Positions 1 to 64,000 of a DNA stretch of 64,000 nucleotides are shown here, one piece after another. How positions within the stretch are numbered: the stretch's first letter is position 1; each line of letters opens with the position of its first letter. Source of the stretch: Cyrtodaria siliqua (lineage: Eukaryota > Mollusca > Bivalvia > Adapedonta > Hiatellidae); the NCBI GenBank assembly GCA_037043455.1, contig JAWPHD010002614.1:1-64000 (forward strand), in the 5' to 3' direction. Below the pieces are notes generated by a model. It was given only the letters and a program-made list of their open reading frames with translations. It was not told the DNA's origin and searched no databases. Both the position numbers and the translations under genes were made by a program.

Positions 1-324
1 TGAATGAATGACGCGAAATGTTGAAAAACTGAATCGGTGTTTTATTCCAGATCTGGGACCGTTTGCTAGCAAAATGTGTTTAATACACGGAATAAAAGTA
101 TTTAAGCGAACAAATGTTGTGGAACTTGTGACTGATCTCCAAATATAGCCTATATTTTTTTATTGTGTTAAATGGGCTGATTTTCACCGGTCTGACACCA
201 TATGTGTGTCTGTTAAATTCCAATGGCGGCATTTTCAGACTATCGCTAATCACCTTTTAAGATTATAACAAATATATGACAAGTGAGGAGGGTGATGGAG
301 ACAATTAATTGGAATAGTTATCAT
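1..324. other. No recognised feature
   Basis: This is AT-rich sequence before the start of unit 1. I see no open frame, RNA gene or known repeat in it. Confidence 0.5.
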
Positions 325-1053
325 TTATTGTAGGATGAATTCCGTGTTTCATCTGTAGCAGTGAACAATAAACTCTTTATTGATATTAACGCATATAAAG
401 GAAATTTCAGTTTTCCCTCAAATAACGAAAGTACCTAGATAATTGTGCTGTACACCATAGACTGAATGAAATACTTGGGCATGAAAACGAAACATCGTGT
501 TATAACAAATACCACAGCAGCGATACATCTTGTTATACTTTGTATAAACATGGTGAAATTGTTGCTGCAGGAGTAAAGTTTAGCATACTTTCTGTGTCCT
601 GGTGGATACTGAGCGTCAGTTGTTATTGATAACACACACTATTTTCTTGAGGCATCAGTTCCAGCTATAATGTTGGTGTGTATACAATTGAAACCAACGC
701 AGTTGAGGTCGAGGATATTGTGGGGCATAAAAGTTCCTGGTGTAAAACCACCAGTTAGATCTGCCTAAGGAAGTTGCTATGAGACCAAAAACACTTGCAT
801 CATGAAAAAAAACATTCAAAGTACATGTTCAAAAGTCAATGCATCATTGCCTAATGTTGGTAGTATTGGTGAATTGAGTCAAAAACAATTCAGTGATTAT
901 TTTGAATATTACTCTGCAGAAAGCAATGTGTCACTTCCCATTTATTTTCAGAAATTGATGTACAATTCAAATAGTTTGAATCGCTAAAACATCCATTTTA
1001 CAAATAAAAGGTGGCATCAGACATGTGGGTATGATATGGGATGAGAATATTAA

Positions 1054-1553
1054 AGGGGTTGATGCACTATTTTCAAACACAATTTATTTGAAAGGACCCT
1101 GACAAAATAAAAAAAAACTGAAAGAATTTTCAAAATGCCATGAAAAATAAAGGAGATATGACCTATTGAACATATGCACAGAACATAATAGGACGTCATC
1201 GCTCCATTTTTACCATATATTGCATATTGACAAATATATTTGAAAGCAAAGAAAATCACTGCAGGTTGATTAAAAAAAAATATAGAGATGTAAAATGTAA
1301 ATAATGTATGCTTATTTTTCATTTGCAGTGATTTTCTTTGCCTAAAAATACATTTTGTCAATATGCCATATATGGTAAAAAGGTGTGATGACGTCATCAT
1401 TCAAGATGGCCGCCTCCATTTATGTTTCTTTTCAAATTTTCAATAGGTAATATCTCCTCTATTTGTCATGGCATTTTGATAATTCTTTCAGATTTTGTCA
1501 AGTTTTTCAGAGCTCTTTAAAAAAAACTGTTTGAAAATAGTGCATCAACTCCT
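1054..1553. mobile_element. 500-bp foldback MITE with TTAA target duplication
   Basis: The ends are inverted copies: the left begins AGGGGTTGATGCACTATTTT and the right, reverse complemented, begins AGGAGTTGATGCACTATTTT. The arms keep pairing inward for over 200 bp, so the element is close to one large hairpin. It is flanked by TTAA at 1,050-1,053 and 1,554-1,557. Unit 2 has the empty site with a single copy (GAAAATTAAGGATT, about 23,888-23,901). A TTAA duplication is characteristic of piggyBac-type transposition; that family assignment is inference because no transposase is present. Near 1,389 it contains a CRE-like TGACGTCA followed by a YY1-like AAGATGGCCGCC. The 116-codon open frame on the minus strand is a by-product of the palindrome. 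Confidence 0.85.
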
Positions 1554-1647
1554 TTAAGGATTATTTTTATAACCGTTGTACTTGTCTTAGTTTATAATTG
1601 TCTAAACATAGTAATTTTAGCATAAGTTTACCCAAGAATACAAAAGC

Positions 1648-1882
1648 GACACGTCATAAGTCACAAATCATTAGTCACAAGCCACTAGTCACACGTTATT
1701 AATCACAAGTCACTATTCTTTAGTCACAGGTCATTAGTCACAAGTCATTAGTCATTAGTCACAATTCACTATTAATTAGTCACTAGTCACAAGTCATTAG
1801 TCACAAGTCATTAGTCACAAATCACAAGTCACTAGTCATTAGTCACAAGTCATTGGTCACAAATAAGTCCTTAGTCACAAGT
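1648..1882 (+). repeat. Minisatellite, (TCACAAGTCATTAG)n type
   Basis: Irregular 7-14-bp repeats of the words AGTCAC, AAGTCA and TTAGTC run for about 235 bp. A shorter paralogous array is at about 24,380-24,470 in unit 2, so the array length differs between copies. Similar AGTCATAAGTC tracts occur at 5,283-5,372 and 27,355-27,410. Confidence 0.85.
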
Positions 1883-2156
1883 ATAAAATGTGTATAGTAG
1901 AATGGTTGTGTTCAACCTTTAGCAACACACATGTCAAAATGCAGGTTGCCATAAAAAGAAATTGCTAAGTGAAATTAAAGAAAACTATAGTCGTTTATTG
2001 GTCAGTAGATTGATTTATTGGATGATTCCTAATTTCGCTACCGGGGTTGGAACCCACGACCTTAGGTTCCTATGGCAAGAGACAAACTTCTGAGCCAATG
2101 CCACCACCAAATTTGTCAAAAGCCATATATCAAGAAATCAAAGTAGATATAAAAGT

Positions 2157-2845
2157 CGAACAGGAAATGTAGCATTCAAGTAAAAACAATAATAGAAATC
2201 CACAATAAGTGAATATAATAGTCGAACAGGAAATGCAGCATTAAAGGACCACAGTCAACCAAAAACACGCACAGAAACAAACAACAACTACAAAGATGAA
2301 AAAAAGGCAAGATATGACAACGCAAACATAAAAGGGTTGACAATAGTGCTACCGCCTTGCAACGGTCAGTCCCAGAAAAAGGTTTCAGGTTCAATGGTGC
2401 ATCAAATCTCACTCTTACACTATTGTCATCCCAATAAAATGGGACAGTTTAAATAAATATATCCCCGCCAGGTTATACTCTCTAACAAACAAGGCAGCAA
2501 ATGATCATGTATATGACATAATATAAAAAGCAAAAGCCTAGTAAGCCACAAAGCAAGTAATCAATGACTTGGCAGAAGCCAGGGCAACAAGAAAACAAAC
2601 CGTTAAAGGTACGACAAGACAATTCTTAAGACAAACACAGGGTCCACAATATGTCCGCTCATCGCACAATCATAGAGGAAAGCATATAGTGGCGAACTGT
2701 AAAAGGGTCAACCACTAAACATGCAGTATGTTGCAAAATAATAGGCTCATAACCTTTTTTTGATAAACATTTAAACAAGTTTTATAAAGATTGTATGAGA
2801 GTGATTATGATCAAGGATCTTGCAAAGTATGTAAGTCACATCACC
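2157..2845 (-). mobile_element. Retroelement 3' end, truncated and degenerate
   Basis: This is a copy of the dispersed family seen in fuller form at 46,964-48,090, here in opposite orientation. Recognisable blocks, from its 3' end inward, are a start near GTCGAACAGGAAATGTAGCA, the GGTTGACAATAG and ACCGCCTTG...CGGTCAG words, and GTAAATAAAGAA-type words close to CCCGCC. Further inward, at 2,560-2,840, are segments corresponding to the last coding residues of the reverse transcriptase. It carries many indels, and I see no intact reading frame. Confidence 0.65.
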
Positions 2846-2869
2846 TCTCGCAAAATATGTAAATATAGA

Positions 2870-3510
2870 TACAGAAATCGAAAAGGAAAACCAGCATTCA
2901 AGGACGACAGTCAACCACAAACACACACAGAAACAAAGAACACATTTACAGATGAATAAAAGGCCAAAAAAGACATCACAAACACAAAAGGGTTGACAAT
3001 AGGGCTACCGCCTTGGAACGGTCAGTGGCAAAAAAAAGCCGCTGGGGGTTTAAACCAGGTTCTAGGGTGCACCAAACCTCACATTTACCCTACCATCAAC
3101 CCAATAAAACGGGAAAGTGTAAATAAAGAAATGAACTATTCTCCAACCAACAAGTCAGCATTAATAGGCAAAATAAGTAAAACACAAAGATGCTCGTGTT
3201 TATATAAATACAAAAAAACAATAGCATAGAAAGCCACAAAGAAGGTACTCAATGACTTGACAGAGCAACAAGAGAATAACCCACTGAGGGCACGACAAGA
3301 CAAGACTGCAGACAAACATCAAACTTCAACGGCATTTTGGGCTTTAGGTAGATGTAATCATAGGGTCCACAGCCTGTCCGGTCATCGCACAATTAAAGAG
3401 GAAAGCATAGTGGTTAACTGTAAATGTAAGTCATATCACCATAGAAGTCAGGTTGTGATAGTCCTTGTCGCAGATTACAACAATTACAAGCATAAATAAA
3501 AGGCACGGTA
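2870..3510 (-). mobile_element. Retroelement 3' end, second copy
   Basis: This is a second adjacent copy of the same family. It starts at AGATACAGAAATCGAAAAGG and includes the conserved 3'-UTR blocks (GGGTTGACAATAGGGCTACC at about 2,990; GCACCAAACCTCACATTTAC at about 3,070). It then runs into reverse-transcriptase C-terminal codons near 3,430-3,500, where the minus strand encodes a relic of the FYGD motif. Frameshifts and stops are present. The two copies may be nested or tandem insertions. Confidence 0.65.
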
Positions 3511-3559
3511 AATGACATCACAATAGTTGACAATAGGTTGACAAGAGGGTTTCCACCTA

Positions 3560-5270
3560 GATATATGATTGAAAACAAACCATTGCATAAATCGTTAGAT
3601 TGTAGTTTATCTATTTATTTACTGACTAAATAGTACCATGCAGTCAAACCAATACAGTACCACATGCCTCTTAAAAATGATGACCTATGGATAAATTTTC
3701 TCCCATCCCTAACGTGTTTATGTAGCTATTAAAGCGCCACCGGCTCTTATGTGCCTTTTGTTTATGTCTAAATCAAATTTCCTAATAGTAGGCTTCGTCC
3801 TGTTCCTTAGGTGATCACCAGATTAAAAAAATATGGCCATGATCTTAGAAGAAAAAAATATGGTTTGTGGATAAACACCCAGACCGGCTCAGTTATAAAT
3901 GGTTGTCCCACCAACTTGACATGTGTTTGTTTGTTTGCATTTTCTTCCTCAGTTTTGCTCTCGGTTACCTGTTTTAGAGTTTAAACTGAGTTTTTGGACT
4001 TTTAATAGATTCATTAAAATGTATGCTTAACACTGTTTTTGTTTCTTCCTACATCATTATGTGCAGTTATAGATATCGTAAGATCTGTTGATAAATGTAA
4101 ACCGTAATTCCAGAGTGGGAATAGAGGATGCAGGATTATTCCGTTACAGCATATTTATGGAACACGAAGCAATTTTCTGACATGGAAATTGTATTGTATT
4201 AGTACTGTTTAGCTAAATAGCTAACACTAAAACGCATCATCTTCATTTCATGCTCTTTCGCATTTGCATGTCTTTTGTCTTTTAATTGTACAAGGATCCA
4301 CTGTGTTTGCAGATCTTTCATGCTTTTACCTAAATGTGTAAGGATTATCTAACAATAACAGTACGCCTGTCTAAACATATTTTTCGGCATATATAATTAT
4401 ACATATTAATGAGCTCCATGTATACGTTCAATGCGGCATCAACTTATGTTAAACATTTGGCTTCAGGAGATATTACAACTCTTTAATTTCAGCTGAACAT
4501 GATTGTTTTGGAGATGCAACCCCGACTTTATGTAGTTTGTTCCAGAATTATTTGGTGGTCGGGATTTCGATTAGGAAGATTCAAGTGCTTTCCTAGATGC
4601 ATAAATCTATAAAGTTGCACTTATGTATCCAAGCACGCATTTTCCTGTTTTAATAACTGAGGGATAATTATTGCTGGATGCCAATTCCAGCCATAATATT
4701 CGTCTAATGTAACCATCAATGAAGGTGAGGTCCAAGTAGTTTTAGTTTTTCGTATCCATCTACGTGCCATATATAATGTGAAACCTTTGCATAGTACCTT
4801 TTTCTGAGTAAGCGATGTGCCTTCCTCAAGCAGATTCCGGCAGTGTCTAGGCCACTCATAGTTTGCAAAACTCTGTTTCGTGATACATTCAGTCGTTTCC
4901 ACATGGCGCGATACCTTATGCATTAACCACTGTTTTTAATTTCTCTTGCTATCCAATCAATGACAACAGTTTCCGGTGTACCCTGCACTCTCTGCATCAA
5001 GTCGTTAGCTCGCAGATGCCGCATGCAAAGTTTTATGCCGTGAACGAAAAACAACAAGAAAACAATTTCTGGATATGAATGAAAAGCTATCCATTATATT
5101 AAAAAGCAATTATTAGCTGGATTATACAGCAAGTATCACCAGGCACGTTTATAATTGATAGAACAACAACACTTGTTAATATAATTCGCTGGTATCAGGA
5201 GACAGTTATGAAAACAAGTTCGGCATCTACATCAAACCATTCACAATGTTCACCATTTCAGATTTTCCCG
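3560..5270. other. Unit 1 spacer, no gene recognised
   Basis: This stretch is collinear with 25,180-27,340 in unit 2. The only open frames are short (100 codons or fewer) and are not preserved in the paralogue, so no gene is called. It holds AT-rich spacer with no repeat that I recognise. Confidence 0.5.
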
Positions 5271-5282
5271 CTTACCCGTTCA

Positions 5283-5372
5283 TAAAGCAAAAGTCGTTAG
5301 TCATACATCAGAAGTCAAAAGTTTTAAGTCATAACTCATAAGTCATAGGTCATAACTCAAAAGGTACCTATA
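5283..5372 (+). repeat. Short AGTCATAAGTC repeat tract
   Basis: About 90 bp of irregular AAGTC/GTCATA words is followed by GGTACCTATAGGCGTCC. The paralogous tract is 27,350-27,420. An inverted copy of its right part is at 22,312-22,395. Confidence 0.65.
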
Positions 5373-5828
5373 GGCGTCCATAATTAGCTAATTTAGTGTA
5401 TTGAAAAGTACAAAACCGCAGGCTACATATTAAAACGTGAGAGAAACGTGAATAAACGTGTTACGCTCAGGTGTAGATAGCAAGGAAGATAACGAATATT
5501 ATGTTGATATCCTGTCCAAGAAAAGTGTGTATATGTTTTGTCCTGTCCCTTAAATCTCGTAATACGTTGTAGAAACGTTATTAGCCCTTGTATTATAAAT
5601 TCGGCTGTATAAGAGTTAAATATATGTCCAAAGAAAGCACAAATTGAAAGAATCTTTTGCATTGTTAATACTTTCACTGATAATACAAAACTCACAAAAT
5701 GTTTTGCTCTTCTACTCCAAATACAACTCTGATGAGTACATATCTAATATAGTAATAATAAAATAATAATTTTCTTTTAATTACAATTTTCTCAGCTCAC
5801 GTATTTTAGATTATTTTAAAGATTTCTA

Positions 5829-5916
5829 TGAAGAGAAATCTTCACCATTAAGAAACCGCGGTCGGTCGCTACGTCCCTCCCGTTCGGTTTCTTAATGGTG
5901 AAGATTTGTCTTCATA
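5829..5916. repeat. Small foldback element (88 bp)
   Basis: The left arm TATGAAGAGAAATCTTCACC continues into ATTAAGAAACCG. The right arm is its near-perfect inverse (CGGTTTCTTAATGG...CTTCATA). Stems of about 32 bp enclose a GC-rich loop of about 25 nt. Almost the same hairpin is at 29,914-30,003. It looks like a MITE or a structured RNA-coding fold; sequence alone does not decide. Confidence 0.75.
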
Positions 5917-6639
5917 TCCTCTATCCTATACATAGCAAATGGTTGTTTGGGTCATTGTCATTAACATTTCACACAGTACACAAAGGTCAATGTCGTATGT
6001 TGTGGAATAGTTTTTTTTATACATACGAGTATAACGCCAAATGTAAATAAAATAAAGGATCATAAAAGAAATAAAGTGCCCTGATTCATATTCCATATAG
6101 TATATAGATATTGGAAACGGAGCTTGCTAATGATTACGTGGTTTGAGTATTAACTTCCATACACATTCATCTCCATCTCTCAGAAGCGAATACGGGTTTG
6201 GCTGGGGTATGCAATAAAACCTTAATTTCGGCTTAAAAGTTTGCATATTGTAAAATGAAAAGTTTAATAGGTAGTGTTAAACAGGTTATCGCATTTAATC
6301 AGTAAACATGTCTTTAAATGTAATTCATTGTCGAAATATCCGAAATATCCGTTATAAAATCCTGCTAATATAAGCATTCCCATCGCCTAATGGAATTGAG
6401 GCGGGACCACGCAATAGATAATCAAACTACTTAATAAGTGTAAAATATGAATTATATCGTATTAACTTGTTTGTAGTCAACTATTTAGCTGTGTTTTACT
6501 TCGACATATAAGCTCATTTGCATACTTATATAACTAGTGGTATATCGAAAATATAGAATGTTGTTATTCCACTCCCACACCGTAAGTTATGTGATAAAGG
6601 ATAATACCTTAGTCGGCGCGCTTTCGCGGTATATTAGCT
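5917..6639. other. Unit 1 spacer
   Basis: This stretch is collinear with 30,003-30,250 plus 30,803-31,115 and 31,706-31,850 of unit 2. The junction near 6,200 is the empty site of the retroelement insertion at 30,257-30,802. No gene is seen. Confidence 0.5.
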
Positions 6640-7090
6640 AAAATAGTCTGAAATGGAAGGACATTACATAATGGGGGAGGGGGAAATTGAACAACCAAAG
6701 GCTGATTTGGGGGTAGGGACAGAGTATAACCACATAAGCACATACTGAAGTTGGGTATAACAACAGGTTGAAGTAGAGAGACCCACATGTTGATGATGGG
6801 GACAGTGCAATCATAACTATAGGTGAGGTGTGGGACAGGACATAACCATAGGTGAAGTGTGGGACAGTGCATAACCATTGGTGAAGTGTGGGACAGGGCA
6901 TAACCATAGGCATGGAGTTGGGGAACAGTGCATAATCACAGGTTGAGTGGATGCAGTGCATAATAACGGGTTGAAGTGGAGGACAGTGCATAACCACAGG
7001 TTGAGTGGGTAGACAGTGCGTATTGGAAGGTTAAAGTGAAGGGTAGTGCATAACCACATGTTGCACGGTGAGGGACAGTACATGGTGTGA
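6640..7090 (+). repeat. Minisatellite, GTGCATAACCACAGGTTGAAG type
   Basis: Units of roughly 21-30 bp are built on CAGTGCATAACCA-AGGTTGA-GTGGGGGA. The same family recurs at 12,035-12,360, 31,840-32,400, 36,170-36,510 and 54,410-55,080, always at the equivalent place of the sub-unit. Overlapping minus-strand open frames are periodic translations of the array and are not genes. Confidence 0.9.
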
Positions 7091-7829
7091 GATGCAGTAT
7101 ACGTCTTATCAGAATCGAACTTCTACTATATGCAGAATTATGCACATATACATTGCATCACATAACTCATAAAATGCTTACAAAACACATTTTGCAGCAC
7201 TACCTAACTAGACAGGTTATCGTCTGCGGCGCTAAATAAATCACAACGCTCCTTTCTGTTACTAGCAGACGTAAAATGACAGACTCCGGAAACATACGAC
7301 ATTTCTTACTGTTTGCTAGAAAACAAAAGAAGATATAGAATATCTCTTTTCATTATCCTGTCACTGATTGTATTCCGTAAATTAGCGTTTCGTAGCTTAA
7401 ATGACACTTTTCAAAATAACAAAATCAGCAAACACAACATCACAAATAGTGGTTACGTGGATGATTGTTAATGGAACCCTTTTAGTGTATATATGTAAGT
7501 GTTTATTAAGAAATTATTTGTGAATAAACTCGATGACTCTGAATGCTGTTTGGAGTGGGCATTTGCAATATATTTCTTATTTTACAAATATACATTTTTT
7601 TCTCTTATCGAAGTGTAACATTGGTACCGTATGGACACGTTCAAAACAGTATGGTTTTACTTTATAAATACGGTACTGCAATGTAGACCATATTGTGGTA
7701 AATGCAATAGTATGCAGTTCTCTATTAAAGGCATCTTGGTTTATGCGTAGCTAAAGCAGCCCCACACAAAATAGTAGAAATCTAAATCTAAACCAAATCA
7801 AAGCCATCCTTTGAAATATATCAAGAAAC
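7091..7829. other. Unit 1 spacer
   Basis: This stretch is strongly similar to 32,400-33,120 and more distantly to 14,340-14,530 and 55,060-55,470. No conserved reading frame is seen across the copies. Confidence 0.5.
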
Positions 7830-8673
7830 TTATTACTAGTACGTAATTGTTACTAGTACTTACTTGTTACTAGTACTTACTTGTACTTACTTGTTACTCG
7901 TACTTACTTGTTACTAGTACTTACTTGTACTTACTTGTTACTAGTACTTACTTGTAACTAGTACGTACTTGTTACTAGTACTTACTTATTACTAGTACTT
8001 ACTTGTACGTACTTGTTACTAGTACTTACTTGTTACTACATGTAGTACGTACTTGTTACTAGTACTTACTTGTTACCATTACTTATTTGTTACTAGTATC
8101 TTACTTGTTACTTGTATCTTACTTGTTACTAGTACTTACTTGATCTTACTTGTTACTAGTATCTTACTTGTTACTAGTACCTACTTGTTACTAGTATCTT
8201 ACTTGTTACTAGTACTTACTTGTAACTAGTACTTACCTGTTACTAGTACTTACTTGTTACTAGTATCTTACTTGTTACTAGTACTTACTTGTAACTAGTA
8301 CTTACTTGCTACTAGTACTTACTTGTAACTAGTATCTTACTTGTTACTATTACTTACTTTTACTAGAATCTTACATGTTACTAGTATCTTACTTGTTACT
8401 AGTATCTTACTTGTTACTAGTATCTTACTTGTAACTAGTACTTACTTGTTACTAGTACTTACATGTTACTAGTATCTTACTTGTTACTATTACTTACTTT
8501 TACTAGAATCTTACTTGTTACTAGTATCTTACTTGTTACTAGTATCTTACTTGTTACTAGTACTTAAATGCTACTAGTATCTTACTTGTTACTAGTACTT
8601 ACTTGTTACTAGTACTTACTTGTTACTAGTACTTACATGTTACTAGTATCTTACTTGTTACTAGTATCTTACT
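7830..8673 (+). repeat. Minisatellite, (CTTACTTGTTACTAGTA)n
   Basis: About 840 bp consist of variant 13-18-bp units ACTAGTACTTACTTGTT and ACTAGTATCTTACTTGTT. The unit 2 equivalent (33,122-33,422) is only about 300 bp, so the array has changed length by more than twofold since duplication. The flanks on both sides align well. Confidence 0.95.
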
Positions 8674-9307
8674 GAATAAAACGAGTTTTGTATTGTAAAA
8701 CAGTTGCAACCACAGGCGATGTATGTGTGTGGATATGGTTGTTTTAATGACGGTATACACTATATATAAACACATACAAAGTTCCTAAATGTAGAAGGTT
8801 TCCAGTGAACTGTATGTATGCATTCCATACTGGGATTGTCTGACTCTATAGAAATCTGGAATATCTGCCAGCGGAAGATGCCGTCAAGATAAGTGTCAAT
8901 TAAGTTTTCGACATCGCGCGTAAATTTTCTTTTCCTTTGACAAGAATCGGAAAACAAACAATAGTTCCCAAGAGGGTCTGTGATGTAGTTCCCGTCTTTT
9001 ACTTGTATCCGGCTGTTCGCCAAACACCATGCAGCTGCATCTCGTAAAACATGTAACATGTATACAGAATCCTAAACTAGCTGATCTTCTGATACTCATT
9101 TGATAATACTTTTAAAAATTAGCAACAATTATGGAGAGGCCAGTCTATAAATGATGATTCTGCTCACCTACTGAAGTAATATTACAATAAAAATAATTTT
9201 AAATAAATTAAAGATTGGCCACAGACCATGTATAATGAAGTGTGACTTCATAGCCTAAGGCAATGCTTACAGAATCTCTATCCAAACGGAGTCGGATCAC
9301 AAGTCAG
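8674..9307. other. Unit 1 spacer
   Basis: This stretch is collinear with 33,423-34,045. A diverged sub-unit copy is at 13,275-13,960, and partial ones are at 16,300-16,680 and 37,165-37,830 (shared word GGAAGATGC...AATTAAG). It holds only short open frames that break between copies. Confidence 0.5.
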
Positions 9308-9468
9308 CATTTTTTTATTATTTTAAAATATTAAATTTTACAATTGTGATATCAATAAAATATATATGAAGAAAAGCAAATTACTAACATAGCTCCAATG
9401 ACAAATGATTAAATCAGTATAGAGTACGGTATGCCTTAGCACTTAGCCGCGACCTGTTAACAATTGTA

Positions 9469-10088
9469 CTCAAGTAAGGAATAACTCTACTACACTACAA
9501 GTAATTAATAACTCTATTACAAGTAAGGAATAACTCTACTACACTACAAGTAATTAATAACTCTATTACAAGTAAGGAATAACTCTACCACACTACAAGT
9601 AATGAATAACTCTATTACAAGTAAGGAATAACTCTACTACACTACAAGTAATTAATAACTCTATTACAAGTAAGGAATAACTCTACTACACTACAAGTAA
9701 TTAATAACTCTATTACAAGTAAGGAATAACTCTACTACACTACAAGTAATTAATAACTCTATTACAAGTAAGGAATAACTCTACTACACTACAAATTATT
9801 AATAACTCTATTACAAGTAAGGAATAACTCTACTACACTACAAGTAATTAATAACTCTATTACAAGTAAGGAATAACTCTACTACACTACAAGTAATTAA
9901 TAACTCTACTACACGACAAGTAATTAATAACTCTACTACACTACAAGTAATTAATAACTCTACTACACTACAAGTAATTAATAACTCTATTACAAGTAAG
10001 GAATAACTCTACTACACTACAAGTAATTAATAACTCTACTACACTACAAGTAATTAATAACTCTACTACACGACAAGTAAGGAATAAC
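9469..10088 (+). repeat. Minisatellite block with interleaved units (unit 1 only)
   Basis: Two alternating motifs, AACTCTACTACACTACAAGT with AATTAATA and AACTCTATTACAAGTAAGGA with ATA, form a 49-bp higher-order unit repeated about 10 times; the last part shortens to the first motif alone. The whole interval 9,308-10,127 is missing at the equivalent place in unit 2 (34,045), where CAAGTCAGCAT joins directly to AGACACACATTG. It is therefore an insertion or a clean deletion. The AT-rich left flank (9,308-9,468) belongs to the same block. Confidence 0.9.
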
Positions 10089-10301
10089 GTAACGTTCTTG
10101 AAGTTCAAATCGCAAGAAGAAATATTGATATAGACACACATTGTCAATAACTTAACTGAACCATTATATATAATTATACTTTCGGTTTCTACATTAGGCA
10201 ATAATGTATAATATACGTAATATGTCTCAAGTCTGAATTCAATGAGAAACACACTCATGTTTAGTTCAGAACAATTGTTTTGCATATGCATTGCCGATAA
10301 A

Positions 10302-10376
10302 AAGGTCAGAAGTGTTGACCTTTACCAAGGTCAGAAGTGTTGACCTTTACCAAGGTCAGAAGTGTTGACCTTTACC
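10302..10376 (+). repeat. 25-bp tandem x3 with AGGTCA half-sites
   Basis: Three exact copies of AAGGTCAGAAGTGTTGACCT plus TTACC. Each holds AGGTCA and its inverse TGACCT, giving an inverted pair with a 7-nt spacer. Across the unit junction they form an everted pair, TGACCT-6 nt-AGGTCA. AGGTCA is the core nuclear-receptor half-site. The sub-unit copy at 16,865 has a single degenerate unit, and unit 2 (about 34,220) has lost it. Regulatory function is inference only. Confidence 0.8.
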
Positions 10377-11705
10377 AATACGTTCATTAATTAGTTGTTG
10401 TCATCTGATGCATACAAAGTAGTGTGACTCCATAACCTTTTGGCCATGCTGTTAATATTTTATTTAAAGAAATAATTTTAATCTGCTAAAATTCCAGTTT
10501 GCCGTAAATATTAAAAATGACAAGGAAGATATATTTGACGGCAATCAACGGGTGGCCAAAAAGGTCATCAACGTGTTAGGGGTAAGATATCACATAATTA
10601 ATACTCTCAGAAGAATTGATTTAGGAAGAACAATTTCGCAATACTGTGCTTGCAGTTGCAGACGTAATATAAAAAGTTATTATTTAAATTGTAAAATAAA
10701 ATATAAAGCAATACATTTGGCTTTTTACATTCGATATATGTAATTGCGTTAGAAATTCAAGAGAATACGATGAGAAAAACAGTATAATCGGCGCTCATGG
10801 GTTTTATAGAACCATTCGTGTTACATTATACTTGTCATATACGCTTACCATAGCAACTGTTTCCTGGCAATTTCAGCTTTGCTGAAGATATGACTCGTTA
10901 TCAGTCTATACATACCATTTGTGTGAATTTAGGATATTCTATTATCGGAGGACTTGGTACCCTCTCATATTGTGTTGGGTAATAAAACAAACAACGATAG
11001 CCTAATTGTTAACATAAAAAGTAAAAACCCTGCATACGTATTCAGGTGTATTACTGTGGCGTTGACAATCGTATAATAAATTATCTGGTGTATTTCTATG
11101 GTATTATAGAGTATACCCATACACAAAAAGATAGAAAAATATTATTCATCGCCTTGACACTAAAACGCGATTCTGCCGTACGCACATACAGTTCTACATA
11201 CTGCAAAGGTACAATGCACTCGCTAGTACCGTTGCATGTAATAAAATAAAAACAAGTTGCAAACAGAGCCATCCGTGTTGGTGAATATGATCATGAGCAC
11301 CAATTAGAACAGAGATGTCTCGCTTCTAAACTGCTAAATGTTTAAATTAATAGATTACACTAATGCAATATCTCAACGTATGCATGATCCGCGGCATGCC
11401 GTGAGTAATATACAGCTTTCACCGTTGCGGAAGGGGTTCATCCCGCGGCCCAGCACTTTTTTTGTATGAATTTTCTTTTTTTATGAAGAAGCAGTATTAA
11501 AAGTGTATATGTTGGCAAAATGTTTGCATATTAATAACATTATTTAACAAGTGTGTAGGTTGAATCATGACACAATCACATGTTTGCATTCAGTTGTTTA
11601 GCTGTGTTATACTTCAACTTAAATATTCATTAAACGGGAATGTATTAAGAAGCAGCAAAGGTAAGCAACCAACTTTAAAACAAATCTGCAATAGTTCGAT
11701 TCCTG

Positions 11706-11708
<3 letters not shown>
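10377..11708. other. Unit 1 spacer
   Basis: This stretch is collinear with 34,230-34,654 plus 34,936-35,838. It shows the empty site of the 34,655-34,940 insertion at about 10,796. No gene is recognised. Confidence 0.5.

Positions 11709-11745
<37 letters not shown>
11709..11745 (+). repeat. (CA)n microsatellite
   Basis: About 18 CA dinucleotides. The paralogous (CA)n tract is at 35,839-35,871. Confidence 0.95.
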
Positions 11746-11748
<3 letters not shown>

Positions 11749-12034
11749 CGATATTTAACATTGACCTATTTGTTATAAATATACCATACAATAAAACATT
11801 AATGTTCTATATGCCCTTGGGAGTATGAAACTTCCACGACGTCTCTTAATCAATCACATTCGTGCAACACTATAGACAGATTAATAGAAAAGGAAAAACT
11901 GAAAATCTGCAGACATATTAAATAAAGGAGTAGATTGGCAATAAGGCAGAACAATAATGTCTTAGTCGACGGGCTTTCACGGTACATTAGTTAATATAGT
12001 CTGAAATAACTAAATGAATAACTAAGGTTTAAAT

Positions 12035-12360
12035 GAAATGACAGTTCATAACCACAATCTGATGTTGGTGAGAGGAAATTGCACAACCACAGGTTAAGGA
12101 TGCGGTGGAAAGCTGAAGTGGAACAGTGCGCACCGACCTTCTGAAGTGGGGAGAGGAAAGTGCATAACCACATTTTAAAGAGAGGACAGAAAAGTGCATA
12201 ACCACAGGTTGTAGAAGGGGGACAGTTCATAAACACAGGTTTAAGTTTGGGAGCAGTGCATTACCAGAAGTTAAAGTATGTTGGAAGAGCGTAGTGCATA
12301 CCCACATATTGAAGTAGTGGGACAAAGCATACACACTGGTTTAAGGGAGGGCTGTGCGGT
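12035..12360 (+). repeat. GTGCATAACC minisatellite, second sub-unit copy
   Basis: Degenerate units of the family at 6,640-7,090. Scattered further units lie at 12,700-12,800. The equivalents in unit 2 are 36,170-36,510 and 36,950-37,050. Confidence 0.8.
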
Positions 12361-13144
12361 GTCCTGAATATACATTAAAACAGGCCACGTCCCTTTCCCG
12401 GATTGACCTGCTGCAGCAGGAGAAAAGGGTCATGCACATTTGAAAATGCTGTGACAATATTGGAAATTGTAGTTTTAGATGTGTAACATGTTAGCTAAGA
12501 TGGAATGAAAGTTTTGCACAAACCATTGTTTTTCATGTTTTGGTAAAATTAACTCCAAAAGAGATTTCGGCCATTTTTTACTTCTTATCTGACATGCATG
12601 TAAACAGAGACCTGGCAAGTGATTTTGCTTAGGGGAAAGGTGGCTATTTTATGTATTTGAATGATCTGTCATGAACAGTGCTTGGAAATAAGATTGAATA
12701 ATGGAGAGGAACGTGTATAACCACAGCTTGAAGTAGTGGGAGAGTGCATACACACAGGCTTAAGGGTAGTGGGAGCAGTGCATAACCACACATTGAAGTG
12801 AGAGGCAAACACATCTTCACAAATATTGATTGTCGATATCAGCAAACACATCTTCACAAATAGTGATTGTTTAGTGGATATCAGCAAACAAATCTTCACA
12901 AATAGTGACTGTTTAGTGGATGATTGCTAATGGACCCTGTTATCACTACACTATATTAGTTATTCATGAGTAATAATTTCCCAACGTTGTTGATGTTAAG
13001 TGGTTCTTTTACCCCAACTCTTCGTAAATTAACTCAAAGGCAGGGAATAGTCTTTGTTTGGATTGATATCGTGCACAAACCCCTTTTCACGATACATAAA
13101 CCTACCAGAAGAAACTGTTTCAAAACAAAGTACATAGTTGGACT

Positions 13145-13272
13145 GTTTGCTTTCTGCCCATAACTGTATTCTTTGCTTTCTGCCCATAACTGTATTCTTT
13201 GCTTTCTGCCCATAACTGTACTCTTTGCTTTCTGCCCATAACTGTACTCTTTGCTTTCTGCCCATAACTGTA
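13145..13272 (+). repeat. 26-bp tandem repeat, five copies
   Basis: Five near-identical copies of TTTGCTTTCTGCCCATAACT plus GTATTC. Unit 2 has just one copy (37,131-37,156), with good flanking alignment. The expansion is therefore later than the segmental duplication or was contracted in unit 2. Confidence 0.9.
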
Positions 13273-15544
13273 TTCAGATAAAAAAACGATGGTAACGCAT
13301 CGGCAATTTCAAATAATCATTTAACTATTATAAATGAATCAAAACGAGTTGTACATGTAGACCGTTGCAACCACATGCGAGGTGTGTGAAATCTTTTGAT
13401 GGAAATATTTAAATATAAATATTAAAATTGTTCCTAAATTTAAACGCCTTCCATTGACATGTATATGCATTCCATACTACAGACTGTCTGACTCAATAGA
13501 AGACTGGATTATCAGTCAACGGAAGATGCTGTCGACAGTTCGCGATAAGTGCCAATTAAGCCGTCGTCATCACGCGTATTTTTTCTTTTCCTTTGACAAA
13601 AATAGGAAATCAAAAAATAGTTCTCCAAGAAGGCCTTCCCTGTAACGTAGTTCCTGTCATTTACTTGTATCCGGTTGTTCACCAAACACCATGCAGCTTC
13701 ATATCGAAAAACATGTAACATGTAATTACCTTATACTCATTTGAAATATTACAGTAATATTTGTTAACAGGTAGCTAATAATGGAGAGGCATGTCTATTA
13801 GTGGTGATTCTGCTATCACTATAAGAAGCATTTTAAAGAAAGTATAGATTGGCCACAGAACATGAGTGTTTAAAGACGTGTGACTTCATAGTAGCCTAGG
13901 CAATGCTAATATAATCTGTATCCAAACGTAGTCTGCTCAGAAATAAGCATTTATTCGCTGCCAGAAGGGCAGAAACTCTTATATGGTTTTCATAATTGCA
14001 CATGGTAAAGTAGTAATGCACAGTTTCTTTGAGTTTTTCAGCTGCCTGAGTGAGGCAGCTGACCCTTTAGTCTTGATCATCTTCGACGCTTGATTATAAA
14101 CACAAATGCCAGTCAGAAACCTTACCAGTGTATCGGCAAAACTCAAATTTTGTTCATGAGGTCCGTTCTAGACGTTTGTCTTGAAAACAAGCAAGCGTCG
14201 CAGATGATCTAAACTACTGATCATTATATGTGTTTTGTGACTGTGAGTCATGTAGTTGACGATAAGCATGTATTACAACTTCAATTCCTGGTGAACTCGT
14301 CTAATCTTGAATGGTATAAGCACATATTTTGCAATGTTCGCTGGACATCAAAAGAACATATATCATACTGTTTTTCATTATCGTGGCACTGAATGTGTTC
14401 CGAACATTAGCGCTTTGTAGTTGAAATGCGACGTTCCAATGAATCAAAATCAGCAGACACAACTTCACAAATAGTGGCTAGGTAAATGATTGTTAATGGA
14501 AACCTTTTTAGTGTCGATATGCAAGTAATTCCGACCATTATTGCTGTTAAAGCTATCTGTAACCCTGTATTGAAATCGCTTTCGTCTCTGTAGGCGTGAC
14601 TTTATATGTAACCTCATTATTATCACTTTAACTACGATTCCGTCCCAAAACGTTAATCTCGAGATCTTATTTAGCGGACGACACGTTTGTGCGCATGTTT
14701 TTGCTAGAGTTATTACGTAATGACTATTTAGTTAGAAAGTCTACCACATAACAACACCATAGTTATTCATGTTACAAATAAAACTGCAAGGTTCCTGGTT
14801 TAAATCCCGTTCCGTTCAACTTCTTTATTATGAAATATATTCGGAAGTCGTATATTAACGATATTACCTGTACGAAGGCTTGATAAAATGTGATATTTTA
14901 CGCATCGATTTATGACTTATGTACCAACATTTGAACGTTCGTGGAAATGAAACTACTTTATCCGTGACTCATTCATATTCATTTGTTAGTATCAGTTTAA
15001 GTATAGCGTCTGTAGCTTTAATGACCTATTTCCCAACGCTAAATGGCTATTGAAGAAGCATGTAAAACTTTCATATTTACTGCTGACTTGCTACAAGACC
15101 GATTAGCTCGGGTATGTAAATTGAGGCCCTAGTACCATTTTTCTTTGAATAGGCTAAAATTGTTCTATTGTTATTTTGAACAATATCTATGGTTTAGCAG
15201 TATATATTACTTTGAACTGTACCTTAATTATAAAACAAACAACAAATTAACAAGTTAGCTGTACTGAATACCAAACGTTGTTGTTAATTCTCTGTTGTTA
15301 GAGCAAAACTAAACCAAACACAACTAACGAAAAACCTGCTTTTTATGTAATATGTTGGCATGCAAAAACCGTATAGGGAGGGCCTCGCCATCCGTTAACA
15401 TATTGAATAACACCATTTGCTCATGCAATTTTATGGCTAACAGTGATTTACAGTTACCTATACAAATTCTCTCCCTACCACCCTTAACCCCTACAATAAA
15501 ATATGCTCGAAATATGTTATTTGTGAATATACTCGATGACTCTG
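13273..15544. other. Unit 1 spacer and a unit 1-specific segment
   Basis: The part up to 14,340 aligns with 37,165-38,215. From 14,340 to 14,530 the sequence resembles 7,310-7,500 (sub-unit duplication). About 14,530-15,515 interrupts that similarity, which resumes at 15,520 (ACTCGATGACTCTGAATGCT), so it is a probable insertion of about 1 kb of unknown origin. No coding evidence is seen. Confidence 0.45.
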
Positions 15545-15700
15545 AATGCTACCGTCTTGGAACGACCAGTGGCAAAATGGTCAGTGAGGGTTTAAACCAG
15601 GATCTAGGGTTCACCAAATCTCACTCTTACCCTATTGTCATTTCAATAAACGAGACAGTGTACATAAAGAAATCCCCGCCAGGTTATACTCTCTAAAAAC
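15545..15700 (-). mobile_element. Retroelement 3'-UTR fragment
   Basis: Short piece of the dispersed retroelement 3' end: GGAACGACCAGTGGCAAAAT, a block reading TTTAAACCAGGATCTAGG, and the AAATAAAGAAATCCCCGCC-like word (ACATAAAGAAATCCCCGCC). Confidence 0.7.
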
Positions 15701-16019
15701 AAAGCAGCGATAGATAAGACAGGATAAGATAGCACTCAGTCTTAAATGTCTTTATATGTCTTAATGTATGCCTTTGTTTTATAACATTAATTTTTTAAAA
15801 TCTTTTTGTGTTTTGCTGCTTTAAGTCGAATTATATTGATATATTAAAATGCCTTCACTAGAGTTTCGTATACCAAAACAGGGTCTACATTACAGTACCG
15901 AACTTATAAAGAAAAATTATTTGATCTTGCTCATGCTTTACCAATGATACACTTCAATTTGATAAGAGAAAATTGAACATTTTAATGAGAAAAATGTTGC
16001 AAATTCCCAAACCAAGCAA

Positions 16020-16235
16020 ACACTCCTATTGTCAACCCTTATGTGTTTGTGAAGTCTTATCTTGCCTTTTATTCATCTTTATATATAGTTATTCTTTGTT
16101 TCTTTGTGTGTGTAAGAGAGAGAGAGTGAGCGTGTGCATGTGCGTGCAAGCGTGAGTGTGTGCATTGTGCGTGCTTGAGTGCGTACGTGCATCGTCCGTG
16201 CGTCGTGCGTGCATACGTGCATCGTGCGTGCGTGT
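16020..16235 (+). mobile_element. Retroelement 3'-UTR fragment ending in a GTGC-rich microsatellite
   Basis: The block TATTGTCAACCCTTATGTGT leads into GCCTTTTATTCATCTTTATA and matches the plus-strand 3' UTR of the dispersed retroelement (compare 30,655-30,780). At 16,105 it runs into GAGAGAG and then a GTGCGTGC-type purine/pyrimidine repeat to about 16,235. Confidence 0.6.
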
Positions 16236-16998
16236 GAACAGGGCTTTCAATGACTGTATTTAAAAATAACTTCGTAATTTTTCTAATGAAACGTACATGC
16301 ATGTCTGCTTGTATAGAAAGCTGGAGTATCTGTTTCTAATGTCAGTGGAAGATGCCGTCGTCTTTTCTCGTTAAGTGACAATTAAGACGTCGTCCTCATG
16401 CGTAGTTTTCTTTCCCTTTGACAACATCGGAAATCAAACAATAGTTCCCCAAGAAGGCCTTCCCTGTAAGGTAGTTTCTGTCATTTACTTGTATCCGGTT
16501 GTTCACTAAATACCATGCAGCTTCATATCGACAACACATAACATGTATGCGGAATCCTAGATTAGCTTATGGTACGCATTTAAAATATTACAGTAATATT
16601 TTTAAAAATACTTTATAATGAAGAGCCCTATCTACTAATAGTGATTCCGCTCGCCGGCTGAAGCAATATAGAGTATATATATATATATACACACAGACAA
16701 TTACGTAACTGGACCATTATATATAGTTATACAGTTATACGTTTGGTTTTCTAAAATAGGCACTGGTGAATAAAACATGTCTGTCTCAATGTATTTGTAT
16801 AAGGTCAGTGAAAACACACTCATGTTTAGTTCAGAACAAATAGTTTGCGTATGAATTGCCGATAAAAAGGTCAAAAGTGTAGACCTTTACCGTATAGTTC
16901 ATTAAGTATAATAAGTAATGGATAGCATATGATATATAAAAGGTAATGTGACCCTATAACATTACGGTCATATGGTATTTATTTTGTTGTTGTTTTAG

Positions 16999-17330
16999 AG
17001 GGCTGGCGTGGCGCAGTCGGTAGCGCGGCGGATTTGTAACCGGAGGCCCCGGGTTCAATCCTCCGTGGTGCCACTGAGTTCCGTCAGTGTGTTCTTGGGC
17101 AAGACACTTTTCCTTAGCCTCGTCCGTCGGATGGGGACGTAAACCGGGCGGTCCCGTGTATCGGTCTATCAACCGAGCACGTTAAAGAACCATAGGAATC
17201 TATTCGATAATAAGAGTAGGGCAGGTTCCCGGATTCCTATGTATCCTTCCCCTCTCTCTGGGGCGGCTCTAAATAACCTGTACTGTGTTGATGAGCCGTT
17301 AAACAACATTCAATTGTTGTTGTTTTGTTG
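16999..17330 (+). mobile_element. tRNA-derived SINE with conserved central domain
   Basis: The head (17,000-17,072) has a Pol III A box (TGGCGCAGTCGGTAGCGCGG) and a B box (GGGTTCAATCC), ending GGTGCCA. The body carries TTCTTGGGCAAGACACTTTT, which resembles the central domain shared by several animal SINE superfamilies (V/Meta type; exact class not resolved). It ends in a TTGTTG-rich tail near 17,330 and is flanked by similar TTTTGTTGTTG words that may be target duplications. The equivalent positions at 10,455 and 34,317 lack it. A diverged copy lies on the minus strand at 63,680-63,985. Confidence 0.85.
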
Positions 17331-18642
17331 TTTATTATTTAAATTAACAACAATGTTAATTTGCAAACAATCATTTGCCAGGAATATTAAAAATAACTAG
17401 GAAGATATATTTAACGGCAATCAATGAGGCATTGTGTGATCACAAAAGTCACCAGACTGGAATGTATCAGTGGGTAAGATATCACATAATTAATAATCTC
17501 AGCAGACCGGATAAGAAAATAACATTTTAATAATATAGTGCTTGTAGTTGCAGACGTAATATGAAACGTTATTATTTAAATTGTTAAGAAAAATGGATAA
17601 AGCAATAAATTTGGCTTTGTAAATTTGATATATGTAATTGTGTTGGAAAATAAAGGGAAACACATCTTGTAATGAGAAAAACTGTTTAATCTTCGCTCAC
17701 AATTTTATGAAACTATCCGTTTTATATTATTCAGCTGCGGCAGCTGACTCTTATATGGCTTTTATATATGTCTATGGTTAACAGACTGTGACTCATGTAA
17801 GTGGCAAGAAGCATGCTTTACAACTTGAATTCCTAGAAAACTCGTCTGAAAAACTGAATGGTATAAACACATATTTTTTAATGTTGAAAGGTTACCATTT
17901 CACATGCAGAAATGACGTTTTCGCAAACCAGTATACTGAAAGATGTAGTACGAAATCATTACTATTATATGTATATTAGCGACGAAACATTTTTCAATAT
18001 TGTTTTAACACCCGTGACTATTATGTTTACTTCTTGTCTCTAGGCAGCTATTTTACGCTTGCGTAAAACCTCGCCTGTATTAGTCATATACGCCTACCAT
18101 AGCAACTTCTATAGTTATTACAACACTTGTTTCCGTCACGTTACTTATCCTATTGCAAACGACAGTCTGATTGACATTAAAAATATATGGAAAGTCACAT
18201 GTCTAATCCATATAGCTGTTTTTGACTGGATGGGAGATAGGTGGGAAATTCAATCATGTTTACTTGAATTTGTTTAATACTTCTGGTTATTATTTAACAT
18301 ATGTTTCATCCATGTGATTTTGTTCTATGATATGGCTGAGTATAAAGCAACGTGTGCGATTTGCATAATCTTGATTTGGATTCAACCAAATTGTAGGGTC
18401 ATGACCTTCATACACCTGACAGTGGCATTAAAAGTAGGTCGTCGCCTAATTTATGTATCTAAGTTGCATCTGTGATACATGTAAACAGGTTTTCCTTAAG
18501 GCAAGGACCCAGGCTTACTTTTGCTTACCCTGCAGATGCGTCTTACATTAAAAGGACATGCTCAGGTGTATAGCTGGCAGTCCAGCGTGCATTTGTACTT
18601 GATGCCTAATTATAATGCACTCGTACCGTTGCAGTTCATATA
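17331..18642. other. Unit 1 spacer
   Basis: This stretch matches sub-unit copies at 10,470-10,860 and 42,400-42,740. The segment at 17,876-17,930 is the counterpart of 38,205-38,240. No gene is seen. Confidence 0.45.
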
Positions 18643-18735
18643 ACCGTATGTCCTCGATAACTCAGTTGGTAGAGCTGTTATATTTGGGGTTCTTCCGGGA
18701 TCATATAGAGAAACACCAGCATTGGTTCTCCTGTA
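18643..18735 (+). pseudogene. tRNA-like relic, D-arm only
   Basis: CCTCGATAACTCAGTTGGTA followed by GAGCT is a good tRNA A-box/D-arm, but the anticodon arm and B box are not recognisable. It lies about 150 bp upstream of a more complete tRNA-like unit and is probably an older relative. Confidence 0.55.
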
Positions 18736-18759
18736 TATTTGGAAATGTCAGCCTATTGC

Positions 18760-18989
18760 GTATGTAACTGGGTATATGTAAATGGTGAATAATCGATTCT
18801 TAATCCTATGTCCGCGATAGCTCAGTTGGTAGAGCTCTGGTACGGCAAACCAGAGACCCTGAGTTCGAGTCTCGGTTGAAACACGATTTTTTCACCATCT
18901 GTTATATTTCCTAAATTATATAATTTATGTTAGTGAGTGTTAAATCTATTATATTATTCACCATTTACCTGTACCCGGTTACACATACA
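18760..18989. mobile_element. TIR element enclosing a tRNA-like Pol III unit
   Basis: The left end GTATGTAACTGGGTATATGT continues AAATGGTGAATA. The right end, reverse complemented, reads GTATGTGTAACCGGGTACAG and continues GTAAATGGTGAATA. These are terminal inverted repeats of about 32-34 bp. Between them lies a tRNA-like unit (18,810-18,883) followed by a T6 run at about 18,887. The inner flank TTCACCATCTGTTATATTTC also partly repeats the TIR. It resembles a MITE that has captured, or was built around, a tRNA gene. Confidence 0.8.
18810..18883 (+). pseudogene. tRNA-like gene body inside the TIR element
   Basis: The A box (TAGCTCAGTTGGTAGAGC) and B box (AGTTCGAGTCT) are clear. The D arm pairs, and the anticodon stem CTGGT/ACCAG pairs around loop ACGGCAA (GGC if read as a standard loop, but position 33 is C rather than T). 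The 3' side (GGTTGAAACACG) does not pair with the 5' GTCCGCG acceptor strand, so it is not a functional tRNA. It could still direct Pol III transcription, ending at the T6 run. Confidence 0.6.
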
Positions 18990-19059
18990 GAAAATGTACT
19001 CTCGGCTTTAAAATGGTAAACATTTAAGTTAACTGATAACATCTTTGCTTGTGCATGAT

Positions 19060-19589
19060 CTATGGCGTGCCGCCCAAGTCAAATGACATTATTGCTCTTA
19101 ACCAAAATACAACAATCAAATGAATGAACACAAAACAATTTGATTAAGAATTGTGAGACAAAACATACAGTACGATAATACAGCCATCATTTCAAACCTT
19201 CAAGAAAGCATACACCAAGTACAGTCTTTCGACATTCATCAAACAATAACTGTATCTAGAATCTTACCTTTAGACAAGGTAATAAATACTTAATGTCGTC
19301 ACAAATGTTGGAAGCTACTTTTCTTGCTATACAAATGTAGTAAAATAAGCTGTTTTGTGCGACATAATTGTATTCTTTCAGTATTTCATTGGTGACATAA
19401 TGTAAGAAACATACGAACGCGTTCGACATTTCACAACATATAAATTAGTAGAACTGAATTGAAATGAGCGTTATTTAACAGCTTATCAACACAGTAGGAC
19501 ACAAAGAGAGTGGGCGGATACATACACACTTATTACGAACAGATTCAAGTGGTTCTTTAACGTGCCATTACCTATTACTTAGGTAAAAA
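19060..19589. other. Unit 1 spacer, three-copy block
   Basis: The block with ACATACAGTACGATAATA, CACCAAGTACAG and ATCTTACCTTTAGACAAGGT recurs at 42,930-43,250 and 56,640-56,960. It marks the same place in all three tandem units. No shared reading frame is seen. Confidence 0.55.
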
Positions 19590-19815
19590 AGTCGAGCCGG
19601 AAATGTAGCATTCATAGAACACAGTCAACCGAAAACACGCATGCAGAACAAACAAAAATTACAAGGATTACAAAAATTACAAGGAAAAATCAAAGTATGC
19701 GGCACCACAAACATAAAAGAGTTGACAATAGGGCTACCTCTTTTAAACGGTCATTGGCTAAAAACGCCGAAGGTGGTTTAAACCAGGTCCTAGGGCGCAC
19801 CAAACCTTTTATTTA
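19590..19815 (-). mobile_element. Retroelement 3'-UTR fragment
   Basis: Starts at AAAAGTCGAGCCGGAAATGT and includes the CAGTCAACCGAAAACACGCA, GTTGACAATAGGGCTACC and GGTTTAAACCAGGTCCTAGG blocks of the dispersed family. It is truncated just after the GCACCAAACC word. Confidence 0.75.
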
Positions 19816-20185
19816 TAAAGAATAACAGTGTAGTGCTTGCACTTTTCTTTTAAACTTTCAAATGGTATCTACATTCTTAAAACATATGTTGTCAAAAAGG
19901 AGCTCGATTTATAAGTGAGGAAGTGTCGGTTCTTACGGACGTGCACATTACTGTTTCTAAACAATGGGTTGATTAAATAACGTTATTATAATCAAATATT
20001 TACCTAACATTTGTATTGTCACTGTGCATTGAACTCACTGTGCATTGCTCTTTTAATACAGAATAAGATGTTTTATGCCATTTATAACACTTTTTCAGCA
20101 ACTGTGTGTACATACTGCAAATATGTCTTTGTGTGAGGACCATTTGTCAGAATGGCTGTAAGACAAATTTGCTATCCTCGAAAAA

Positions 20186-20268
20186 CATTATTATTATAAT
20201 AATTATTTTATCATTATTATTATTATTATCATCGTCGTCGTCGTCGTCGTCATCATCATCATCATCGT

Positions 20269-20323
<55 letters not shown>

Positions 20324-20350
20324 GAAGTAGTAGTAGTAGTATTAGTAGTA
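20186..20350 (+). repeat. Compound trinucleotide microsatellite
   Basis: Consecutive runs of ATT/ATA, TCG, TCA, GCA (about 17 uninterrupted) and AGT triplets. The 74-codon open frame across it (poly-Ser then poly-Ala) has no supporting context and is not called as a gene. Confidence 0.95.
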
Positions 20351-20664
20351 GTTACCCAAGAGATACAAATATCTGATGTCTGTAAAACATGTTCATAGTC
20401 ACACCCATTATATTCATCTCACGAAAGGCAAGAGTGGCGGATTGGCACGACACACTACACAAAACGTTTCGGCATCACGAGATCGTATTCAAACACTTCC
20501 AGATGCGGTCTGTGGGGTCCCTAAATTTGCAAAAAGTTTAGACCACATTGGCATACAAAGTATGACACAGCCCATGTTGATGACAAGTAGTAATAAAGCA
20601 TAGTTTGTATAGTATTTTACGTCATGTTCAACACATGTAAGGTTATACATGACACTTTCTCGAC

Positions 20665-20757
20665 TACAAGTCGAGTTCCCAGTGGATTCGAACCAACAGC
20701 GGTGAGAGGCGAGAAGGTTTACAACGCAACGTCGTTAACCCCTCGACCACGGAGAAT
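20665..20757 (-). pseudogene. tRNA-like SINE head or tRNA relic
   Basis: On the minus strand, CTCCGTGGTCGAGGGGTTAA resembles an A box of a Ser/Leu-type tRNA, and GGTTCGAATCCACTGGGA is a good B box. The interval between them is longer than in a class I tRNA. A related minus-strand unit is at 44,521-44,605. Confidence 0.5.
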
Positions 20758-20759
20758 AT

Positions 20760-22311
20760 AAAGCATAGAAAAACACAGTTTATAAAGGAACATTTTTAGA
20801 CATTTTGGCTGTCTTCCCGTATGTAGCAAAAGCAACATGCGCATCATTACTCACAGAGCAGACACTTCTTATAGAAACAAACTTCGACTTCGAGTATATA
20901 CACGAATGCCGCCACTAGGACACATTGTTATTTATATACTAATATATTCGCATATATAGCACTGGACACGGTATTGTTATATACCAGAATTTCTCCACAT
21001 GTTTAGTTATAATATACCAAAATGTATCAATATGTAAGCACGGGCACAAAGACACCGTATACATCTTTTACCAATCTCTATTAATGATTAATTGGGAAAA
21101 AAACATTAGTTATGTAAGCTTTCCATAATCAAAACTCTGAGCCATGTATAATAAGCTATGACGTCTTGAAGAGAACACACGAAAAACGGAAATCAAACAA
21201 ACAATATCATGACAGGTAGAAGACAGATAATTATGTTCAAAACGCATGTTCCTCCATTTCCATGCTTCCGGATCATCACACTACACGTGCATGCCATAAC
21301 GGAATTAGTTGTTGGGTATCGATCTGATTCATCCGACGAAATGTCAGGCCGAGATTAACGAACCACAAGCAGCGGGAGTCACGTGAGGCGTGCACGGTAG
21401 CAAGCACTTTCCACTACCGTTCATGAACAATCAATCACATCTATACTGCACTATCTTTGTATTTATTGTTTTCGGCGTTTTCCAAATTTCTTCCTTCATA
21501 CCTTTTTTATATCAGCGTATATCGACGCAGTGTAAGTATAATTGAATAAAGTGCTTTGTAAACATGAGAAAAAGTGATAAATTGCTGACTATGTGATAAT
21601 TCCCCAAGCGACCATTTTAAAAGAAACCACGAAGCGGTATGTTGTTCTAAATATAATTTATGAAATAGGTTTTATAGAACAAACAAAAGTTTTATTTTCA
21701 CAATCATGCCATTTCCTTTTCCACGAGTTATAATGTCAACTTTATAAAAATCAACACTTAAGTTGTCACATGCTGTGCGAGGAGGGAGGGGTGGAAACAT
21801 TGAACGATAGAAAATGTCTGATACACACGATATTCATAATTATGTGATGTCATAGTTCTCAAGATGTCGGCTTTCATATCCGTTTCAGAAGAATAAATGA
21901 TCTTATCTTCTTTGTTTAAAATCTTGATTTGGATCATTATTTCACAAAAGCTTTTCAGAAATCTGAATTACCTTTTTAATAAGGCTTGCCAAATGACCAA
22001 TAACAACAGAGCCAATATGAATTCCCTTAATTCATGGCAATTTTATTACTTTTCGTTACCTGATTTTTCCCATGAATATGAAATAACTATATAACTGTGA
22101 CCAGTTCCTAATAACTGTATTGTATCATACAAGACAACATCAAAAATGTGTTAAACTTCAATCATAAGAAACCTGTTTAAAGTCTCTTAATTATTCCTGT
22201 TATATTGTATTCGCGAATCATTCCTTCTCCGAGATTTGAACTGGAAAACTGTAGGCAGATTTATCAGCGCGACAAAGAAATGATTAAAATAATGTCTTGT
22301 GTATTAGCTAC
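20760..22311. other. Unit 1 spacer, empty site of the 4-kb cassette
   Basis: 21,170-21,390 matches 45,930-46,160, 21,663-22,090 matches 48,095-48,520, and 22,095-22,300 matches 52,880-53,090. It therefore lacks both the 46,160-48,090 block and the 48,633-52,678 cassette of unit 2. No gene is seen. Confidence 0.6.
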
Positions 22312-22395
22312 GGAAGCCTATAGGTACCTTTTGAGTTATGACCTGTGACTTACGACTTATGATTACTACTGTTGACTTTGGACTTATGAAGCATG
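22312..22395 (-). repeat. Inverted copy of the 5,290-5,385 tract
   Basis: CCTATAGGTACCTTTTGAGT and the following ACGACTTATGA words are the reverse complement of the 5,320-5,378 (and 27,380-27,420) segment. It sits close to the end of unit 1. Confidence 0.6.
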
Positions 22396-23089
22396 TCTTT
22401 TGAAGAAGAGAAATGCGGGAAATGTATTTAAGATGGAGGAATCAGACTCTACAGATTCTGAAAGGGCAAAGAACGAGGCAAGTCTTTTAATTATTCTATT
22501 GATTGATTGATATGTTACACATAATATAACGCGAGGAGAAATAGCAGTTTATATTGTCCATGCTATGACCGTGTTAATGCTAATGAATAGGTTGTTCTTA
22601 TAAGCCCAAGACAAATTCCTTAAACATAAAAGCAATATTTGAAATTGTGTTTCATGAATATGTTTTGTTCCAAATTACAGATTGCTTAAAGTGAGTACCG
22701 AACTGAAAGACACAAAGACTACAAATTACATTGTGCATGGTTAGAGTGCTTCACCAGAGGTACTTTCCGACAAGAAACGTAGAGGCAGGTGGATTCGGAT
22801 CGAGAAAAGAACATGAAGGACAGAGCTGTAACGTTCACAAAGAAAAATATAGTAAAATAAGGAATAGATGGCTAAAGAAGAAATTCAAAAATAGGAGTTT
22901 AAGTCCGACTGTCGGTTGCAGGTGGACAGTATTTTCTTCTGATAGACAATCAAGAACCAAACACACGTAGAAGTGAGATATACTAGAGAGTTCATCTCAA
23001 CATACTCTGGAGTATGAACTCAATAAGTTGTTATTCAATGACAGGTTGTTCTAGGGTATCAGATTATCCAGAGGTTGTGAACTGCAATC
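22396..23089. other. Junction between units 1 and 2
   Basis: I found no counterpart elsewhere in the window. A 79-codon non-specific open frame at 22,731-22,970 is rich in Arg and Lys and has no recognisable domain. The tandem junction should lie at the right edge, near 23,090. Confidence 0.4.
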
Positions 23090-23607
23090 CGTTGTAGGAT
23101 GGATTTCATGTTTCATCTGTAGCAGTGAACAATAAACTCTTTATTGATATTAACGCATATAGAGGAAAGTTTAGTTTTTCATCAAATATCGAAAGTACCA
23201 GATTCTTGTGCTATACTCCATAGACCGAATGAAATATATGGATATGAAAACGACACATCGTGTTATAACAAATGCCACAGCAGCGATGAATGCTGTTATA
23301 TTTTGTATAAACATGGTGAAATAGTTGCTGCAGGAATAAAGTTTAGCATACTTTCTGTGTCCTGGTGGATACTGAGTGTCAGTTGTTATTGATAACACCC
23401 TCTATTTTCTTGAGGCATCTGTTCTAGCTATAATATTGCTGTGTATAAAATTGAAACCAACGCATTTGAGGTCCAGGATATTGTGGGACACAAAGATTCC
23501 AGGTGTAAAACCGCCAGTTAGATCTTCCTAAGGAATTTGCTATTGGACAAAAAACACTTGTGCATCATGAACAAAAAAGATTCCAAGTACATTTCTAGGC
23601 GTCCAGT

Positions 23608-23808
23608 GCATCATTGCCTTAATGGTGGTAATATTGGTGAATTGAGTCAAAAACAATTCAGTGATTATTTTGAATATTTATCTGCAAACAGCAATGTGTC
23701 ACTTATCATTTATTTTCAGATATTGGTGTAAAATTCAAATATTCAAAATAATCACTGAATTGTTTTTGACTCAATTCATCAATATTACCAACACTAGGCA
23801 ATGATGCA
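23608..23808. repeat. Local inverted duplication
   Basis: The 23,608-23,683 segment (GCATCATTGCC...GTGAATTGAGTCAAAAACAA) is followed by its inverse at about 23,738-23,808, with a spacer of about 55 nt. Unit 1 (838-912) has only the direct copy, and the rest of the alignment continues on either side. The inverted arm reads CCTAGTGTTGG when reverse complemented, closer to the unit 1 form (CCTAATGTTGG) than to its own direct arm. Confidence 0.8.
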
Positions 23809-23964
23809 CCAAGATAGTTTAAGTCGCTAAAACATCCGTTTTACAAATAAAAAGTGGCTTCAGACATGTGGGTATGATATAGGATGAGAAAATTAAGGAT
23901 TATTTGTATGGCCGTTGAATTTGACTTAGTTTATAATTGTCTTAACATAGTAATTTTAGCCTAA

Positions 23965-24370
23965 AGAAATGTAAAAAGATCGGACAGGGAAAGTAGCATT
24001 CAAGGAGAGGACAGTGAACCACAAAACACAGAAACAAACACGCAAACAGACAAACAAAAAGGCAAATATTAATAATAATTGCAAACGACATCACAAACAC
24101 AAAGGGTTGACAATAGGGCTACCGCCTTGGAACGGTCAGTGGCAAAGTAGGCCACTGGGGGTTTAAACCGGTTCTAAGGTGCACCAAACCTCACACTTAC
24201 CCTACTCTCATCCCATCAAAACAGGACAGTGTAAATAAAGAAATCCCCGCCATGATCTAATCTCTAACCAACAAGGCAGCATCAATAGGCAATAGAAGTA
24301 AAACACAAATATGCTCGTGTAAATATAATACAAAAAAAAACAATAGCCTAGAAAGCCACAATGAAGGTAC
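23965..24370 (-). mobile_element. Retroelement 3' end
   Basis: Typical 3'-UTR copy: AAGATCGGACAGGGAAAGTA, GACAATAGGGCTACCGCCTT, CTCACACTTACCCTACTCTC and GTAAATAAAGAAATCCCCGC. It stops near GAAGGTACC. Unit 1 has no insertion at the equivalent point (about 1,625), so it postdates the duplication. Confidence 0.8.
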
Positions 24371-24509
24371 CAAATAATACAAAAGCGACAAGTCACTATT
24401 CATAAGTCACAAGTCCCTAGTCACAAGTCATTAGTCAGAAGTCACTATTCACTAGTAACAAGTCAGGTTGCCATAAAAAGAAATTGCTAAGTGATTACTA
24501 ATTGCCAGG

Positions 24510-24990
24510 TTATTCTCTCTTACAATCAAGAAGGCATTAATAGGCAGTATAAATAAAACACATACTATAAAAGACAAAATAATAGTAAGGCACAAAGCAA
24601 GTACTCAGTGACTTGTCAGAAGCCAGCGCAACAAGAAAACATACCGTTAAGGGTACGACAAGACAGGATTGAAGACAAACATAGGGTCATCGCACAATCA
24701 AAGAGGAAAGCATATAGTGGCGAACTGTAAAATGTTCAACCACTAAACATGCAGTTTGTTGCAAAATGATAGGCTCATAACCTTTGTTGATAAACCTTTT
24801 AACAGGTTTTATAAGTATTGTATAAGAGTGATTATGACCACGGATCTTGCGAAGTTTGTAAGTCACATCGCCATAGAAGTCAGGTTGTGATAGTCCTTGT
24901 CGCAGATTACAACAAGTACAAGCATAAACAAAAGGCACGGTATATGACATCACAACATAAATGGGTTGACAATAGGGCTTCCACCTAGAT
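24510..24990 (-). pseudogene. Reverse transcriptase C-terminus and 3' flank (retroelement relic)
   Basis: An 88-codon open frame at 24,687-24,953 encodes residues resembling the end of a retroelement reverse transcriptase. QGLSQPDFYGDVTYKLRKI is followed by a KPVKRFINKGYEPIILQQTA region and a CLVVEHFTVRHYML tail. The plus-strand relic at 46,964-47,744 has the same blocks (FYGDVIY, KRGYDPIILQ, CLVVDRFTVRNYA). The family is a non-LTR or Penelope-type element; the clade is not resolved. The 5' part is absent, and the neighbouring 3' UTR lies at 24,510-24,680. Confidence 0.75.
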
Positions 24991-27350
24991 CAGCGGCAAA
25001 CAAAGGTCACTGGTTGTTTAAACGGTGCAACAGCATAGTTATGGCCATTGATGTGTTGTTATTGCTTTTCATACTAATAGCATAGCAACAGTAGGTATAA
25101 AAGTCGAAACGGAAATTAGGTCTATGAAAGTCATAATTAAAACCATATCCCGCCTTGAATGATATTGTTATATAAATATGATTGAAAACAAACACTTAAG
25201 TGGCATGTCCTTTGTGGCTCATATTTGCATAAATCGTTATATTGTAGTTTATCCATTTATCTATTGACTAAATAGTACCATGCAGTCAAACCAATACAGT
25301 ACCAAGTGTCTCTTCAAAAGGATGGCCTATGGATAAATTTGCTCCCATCCCTAATGTGTTTATGTAGCTAGTATAGCGCCACCGGCCCTTATGTGCCTTT
25401 TGTTTATGTCTAAATCGAATTTCCTAATAGTAGGCTTCGTCCTGTTCCTTAGGTGATAACCAGATTCAAAAAATATGGCCATGATCTGAGAAGAAAAAAT
25501 ATGGTTTGTGGATAAACACCCAGACCCATCTCAGTTTTAAATGGTCGTCCCACCAACTTGACTTGTATTCGTTAGCTTTTTCCCCTCAATTTTGCTTTCG
25601 GTTACCTGTTTTAGAGTTTAAATTGAGTTTTTGGACTTTTAATAGATTTATTAAAAATTTATGCTTAACGCTGTTTTTATTTCTTCCTACATCATATATT
25701 ATGTTCAGTTATAGACATCGTAAGATCTGTTGAGAAATGTTAACCGTTATTCCAGAGGCGGGATTATTCCGTTACAGCAGTTGTATGGAACACGAAACAA
25801 TTTTCTGACATAAAAATTGTATTGTATTAGTATTTTTAGCTAAATAGCTAACACTAAACGCGTCATTTTCTTTGTATGCGCTTTGCCGCTAATGGTGGAT
25901 ATTGTGACTTTTGCTTTTAGGACTGTTATATTATGAATTTAACAAGTTTAATGTTAATCAATTTGAATGAAATTTTCAGCAATTCAACTGTAGATATGGT
26001 TAAATAGAATAGATGAAATTAAAATTTAATTTCTATTGAAATATGTCAGTTATCTTAGTTTATTTCCCTGTTGCGATTTTAAAGTCGTGCAGTTTATGTA
26101 GAAAGCTAAACATTTGGCTTCAGGAGATATTCTTCATGAGAACTCTATAATTTCAGCTGAACATAATTGTTTTGGAAATGCAAGCCAGACTTTAGGTAGT
26201 TTGTTCCAGAAATAGTTGGTGGTCGAAATTCCGGTAGCCCAGTCGATCAGGATGATGCAAGTGCTTGCTTGGATGCATACATCTACAACCTCGCACTTAT
26301 GTATCGAAGCAAGCATTTCCTGGTCGACTTGGCGACCGAAATCCCGATCACCAATTGAAATAGCTCAAAATTCATTAATTCGCGTCATAAGGAATATCAG
26401 CGCTCATATGAGCTCTTATAGTGTGGATGTTTACAGTGATGGGAAATATTGTCAAACTCTGCTTAGACCAGCCCCAAGAAGCATTACATCAAACATTCAC
26501 AACATATCGGATCCCTTTCATTAAACAGGTTGCTTTCTCGTAATTCATTGAAAAAACAAATGCACCATCGAATCTCTTGACGCCGAAACATTTCCCACCA
26601 GGCTTCAATGCGTCGATTAGAGATACTCTTGCCATAACATACGCTTTTTAGAACAGCCAAACTATCAGTCACGGTATAGAAACAAACGGCTAAAGAAAAA
26701 ATGTGTTTGCCTTTTGTATGTTCCCATATAACAACGAAGAACACGTGGTGAGATATCATTCTTTCTCAAACTTTCAAGGAAATATGTTTCAATAACTGGG
26801 GGTTAATTATTGCTGGGTGCCAATTCCAGCCTTACTATTCGTATAATGTGAACCCTTTGCATAGTACTTTTTCTGAGTAAGAAATGTGCCTTCCTCAAGA
26901 TTCCGGCACGGTCTAGGCCACTCATAAGTTGCAGAACTCTGTCCCGTGATACATTTAGTCGTTTCCACATGGATCGATACCCTATGCACTAACCACTGTT
27001 TTTAATTTCTCTTTCAATCCGATCAATGACAACATTTTCCGGTGTACCTTGCACTGCCTGCATCGAGTTGTTAGCTCGTAGACTTGTCTGAAGATGTCGC
27101 ATGCAAAGTTTAATGCCGCGAACAAAAAACAACAAGAAAACAATTTCTGGAAATGGAAAGCCATCCATTATATTAAAAAGAAATTATTAGCTGGATTCTC
27201 CTGCATGTATTACCAGGCACGTTTATAATTGATAGAACAACAACGCGTGTTAATATAACTCGCTGGTTTCAAGAGACGATTATGAAAGCAAGTTCTGCAA
27301 CTACATCCAAACATTCACAATTTTCGCCATCTAAGATTTTTTCATAAAAC
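24991..27350. other. Unit 2 spacer
   Basis: This stretch is collinear with 3,560-5,290 of unit 1, with an extra segment at about 25,870-26,100. Short open frames (102 codons or fewer) differ between copies, and I call no gene. Confidence 0.5.
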
Positions 27351-27834
27351 AAAAGTCGTTAGTCATACATCATAAGTCAAAAGTAAGTCACAGGTCATAA
27401 CTCAAAATGTACCTATAGGCGTCCGTAATTAGCTAATGTAGTGCATTGAAAAGTACAAACTGGCGTACATATTGAAACGTGAGAGAAACGTGAATGAACG
27501 TGTTACGCTCATGTGTAGATAGCAAGGAAAATAACGAATATATTGTCCAAGAAAAGTGTGTATATGTTTTGTTTCTTAAATCTCGTAACACGTTGTAGAA
27601 ACGTTATTGGCCCTTTAAATTCGGCTGTATTAGAGTTAAATGTATGTTCAAAGAATCTTTTGCATTGTTAATACTTTTCACTGATAATACAAAACTCACA
27701 AAATGTTTTGCTCTTCTACTCCAAATACAACTCTGATGAGTACATATCTAATATAGTAATAATAAAATAATAATTTTCTGTTTAAATACAATTTTCTCAG
27801 CTCACGTATTTTAGATTATTTTAAAGATTTCAGG

Positions 27835-29910
27835 CTTGAAGATATGTTATATAAGCATACATGTGTACACTAGTGAAATGGCTTGTTGCATGTTTCCATG
27901 CAAAATGTGAACTAAGTGTAACATCTCTCAAAATAATTGATTCTTTTACTGATCGAATGAAGTGTGTTATTGAAATGAAAAAATCATACTTTCACAATAA
28001 ACTCGGACATATGAATGTTTGCTGTTAACATATTTTAGAGACAAATATCAAAATGTAATCATCGAATAAGTTTAACTTGTTAAAGTGTTTGATACTTCTA
28101 TGGATACATTAAAATATTGATGGAAACAATCTGTTTTCCTTATTTAACAAAAAATCTTAGTTATAGGAAAATAATTTTAGAAATTGTTATCATACAACTA
28201 AAAGAGCTATTCTAAATCAGAAACTAAACAGACATTTTCATTTCTTTTAAAATTTAGACGTTTTCCTCAAGTGTCCCCGTACCCATAACCAACTGTAACG
28301 CTACGAATCCCATCACAATACATGTTCCCTTATGTATACGTAATACGATCTTGGTAAAATGTTACAGTGCATTTTAGATAAATAAGAATATCCATGAAAC
28401 TTACATTCATTTCTGGAATCATATGTTATATTCTAAGTTTTCCACCTGTCTGATGACTATAATAGATATACAATTATTCAATGTTACTCAATGTTCTACA
28501 CTTTTCTTCAATGTTGTACACGTTTCTTAATTGTTTTGGACCATTAATGTAAACAATTTACTGTCAACAAACAGATACATTATGTTTGTAAACACTATGC
28601 ACATACACACTATTATAATAATTGATCATGCAAATCGAAACAGTAGAATATTTTTGCATGTAAATATGTTGAATACTCTTAATACGTATTTGCTAAATAA
28701 AGGTTTACAAAATGAGCACTGCAGCACGTTTAAAGTTAAAAATAAATATATTAATGTTTACTCTACTTTTTAAACCAATCCGATGGCTCATAATTTCAAA
28801 TACTTGCACCATTTATTCATGAAGATTGTATTGGCGGCGCGCCAAAAGCGCGCTGCCTATATTGGGATTGCTTTTTGATGCTGCATATGGAGGAGCACGT
28901 GACTTGTTTTTGTTGTTGTTGTTGTTGTAAACAAGTTGGAGGTAAAATACTGGCCAAAATGTTGGGGGTAAAATACTGGCCATAAGATCGTTTTGTTGTA
29001 GTGAAATTTCTGTATTGAAATTGCCGCTATGTCATAGGTCCATATAACAGCTACAACTTTGAAACTTTATACAGTTGTTCTTCATCATCACATGACCCAG
29101 CATATCAGGTTTCATAACTCTGTGCTGCCTTTTTCTGCAAAAGTTATGTCCCTTTTTGAACTTAGTAAATGGGTTAAGTTTTCCGTTAATGTCCACTTTT
29201 TAGCCAGTATGATTTTGGAAAAAAATACGACTAATTGTCATCCCTTGATCGGCGTCTGCGTATTTGGTTAAGTTTTATGCTAAGGTGCACTTTTTTCAGT
29301 AACTATAACAGATACAGCTTTGAAACTTTGCTTGAGCATGCTATTTCCTGACACAGGCCATGCACTACTGGTTTCCATTCAGGAAAATCTCACGAGTAGC
29401 TCTACGTGGCACACACCAATGACGAAAATAAGTGTCAAACATTCAAAAAACCAAACTGTATGATATCTTACCACCACAAACCATTTCGTCCGAATACATT
29501 TCCATCTACCCCATCCATTTGTCACATTTCACTGATTATATCAGCTTCTTTTTTGATGTTTTTCTTTACTTAATTTAAACTACCTCAATATTCTAAAAAT
29601 CTGCATAACATTCTAGAAATATATATCATCAGCAATTAATGCAAATACTTAATCATGTTTTGATATCTAAGTATGTGTTGTTTTGTTCTCAATTTACTGT
29701 TGCTTACTGTTGCCATATAACTTTTTATACTTTTTAAAATAGTTCTACATTTTTGTCTTATAATAAAAATTTGCAAATTAATACACATATTTGTTTCCTC
29801 CTTTTGAAAACATTTTGCGCCGCCCTGATGCTTTTCATCAGTTTCTTCTTGTAGTGTGACCTATATAGAGACTATTGATACAACCTATCGTAAACACTAA
29901 ACTGGAAAGA
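27835..29910. repeat. 2-kb segment absent from unit 1, with dispersed repeat
   Basis: Unit 1 joins AAAGATTTC (5,818-5,826) almost directly to the foldback at 5,829; here about 2 kb intervenes. Part of it (28,478-28,750) is present in unit 3 (53,770-54,060), so unit 1 has probably deleted it. 29,030-29,380 looks like a dispersed mollusc-type repeat (TTTGAAACTTTATACAGTTG, AAGTTATGTCCCTTTTTGAA). The 70-codon frame there (29,059-29,271) is part of the repeat. A GC-rich 10-bp hairpin lies at 28,834-28,858. Confidence 0.55.
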
Positions 29911-29913
29911 GTC

Positions 29914-30003
29914 TATGAAGAGAAATCTTCACCATTAAGAAACCGCGGTCGGTCGCTACGCCCAATCCCTTTCGGTTTCTTAATGGTGAATATTTCTCTT
30001 CAT
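29914..30003. repeat. Small foldback element, unit 2 copy
   Basis: Same hairpin as 5,829-5,916: arms TATGAAGAGAAATCTTCACC...AAACCG and its inverse, loop CGGTCGGTCGCTACG.... Loop and arms are conserved with only a few differences despite divergence around it. Confidence 0.75.
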
Positions 30004-30256
30004 ATCCTCAATCCTATACATAGCAAATGATTGTTTGGGTCATTGTCATTAACATTTCACGGTACACAAAGGTCAAGGTCGTATGTTCTGGAATAGAGTA
30101 TAACGCCAAATGTAAATACAATAAAGGATCATAAAAGAAATAAAGTGCTGTGATTCATATTCCATATAGTATAAAGCTATTGGAAACGGAGCTTACATAT
30201 GATTACGCGGTTTGAGTATTAACTCCCATACACATTCAACCCCATCTCTCAGAAGC

Positions 30257-30802
30257 GTAAACGGGGCTGTGGACCCTATGATGACGCCTACCTAAAGTCC
30301 AATGGGACGGCGGCGTTTGATGTTTGTCTATGATCTTTCTTGTCGTGCCCTTAATGGTTTATTCTCTTGTTGCTCTGGCTTCTGCCAAGTCATTGAGTAC
30401 CTTCATTGTGGCTTTCTAGGCTATTGTTTTTTTTGTATTATATTTACACGAGCATATTTGTGTTTTACTTTTATTGCCTATGGATGCTGCCTTGTTGGTT
30501 AGAGATTAGATCATGGCGGGGATTTCTTTATTTACACTGTCCTGTATTAATGGGATGACAGTAGGGTAAGTGTGAGGTTTGGTGCAACCTAGAACCGGTT
30601 TAAACCCCCAGTGGCCTACTTTGCCACTGACCGTTCCAATGCGGTAGCAATATTGTCAACCCTTTTGTGTTTATGATGTCGTTTGCATTTATTATTAATT
30701 TTGCCTTCTTGTTTGTCTGTTTGCGTGTTTATTTCTGTGTTTTGTGGTTGACTGTCATCCTTGAATGCTACTTTCCCTGTCGGATCTTTTTATATTTCTT
30801 GG
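30257..30802 (+). mobile_element. Retroelement 3' end inserted in unit 2
   Basis: Begins inside the last reverse-transcriptase codons (CTGTGGACCCTATGATGACG), then the full 3' UTR: GGCGGGGATTTCTTTATTTA, GTGTGAGGTTTGGTGCAACC, GGTTTAAACCCCCAGTGGCC, TTGTCAACCCTTTTGTGTTT, and an end near TCTTTTTATATTTCTT. Unit 1 shows the empty site at about 6,200 (ACGGGTTTGGCTGGGG). The sharp right end, shared with other copies, fits 5'-truncated target-primed insertion. Confidence 0.85.
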
Positions 30803-31412
30803 CTGGGGTATGCAATAAAACCTTAATTTCGGCTTAAAAGTTTGCATATTGTAAAATGAAAAGGTTTAATAGGTAGTGTTAAACATGTTAAACAGGTTAT
30901 CGCATTTATTCAGTAAAATTGTTTTTAAACGTATTTTATTGTCGAAATATCCGTTATAAAATCCTGCTAATATAAGCATTCCCATCGCTTAATGGAACTG
31001 AGACGGGACCACGTAATGGATAATCAAACTACTTAAGTGTAAAATTTGAATTATATCGTATTAACATGTTTGTAGTCAACTATTTAGCTGTGGTTTACTT
31101 CGACATATATGCTCATTAAAGTGTTTGTATTAAAATGCCAGCACAAATAAACAAATACACTGCACATACGTACTTTGAAGAAGCCTTCACAAGTTCAGCT
31201 CCTGTCGCAATAACACGTTTTCTTTTATATCTATTTTACCTATTTCTTATACTGGTATCATACAAAACACATCCTTTTCATTTCTGTATGAGTATGATTT
31301 GAAAGGTATACGTCGTCTCTTAATTATACCAACTAAATCACATTCGTGCAAACGCCTTCCCGCAAGCAGACACCGGAAAACTATAGACAGGCTAATAAAT
31401 AGATCTTACATG

Positions 31413-31566
31413 AGTACTCATTCATTATTGACTTTATTAAACTAGTTGGCAAAATGATATAATGCGAGGCTCTTGCCGAGCATTATAGCATTTTTCTAAC
31501 GAGTTAAGAGCCTCGCATTATATCATTTTGCCAACTAGTTTAATAAATTCAATAATGAATGAGAAC
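31413..31566. repeat. Near-perfect 154-bp foldback
   Basis: The left arm TACTCATTCATTATTGACTT runs on through AACTAGTTGGCAAAATGATATAATGCGAGGCTCTT, and the inverse follows after about 35 nt (AAGAGCCTCGCATTATATCA...). Arms are about 59 bp with one or two mismatches. It lies in a stretch that is missing from unit 1, within material shared with unit 3 (31,121-31,390 with 54,075-54,340). Confidence 0.85.
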
Positions 31567-31839
31567 GAATGTTAGATTCTATTTATCACATAACTCGCAT
31601 ATCGACTTTTATTGCATTTTGCCTGTCGCTTTAACACGCGAAACCGACATAAACCGTGGGAATTGGATCATAGTCATTATCGAATTTCTTTTGACAGCGC
31701 ATACTAGGCTCATTTGCATACTTATATAACTAATGGTATATCGAAAATATAGAATGGTGTTATTCCACTCCCACACCGTAAGTTATGTGATAAAGGATAT
31801 ACCTTAGTCGGCGCGCTTTCGCTGTATATTAGCTAAAAT

Positions 31840-32400
31840 AGTCTGAAATGGAAAGACATTACATAACAGGAGAGTAGGAAATTGAACAACCACAGGCTGA
31901 TATGGGGGTAGAGACAGAGCATAACCACATAAGCACAGACTGAAGTTGGGTATAACAACAGGTTGAAGTAGAGAGACCCACATGTTGATGACGGGGACAG
32001 TGCATAACCATAGGTGAGGTGTGGGACAGTGCATAACCATTGGTGAAGTGTTGGACAGGGCATAACCATAGGCATGGAGTTGGGAAACAGTGCATAACAA
32101 CATGTTGAAATGGGTGCAGTGCATAGCTACAGGTTTGGCAGACAGCTCATATCACAGGTTGAATGGCTAGACAGTGCATAATCACAGTTTGAGTGGCTAG
32201 ACGGTGCATAATCATAGGTTGAAGTGGAGGACAGTGCATAATCACAGGTTGAGTGAGTGCAGTGCATAATCACCGGTTGAGTAGAGGACAGTGCACAACC
32301 ACACGTTGAGTGGGTAGACAGTGCATAATGGAAGGTTAAAGTAGAGGGCAGTGCATAACCACAGGTTGCACGGTGAGGGACAATTCATGGTGTGAGATGC
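31840..32400 (+). repeat. GTGCATAACC minisatellite, unit 2
   Basis: Counterpart of 6,640-7,090 with additional units (CAGTGCATAATCACAGGTTG). Minus-strand open frames here are array translations. Confidence 0.9.
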
Positions 32401-33121
32401 AGTATACGTCTCATCAGAATCGAACTACTGTATGCAGTATTATGCACATAGACATTGCATCACATAAATTATAAATCATAAAATGCTTACAAAAAACATT
32501 TTGCAGCACTACCTAAGTAGACGGGTTATCGTCTACGGCGCTAAATAAATCACAACGCTCCTTTCTGTTACTAGCAGACGTAAAATGACTCCGGAAACAT
32601 ACGACATTTCTTACTGTTTGTTAGACAACAAAAGAAGATATAGAATATCTCTTTTTATTATCCTGTCACATAAGCGTTTCGTAGCTTAAATGACACTTTT
32701 CAAAATATCAAAATCAGCAAACACAACTTTACAAATGTGGTTAGGTGGATGATTGTTAATGGAACCCTTTTAGTGTATATATGTAAGTGTTTATTAAGTT
32801 ATTATTTTTGAATAAACTCGATGACCCATAATGCCGTTTGTTTGGAGTGGGAATTTGCAATATATTTCTTATTTTACATATGTACATTTTTTTCTCTTAT
32901 CGAAGTGTACCATTGGTACCGTATGGACACGTTCAAAACAGTATGGTTTTACTTTATAAATACGGTACTGCAATGTAGACCCTATTGTGGTAAATGCAAT
33001 AGTATGCAGTTCTCTATTAAAGGCATCTTGGTTTATGCGTAGCTAAAGCAGCCCCACACAAAATAGTAGAAATTTAAATCTAAACCAAATCAAAGCCATC
33101 CTTTGAAATATATCCAGAAAC
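32401..33121. other. Unit 2 spacer
   Basis: This stretch is nearly identical to 7,091-7,829. No gene is seen. Confidence 0.5.
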
Positions 33122-33422
33122 TTATTACTAGTACTTACTTGTTACTAGTACTTACTTGTTACGAGTACTTACTTGTACTTACTTGTACTTACTTGTTACT
33201 GGTACTTACTTGTTACTAGTACGTACTTGTTACTAGCACTTACTTGTTACTAGTACGTACTTGTTACTAGTACTTACTTACTTGTTACTAGTAATTATTT
33301 GTTACAATTATCTTACTTGCTACTAGTACTTACTTGTATCTAGTATCTTACTTGTTACTATTACTTACTTGTTAATAGTATCTTACATGTTACTAGTACT
33401 TACTTGTTACTAGTATCTTACT
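33122..33422 (+). repeat. Minisatellite, (CTTACTTGTTACTAGTA)n, short allele
   Basis: About 300 bp of the repeat that spans 840 bp in unit 1 (7,830-8,673). Confidence 0.95.
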
Positions 33423-34654
33423 GAATAAAACGAGTTGTGTATTGTAAAACTGTTGCAACCACAGGCGATGTATGTGTGTGGATATGGTTGTTTTAATGAC
33501 GGTATACACTATATATAAACACATAAAAAGTTCCTAAATGTAGTAGGTTTCCAGTGAACTGTATGTATGCATTCCATACTGGGATTGTCTGACTCTATAG
33601 AAATCTGGAATATATGTCAGCGGAAGATGCTGTCAAGATAAGTGTCAATTAAGTTTTCCTCATCGCGCGTAAATTTTATTTTCCTTTGACAAGAATCGGA
33701 AAACAAACAATAGTTTCCAAGAGGGTCTGTGATTTAGTTCATGTCATTTACTCGTATCCGGCTGTTCGCCAAACACCATGCAGCTGCATCTCGTAAAACA
33801 TGTAACATGTATACAGAATCCTTAACTAGCTTGTCTTCTGATACTTAAACAATTTAGAAACAATTATGGAGTGGCCAGTCCATCAACCATGATTCTGCTC
33901 ACCTACTGAAGCAATATTACTATAAAAAGAATTTTAAATCAATTATAGATTGGCCACAGACCATGTATAATGAAGTGTGACTTCATAGCCTAAGGCAATG
34001 CTTACAGAATCTATATCCAAACGTAGTCGGATCACAAGTCAGCATAGACACACATTGTATATTTCTAAACTGAACCACTATATATAGTTATACTTTCGGT
34101 TTCTACATTAGACAATGATGAATAATATACGTACATGTCTCAAGTATATCGGTCTGAATTCAATGAAAAACAATCGATGTTTAGTTCAGAACTAATATTT
34201 TGCATACGAATTGCCGATGAATTTACCTTTACCAAATCGTTCATTAATTAATTGTTGTCATATGATGCATAAACAGTAGTGTGAATCCATAAACTTATGG
34301 CCATGCTGTTAATATTTTATTTAAAGAAACACCAATTTTAATCTACTAAAATTCCAGTTTGTCATGAATATTAAAAATGACCAGGAAGATATATTTGACG
34401 GCAACCAACGAGACATAGGGTGACCAAAAAGGTCATCAGACAAAAACGTGTCAGGGGTAAGATATCACATAATTAATACTCTCAGCAGATTCGATGAAGA
34501 AGAACAATTTAGTAATATTGTGCTTGCAGTTGCAGACGTAATATAAAACATTATTATTTGGCTTTGTGCATTCGATATGTGTAATTGTGTTAGAAATTCA
34601 AGGGAACCACATAAAGTAATACGATGAGAAAAACAGTATAATCGGCGCTAAAGG
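33423..34654. other. Unit 2 spacer
   Basis: This stretch is collinear with 8,674-9,307 and 10,128-10,795, joined precisely at about 34,045 where unit 1 carries its 820-bp minisatellite block. Confidence 0.5.
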
Positions 34655-34940
34655 ATTTTTTTATGGTGGCTGATTTCTGCCATGTCGTTTTGTCGTCTTC
34701 ACGGATCGCCAAGACGACAAGACGCCACGCGAAAACACGACAAAACAGCATTTTGAAGGCGACAAGACATTTGAAAGGCGCCAAGACGACAAATAAATAC
34801 GGCCCGTTGTCGTCTATTCGAGCAAATGTGTCTAAGCAAAGTTGTGTATTTCTGCATGCAAATCAAATTTTAAAAGATATTTAGCTACCTCTGTCACGAC
34901 AATACGTTCTTACAGATATCAACCACCATATTTTTTGGAA
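34655..34940. mobile_element. Small TIR element (MITE), unit 2 only
   Basis: The left end TTTTTTTATGGTGGCTGAT and the right end, reverse complemented (CAAAAAATATGGTGGTTGAT), form imperfect terminal inverted repeats of about 18 bp. The interior is rich in GACGACAAGACG words. Unit 1 passes from CGGCGCTCATGGGTTTTAT straight to AGAACCATTCGTG (about 10,790-10,815), the empty site. The 73-codon frame inside is not supported as a gene. Confidence 0.7.
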
Positions 34941-35835
34941 CCATTAATGTTACATTATACTGGTCATATACGCTTACCATAGCAACTGTGTCCTGGCTAT
35001 TTCAGCTTCGCTGAAGATATGACTCGTTATCAGTCTATACATACCATTTGTGTGAATTTGGGATATTCTATTATCGGAGGACTTGGTACCCTCTCATATT
35101 GTGTCGGGTAATAAAAACAAACAACGATAGCCTAATTGTTAACCTAAAAAGTAAAAACCCTGCATACGTATTCCGGTGTATTAATGTGGCGTTGACAATC
35201 GTATAATAAATTAACCCGTGTAATTCTATGGTATTATAGAGTATACCCATACACAAAAAATGAGAAAAATATTATTCAACGCCTTGACACTAAAACGCGA
35301 TTCTTCCGTATGCACATACAGTTCTACATACTGCAAAGGTACAATGCGCTCGCTAGTACCGTTGCATGTAATAAAATAAACACAAGTTGCAAACAGAGCC
35401 ATCCGTGTTGGCGAATATGTTCATGAGCCTCCATTAGCATAGAGATGTCTCGCTTCTAAAATGCTAAACGTTTAAATTAATAGAGTACACTAATGCAATA
35501 TCTCAACTTATGCATGATCCGCGGCATGCCGTGAGTAATATACAGCTTTCACTGTTGCGGAAGGGATTCATCCCGCAGCCCAGCACTCTTTTTAGTATGA
35601 ATTTTCTTTTTTTATGAAGAAGTCGTATTAAAAATGTATATGTTGGCAAGAATGTTTGCATATTAATGACATTATTTAACAAGCGTGTAGTTTGTTTTGC
35701 GTGCATTCAATTGTTTAGCTGTGTTTACTTCAACTTAAATATTCATTGAACAGGAATGTATTAAGAAGCAGCAAAGGTAAGAACATACATTTAAAATACC
35801 AACTTTAAAACAAACCTCCAATAGTTCGATTCCTG

Positions 35836-35874
<39 letters not shown>

Positions 35875-36169
35875 CGGTATTTAACGTTGACGTATTTGTT
35901 ATAAATATACCCTACAATCAAACATATTAATATTCTATAGGCCCTTGGGAGTATGATATGAAACTTCCACGACGTCTCTTAATCAATCACATTCGTGAAA
36001 CACTATAGACAGATTAATAGAAAAGGAAAAACTGAAAATATGCAGACATATTAAATAAATGAGTAGATTGGCAATAAGGCAGAAAAATAATGTCTTAGCC
36101 GACTGGCTTTGACGGTACATTAGCTAATATAGTCTGAAATAACTAAATGAATAACTACCGGTTTAAATG
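34941..36169. other. Unit 2 spacer with (CA)n tract
   Basis: This stretch is collinear with 10,815-12,034. The (CA)n microsatellite is at 35,839-35,871. No gene is seen. Confidence 0.5.
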
Positions 36170-36510
36170 AAATGACAGTTCATAACCACAATCTGATGTT
36201 GGTGAGAGGAAATTGCACAACCACAGGTTAAGGATGGGGTGAAAATCTGAAGTTGATGGACAGTGTACACCGATTTGCTGAAGTGGGGAGAGAAAAGTGC
36301 ATAACCACCTTTTAAAGAGAGGACATGACAGTGCATAACCACAGGTTGCGGTAGGGGGACAGTTCATAAACCCAGGTTCAAGTTTTGGAACAGTGCATAA
36401 CCCAAGTTAAAATATGTTGGGAGGGCGTAGTGCATACCCACAGATTGAACTAGTGGGACAGTGCATACACACAGGTTTACGGGAGGGCAGTGCATAACCA
36501 CAACTGTAGG
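36170..36510 (+). repeat. GTGCATAACC minisatellite, second sub-unit of unit 2
   Basis: Counterpart of 12,035-12,360. A few more units are at 36,950-37,050. Confidence 0.8.
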
Positions 36511-38589
36511 TTGCTGTGTCCTGAATATACATTAAACCAGGTCACGTCCCTTTCCCGGATTGACCTGCAGCAGGAGTAAAGGGTCATGCAAATTTGAAAT
36601 GCTGTGACAATATTGCAATATTGTTTTAGGTGTGTAACATGTTAGCTAAGATGGAAAGAAATTTTGCACAAACCTTTGTTTTTCATGTTTTGGTAAAATT
36701 AACTCCAATTGAGATTTCGACCTTTTTTTACTGCGGATCTGACATGAATGTAAACAGAGACCTGGCAAATGACTTTGCTTAGGGGAAAGGTGGCTATTTT
36801 ATGGATTTGAATGATTTGTCATGAAAATTGCTTGGAAATAAGAGCCAGAATTTGGACATTGTATGTTTAGGTGTGTCAGTAGCCAGTTGTCACCTCATAC
36901 AGCCGTCTATGGGAAGTTATTTAGTGGTCGGCAACCTGAAGTGTGTTGGGAGGGCGTAGTGCATACCCACAGATTGAAAAAGGGAGAGGAAAAGTGCATA
37001 ACCACAGCTTGAAGTAGTGGGAGAGTGCATACACACAGGTTTAAGGAGGGTGCATCAACATATAATATTGCAGTTGCTTTTAGAAATCTGCGTTATCTTA
37101 TTGTTTTAAAACAAAGTATACAGTTGGACCGTTTGCTTTCTGCCCATAACTGTATTCAAAACATGATGGTAACGAATCTGCAATTTCAAATAATCATTTA
37201 ACTATTATAAATCTAAATCAAAACGAGTTGTAAATGTAGACCGTTGCAACCACATGCGAGGTGTGTGAAAATGATTCTTTTGATGGCAATATATAAATAT
37301 ATAAATTGTTCCTCAATATAAACGTCTTCCATTGACATGTATATGCATTCCATACTAAGATTGTCTGACTCTATAGAAGACTGGAGTATCAGTCAACGGA
37401 AGATGCTGTCCACATTTCGCGATAAGTGCCAATTAAGCCGTCGTCATCCCGCGTATTTTTTCTTTTCCTTTGACAAAAATCGGAAATAAAAAAAAAAAGT
37501 TCCCCAAGAAGGCCTTTCCTGTAAGGTAGTTCCTGTCATTTACTTGTATCCGGTTGTTCACATAATACCATGCAGCTTCATATCGAACAACATATAACAT
37601 GTAATTACCTTATACTCATTTGAAATATTACAGTAATATTTGTTAATTAGGTAGCTAATAATGGAGAGGCATGTCTATTATGGTGATTCTGCTCGCCTAC
37701 TTAGGCAATATCATTATAAGAAGCATTTCAAAGAAAGTATAGACTGGCCACAGAACATGAGTGTTTAAAGAAGTACAATGGCAATGCTAATATAATCTGT
37801 ATCCAAACGTAATCTTCTCAGAAATAAGCATTTATTTGCTGCCGGAAGGGCAGCAACTCTTATATGGTTTTCATAATTGCACATGGTAAGGTAGTAATGA
37901 ACAGTTTCTTTAAGTTTTTCAGCTGCCTTAGCTGATCCTTTAGTCTTGATCATCTTCGACGCTTGATTATAAACACAAATGCCAATCAGAAACCTTACCA
38001 GTGTATCGGAAAAAATCTAATTTGGTTCATGAGGTCCGTTCTAGACGTTTGTCTTGAAAACAAGCAAGCGTCGCAGATGATCTAGACTACTGATCCTTAT
38101 ATGTGTTTTATAACTGTGAGTCATGTAGTTGACGATAAGCATGCATTACAACTTCAATTGTCTAACCATGAATGGTATAAGCACATATTTTGCAATGTTC
38201 AAAGGTTACCGTTTTACTTGCAGAAATGACGTTTTCGTAGATCAGTCTACTGAAGTGTAGCATGCGGTTATATTTCCGGTATATTTACGTACGGGAATTT
38301 TTTACGGAGCATATAACGAAAGTATAAGTAAAACTGAATGAAACCGTAAATATTGGAATGGATAAGTGCAAATCTGTATTTTCATGTAATAATACCCATA
38401 AAACCACGAATAAATAACGAGAAAGTTTAGTGTTGAATCGGTTTTATTTATAACAAATAACAAATAATGGACCCTTTAATACTTAGAAAAAGTGTTTAAC
38501 TTTAGTTAACATTTGTATATAAGCTTGGATGTCGCATTCTACATAATGTATTGAAACTTCACGCATGTATTATTCATTATAATAAATAG
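36511..38589. other. Unit 2 spacer
   Basis: This stretch is collinear with 12,361-14,340 up to about 38,215, including a single copy of the 26-bp repeat (37,131). From about 38,215 it resembles 17,880-17,930 and then becomes unrecognised AT-rich sequence. Confidence 0.45.
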
Positions 38590-39143
38590 TGAAAAAGGTG
38601 ATCCCTTGGAAGCAACAAAAACAAACAAGAGAGAAAAAACTCGGTTTTATTGAGTCTGTTCATGAGGGGTAATTATAAGATGCAACACTTCTCACGCCTC
38701 CTAGCACTGGCTTAAGCGATATTCTACTTTAAAGCAACACATAATGGGCTTGATGATCCCAAAGGACCAGTAAATAATAACACTACTGATCTGTAGTCGG
38801 GTCGACTTTTTACGGCCGCCACACAGCACTAAACAAACGCTAGTGTGAATGTCAATACATACTGAAAAGGTGATCCCTTGGAAGCAACAAACAAAAACAA
38901 GAGAGAAAAGTAGCAGACTCGATTTTATTGAGTCTGTTCTTGAGGGTTAATTATAAGATGCAACATCTCTCACGCCTCCTAGCACCGGCTTAGCGATATT
39001 CTACTTTAAAGCAACACAGAATCGATGATCCCAAAGGACAGTAAATAATAACACTTGTGATTTGTAGTCATGGCGAATTTTTACGGCCGCCACACAGGAC
39101 TAAACAAACGCTAGTATGAATGTCAATAAATACTGAAAAGACC
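38590..39143 (-). repeat. LTR-like repeat, two tandem 272-bp units
   Basis: Two head-to-tail units start at GTGATCCCTTGGAAGCAACA (38,598 and 38,870). On the minus strand each reads: TGTGGCGGCCGTAAAAAGTC near one end, a GCTTAAGCC...GGAGGCGTGAGA block, then the hairpin GACTCAATAAAACCGAGTC, and a T/GT-rich tract (TTCTCTCTTGTTTGTTTTTG) before CAAGGGATCACC. AATAAA in a hairpin loop with a downstream GT-rich element is the arrangement of a polyadenylation signal, as in an LTR R region. Family assignment is inference; a satellite or SINE-like repeat is an alternative. Confidence 0.6.
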
Positions 39144-39704
39144 ACAACAAAAAGCCAAGTTACATTACTCTTTGCTTATTTTTTAACAAAATTAAGGCCC
39201 CTTTATACTTAATTGAAAAAAGCAGTTTAATCTTGTCCATTCACTTTACAAAATGATTTCTAATTTGTATCGATTTTCATTTGAAGGATTATATCAATAA
39301 AACCTTGGCCAGGTTTCAAAATAAATAATATTGGTGCATTCATTGTGTAGTTATTGCTTTTGATAATTAAAATTAACAACACTTATTTCAGATTGATAAC
39401 TAAAAATAACAACACTTATTTCAGACTGATAACTTTCATAATTTCAATAATTATTTCAAAGTATAATTAAAACAATTTGTTCCATTCATATCACTTAACA
39501 TGCCAACAGTCATGTTTATTTACTTATGGGCAGCCTTTTTACGCTTGCGTAAAACCTTGCTTGTATTGTATTTTTAAAGTGTTTAATTGACAATTGCGAT
39601 AAAAAAGCAAATGCACGCATATTTCACAAACACATTACATAGAAAACAGATTCGTGAAACTACCTACTTCAAAGAATACGTAAATACGTAAATACTGAAA
39701 AGGT

Positions 39705-39890
39705 TATTCCTTGGAAGCAACCATAATAAACAATAGAGAAAAGAATCAGACACGGTTTATTGAGAGATATTATAAGGCGCAGTACCTGTTGCGCTGCCTA
39801 GCATCGGCTTAAGTGGTATTCTACCTTAAAGTCATGACGAGTGGGCTAAATATCCCAAAGGCCCGTGTAACTAGTAACGTTACTACAATA
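39705..39890 (-). repeat. LTR-like repeat, diverged copy
   Basis: AAATACTGAAAAGGTTATTCC, CAGACACGGTTTATTGAGAG and GCATCGGCTTAAGTGGTATT are diverged versions of the blocks in the 272-bp repeat. The AATAAA hairpin stem is partly lost. Confidence 0.6.
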
Positions 39891-39894
39891 CAAT

Positions 39895-40300
39895 ATAGAT
39901 ATAAAAATCGAACAGGAAAAGTAGCATTCAAGGACGACAGTCAAACACACAGAAAAACAAAGAACAACTATATATAAAAATGAATAAAAGGCAAAATAAG
40001 ACATCACAAACACACAAGGGTTGACAATAGGGTAACCACCTTGAAACGGTCAGTGGCAAAAAAGGCCGCTGGGAGGGGGTGGGGCATGAGGGGGGGGGGC
40101 GGGGTTGGGGGGTTGAACCAGGGTGCACCAAACCTCACACTTACCCTACTGTCATCCCAATAAAACGGGACAGTGTAAATAAAGAAATCCCCGCCATGAA
40201 CTATTCTTAACCAACAAGGCAGCATTAATAGGCAAAATAAGTAAAACACAAAGATGCTTGTGTATATATAAATACAAAAAAACAATAGCCTAGAAAGTTG
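39895..40300 (-). mobile_element. Retroelement 3' end
   Basis: Contains AAAAATCGAACAGGAAAAGT, GGGTTGACAATAGGGTAACC, GCACCAAACCTCACACTTAC and GTAAATAAAGAAATCCCCGC in order. A G-rich tract (40,070-40,115) expands the usual GGGGGTTTAAACC region. Confidence 0.8.
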
Positions 40301-40584
40301 ACTGTCATAGTGTTAAGTAGTATCGTCTAAACAACAACGGTATAGGCCTACGTGTAACGTTCTACAAATTCAAATGGCAAGATACATTATTATATAGACA
40401 CGCATTGTCAATTACTAAGCTGAATCATTATTGCAAAAAGTGGGATTCATAATAAACAGAAAAGACTGAATGAGAATCATCTTTAATTATTTTTTGGTAT
40501 AGTTGGCCATGGCTGATTTTATGTATTTAATATGGCATTATAGTTAATAATGCATAAATAAAGTGATACTTCAACATATGATCA

Positions 40585-41035
40585 TTAAGTTGCGGACAAT
40601 CAGAAATATCGACAGTTGAACCTATAATTACTTATTTCGGACATGTTGGCAATTCAACATTTATTTCATCTTCCGGACAATGGAGCTATTGACAGATCAA
40701 CTTTAATAGTTTTCATATTCCAGACAATCGGAAATATTGACAGTTGAACATACAACTACTTATTCCGGACAATCGGAAATATGGACAGTTCAACGTATAA
40801 TTACTTATTTCGGACAATAAGAAATTTTAGGACAATGCATCAATACGTATATTCCGGACATCGGGAATATTTTTAAATAGATTGGACCGCCGCCCTGTAT
40901 AAAAATCACAATCGGCATAATGGCGGGTCATTGACTATATTAGACTCCGGAAAATCGGAAGTATATTAGAAATTACCGAGATTAGAAATGTTTTACTTTC
41001 ATTTATACTCCGGATATCGGAAGCATAATAATAAA
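40585..41035 (+). repeat. Degenerate tandem repeat with TTCCGGACAATCGGAA palindromes
   Basis: About eight irregular units of 40-60 bp contain TATTCCGGACAATCGGAAAT followed by ATTGACAGTTGAAC and ATAATTACTTAT. The core TTCCG-6 nt-CGGAA is itself an inverted repeat. Spacing is irregular and later units are degraded. Confidence 0.75.
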
Positions 41036-42764
41036 TTAATTCTTATTCCTCATGTAATATATATCGTATTCATTCAGTGTTAGGCAAATACGTGCTGGCA
41101 ATGGCAAGACACGGAAACACGTTTAGACAACACGTGTGCACGTGCTCCGCCATAAGAGAAGCATTAGGCGGTCAAGAACGTGTCGAAAACCGGAGGTGTC
41201 AGCCATGGCCAATTTTGGAACTGTCTGAAGAAAACGGACGAACAAGAATTTGATAGCAGAAAGTTGTATCATCCATCCTGAATCATATCGGAAATATGTA
41301 TAAGCATTTGACTGTACATTGACTGCTCAACAACTATAAACTTATATACTATAGGCTATAGTTTGGACAATTCTAATTATTTAATAATGGCATGATATTC
41401 TGAATAAACAGAAATATGTTCTTATATATGACCAGCATAAGACTGCACGCCTGTAATTTAGGCATATGGACTGGTCAGCCAAAACGTAATATATATTCCG
41501 GACAAGTGCATATGCTACACAGTAGGAACGATGCACGTTTATATAAAGCAACATGGGACTGCACGCCTGTAGTAACTGTGAGCCATACTAGAAGGTCTGG
41601 AATAGACCTTGCTATATCTAAGTGGGGACTCATAAAGCAGCCCGGGAGAGAAATCCAAGAAACTCGAAATATAAAACTTAAGATTGCCATGTGTCCCTTT
41701 AAAGCCCAGATCCTACTGACCTATATTAGGCAGCAGTCACTGAATTTGTAAATCATAAACCCAGTGCTGTATTTGCTTTATAGTGTGCAAGTGTCAGCAG
41801 GTCAGATAAGCTAACCACTGCAAATGCGACAACCAGCATAGTGTATTAATGTGCATTTTGTCAAAACTGATTACACATTTTTACATAAATAGATACAAGT
41901 GATAGTGAAACAGATATACTATATCTCAAAGAAAAAATGAAAAAAAAGAGAAAAATTAATCTCAAACCTTAACAAAACGGTTCGAACATCATAGTTTGAT
42001 TGATAGAAGAATTCTATCATGAATTGGATGATTTAACAAACTCTTGTTGCGATTAAGGTCTGCGGAAATGATAAATGGTATTCAAGTGATCTAAAGTGAG
42101 ACATTTTACCAATGTCAATTTGAAAATTGAAACGTTGTCAACAAATTTGACTGCACATCCGATTTTAATATTGACTAAAGTAGCGTCTTATAGTTAGGTA
42201 TAGATTTCCAACCTACATTCTAGCAGCATATAATGGCAGTGTACATGTAGTCAAAATGGCCATCTCGCTCCGCTTCCATCAATGTTGTCTACTTGAACTG
42301 AAGTAACTTCAAGTGCATCCACGTAGGCTCGGCATTAATGTGTGATATGAAAGGAAAGCAATGGCTTATCAATTCTGCTCCGAAAATGGGCAATATAATA
42401 TAATATAAACAAGAACTATATACCAGGAAGATCACTGAGCACAAATGTCACCAGACAGTAACATGTCAGGATGTACCTGATCACACAACTAATATACTTA
42501 GAAGAATTGATAAGGAAGAACAGTTTAGCGCTATAGTTCTTGTCATATTTCTTGTCATGTTATACAAGTTTACTAAATGGTCCCATATAAATTAATACAA
42601 TCAGTTGCAGACGTAACATAAAACTTTATTATTTTAAATCGAAGTAACAATATATTAACCAATAAATCTGGCTTTGTTAATTCGATATTAGGAATTGTGT
42701 AGGTAATTTGTTCCATCCATTATATTGGTCATATAATCGTACCATAGCAATTGCTATAAAGTAG
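41036..42764. other. Unit 2-specific spacer; one uncertain open frame
   Basis: A 111-codon frame (41,416-41,751, plus) begins with ATG and ends in TAA, but a 71-codon frame opposes it. Part of it repeats itself (GACTGCACGCCTGTA at about 41,443 and 41,558), and no domain is visible. I do not call it as a gene. 42,400-42,740 matches 17,400-17,640. Confidence 0.35.
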
Positions 42765-42895
42765 GTATAAACGTCGAACAGGAAATGTAACATTCACAGA
42801 TCACAATCAATCCAATCACCCTTACAAAACAAACCAAATGTACAAGGAAAATGTACAGCATGCGATGTCATACACATAAGCGTGTTGTTAGCATA
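42765..42895 (-). mobile_element. Degenerate retroelement 3'-terminal fragment
   Basis: GTCGAACAGGAAATGTAACA followed by a CAATCAATCC...CATGCGATGTC region matches the first 120 bp of the dispersed 3' end (compare 19,597-19,720). Confidence 0.55.
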
Positions 42896-42929
42896 CAGAA
42901 AATGATGTCTCGCCTAAACATCTAAATTA

Positions 42930-43532
42930 ATAGATTAACACATATACGACATTATTGCTCTTATTGAAAATTAAAAGAAAATTGATGAAATCAAAACGAT
43001 TCGATTTAAAGGGAGCTAAGAAATGTGAAAAAATATACAGTACGATAATATAGCCACCAGTTAAAGCACCTAGCAGGTCTACATCAAGTACAGTTTCGAT
43101 ATCAATCAAGTAGTAACTGAAGCCGGAATCTTACCTTTAGATAGGGTAATGACTGCTTCTGTCGTCATAACTGTCGGAAGCGATTTATCTATAAAAACGT
43201 AGTAACATTAGACCTTTGTCAGACACAATTGTAATGCTGTCAGTACTTCATTGGTTACATCAAATAAAGAAACACATGACGACATAGTTCGTGGGGTTTA
43301 CATTTAGGTACAGAAGAAATGTGATCAGTTGGAGTCAGAATTTCAAAACATACATACATACAATGATGTGTTTGTTAAACTCAGGATGACTGAAACAACA
43401 CCTAACAATTAACAATGCTCAGCAACTAATCCTTGAACTCAGGATGGCTTTTTGTCCAATCATATTGTTTGAAATCATATATAGTAACCAAGAATACTGA
43501 GTGCAACACATTTCATAATGTATGAAGTATAC
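42930..43532. other. Unit 2 copy of the three-copy block
   Basis: Counterpart of 19,060-19,500 and 56,640-56,960. No gene is seen. Confidence 0.55.
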
Positions 43533-43893
43533 TGGTTAACATTAGCCTCCACATTTTACACAAACAAATAACTTATACTTGTTAACATTAGCCTCCACAT
43601 TTTACACAAACAAATAACTTATACTTGTTAACATTAGCCTCCACATTTCACAAAAACAAATAACTTATACTTGTTAACATTAGCCTCCACATTTTACACA
43701 AACAAATAACTTATACTTGTTAACATTAGCCTCCACATTTCACAAAAACAAATAACTTATACTTGTTAACATTAGCCTCCACATTTCATAAAAACAAATA
43801 ACTTATACTTGTTAACATTAGCCTCCACATTTCACAAAAACAAATAACTTATACTTGTTAACATTAGCCTCCACATTTCACACAAACAAATAA
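43533..43893 (+). repeat. 46-bp tandem repeat, about eight copies
   Basis: Unit ACTTGTTAACATTAGCCTCC followed by ACATTTCACAAAAACAAATAACTTAT, with a TTTTACACAAAC variant interspersed. Copies are nearly identical, so the array is young. Confidence 0.95.
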
Positions 43894-45711
43894 CTAAACT
43901 TAAACATTTGCCTAATTCAACCCAAGAAAGCGTGTAAAATGTATAATATTATCATTACGCCTCTGGGGTATTTCTGGATTTTTTTTATAATCAACAACGG
44001 CGTATGAAAATTGCTACTTAAAATGTTGTGAAAAGAAAAAGTCTAGTCATTCTAAATAACCCATTAGACTAAATGGCCCCTGAAGGCTTCCGTACAAAAC
44101 ACTTCCTGGTTCAGACTCTTTGGTGGACAGAAAACGTATCAGATCCCTATCATCTGCTAACAAGTTGAAACCCCATTGACATGCATAAAACCCATGCTGC
44201 AGACGCGAACTTAGATGTAGATGCTGTTTTACTTTCGGAGATATGTTCAAACCGACTGAAGGACTTCGGAAATGAATAGCAGTATATGGTGGCAATGTAT
44301 TAAAATTTAGCATACGTGTAACACAACCCGTGTTGCAGAAATACATTTAAATATGTATTGTTGTTTTGCGTCCCAAAACGTTTGAAATGAGGGTTTTTAA
44401 ATAGTGATTTATATCATTTTTCTCATGGTGGAGGCCGACCACAAACTTATTCCTGGGTCAAACCAATACTGTATACCTCCCGCCATCCGTAAATATCGTC
44501 ACTTTCTGACTTATACGCCGATCTCACAGTGGGATTCGAACCCGAAGCGAATCCGAAGCGGTGAGGCGCGGGAAGATTTCCAATGTAACGTCTTGTCCAT
44601 CCCGGCCGCTGACTTATTTAAGAAGTAGCAATTTATTGTAGCAATGTAGCATGTAAGTTTTATGGCATTATTAAATTGAGTAAATGATCTAAAACACAAA
44701 CTGAAACACGGCAATTCAGAAACTCCCTGCGAGAGAAGGCGTCTGTTACGATGCAATTGAAAATGAACAAGATTATAATTTAAACCAGTGTGATGGAAAT
44801 TACAGAACTACGATGAATAAAAAGCATCAAACAATTTATATAAACGAAAACGATATGAAAGAATACAACAGAACGGTTATTGACTTTTTATGAGAAATAA
44901 TAATTTTGACTCGATGTTTTGGCGCACGACGAATTCTTTGCCAAGACAACTCGACCCAGATAATATTTCTCTATACAAATTCAATAACGATAATGTTAAC
45001 GTATGTGCAGGTCTGTCAAGCAAAGTGAAATTATATACCATCTCTATCATATTCCAACTTAATCACATATACGCAATACATTTTCCAATATTCCTTCCCA
45101 CAGACAGAAGCCTGAAAACGGTCGACACTAACAGTACGAAAGGAAGACTCATATATATCATGTGGACACTACACTTTCTGGCATGCATTTGTCTCCAGGC
45201 ATCTACTTTGCATCAGCTAATTTAGGCCAAACAGAAGCACAGCGCATGAAATATGCTGAGGACATAATTAATGACAGTACACACCAGATGATGCCTAATT
45301 TAAGAATGTTTTTAAGTCTTATCACTGTACAATATTGTTTACAAATCAACAATTCATAACATACAACTGCGCCATTATTTTAAAATTGTAAGAGACTATA
45401 AAACATAAAATATACGTAGGGCAGTTTACAATTTTAAAATATTGAGCAATTGATTCTGAACCTGTTACCACAGCCGTACCATCTGACACACAACTAGCCA
45501 CAGCAATAGGTCTGTTAGACAATTCATATAGCTATATAACAGTAACATATAAACTGATCTGATTGATCACATTATTTTCTCAGAATGTTATTATCAATCA
45601 CATACAAATATAGAAGTAATTAAGCGGCCGGTGCTAATCTTGAAATGATGTCTAAAAAATACTTCAAATAGAAATAGTAAGATTAGTTGAAACTGCAATA
45701 AATTCTAAAAA
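43894..45711. other. Spacer with short open frames
   Basis: Frames of 99 codons (44,047-44,346, minus) and 111 codons (44,890-45,225, plus) are open, but they use non-ATG starts or have no recognisable motif. I see no paralogue that would test them, and I do not call genes. A tRNA-like relic lies at 44,521-44,605. Confidence 0.35.
44521..44605 (-). pseudogene. tRNA-like SINE head or tRNA relic
   Basis: On the minus strand a possible A box (GCGGCCGGGATGGACAAGAC) is followed about 45 nt later by a clear B box (GGGTTCGAATCCCACTGTGA). It is similar in layout to 20,665-20,757. Confidence 0.5.
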
Positions 45712-45830
45712 AATGATCCCTTGGAAGCAGCAAACACAAACAAGAGAGTAAAGTAGCAGTCTCGGTTTTATTGAGTTTGTTCATGAGAGATAATTATAAG
45801 ATGCAACACCTCTCACGCCTACAACACATT
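45712..45830 (-). repeat. LTR-like repeat, partial copy
   Basis: TGATCCCTTGGAAGCAGCAA, TCGGTTTTATTGAGTTTGTT and AAGATGCAACACCTCTCACG match the terminal half of the 272-bp repeat. A more diverged piece (GTCTCGGTTTGATTGAGACT) lies at 46,254-46,320, immediately before the orphan ORF. Confidence 0.7.
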
Positions 45831-46354
45831 ATATATAAGCGCATTCATTAACGTTTAGGATGAATATATATAAATGGTAACACTCATGCTACCCATACTC
45901 AAGACTCTGAACACTTTATAAAGAACGCATGAAGACTTGAAGAGGAAGCAAGATTGGAGGTGACATAAAGCGTAAATCAAACAAACAATATCATGACCGG
46001 TAAAAGTCGGATAATTATGTTCAAAACGCATGTTTCCTCCATTTCCATTCTCACACTACATGTGCATTCCATAACGGAATTAGTTGTTGGGTATCGATCT
46101 GATTCATCCGAAGAAATGTCAGGTCGTGAATGACGAACCATAAGTAGCGCGAGTCACGTGTATAAAAAAAGGAAGCTGTAGGCAACATGTGCCTAAAAAG
46201 ATATGAGAGGAGACATTTGGAAATCGTCGAACACGATAAATACAAAAAGTATTGCAGTCTCGGTTTGATTGAGACTTTTCATGAACGGCAGTGAAAAGTG
46301 CTTGCTCCCGTTCACGCCCTCCAGCCCCGGGTTGAGCAGAACTCAATATTTAAA

Positions 46355-46762
46355 ATGCCAGTAGTACATACATTTTACCCATCCCGAAGATGGTATGCAT
46401 TTGACGGTGAACATAGAACCTTCAATGCGGTATTTTCACACCATTCCTTAGCCAAAAGCGTATTGTCCCAGTTTCTAACAAAACGCGTTGCCCTAAACGA
46501 GAAAACAATGCGCGAAATAAACAAAATTGAATTTAGCTGGGAGCAGAGGTTACGAAGCCTGCGTATCACAGGCAACAGTTTAAAGACTAAATTAAAAAGC
46601 AGGCAACATATCCTAAGGGTGATTAAACAATACTCAGAACCTTTAAAGGCTGGAGTAGTGGAACCACTTATTCGAAATTCAAGTAAAAAAACAAAAGTAT
46701 TTAAGAATGTACCACCGATATCTGTAAATATCTGGCACAGCGATCTCCAAAGATCGGAATGA
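46355..46762 (+). CDS. Orphan ORF, 135 aa, unknown function
   Basis: The frame is open from about 46,298; the first ATG (46,355) is in a reasonable context (TTTAAAATGCC) and the stop is TGA. The protein is basic, with a central Lys/Arg-rich, probably helical segment (about residues 45-85), and a C-terminal SVNIWHSDLQ stretch. There is no signal peptide, membrane segment or known motif. A 135-codon open frame is unusual in this AT-rich, degenerate setting. It lies in a block present in unit 2 but missing in unit 1, between an LTR-like fragment and a retroelement relic. It may therefore belong to a mobile element (for instance a structural protein remnant) or be a retrocopy of a host gene. The function is not known. 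Confidence 0.45.
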   Translation: MPVVHTFYPSRRWYAFDGEHRTFNAVFSHHSLAKSVLSQFLTKRVALNEKTMREINKIEFSWEQRLRSLRITGNSLKTKLKSRQHILRVIKQYSEPLKAGVVEPLIRNSSKKTKVFKNVPPISVNIWHSDLQRSE

Positions 46763-46963
46763 ATAACAGTTCTGATTATTAAGTCGTAATACTACTAAGT
46801 GCAATCGACGTATGACATAATTTTCCTATTTTATTAACGGTATTGAGATTAGACAAGATTATTCGGAGACTCATGGTTTAATGACACTTCTTGATATAGA
46901 ATATCGACACCCCTTTCTTTTCTACTATGGGTAATAATATATACCCTAATTAACGCTTCTTTT

Positions 46964-47744
46964 CTCGATTTATTTCTCTCTTCTGAAAATGGAGAAATAA
47001 TTAGCAAAATCTATGACAAGAGAGATGATTTTAATTTTGATATTGTTAATTATTCCCATTTAGATGGGGATGTTCCCCAAGTAACTTCTTATGGGGTCTA
47101 TGTGTCTCAACTTATTCGTTTTTCCTAGGGCTTGTACTCGAGTTGAGGACTTTATTATTCGTAACCTTTGTATAACTAAAATGCTACTCTATCAGGGCTT
47201 CCGTTACCATAAACTTCGTAAAACCGATGCACACTTTTATATTGTAATCCTGATCTTCTTTCCAAACATAAAAGTAAATTTAAGAACTCTTCTGATACAA
47301 GGACTTCTATGGTGATGTGATTTACAAACGTAAGATCCTTGGTCTTGATCACTCACATACTATCTTTGTTAAACTTGTTAAAAGGCTTATCAAAATGAGC
47401 AGCGCTGTGGTCTAGTGGTAGAGCGTTGGACCCATGATCCAAAAGTCGTGGTTTCGATTCCCGTTATTGCCATATGCGTTGTGTCCCTGAGCAAGACACT
47501 TTATCTGCATTGCTTAGTACTGGTTCTACCCAGGAAGACATCGAGAGTGATTCAAATAAGTTCATAGAGCTTTCGTTACAATCGATGTAAAATAAATGTT
47601 TTAACTAAAAGAGGTTATGACCCTATCATTTTGCAACGCATTGCATGCTTGGTGGTGGACCGGTTTACAGTTCGCAACTATGCTTTCCTCTTTAATTGTG
47701 CGATGACCGGACAGGCTGTGGACCCTATGATGACGTCTACCTAA
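46964..47744 (+). pseudogene. Reverse transcriptase C-terminal relic
   Basis: Coding blocks in order: DLFLSSENGEIISKIYDKRD, DDFNFDIVNYSHLDGDVPQ, TSYGVYVSQLIRFS, then a +1 frame change, RACTRVEDFIIRNLC, GFRYHKLRK, a degraded QGL...FYGDVIY block, and after an inserted SINE KRGYDPIILQRIACLVVDRF with stop TAA at 47,742-47,744. I recognise this as the C-terminal (post-palm/thumb) part of a reverse transcriptase frequent in bivalve genomes, of a non-LTR or Penelope-like type. The catalytic core is not present. Frameshifts, a stop and the SINE make it dead. Confidence 0.8.
47396..47597 (+). mobile_element. tRNA-derived SINE inserted in the retroelement
   Basis: The head has an A box (TGGTCTAGTGGTAGAGCGTT) and a B box (GGTTTCGATTCCC). 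The anticodon arm TTGGA-CCCATGA-TCCAA reads CAT, i.e. Met-like. The body has GTCCCTGAGCAAGACACTTT, the same central domain as the SINE at 16,999. The T stem has mismatches, so it is not a tRNA gene. It separates reverse-transcriptase codons RLI and KRGYDP. Confidence 0.85.
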
Positions 47745-48094
47745 AGCCCAAAAGGACGGTGACGTTTGATGTTTGTCTGCAATCTTGTCTTGCCGTGCCC
47801 TCAATGGTTTATACTCTTGTTGCTCGGGCTTCTTCCTTGTCATTGAGTACTTTCCTTGTGGCTTTCTAGGCTAATGTTTTTTTTATATTTATATATATAT
47901 ATATATATATATACGAGCATCTTTGTGTTTTACTTATTATGCCTATTAATGCGGCCTTGGTGGTAAGATGGTTAGTTGGTTATATCATGGCGGGGATTTC
48001 TTTATTTACAATGTCCCGTTTTATTTGGATGACAGTAGGGTAAGTGTGAGGTTTGGTGCACCCTAGACCCTGATTTAAACCCCCGATTGATGAA

Positions 48095-48632
48095 AGTGAA
48101 CAAACCAAACGTTTGATTATCACGATCATGCATTCGGAAATTAAGTTTATTTTAATTTTCGACGAAACAGTATATAATGTTAGCTTTATACAGGGTGTCT
48201 AAAAAGCAATACTTAAGGTGTCAAAAATTGAGCGTTGTGAGGGAGGTGTGTTCTCAAAATGGCGGTTTCCATATCCGTTTCAGAAGAATCTTCAAATGAT
48301 TATATTATCTTTGTTTATAATCATGATTCGATCATTATTCAACAATTTCCTAGATTTTCAGAAATGTTAATGTCCAATAGAGCTTTCCGACTGACAATAG
48401 CTTCACGAATATAAATTCCCCATTATCATGATTTTGAAAGGCAATTTTCTTACCTTTCACTATGTCATTTGTCCCATGAATATGACATTAGTACCACTAT
48501 CAATATAACTATATTGACTGAAAACATAACTGTTATTAATTAGCAATGTAAAATAATACAATATATGTGTTTAACAAGAATACACATTGTGATATGTCAA
48601 GTAATGCATACATGACCAAATGACAAATACTA
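48095..48632. other. Unit 2 spacer, left flank of cassette
   Basis: 48,095-48,520 aligns with 21,663-22,090. The alignment decays at about 48,520-48,560, so the true left edge of the insertion may be up to about 100 bp outside the direct repeat. Confidence 0.5.
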
Positions 48633-48704
48633 AAGGACTCACGACACTATTATCTACCTTGAGTACTCCTGCCCTACAGATGATGGAGGTAGTCTAAAAA
48701 CATA
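48633..48704 (+). repeat. Left 72-bp direct repeat of the cassette
   Basis: Starts AAGGACTCACGACACTATTA and ends AGTCTAAAAACATA. 71 of 72 positions match the copy at 52,607; the mismatch is TATCTACC versus TATCTCCC. In this copy CTACCT and AGGTAG could pair as a small stem. Confidence 0.9.
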
Positions 48705-48919
48705 GTTCCCTTTTTCTGCTTTTTACAGGACTTTACATTGCACACATGGATTTATCTTTACCAGATGCTTAATCTACAGCATTTTAGGAAGAGATCACAG
48801 AAAATTTCATGTTGATATCAGCTTTCTAGCTAATTCTGTCTCATTTTAGACATCATGGGTCGAATCACCACATGTTGTAGTTTTGTCATATTGCTACGCC
48901 CATCTCGGTGTTTAAATAA

Positions 48920-49318
48920 GCCAACTCGCTGAGACCAGACTCTATCTATTACATATTGTACTCTAAAGTAGATCAGTCGTCTGTAAACAACAATTTAGGA
49001 TGTATGCTTTGGGATTCTGCTTATGGAAGCAAACAGAAGGATGCAGGAAGTCCCATGTATGGCAGGCAATGGATTACATATCCGGATGGTCATGTTGGAT
49101 CTATTCATGCCCATAGACTCATGTATATTTGCACCACAAGGCAATATTTGCCTCGTATTCCTGGTGTTATAGATGTTTCACATTTGTGCCATAACTCACT
49201 ATGCATTCGTTATTGCCATCTTTCTTTGGAACCACCAGCCATTAATTCTTGTCGAAAGAAATGTAAGAAAATGCAAACTTGCTCTGGGCATGCACATTCC
49301 AGAGACTGTATATTTTGA
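48920..49318 (+). CDS. Zinc-binding His-Me-finger (I-PpoI-type) endonuclease, 5' end incomplete
   Basis: Nuclease of the beta-beta-alpha-metal fold; the family cuts double-stranded DNA. Using the Leu codon at 48,956 as residue 1, the catalytic His is residue 76 in SHLCHN and the metal-binding Asn is residue 97. The first zinc site would be Cys16, Cys78, Cys83 and His88; the second is Cys103, Cys109, His112 and Cys118. The spacings His76-Cys78-Cys83-His88-Asn97 equal those of I-PpoI (98-100-105-110-119). All key residues are present, so it may be active. The frame is open from 48,920, but the first in-frame ATG (49,004) comes just after Cys16, so translation from it would lose a zinc ligand. 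An upstream exon or a non-AUG start is likely. The stop is TGA. It converges with the transposase. Confidence 0.8.
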   Translation, partial: ANSLRPDSIYYILYSKVDQSSVNNNLGCMLWDSAYGSKQKDAGSPMYGRQWITYPDGHVGSIHAHRLMYICTTRQYLPRIPGVIDVSHLCHNSLCIRYCHLSLEPPAINSCRKKCKKMQTCSGHAHSRDCIF

Positions 49319-49331
49319 GGTGATTTTTGAT

Positions 49332-49378
49332 AATTATTTTTTACCCCACCCACTCATGTTAACATGTAAAAAATAATT
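49332..49378. repeat. Hairpin between the convergent genes
   Basis: AATTATTTTTTAC (49,332-49,344) and GTAAAAAATAATT (49,366-49,378) are perfect inverse arms around a 21-nt loop, 13 bp after the endonuclease stop. It may help form the 3' end of the plus-strand transcript; this is inference. Confidence 0.6.
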
Positions 49379-49497
49379 GTCCCCAAAAATTAGATTACAT
49401 GCTTATTAAGACAGGAAAGTATCATTTAATATTATATATGGTACTTATCGCATGCTTATTTATTTATTTGTCCTGGTTACGAATGTATGATCTTACC

Positions 49498-50142
49498 CTA
49501 GTGACGCGAACCTAACGTGTCTAGCATGCCTTTTTTGTAGGTATCGGCTTGATGGATTTCATCATATTTGTTGAAATTTGCCACCCTTCTCATGAATCTG
49601 TCGCGTTTAAATTTGGGAGTTGATTGACGCTCTTTATGGTAATCGTTTCTGTCTTGTATATTTTTCAGGACCTTGACTGTTTTCGTGTTGTTGGGAATTG
49701 GAACCCCTAACGCTGTCATCTTCGCATTTGCTCGACCCTCGTTTACACGAAGACCTGCACTAAACTTGCGTGCCTTAGCATTTCTTGGGTAAGTAGTGTC
49801 TTTAGGATTTGATACATTGCATGCTCTGTTTATGCTTTCAATTTTGTTGGTGCTGCTTTTGAAGCGAGTCTTGGATAAGCTGTCTGGTCCTAACCGTAGT
49901 GCCATTATTGCATTCTTGACTAGCAGGCGGTCATTATTGTTCATTGCAAAACATTTAGCATTGCCCGGAATGAAATCCATCATCCAGTTAAAAGGAGACT
50001 TTCCAGAGCATACAAATGATTGTCTTGAGCAGGTTGTTCCACAACAACCTGAGTAGCATTCTAAAATTGATTGCGTGATGCCAGGTGAGTATTTGTTCAT
50101 TTTCTCTAAGTCTCCATCACATGCAGAATGCAGACTTGAAAA
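49498..50142 (-). CDS. Mutator-like transposase, C-terminal part
   Basis: This is the same reading frame as the upstream part, separated from it only by the TAA at 50,143-50,145. The first ATG after the stop is at 50,100, giving 200 residues. Counting from that ATG there is a Cys cluster (residues 15, 19, 20, 24 and 31), an SPFNWMMDFIPGN block (35-47), RLGPDSLSKT (69-78) and STNKIESINR (83-92), whose Glu88 is a candidate third catalytic acidic residue. NPKDTTYPRN (98-107) and ALGVPI (130-135) follow. These blocks match the C-terminal half of bivalve Mutator-like (PF20700-type) proteins as I know them. The tail is Lys/Arg-rich. AATAAATAAATAA lies about 35 nt after the stop on this strand, a probable poly(A) signal. 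Confidence 0.8.
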   Translation of the reverse strand, partial: FSSLHSACDGDLEKMNKYSPGITQSILECYSGCCGTTCSRQSFVCSGKSPFNWMMDFIPGNAKCFAMNNNDRLLVKNAIMALRLGPDSLSKTRFKSSTNKIESINRACNVSNPKDTTYPRNAKARKFSAGLRVNEGRANAKMTALGVPIPNNTKTVKVLKNIQDRNDYHKERQSTPKFKRDRFMRRVANFNKYDEIHQADTYKKGMLDTLGSRH

Positions 50143-51441
50143 TTATAAATTAACTCGGTGGGACATATCACGCGCAAAGCGACTCTGTAGGTAAGTTCGG
50201 TGTTTCTTTGTAGTACTCATGAACATTTCTTCGCTAAAAGATATGGATTTCAGTCGGTTGAGGAGCCTCTTAATCAAGTGAGTTATGTCGGCTAGTCGCT
50301 CTGTGGTTGCATTATTAGAGTATTCTAAACTTGCCGCCAACACTTCTTTGTGGGCCTGACTGTCACCATCTGTAGTCAATTTATCAACAAATATTGGCTG
50401 CTCACTTTGAAGGATATTGGACATGAGTCTGTGAGCTTCCCTGTTCTCATCACCTATAACAGCAGATTCATGTAAATTGTTCTTTTGTCCACATTTGAGT
50501 TTGTTTCCAAATGTCATGGCTATGATTTTCTGATGTTTTGTGCATTGTTCCACCATTGTACTTACTACCTGAGTGGCTGGCTGATGTGGCGTTCTTTCTC
50601 CAGCCGAGCGCAGAGCATTGTTATACTGGCTGTCGATTGCAGCCGGAATTCCGTGCTGTGGTGAAAGACCACATGCTTCGTTAAGAGTACGTAGTTGTTG
50701 GCGCACACGGGCAAAACCAGCCTTCGCAACCTTTTCAACCGTGTCCGCTACAGTATTGCTTCGTCTCTGCATACCGCTTTCGGCTGGTGGTACTGTATGA
50801 AGGCTTGTCATCAGGAAACGCATTGATGAATTCCCAATAGGTGTATCCATACATGCTGCTGGGAGTGAAAAGTTGATGTTAGCAGCATTTGGTCCCCATT
50901 TTGGGGTGTGAATTTCTTCATACAGGTGATAGCTTTTGCTTTTAAATCCACAGACAGCACACACTAAGCGTTCGCGCCAAGCGAAACCCCATTTGACTTC
51001 GTATGACAAGTCAAATTTCAGCTTCTCATTACAAGTCAGTCGATATGTGCGATGACTAATATACGACTCATAGAACATGTCCTCAGTCTTTCCAAAATGA
51101 AAAACACGGTAAGTGTTCAACTCAGCAGAATTGGCAGCAGATTCCTTATCTTCTATGGAGAACACGGCTTTCTCTATTAGAGATGGCTCGGACTGGTGCG
51201 GTCGCAGTATGGTAGAATTGGGCACCTGCGTGTGAATACTTCCAAATTTCTGCATACCGGTGGTGTCATCCACAGTGAACGTACTGTCAAATAGACCTTG
51301 GTCTAATCTGATGTAACGTTGTTCTTTGTCAATATTTCTCCATCTTTCACTGTCTTTTTTCAGCCTTTTCTCACAAACACCACGTTGGAAGAAGCAAGAG
51401 TTGTTGCACTTTTTATTCTGATGTCTATTAGAACGTGCCAT
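50143..51441 (-). CDS. Mutator-like transposase, N-terminal and catalytic part (432 aa)
   Basis: The start ATG at 51,441 is in context TTAAGAATGGC. The N-terminus is Cys/Lys-rich (residues 1-35, perhaps DNA-binding). WGFAWRERLVCAVCGF (151-166) holds a CxxC knuckle (161 and 164), followed by LYEEIH. CMDTPIGNS (197-205) and the PPAESGMQRRSN stretch (218-229) are conserved in the family. Catalytic candidates are Asp270 in AAIDSQYN, Asp358/Asp360 in TTDGDS and His388 in ADITHL. In relatives I recall, the corresponding motifs are DGRYN, TTDGD and ADPTHL. The family catalyses cut-and-paste DNA transposition. The frame ends at TAA (50,143-50,145), but homology continues in the same frame for over 200 codons, so this is a nonsense-interrupted gene or one needing read-through. 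No other lesion is seen in about 648 codons. Confidence 0.85.
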   Translation of the reverse strand: MARSNRHQNKKCNNSCFFQRGVCEKRLKKDSERWRNIDKEQRYIRLDQGLFDSTFTVDDTTGMQKFGSIHTQVPNSTILRPHQSEPSLIEKAVFSIEDKESAANSAELNTYRVFHFGKTEDMFYESYISHRTYRLTCNEKLKFDLSYEVKWGFAWRERLVCAVCGFKSKSYHLYEEIHTPKWGPNAANINFSLPAACMDTPIGNSSMRFLMTSLHTVPPAESGMQRRSNTVADTVEKVAKAGFARVRQQLRTLNEACGLSPQHGIPAAIDSQYNNALRSAGERTPHQPATQVVSTMVEQCTKHQKIIAMTFGNKLKCGQKNNLHESAVIGDENREAHRLMSNILQSEQPIFVDKLTTDGDSQAHKEVLAASLEYSNNATTERLADITHLIKRLLNRLKSISFSEEMFMSTTKKHRTYLQSRFARDMSHRVNL

Positions 51442-51897
51442 TCTTAATTCCTTTTTGAATTATGTTTTTCTTGTAGAAATGTTTTCTCAAGTATGGTAAA
51501 CAAATAGTTTTCACCAAGTTTGCTCTGTTGTTGTGTTTATCTCCTAGGAAATTGCACAGGAAACACATGTGTGTATGATGTCATAATTACGCCAAACCTT
51601 TTATTGTCAATTTTAAGCATGTCATTATATTTGGCGTACTTTTTTTTACAGAAGATCATACAGTCCTATTATATTGTTATGCATACTTTTATGTATCATT
51701 TGTTAACCTTGTTTTGTGTTTTCTTTGTAGAAACTGATGGAAGAACAGCTGGAAGATTAATTTTGCATAAAAAAAAAAATATATATAAAAAAAAGGCTGT
51801 TTATATGTATTCACAGCTTTGGAAATTGAATTTTGATCGATAACCACCAATACTATCATTTCCCTGCAAATTTATTCATTTTTGTCAAACATGAATA

Positions 51898-52570
51898 TGC
51901 TTAGCATCTTATTTTCAGACAGTGTTACACTTGTTTTTGTATCTCTGAAGGTTTTAGACATGTAAGGACAAAACTGACCAAGTTATTAAGAAATCCCTTC
52001 AGTGTATGTATAGGTATTTTAAGGTATCTTCATATTGCAGGAATAAACTGAATTTTACAGGACACCACGTTTCACTAAAAATTGAATATTTTCAGAACCA
52101 AAACAAGTATAAACATAATTTTAGCTTTATTTTACAGCTATTGGATTGTCATTCAATCACACGTATCAATGAAGAGAGACTTCTTTCAAAATATGTAAAC
52201 ATTTAGGCGAAGGATCGATACTTTTCCCAGAAAATCAGATTTCGAGGGTGACCCTTATTTTGATTTAATCATTGCAGCATTTTTTTCAATATATATTTTT
52301 TTAACCCATTTTCATGCTATTTTCAGACAAAGAGAAACCTTTTCATGTATTTCTGAGAGTTTCAGACATATATAAGCACAAATAACCAAGAAAATGCAAA
52401 ATCCCTACCATCACTGCAGATTTTCAGTTTTCCAAATATTAAAGGTACTCTGCCTAAATTTTGACCGTTACCCTAGGTCAGTAAAATTTGAATAATTTTA
52501 GAACCATTAAAAATGGAATCAAAAGTTTTGCATTGTTTAGCTTGAAATTGATTTCTATACAATTTGTATT
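51898..52570 (+). repeat. Diverged internal direct repeats of the cassette
   Basis: Two blocks of about 200-250 bp, spaced about 410 bp (51,898-52,200 and 52,310-52,570), share ATTTTCAGACA, TCTGA-GGTTT-AGACAT, ACCAAG and ACTAAAAATTGAATATTTTC-type words in the same order. They lie upstream of the transposase, between its start and the right 72-bp repeat, where a promoter or transposase-binding sites would be expected. Confidence 0.55.
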
Positions 52571-52606
52571 TTTATTGAAGTGCTCATTTGAAAAAAAAAT
52601 CTCCTT

Positions 52607-52678
52607 AAGGACTCACGACACTATTATCTCCCTTGAGTACTCCTGCCCTACAGATGATGGAGGTAGTCTAAAAACATA
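52607..52678 (+). repeat. Right 72-bp direct repeat of the cassette
   Basis: Copy of 48,633-48,704 with one substitution, 3,974 bp away. Here the sequence lies in an open frame reading RTHDTIISLEYSCPTDDGGS; the left copy has a stop after the repeat, and coding is not supported. Confidence 0.9.
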
Positions 52679-53277
52679 CTTGAAAAGGCAATGTTCAGTT
52701 AATTTATTGAATGCGGTATATAGTTTATTTATATATATTTGTATTAAATTAACATTTGACATGCACCCATTCTGAAACTTGAAATAACAAACTTAAACAA
52801 TCTTTAATGGTATTGTAAAAAGGAAATGATACATTTACAACACCGCACATTTTATTCAGTATAAAACTTGACAAATTCCTAATTACTATCATTATACTGT
52901 TTTATATAATTCAACATCACATATGTGTCTATCGTAAGACACCTTTTTAACTTCTCTTAATTATTCGAGTTATATTACATTGCTTCCCCGAGACAGAAAC
53001 CGGAAAATTGTTTGCAAATATACCAACGAGACAAAGAAATCAGTATAATAATAATGTCGTCTACTTAGTGTGTTAGCTAATGTAGTCTATAGTCAAATGG
53101 AAAACCGATGAAACGAGAAAAACGAGAAACAAAGATATATAAATATAGCAATGAATACGTAATATTAACATTAACGAACACCGACGCGTTGCATTAAATA
53201 AACGTGTTACGTTCACTTGAAGGTAGCAAGAAAAATAACGATAATTCATTTTTATATCTTCATTCCTTTCAATGTAT

Positions 53278-53640
53278 GTTGATGTTCTGTCCAAGAAAAG
53301 TGTTTATTGGTGTGTCCATATTTCCCGTAAACGTAAAACAAACCTTATTCCCCTTTCTGTCATACACGCGGCTATTTAAGAGTTAAATATGAATCCGAAG
53401 GAAATCATACATTATTTATATTTATAATAGAATTTTATTTTACTGGTAATCGTAAAGCCTTTGCGAAATGTTATTATCGTAACCCTGATCTTATTTCCAT
53501 CTGTTGATGTTCTGTCCAAGAAAAGTGTTTATATTTTGTGTCCCTTATATCCCGTAAACGTAAAACAACACGTATTCTCCTTTCTGCCATACACGCGGCT
53601 ATTTAAGAGTTAAATATGAATCCGAAGGAAATCATAAATT
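53278..53640 (+). repeat. Local tandem duplication in unit 3
   Basis: GATGTTCTGTCCAAGAAAAG at 53,281 recurs at 53,507. About 135 bp after each (TCCCGTAAACGTAAAACA, CACGCGGCTATTTAAGAGTT, AATCCGAAGGAAATCAT) are nearly the same. Units 1 and 2 have one copy (about 5,510 and 27,540). Confidence 0.8.
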
Positions 53641-54409
53641 AATAGAATTTTATCTTTATTGATAATCATGTTCATTTCCAAAGAATCACGTAATGTTTTG
53701 CAAGTATACTCTTAATACAACTCTGTTTTCTATACCTTATAAAGGACCTCTAGGTATCCCATCAAAACACATGTTCACTGACATTTATGTTAATGTTCTA
53801 CACTTTTCTGCAATGTTCTACACTGTTCTTAAATATTCGGACCATTAATGTAAACTGGATTACTGGATCATGTAAACAACCAATTACCTTTGTGAATGTA
53901 AACAATATGCACATAAACACTGATCATACATAAAAGACGAAGCAGTACAATTTTAAAATCTTTACATAAACATTTGCATGTACAATATGTTCATTTTTTA
54001 TTATATTTGCCAATAATGGTTTACAAAATGAGCACCGCAATACATTTAAAGATTAATATATGTTTTCCAAAAAGTGTGTATTAAAATCCATTGCAAATAA
54101 CAACTTTAAAGAAAGCTTTATTAATTCAACTTCTCTTGCACACACACATTTGTTCTGAATAGTGTGAATACACATTTACCTACTTCTTATAATTGTATCA
54201 TACAGAACACATCTTTGGTATTTCAATGTGAGTATAATATGAAACGTATACGACGTCTCTTAATTATGTCAAATAAATCGCATTCGTGTAAGCACATTCC
54301 CATGCAGAAACTGGAAAACTGTAGACGTCTTAATACAGGTTAATGTCTAATCACGGTAGATTAGTTAAAATAGTCTGAAATAAAAAAAAGAATATACAGT
54401 CGATGAAAT
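53641..54409. other. Unit 3 spacer
   Basis: Matches 28,478-28,750 and then 31,121-31,390. No gene is seen. Confidence 0.5.
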
Positions 54410-55080
54410 GGAAAGGCAGTGCATAAAGGGGGAGAAAATTGAACAATCAAAGGTTGATGAGGGAGTGTGTGTGGTGTGGGGGTGGGGGAGATGCAGAGCA
54501 TAACCATATAATCACAGATTGAAGTTGAGGATATTGTATAACAAAGGTTGAAGAAGAGAGACAACGAATACCCACATGTTGAAGTGGGGGACAGTGCATA
54601 TCATAGGTGAAGTTGGGCGACAGTGCATAAGCATAGGTGAAGTTGAGCGACAGTGCATAACCATAGGTAAAGTTGGGAGACAGTGCATAACCATAGGTGA
54701 AGTTGGGGGATATTGTTTAACAACAGGTTGAAGAAGAGAGACAACGAATACCCACATGTTGAAGTGGGGGACAGTGTATAACCATAGGTGAAGTGGTGGA
54801 CTGTGCATTACCTTAGGTGAAGTGGGGGACAGTGCATAACCGTAGGCTGAAGTTGGAGGACAGTGCATATCCACAGGTTGAGGTTGACGTACAGTGCAAA
54901 ACCATAGATTGATGAGGTGGAAAATGCATAACCACATGTTGAAATGGGAATGTGCATAACTAGAGGTTGAGAGGGTGCATAATCACGGGTTAAAGAGGAG
55001 GACAGTGCATACGCACAGACTAAAGGTGGAGAAGAGTTCATAACCACATGTTGAACGGGGAGGTACAGTCCATGGTAACA
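54410..55080 (+). repeat. GTGCATAACC minisatellite, unit 3
   Basis: The longest version (about 670 bp). A higher-order piece, AGAGACAACGAATACCCACA, is repeated at 54,556 and 54,736. The 141- and 79-codon minus-strand frames are array translations. Confidence 0.9.
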
Positions 55081-56009
55081 GATGCATCATACCTCTTACC
55101 AGAATCGATATACTGTATGCAGACTTATGCATCCAGACATTTCACCCCAATTGTGTTTATAAAGCTGTTCATAATTCCTGAAATACTTTCAATCAATCGT
55201 TTTCAACGCCACATGACTGTTTCTCAGCGGCGCCGAATAATCACATCAATCCTTGCTAATAACAAACGACATCGGAAGCTTACGACATTACTTACTGCTT
55301 GCTGGACGCCAAAAGAACACTTAACATATTATTTTTTTATTATCGTCTCACTAATTGTTTTTCAACCATTAGCGAGCTGTAGTTTAAATGCGTTTTTTCA
55401 ATATATTAAAATCAGCAAACACAACTTCACAAATAGTGGGTGTTTAGTGGATGACTGTCAATGGACCGGTTTTAATACATTATATTATTTGGGGCCTCAC
55501 GGAAGGTTGAATTGTTTCAAATGCGTTGTTTGGTTAAATAAAGTTTTTTATTATTAGTAGTAGTAAAAGAGAAGAATTTATTTTTAGTTATACCAGTGGT
55601 GAGTATTTCCCAACTGTATTGTCGTTAATTGAATATGTTGCATCAACTCTTCTTGAAGAAGGTCCGGCAACACTGAAACGACACTGAATAGTGTTATGTT
55701 TGATTGGTAATTTGCTGAGACCACTGTTCTCAATACAGCGTACCTGTCCACAGAAACTGTCGAGAAACGTCCAATATATCAACCGCCTTAAAGATTATAC
55801 TTCTCCTGGTTTGTTATTTCACAAGCAAAGTACATAGATGGACAGTTTGCTGCCTGTATATACATAAATCAGGGAAAATGTTTTTGATTGTGCTTTGTCT
55901 GATAATGAAATGATCAAGCATTGATATATTCACATTATTCTAATTCAAAATTGTTCAATTTTCCGTTTGTAACCCAATGGTAAAATTTAAATTCTCATTC
56001 ATTACTGAA
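55081..56009. other. Unit 3 spacer
   Basis: 55,060-55,470 is homologous to 7,080-7,500 and 32,400-32,770. A 169-codon open frame here (from a TTG at 55,048) is not open in the paralogues because of non-triplet indels, so I do not call it. Confidence 0.5.
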
Positions 56010-56410
56010 AAAAGAAAGATATAAAAATCGGACATGGAAAGAAGCATTCAATGGTGACAGTCAACCACAAATCACAAAAAAAACACGAGCAAACAGACAA
56101 ACGAGAAATCAAAAGTAATAAAAAATACAAACGACATCACAAACACAAAAGGGTTGACAAAAGGGCTTCCGCCTTGGAACGGTTAGTGGCCAAAAAGGCC
56201 ACTGGGGGTTTAAACCAGGTTCTAGGGTACACCAAACCTCACACTTACCCTATTGTCATCCCAATTAAATGGGACAGTGTAAATAAAGAAATCCCCGCCA
56301 TGAAATATTTTCTAACCAACAAGGCAGCGTTAAAAGGCAATATAAGTAAAACACCTAGGTACTCGATGACTTGGCCAAAGCCAGAGCAACAAGAGTCCCT
56401 GAGAGGTTAA
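56010..56410 (-). mobile_element. Retroelement 3' end
   Basis: Typical copy: AAAAATCGGACATGGAAAGA, GGGTTGACAAAAGGGCTTCC, GGGGGTTTAAACCAGGTTCT, GTAAATAAAGAAATCCCCGC. It ends in the ACTCGATGACTTGGCCAAAG block near the reverse-transcriptase side. Confidence 0.85.
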
Positions 56411-57811
56411 GAAGGACATTTAAAAGTATGCAAAAATATTAAATTTTTGCTTCAGTATTATTTTCCACTTAAATTGCTTTATGAATGCGGGCATTGGCTG
56501 TCCAACGCACTTTCTGCAACATTATAATATATACAATGCGATCAGTTCCAAACTGAACTATCCATTTTGGCGAATATGTTCATGAGTACTAATTAGCATA
56601 CAGAAGATAAAGTCTCACCTCTAAAACGCTAAATGTCATAAACTAAATGACATCATTGGTATTAACGAAACATAACAAAACAAATTAAAGAACTCAAAAC
56701 GATTTGTTTAGAAGGAGGCAAAGAATTGTTGTGAAACAAGATACGATAAAACATCCATCAGTCAAAGCATCTAGTATACCTACACCAAGTACAGGCTCTC
56801 CATCAAGTAACAACTGCAGCCGGAATCTCACATTTAGACAAGGCAATGACTTCTTCTGTCGTCATAATTGTCGGAAGCTACATATCTTGTTGTAAAAATG
56901 TAATAGAATTAGATGTATTGTGCGACATATTGGTCATTATTTCAGTAATTCAGTGATAACATAAAGAAACGAAAGAAATAACGAAATATTTCGGGGTATT
57001 TTTTTTAACTTTAGTCACAAAAAAATACGATCAGTACCAGATATAAATTCTCCTAAAGCTGAAACAACACTTAACAACTAGGCCTTCAGCAAGGACCCAA
57101 CATTTTCGATAATGCTACCAACTCAGGTGGCAAATTCTATCATTATTGTTTGGAAAGAGCAATGTCTGATAGCAATCTGGAACGGGTAGCTTATTTAGTT
57201 TAATTGGAACAATAATAGGTGTATCATTGTAGCCTTGGTATCAACTTTTGGATGTTCCTTTTTTTTGCACACTATTATGTCTTGATAAGTGTTAATATAC
57301 TTTTAAACATGCAATTAAGCTTATAATTAATATTAGTTTAATACAGAATAAATAAGCTTTGTTTCAGCATTGCATTCCGCTTAAAATCACAATTTTGCTT
57401 AAAATTGTAAGTCAAATTACCCCATCCACTTTTGACACATTTTTTAACATTTTTTTGTGCATTAAGGCAAGTATATATTGTTTTACATTATATGTATAAA
57501 ATTGTAAGAATCAGTAATTCACAACTATTCTACGACGATTTAATGATGATATTATGAATTAATTAAATTATGTACTATGCAACGTTCAGGCATTGCTTGC
57601 ATATACAAGTTCAGCACGCATCGAACAGGAAGTATAAGTCTTACACAGAATAATTCCAACATCACTATTATTTTAATTTTCTCATCTATGCATATTTTGC
57701 CACAAAACAACAACAGTCCAAGGGATTCTAGATAAGGGAAATGTGAGTGTTTACGCATTTTATAATTCCATTTTTAGGTGTATGAGTTATTCAATACTTA
57801 TTATGATTAAA
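56411..57811. other. End of unit 3 and following spacer
   Basis: 56,640-56,960 is the third copy of the 19,060/42,930 block. Beyond about 57,080 similarity to the other units is lost. AT-rich, no gene seen. Confidence 0.45.
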
Positions 57812-58275
57812 TACTGAAAAGGTGATCCCGTGACGTGGGAGGGCGTTGCATCTTATAATTGCCTCTCATGAACAGACTCAATAAAACCGAGTCTGCCTAC
57901 TTTTCTCTCTTGTCTGTGTTTGTTGTTTCCAAGGGATCACCTTTTCAGTATTATTGACATTCACACTAGCGTTTGTTTAGTGCTGTGTGACGGCCGTGTA
58001 ACAAGTCGCCCGACTACAAATCAGTAGTGTTATTATTTACTGGTCCTTTGGGATCATTAATAGGATGTCTATTTTAATGCCTTTAATTACAATGTATGTC
58101 TTTGTCTGCATTCTGTGTTACTTTAAAGTAGAATATCGCTTAAGCCGATGCTAGGAGGCGTGAGAGTTGTTTCATCTTATAATTACTCTTCAAGAACAGA
58201 CTCAATAAAACCGAGTCTGCTACTTTTCTCACTTGTTTGTGATTGTTGCTTCCAAGCGATCACCTTTTCAGTATT
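57812..58275 (+). repeat. LTR-like repeat, two units, opposite orientation
   Basis: The plus strand carries GACTCAATAAAACCGAGTCT at about 57,865 and 58,199, each followed by a T/GT-rich tract and CAAGGGATCACC or CAAGCGATCACC. The left border ACTGAAAAGGTGATCCC (57,814) is the inverse of the unit's right border (GGGATCACCTTTTCAGT at 57,932). The first copy is therefore a short foldback. The second has an internal insertion (58,058-58,125). Confidence 0.65.
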
Positions 58276-58920
58276 TATTTAATACTTAATTTGTACTTAC
58301 TGACTTACTCACTTTCTTATGTCTTACTTATTGACTTACTTACAGGCTTACTTATTTTTTTACTTACTTAACTGCTTGCTTGATTTCCTGGTGACTTGCT
58401 TACCCTCGTGACATATTTACTTCTCTATTTATTTATTACTTAGATTTATTCCTTAAGCATGATGTAACTCATCGAAAGAGAAAGATAATTTCAATTCTGT
58501 ATGCATTTTATCCACCCCGCCCTCCCACCCCCACACATATGTTTTACATGCAAACCACAAAAAACGGAATAGTATGCTACATAAATGCACTGAACATTAA
58601 ACAGACGTAATTATATTATTAAGGTTAATTTAGGTAACACAAGTTTTTACTATATTTAAATAATTTATCCCGCAAGGTTCCATTATATATCCATTATATG
58701 CCAAGCTCAATTAATGCCAATAGGAACTGCGAAGTCAATTTCTAGAAACTTGGTAATGGGAGATAGCAATAATCCGTACATTATCTCCATTCTAGCCGCA
58801 TGCAAACAGCCAGGTCCAAATAATTTATATACTTTGTATTTATCATTGTATTGCAATTTTTTAATAGTACTTCTTGCATCAATCAGTATTATTTCAAACA
58901 CTATGACTTTAAATAAATGA
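58276..58920. other. Spacer
   Basis: ACTTACTTACTTGCTTAC-type simple sequence at 58,290-58,440, otherwise AT-rich. Open frames of 64 and 68 codons overlap on opposite strands without support. Confidence 0.4.
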
Positions 58921-59455
58921 TTAGCGTTCGTTTAGTGTGTGTCGGCTGTAAAAAGTATCCCCGTGCTACGAATCAGTAGTGTTATTTTTTACTGGTCCTT
59001 TGGGATCAACGATCCCAATATATGTGGCATTGAAATAGAATACCGCTTAAGCCGGTGCTAGGGGCGTGAGAAGTGTTGCTTCTTTCATTACTTTTTATGA
59101 ACAGACTCAATAAAACCGAGTCTGCTGCTTTATTCTCTTAATTGTGTTTGTTGCTCTCAAAGGATCACCTTTATCAGTATTATTAACATTCACACTAGCG
59201 TTCGTTTAGTGCAGTGTGGCGGCTGTAAAAATCTCCCCGTGCTACGAATCAGTAGTGTTATTTTTTACTAGTCCTTTAGGACCAACGAGCCCAATATATG
59301 TGGCATTGAAGTAGAATACCGCTTAAGCAGGTGCTAGGGGCGTCAGAAGTGTTGCGTCTTTCATTACTTTTCATGAACAGACTCAATAAAACCGAGTCTG
59401 CTGCTTTATTCTCTTAATTGTGTTTGTTGCTCTCAAAGGATCACCTTTATCAGTA
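58921..59455 (+). repeat. LTR-like repeat, two tandem units
   Basis: Two units of about 260-270 bp with CTGTAAAAAGTATCCCCGTG-type starts, GAATACCGCTTAAGC, and GACTCAATAAAACCGAGTCT at 59,104 and 59,383, ending GGATCACCTTTATCAGTATT. The two units are almost the same as each other, so this is a recent tandem duplication. Confidence 0.7.
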
Positions 59456-60462
59456 TTTATTGATATTGTTTAAACACATGTTAATAGATAAATAGTTTGC
59501 AATTCTCGATTTTGCCATTATCAAATCCCGCTCTCGTTTTTGCGAGATTTCGAGATCGGGGAGTATACCGCCATTTTGGCCCATAGTAAAAGCATTGTAA
59601 ACGTTGAGCGAGTTCACTTTCAAGTTAAATTCAGAATAAATCAAAGAAAAGGGTAAATCTAAAAAATGAGTGTGAAAATATAAATACTTCTGAATCATTT
59701 GAGACAATTTCATTAAAAAATAACAAGCTTTAATGCATAAATTTAGACATCTAATGTACACATTTGTCTTAACTCCTTTGAAATTTGTGGGTGGGGTAAT
59801 GGTGGATATGACGTCAGAGCACATTGATCACGAAATCTCCAGACAAAGGAGAGCAGATTTTGATTAATGGCAGAAGGGTGAATGGTTTATAATTGTTATT
59901 GAACTGCATACTGATATAGCGAAACAACAATTAAAACGGAGGTCAACCAAATGGTTGGACCTGGATATTTGGTAGACTGCTTCACTGCGCATGTCATGTT
60001 TCACTCGTTTATATTTAAACACTGTGGAGCAGTCTAGTTGTTTGTGGGAGAGTTATCAGGCGAGACAATCCACTGCTGTTTCTCATGACTACGCCTTCCA
60101 CAACAAGTTAGAGAAACTCCACTTTGCGGTGAATCAAAAGTTCGTCTGTGTTGAATTGTCTTAACCTTTCTCGCCCATTTTAAAACGAGAAGCGTTTACC
60201 TGGACATCATCAAAATTTACAGCGCATCAAGACCTTGGTTTTACATCAAAAGTGGCATTTTTAAGAGCCTTCTTGATCAGTTCCGATGGGCCCGAGATGT
60301 GCCAGCCTATAACTGTTGGCCAATGAAAATTGAATGTCACCAGATTGACCTGTCAAAATACTTGTCAAACATTTGTTTCGCCCTTATTGTTTCTGCTCGG
60401 CACCGTGTATTTGTTTTAGATCTATATAGCTTCATTTCGTGTCGCATAGTGAGCAATGAAAC
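59456..60462. other. Non-repetitive stretch, possible promoter region
   Basis: GCCAAAATGGCGG (about 59,569, minus-strand YY1-like CCGCCATTTTGGC) and TGACGTCA (about 59,809) lie about 240 bp apart. A 124-codon minus-strand frame between them is AT-rich with no motif and is not called. From 59,930 to 60,460 the base composition is less AT-rich than the surroundings, and an open frame follows at 60,463. Confidence 0.35.
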
Positions 60463-60649
60463 ATGGCTTTTTTGAAAGAATTGGGTAGCGAGGATAACAT
60501 CGATGTTCAGATGAAATATGATTACCGTTTTGATGGCTTCACTGTACCCGTCATATACCCCTTTCCAATAAGTACACATTATGCCGGTAGGAGTTATCGA
60601 TCGTATGAAGAGTTACGTCATACACAGGACACACACAAATTCGCTCTAG
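60463..60649 (+). CDS. Possible first coding exon, gene unknown
   Basis: The ATG (60,463) in context GAAACATGGC opens a frame of 62 codons that ends at a plausible splice donor (CTCTAG|GTGAAT, cut after 60,649); without splicing, a stop follows two codons later. The peptide is mixed in composition (FLKELGSEDNIDVQ..., then YRFDGFTVPVIYPFPI) and matches no family I recognise. It lies outside the duplicated units, after a less AT-rich stretch. An opposing 80-codon frame makes the strand uncertain. An upstream out-of-frame ATG is 9 nt before it. Confidence 0.3.
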
Positions 60650-60782
60650 GTGAATAGAAGGATCATGCAAATTATTGTCTCGGCCATTAAATAACTATAT
60701 TATTGTCATGACACAAGGTCAATGGCGGTCAATTGATTTTCTCAATGCCAATTGATTATATTAGTAATACATTTCTTGCTTT

Positions 60783-60897
60783 TAGAGCTGCAGACCTCTG
60801 AACCGCCTGAGTTCGTTCCATGGCGGAGGCATGTCTGATGGGAAACTTCATCTTTCACCTCATAAGTCACTGAGGTTGCTGTCCAAATATAAACTTA
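60783..60897 (+). mobile_element. SINE fragment (tRNA-derived family 2)
   Basis: TAGAGCTGCAGACCTCTGAA followed by GGCGGAGGCATGTCTGATGG and CACTGAGGTTGCTGTCC matches the inverse of 62,390-62,485. The tRNA head is truncated here. Confidence 0.7.
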
Positions 60898-62384
60898 ACA
60901 GGTTGTAAACCCCATTTCATTCATTATTTTCCTTTTATGTTTTCAGTAATAACTGACAATGGACCTATGAAAATATATACCCCGACATGGAGAGAGAGAG
61001 AGAGATATAGCAGCAATCAAGATCTGATCATCTGTTTGAAAATAATGTAAGTTGACTTTATAAAATGCTTGTAACGTATAGCGGCAAAATAAATATATTC
61101 TCGAAACAAGCTACTTATTTCTTGGTAAACAGGTTCTGTGTTCATTTTAATTATTTTGTTGTGGTAAATGTGTCACAGTTCATGCATAATATAGGAACTT
61201 CAGTATGAAGAATTTAAAAATGTTTTCCTTTGAATTCGTCATGTATACAATGTTCAACCTACATGTACAAATACCTTAAAATGACTAGCACACTATTTTT
61301 AAGAGAAATACTATAAGCTAACTGCTTGCTTTATTTTGGGCAAACAATGCCTGAAAATCAACAATAATTTCATTTTGTTATAGACAAAGTTAAACCCGTT
61401 AGAGGTGACCGTGTAAAACAAGTTTTTTTTCTGTGGAGTGTCTTACAGAATATTGTTTTTATCATTTTAGTTGAATGGAAGTCAAGCAGTTTGCTTCTTA
61501 CACTTTCCGGATGAAGATTAGGTCAAAAATGTACACTAGCTGTATTTCAAATAAGAAAATCTCTGTTAGGAGTGATATTACAAATTATTAACGGACAGCA
61601 GTATGGCCCATAGAGCCCTAAAGGTTTCGAGAATATCTGGCCTTTTCTACCAAGCGGTGTTTCACTGAACATTTCACCATTCCTTGGTAAAGTTGGTTAA
61701 ATGTGTTAGCAAATAACCACAAAAAATGTATAGCAGCTGAGGGGATTCATGTTGAACACACTATGCCTAAAATTAAGGAATTCCACATCTTTGACTAAAC
61801 AATTCCTCTGACCGTGACTGGGATCATGCATCAACGTGGACAGTTTGCGAATTATTAGCCTTTTTCAAGATCCTATTATTTTGTAAATTCTCAAAAATGT
61901 GAAAATGTCTTGAAGCAGATTTCATGGCATAAGCACTTTGTCATGTGCACTTCTCAATCGACAAGTTAGTGGTCAACTTATTGGTTCAATGAACTTATAT
62001 GCGAAGGGTTGAAATAAACATACTCGTTCAAACACACAATGGATTTATTCCTGAATAATTGGTCATTGTCTTTGAGCCATATTCATTTCAAGCTTTCAAT
62101 TAAAGATAGGATTAAATAAGTCGGTATTCTTTCTTAATATCATGTTCCGGAAGCAATATCATGATTGACGGGTGTTCCTTTAACATTTGTTGAACTGTTT
62201 AATTTATGCGTTATAAGGTATTGAGAAAATTCAATATTGTAAAAATAAAACAATTATCATCATTTATTTGTCACTTTTCTATAATTGTTTCAATGTCAAT
62301 TTAATATATGAATTAATCATAGCTAAACTGCTAATGATAATTCTGATACATGGTTACTCTAAGAGATAACCAGTCCATTTCATC
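60898..62384. other. Spacer
   Basis: AT-rich, with a short (GA)n at 60,991-61,008. I recognise no gene or repeat. Confidence 0.4.
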
Positions 62385-62530
62385 ATATTAGGTTATATTG
62401 GGACAGCAACCTCAGTGGGAGATGAGTTGAAGTTTCCCTCAGACATGCCTCCGCCAGAGAGCAAACCCACGAGATGCAGAGGTCTGAAGCTCTAAAGCCG
62501 AGGCCTTATCCACTGAGCTACCGAGGCCGC
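62385..62530 (-). mobile_element. SINE (tRNA-derived family 2), with head
   Basis: On the minus strand GCGGCCTCGGTAGCTCAGTG followed by GATAAGGCCTCGG is a strong tRNA D-arm/A box. The B-box region (GTGGGTTTGCTCTCTG) is degenerate. The body matches 60,783-60,897. Confidence 0.75.
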
Positions 62531-62654
62531 TAATGCTATCTTGAACTTGCAAGGCTGTATATAGTATTGTTAGAGCTGAAAGTAGTCCCACCAACCCCAA
62601 ACATTGAACACCTTAAAGAGACATTTGAATTTTTCCACACTTTAAGAAATTATA

Positions 62655-62712
62655 TATAGGGTGCACCAAACCTCACACTTACCCTAATGTCAACCCAATA
62701 AGACGGGACAAA
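62655..62712 (-). mobile_element. Short retroelement 3'-UTR fragment
   Basis: GGGTGCACCAAACCTCACAC and TTACCCTAATGTCAACCCAA form a 58-bp island of the dispersed 3' end. Confidence 0.75.
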
Positions 62713-63679
62713 AATTAACAATTTGTATCATGTACCGGTACTATGAATCAATAATTAGTTTTGTTTTAAATTTAATAAAATAAAAACTTAATAATACGAG
62801 GAAGTTTTCAAGTGTGCCTTTAAATTTAAGTTTTAATACTATTTATATAAGATTGGATAAGAGTAAGATCTTCCGTTGTTATTACACATGTGGTAATACA
62901 ACATTATGTCCAGGGTTCGAAGATTTGAGATGCGCGTAACGGCTTGTAGAAATTATAAGGAGCATATGTGCGATATTACAAAACTGGTTTTTAGTGGTTT
63001 CTAAACCAGGTACTCGGAAGACGATTTTATTTTAAATAAAAGGCAAGTTCCGCGTGGCACCATCTGTATGTGTTAAATTATACAAATTTAATTTAATGAC
63101 TACCGAAAATAACTAGTCACAAGGACCGATCGGCTTTCAAGGACGCTCGGTCCCTACAAAAAAACTGGTTTCGGACCGACGGACGCCCGTTTAGGTCGAA
63201 CCTTGAATTATTTATTATAATTGCATGTGATACCATTTGATATTTATAAAAGTATAACTGAAGACGACTGAGGAAAATTGAATTGAATCATACTTGACAC
63301 AACCAAACCAGTGACAAAATAAACGTACACGATTGTATGTGTTATAAGCAACCATTAAAAGATAACCAACATGTATGTTTAATTATTTGCCCGAACAAAT
63401 TCATACTTGTACATTATTAAAACACTAGACACAAGCAAAATGTGTACTTCAAGAAATCCACCATCACTCAAGCCTGACACAAAGAAAATTGTGGTACTTC
63501 AGTACAATTCGTTAAACTTAACACACATAATCAGAATACTTCTGTTGTTGTCCATAAATTTAATTTAGTCTCGTCACTTTCTTCCTGTTATTCCCAGTTA
63601 TCCTTGCACTTCAGCATAATAGTCTCATTAGTATGTGCTATCAAACCATCCATGTTTTGAATGGAAAGATGTTTAAATG
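62713..63679. other. Spacer with small GC-rich hairpin
   Basis: 63,124-63,160 contains GGACCGATCGG...CGCTCGGTCC, and a second GGACCGACGGACG follows at 63,174. No gene is seen. Confidence 0.35.
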
Positions 63680-63985
63680 ATCATCAACACATCATAGGTT
63701 ATTTAGAGCCACCCAGAGATAGATGAAGAATACATGACGTAAATAGAAATCCACGTTCTCCTCTTACTCCGGTTTATGGCACCATCAGACGGATGCGGCT
63801 ACGTGCTTTGCCAAAGAACACAGCAACGAAACTCGGTGGCACCGCAGAGGTTTGGACCCGCTCGTCAACATTTTAACCCACAGGCAATGGCTTGTATTTT
63901 GAGTCCACAGCCTGTAAGTCTGCCCTACACCAACTCCCAGCCAGTTTTGATAGTGCAGCTGTCTAGCTTTTGCAACACCGGATTC
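63680..63985 (-). mobile_element. Diverged SINE, same family as 16,999-17,330
   Basis: On the minus strand: TGGCTGGGAGTTGGTGTAGG (A box), CGGGTCCAAACCTCTGCGGT (B-box region and GGTGCCA-like end), GTGTTCTTTGGCAAAGCACG (central domain), CGCATCCGTCTGATGGTGCC and CTCTGGGTGGCTCTAAATAA (3' body). The plus-strand 73-codon frame over it is not a gene. Confidence 0.75.
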
Positions 63986-64000
63986 AGGTTAATCTGAAAT

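Follow-up and report, generated by a model that had tools for sequence, protein, structure and literature searches.

Layout and decay of the window copy

We characterized a candidate mobile element in a 64,000-nt window of the Cyrtodaria siliqua genome by comparing it with the species' own assembly (2.88 Gb in 26,948 contigs; the window is part of contig C2614). An I-PpoI-type nuclease frame and a convergent transposase gene lie between two 72-bp direct repeats (48633–48704 and 52607–52678) that are identical at 71 positions, as a preliminary description of the window had reported. The ungapped match between the repeats extends to 78 nt (48630–48707 and 52604–52681, 96% identity, BLAST E 8e-30). 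The same description had the repeats exactly bracketing the gene pair. They do not mark the ends of the element but are remnants, 265 and 73 bp long, of 467-bp long terminal direct repeats (LTDRs); the element itself, at 48635–52681, is one damaged copy of a transposon that is multicopy in this genome. The real size of the repeats, a stop codon in the transposase and the loss of the nuclease start had all been overlooked.

The left LTDR (48635–48899, plus strand) is preceded by the four bases TAAA and retains positions 1–265 of 467, with 98.5% identity to the LTDR of the full-length copy L040; its start is the left 72-bp repeat. A 53-bp stretch (48900–48952) then replaces about 379 bp of a second full-length copy, L039 (48899 corresponds to L039 position 784 and 48953 to 1164), and what is missing is the remainder of the left LTDR and the start of the interior, including the start of the nuclease. 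The nuclease frame (48956–49318, plus strand) and the transposase (49498–51441, minus strand) are followed by the non-coding right part of the interior (51442–52604), which contains a diverged internal duplication (51905–52157 and 52313–52563, 64% identity). A TTAA stands at the interior–LTDR joint (52605–52608), as in other copies, and the truncated right LTDR (52609–52681, plus strand) comprises positions 1–73 of 467 only, at 98.6% identity; it corresponds to the right 72-bp repeat. The gap between the convergent genes also holds a 16-nt hairpin (49329–49381, 94%, 21-nt loop).

The nuclease frame matches PF05551 with 39.1 bits against a cut-off of 27. Aligned to I-PpoI, it retains the catalytic His and Asn and reproduces the spacing of H98, C100, C105, H110, N119 and C125, which bears out its earlier assignment as a His-Me-finger endonuclease of the I-PpoI type. 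It lacks the upstream ATG starts of its relatives, whose reading frames encode 136 aa (L039) and 157 aa (L040); counted from its first ATG, the window nuclease would be 104 aa long.

The transposase gives a PF20700 match of 136.4 bits on the minus strand. Two open reading frames listed there form one 647-residue frame, interrupted by an in-frame TAA at 50143–50145. When read through this stop, the match covers residues 112–470 with 148.9 bits and reaches position 356 of the 357-position model, so the TAA interrupts what is otherwise one unbroken domain. The E of NKIES, which is the final catalytic acid, lies beyond the stop. In L039 the transposase frame is uninterrupted (644 aa), and in L040 it is not. 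From its sequence, the window copy is probably dead: the transposase stops before its last catalytic residue, the nuclease start is lost and both repeats are truncated, so this copy should not move by itself. After inserting, it would have lost most of the right LTDR, together with the part of the left LTDR that adjoins the nuclease start and that start itself.

The copy lies within a large diverged tandem duplication, in which 328–22323 and 23092–53092 share same-order blocks of 68–91% identity about 22–25 kb apart; more blocks resembling this duplication occur from about 53500 onward. The first tandem unit had been described as lacking the 4 kb, and its paralogous stretch (21855–22323, plus strand) does align without the insert and without the repeat. 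The identity there is only about 70%, and at least about 57 bp to the left and 181 bp to the right remain unaligned beside the repeats, so this alignment leaves the exact insertion point unsettled. A dispersed repeat, several hundred base pairs long, is found in both orientations at 2222–3424, 23964–24373, 30265–30800, 39892–40297, 47593–48084 and 56011–56365, one copy being directly left of the element. No RNA family was found in the element region at E 1, the predicted fold of the window repeat was no better than those of shuffles, and no relatives were found in viral and prokaryote collections.

Relatives, ends and target duplications

The window repeat is present at 40 or more places in the genome (40 scored of 348 candidates). 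We read 30 of these loci, on 22 contigs, with up to 1.5 kb on either side; they are the top-ranking matches to the left repeat of the window copy, not a random sample. A full 467-bp LTDR was found in 29. Two full-length copies, L039 and L040, are 4772 and 4782 bp long, with LTDR pairs identical at 462 of 467 and 465 of 468 positions. These two copies show that the window repeat is how a terminal direct repeat of 467 bp begins. Over a long shared stretch, each is about 97% identical to the window copy. We had also entertained a mollusc-wide SINE-like motif as the source of the window repeat, and dropped it once the 467-bp LTDR appeared.

Interior sequence flanks the repeat on both sides in nine loci, on the left only in 11 and on the right only in five; four are solo LTDRs and one is the window copy. 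The nine repeats that stand between two units behave as joints, in line with the proposal that the direct repeats act as recombination or attachment sites. Within about 1.5 kb of the repeat, transposase sequence was found in 26 of the 30 loci and nuclease sequence in 15, with spacing as in the window. If a pair of dispersed 72-bp repeats had merely come to lie around unrelated genes, one would look for the repeat without the genes, which the preliminary description had named as an observation against its own proposal. Such gene-less solo LTDRs do exist (4/30), but the recurrent association with both genes at window-like spacing makes a chance pairing negligible in our judgment.

The LTDR of the window family begins GGACTCACGACAC and ends GTGGTGTGAGACG. 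Its own inverted ends agree weakly, at 9 of 13 positions, and its termini are GG...CG, so that the 3′ end departs from the 5′-RR and YY-3′ pattern. Inside elements of this family, TTAA borders each repeat. Both ends could be read in six insertions, and the target duplication is exact in three of them (L040 TTAA, L023 TATA and L024 TATA), with a one-base offset or mismatch in the other three (L039, L026 and L010); these 4-bp duplications come from relatives, the window copy's own being unreadable. The feature is a real mobile element, as had been claimed. A search of the window copy for inverted repeats at the ends of some smaller element, one without the endonuclease, returned a best match of 30 against a shuffle mean of 27.8, and 21 of 100 shuffles did as well.

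Neighboring units share one repeat in the arrays L041 and L044. The tandem units of these two arrays are 3.0 kb long; the middle of the transposase is absent (window 50265–51558) and the nuclease is kept. Since units at the two loci differ by at most 0.5%, this form has spread recently. At another locus (L042, 800–1738), a solo LTDR has inserted in inverted orientation within another LTDR, at about position 149.

Further families sharing the gene pair

Four more families of this genome carry the convergent transposase–nuclease pair, making five in all. Long direct repeats were demonstrated in one of the four (hereafter the second family), and one repeat copy was seen in another (family C). The second family (the L045 array, L046 and L047) has the same layout with 465-bp LTDRs. 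Comparison of L045 with L040 gave no DNA match, and relative to the window its transposase and nuclease are about 30% and 34% identical. The LTDR pairs of both monomers (L046 and L047) agree at 464 of 465 positions, with inverted ends matching at 9 of 11 and termini GG...CC that follow the RR/YY pattern. Thirteen loci of this family were inspected and both ends were read in nine; four of these have exact 4-bp duplications (C464 AACT, C8088 ATCT, C515 ATCT and C3425 ATCA), two have an ATAT duplication offset by one base (C559 and C297) and three have no target duplication (C900, C12414 and C22149). A low-complexity repeat adjoins the nuclease gene (L045 1470–1759, L046 1156–1580), and its length varies between units.

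A PF05551 profile search of the genome found at least 150 places (scored of 1353 candidates), some in long arrays, including a nuclease array on C3166 that advances in 3324-bp steps. We read the best 30 nuclease loci, on 21 contigs, nine of them on C2286. All but one (L067) have a transposase within 1.5 kb, convergent in all 29 cases, which confirms that the two genes belong together. By comparison, the best eight PF20700 places of the genome (L001–L008) carry a transposase of a different type.

The 30 nuclease loci fall into three more families, A, B and C. Eleven of the 16 family C loci have a 461–462-bp repeat in front of the nuclease, with inverted ends matching at 17 of 18 positions and termini GG...CC, again following RR/YY. 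Joints between two interiors (INT-INT) occur near position 1213 in five of the 16 loci, all on C2286 (L073, L074, L076, L080 and L085), and there the repeat and its bordering TTTA and TAAA are both gone. Since the paper that describes KolobokP transposons (Kojima & Bao 2022, Mob DNA 13:24, PMC9587614) reports losses of only 3–4 bp at INT-INT joints, the loss on C2286 looks larger.

Thirteen nuclease residues do not vary between I-PpoI, the window copy and the five families (S97, H98, C100, H101, C105, H110, L111, E114, N119, R122, C125, C132 and C138), even though the nucleases of the five families are only 26–38% identical to each other. A core kept over such deep divergence argues that the nuclease does something useful to the element. 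Within the window family, 14 unique nuclease sequences hold 6 synonymous and 16 nonsynonymous distinct changes, and the ratio of 0.84, which has little power, gives no sign of constraint at this depth.

The spread of the nuclease bears on how the two genes came together. MuDR elements have long terminal inverted repeats and 8–11-bp target duplications. A single hitch-hiking of a homing endonuclease gene into a true Mutator (MuDR) element would account for the name of the Pfam model, which is Mutator. It would have to be reconciled with 4-bp duplications, with a window copy in which long inverted repeats were not found beyond shuffles, with a nuclease present in five families and with the published placement of such transposases in Kolobok (PMC9587614); we regard it as very improbable. 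Hitch-hiking of the endonuclease into a transposon had been offered as an alternative; one recent event of this kind is unlikely because the nuclease is common to five families of this genome that have diverged from one another. The transposase had been called Mutator-like: the convergent PF20700 match stands, but the superfamily is Kolobok, not Mutator, because its target duplications measure 4 bp and its motifs match those described for Kolobok.

KolobokP and the proposed role of the nuclease

Judged against the published description, we are nearly certain that the window feature is a decayed copy of a KolobokP transposon, and it agrees with that description in nearly every feature compared. 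According to the paper (PMC9587614), KolobokP elements follow the order LTDR-INT-LTDR, their direct repeats measure about 450 or 660 bp, and the LTDRs carry their own perfect or imperfect terminal inverted repeats of 11–18 bp. The termini of Kolobok elements are 5′-RR and YY-3′, and target duplications are 3–4 or 4–5 bp in KolobokP, as compared to TTAA for Kolobok at large. The DDE transposase contains the C/DxxH motif. One zinc finger lies between its second D and its E, and another, a CCHC finger that is almost invariant, follows the first D. Solo LTDRs, multimers of the form (LTDR-INT)n-LTDR and INT-INT joints are reported; the paper counts 228 families across seven phyla and finds bivalves rich in them. 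Its authors further suggest that nuclease cuts at the repeats set off unequal crossing-over. The proposal of a new element type does not survive, as the architecture, the gene pair and the idea of a nuclease acting at the repeats were in print in 2022 (PMC9587614).

The window-family transposase carries the D of IDSQYNN, the D of TTDGD, DITH, a Cys-rich finger and the E of NKIES, and the Cys finger corresponds to the one described between the second D and E. A CCHC finger after the first D is not recognizable in the window family, where an automatic alignment leaves one Cys; the same alignment shows it clearly in family A and the second family, but only in part in B and C.

The ends, short duplications, solo repeats, arrays and loss of repeats from arrays are all observed in this genome. 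Given the ends and the duplications, the transposase would cut the outer inverted ends of both LTDRs and insert the entire unit, duplicating 4 bp of the target. Under the published model (PMC9587614), the nuclease would cut within an LTDR or next to one, and arrays and solo LTDRs would follow when the break is repaired from an LTDR out of register. Alternatively, both could come from ordinary homologous exchange, between LTDRs or by way of LTDR-INT circles, with the nuclease uninvolved, a competing explanation that we consider somewhat less probable and by no means negligible: arrays and solo repeats are seen here, while cutting by the nuclease is something that we infer.

Divergence between units speaks to both explanations. 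Second-family units within one array are as divergent (6 of 1636 positions) as copies at other loci (4–11 of 1636), in keeping with ordinary exchange. In the window family, units differ at 3 and 6 of 3013 positions within arrays, as compared to 10–15 of 3013 between two arrays, which favors local duplication and fits either type of exchange, induced and spontaneous exchange not being told apart. The preservation of the nuclease core in five families argues against an uninvolved nuclease.

One version of nuclease-driven exchange would be particular to the window family. In most of its copies, the joint between the interior and the right LTDR reads CTCCTTAAGGACTC, with the core CTTAAGG, which is the core of the I-PpoI site as well. 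This correspondence makes the joint a candidate cut site of the nuclease, in the window family only. I-PpoI leaves a TTAA overhang, according to the published text (PMC9587614). Family C has no such joint sequence, which weakens the joint-cutting reading. On the fullest form of this reading, the window family would be a KolobokP branch not described before that has given up its CCHC finger, and its nuclease would cut this joint, free an LTDR end and so drive array growth; this appears to us improbable.

The discovery of a new kind of element does not stand, and what we have is a useful confirmation of a published kind. A window found blind lends independent support to the architecture described for KolobokP, in a large genome where long arrays and at least five families of this kind occur, and these elements supply material to test the proposed role of the KolobokP nuclease.

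Compared to KolobokP as published (PMC9587614), the elements share direct repeats of about 450 bp with short inverted ends, an interior with a DDE transposase and a convergent I-PpoI-like nuclease, 4-bp duplications, solo repeats, repeat-sharing arrays and INT-INT joints. The window family differs in its 3′ terminus (CG rather than YY) and in the unrecognizable CCHC finger after the first D, and the window copy itself is truncated and interrupted. With I-PpoI, a His-Cys box homing endonuclease (PDB 1a73), the nucleases of the five families share the 13 invariant residues, including H98, N119 and zinc-site residues, but they are only 16–27% identical to it over aligned residues and reside in a transposon, not in a group I intron. 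Mutator (MuDR) has a related DDE transposase fold and the C/DxxH motif, in the terms of the same paper (PMC9587614), but its duplication length and ends differ. Finally, bacterial IS26-type pseudo-composite transposons (PMC9587614) likewise have directly repeated end modules around genes and form tandem arrays; their end modules encode the transposase, whereas here the interior encodes it.
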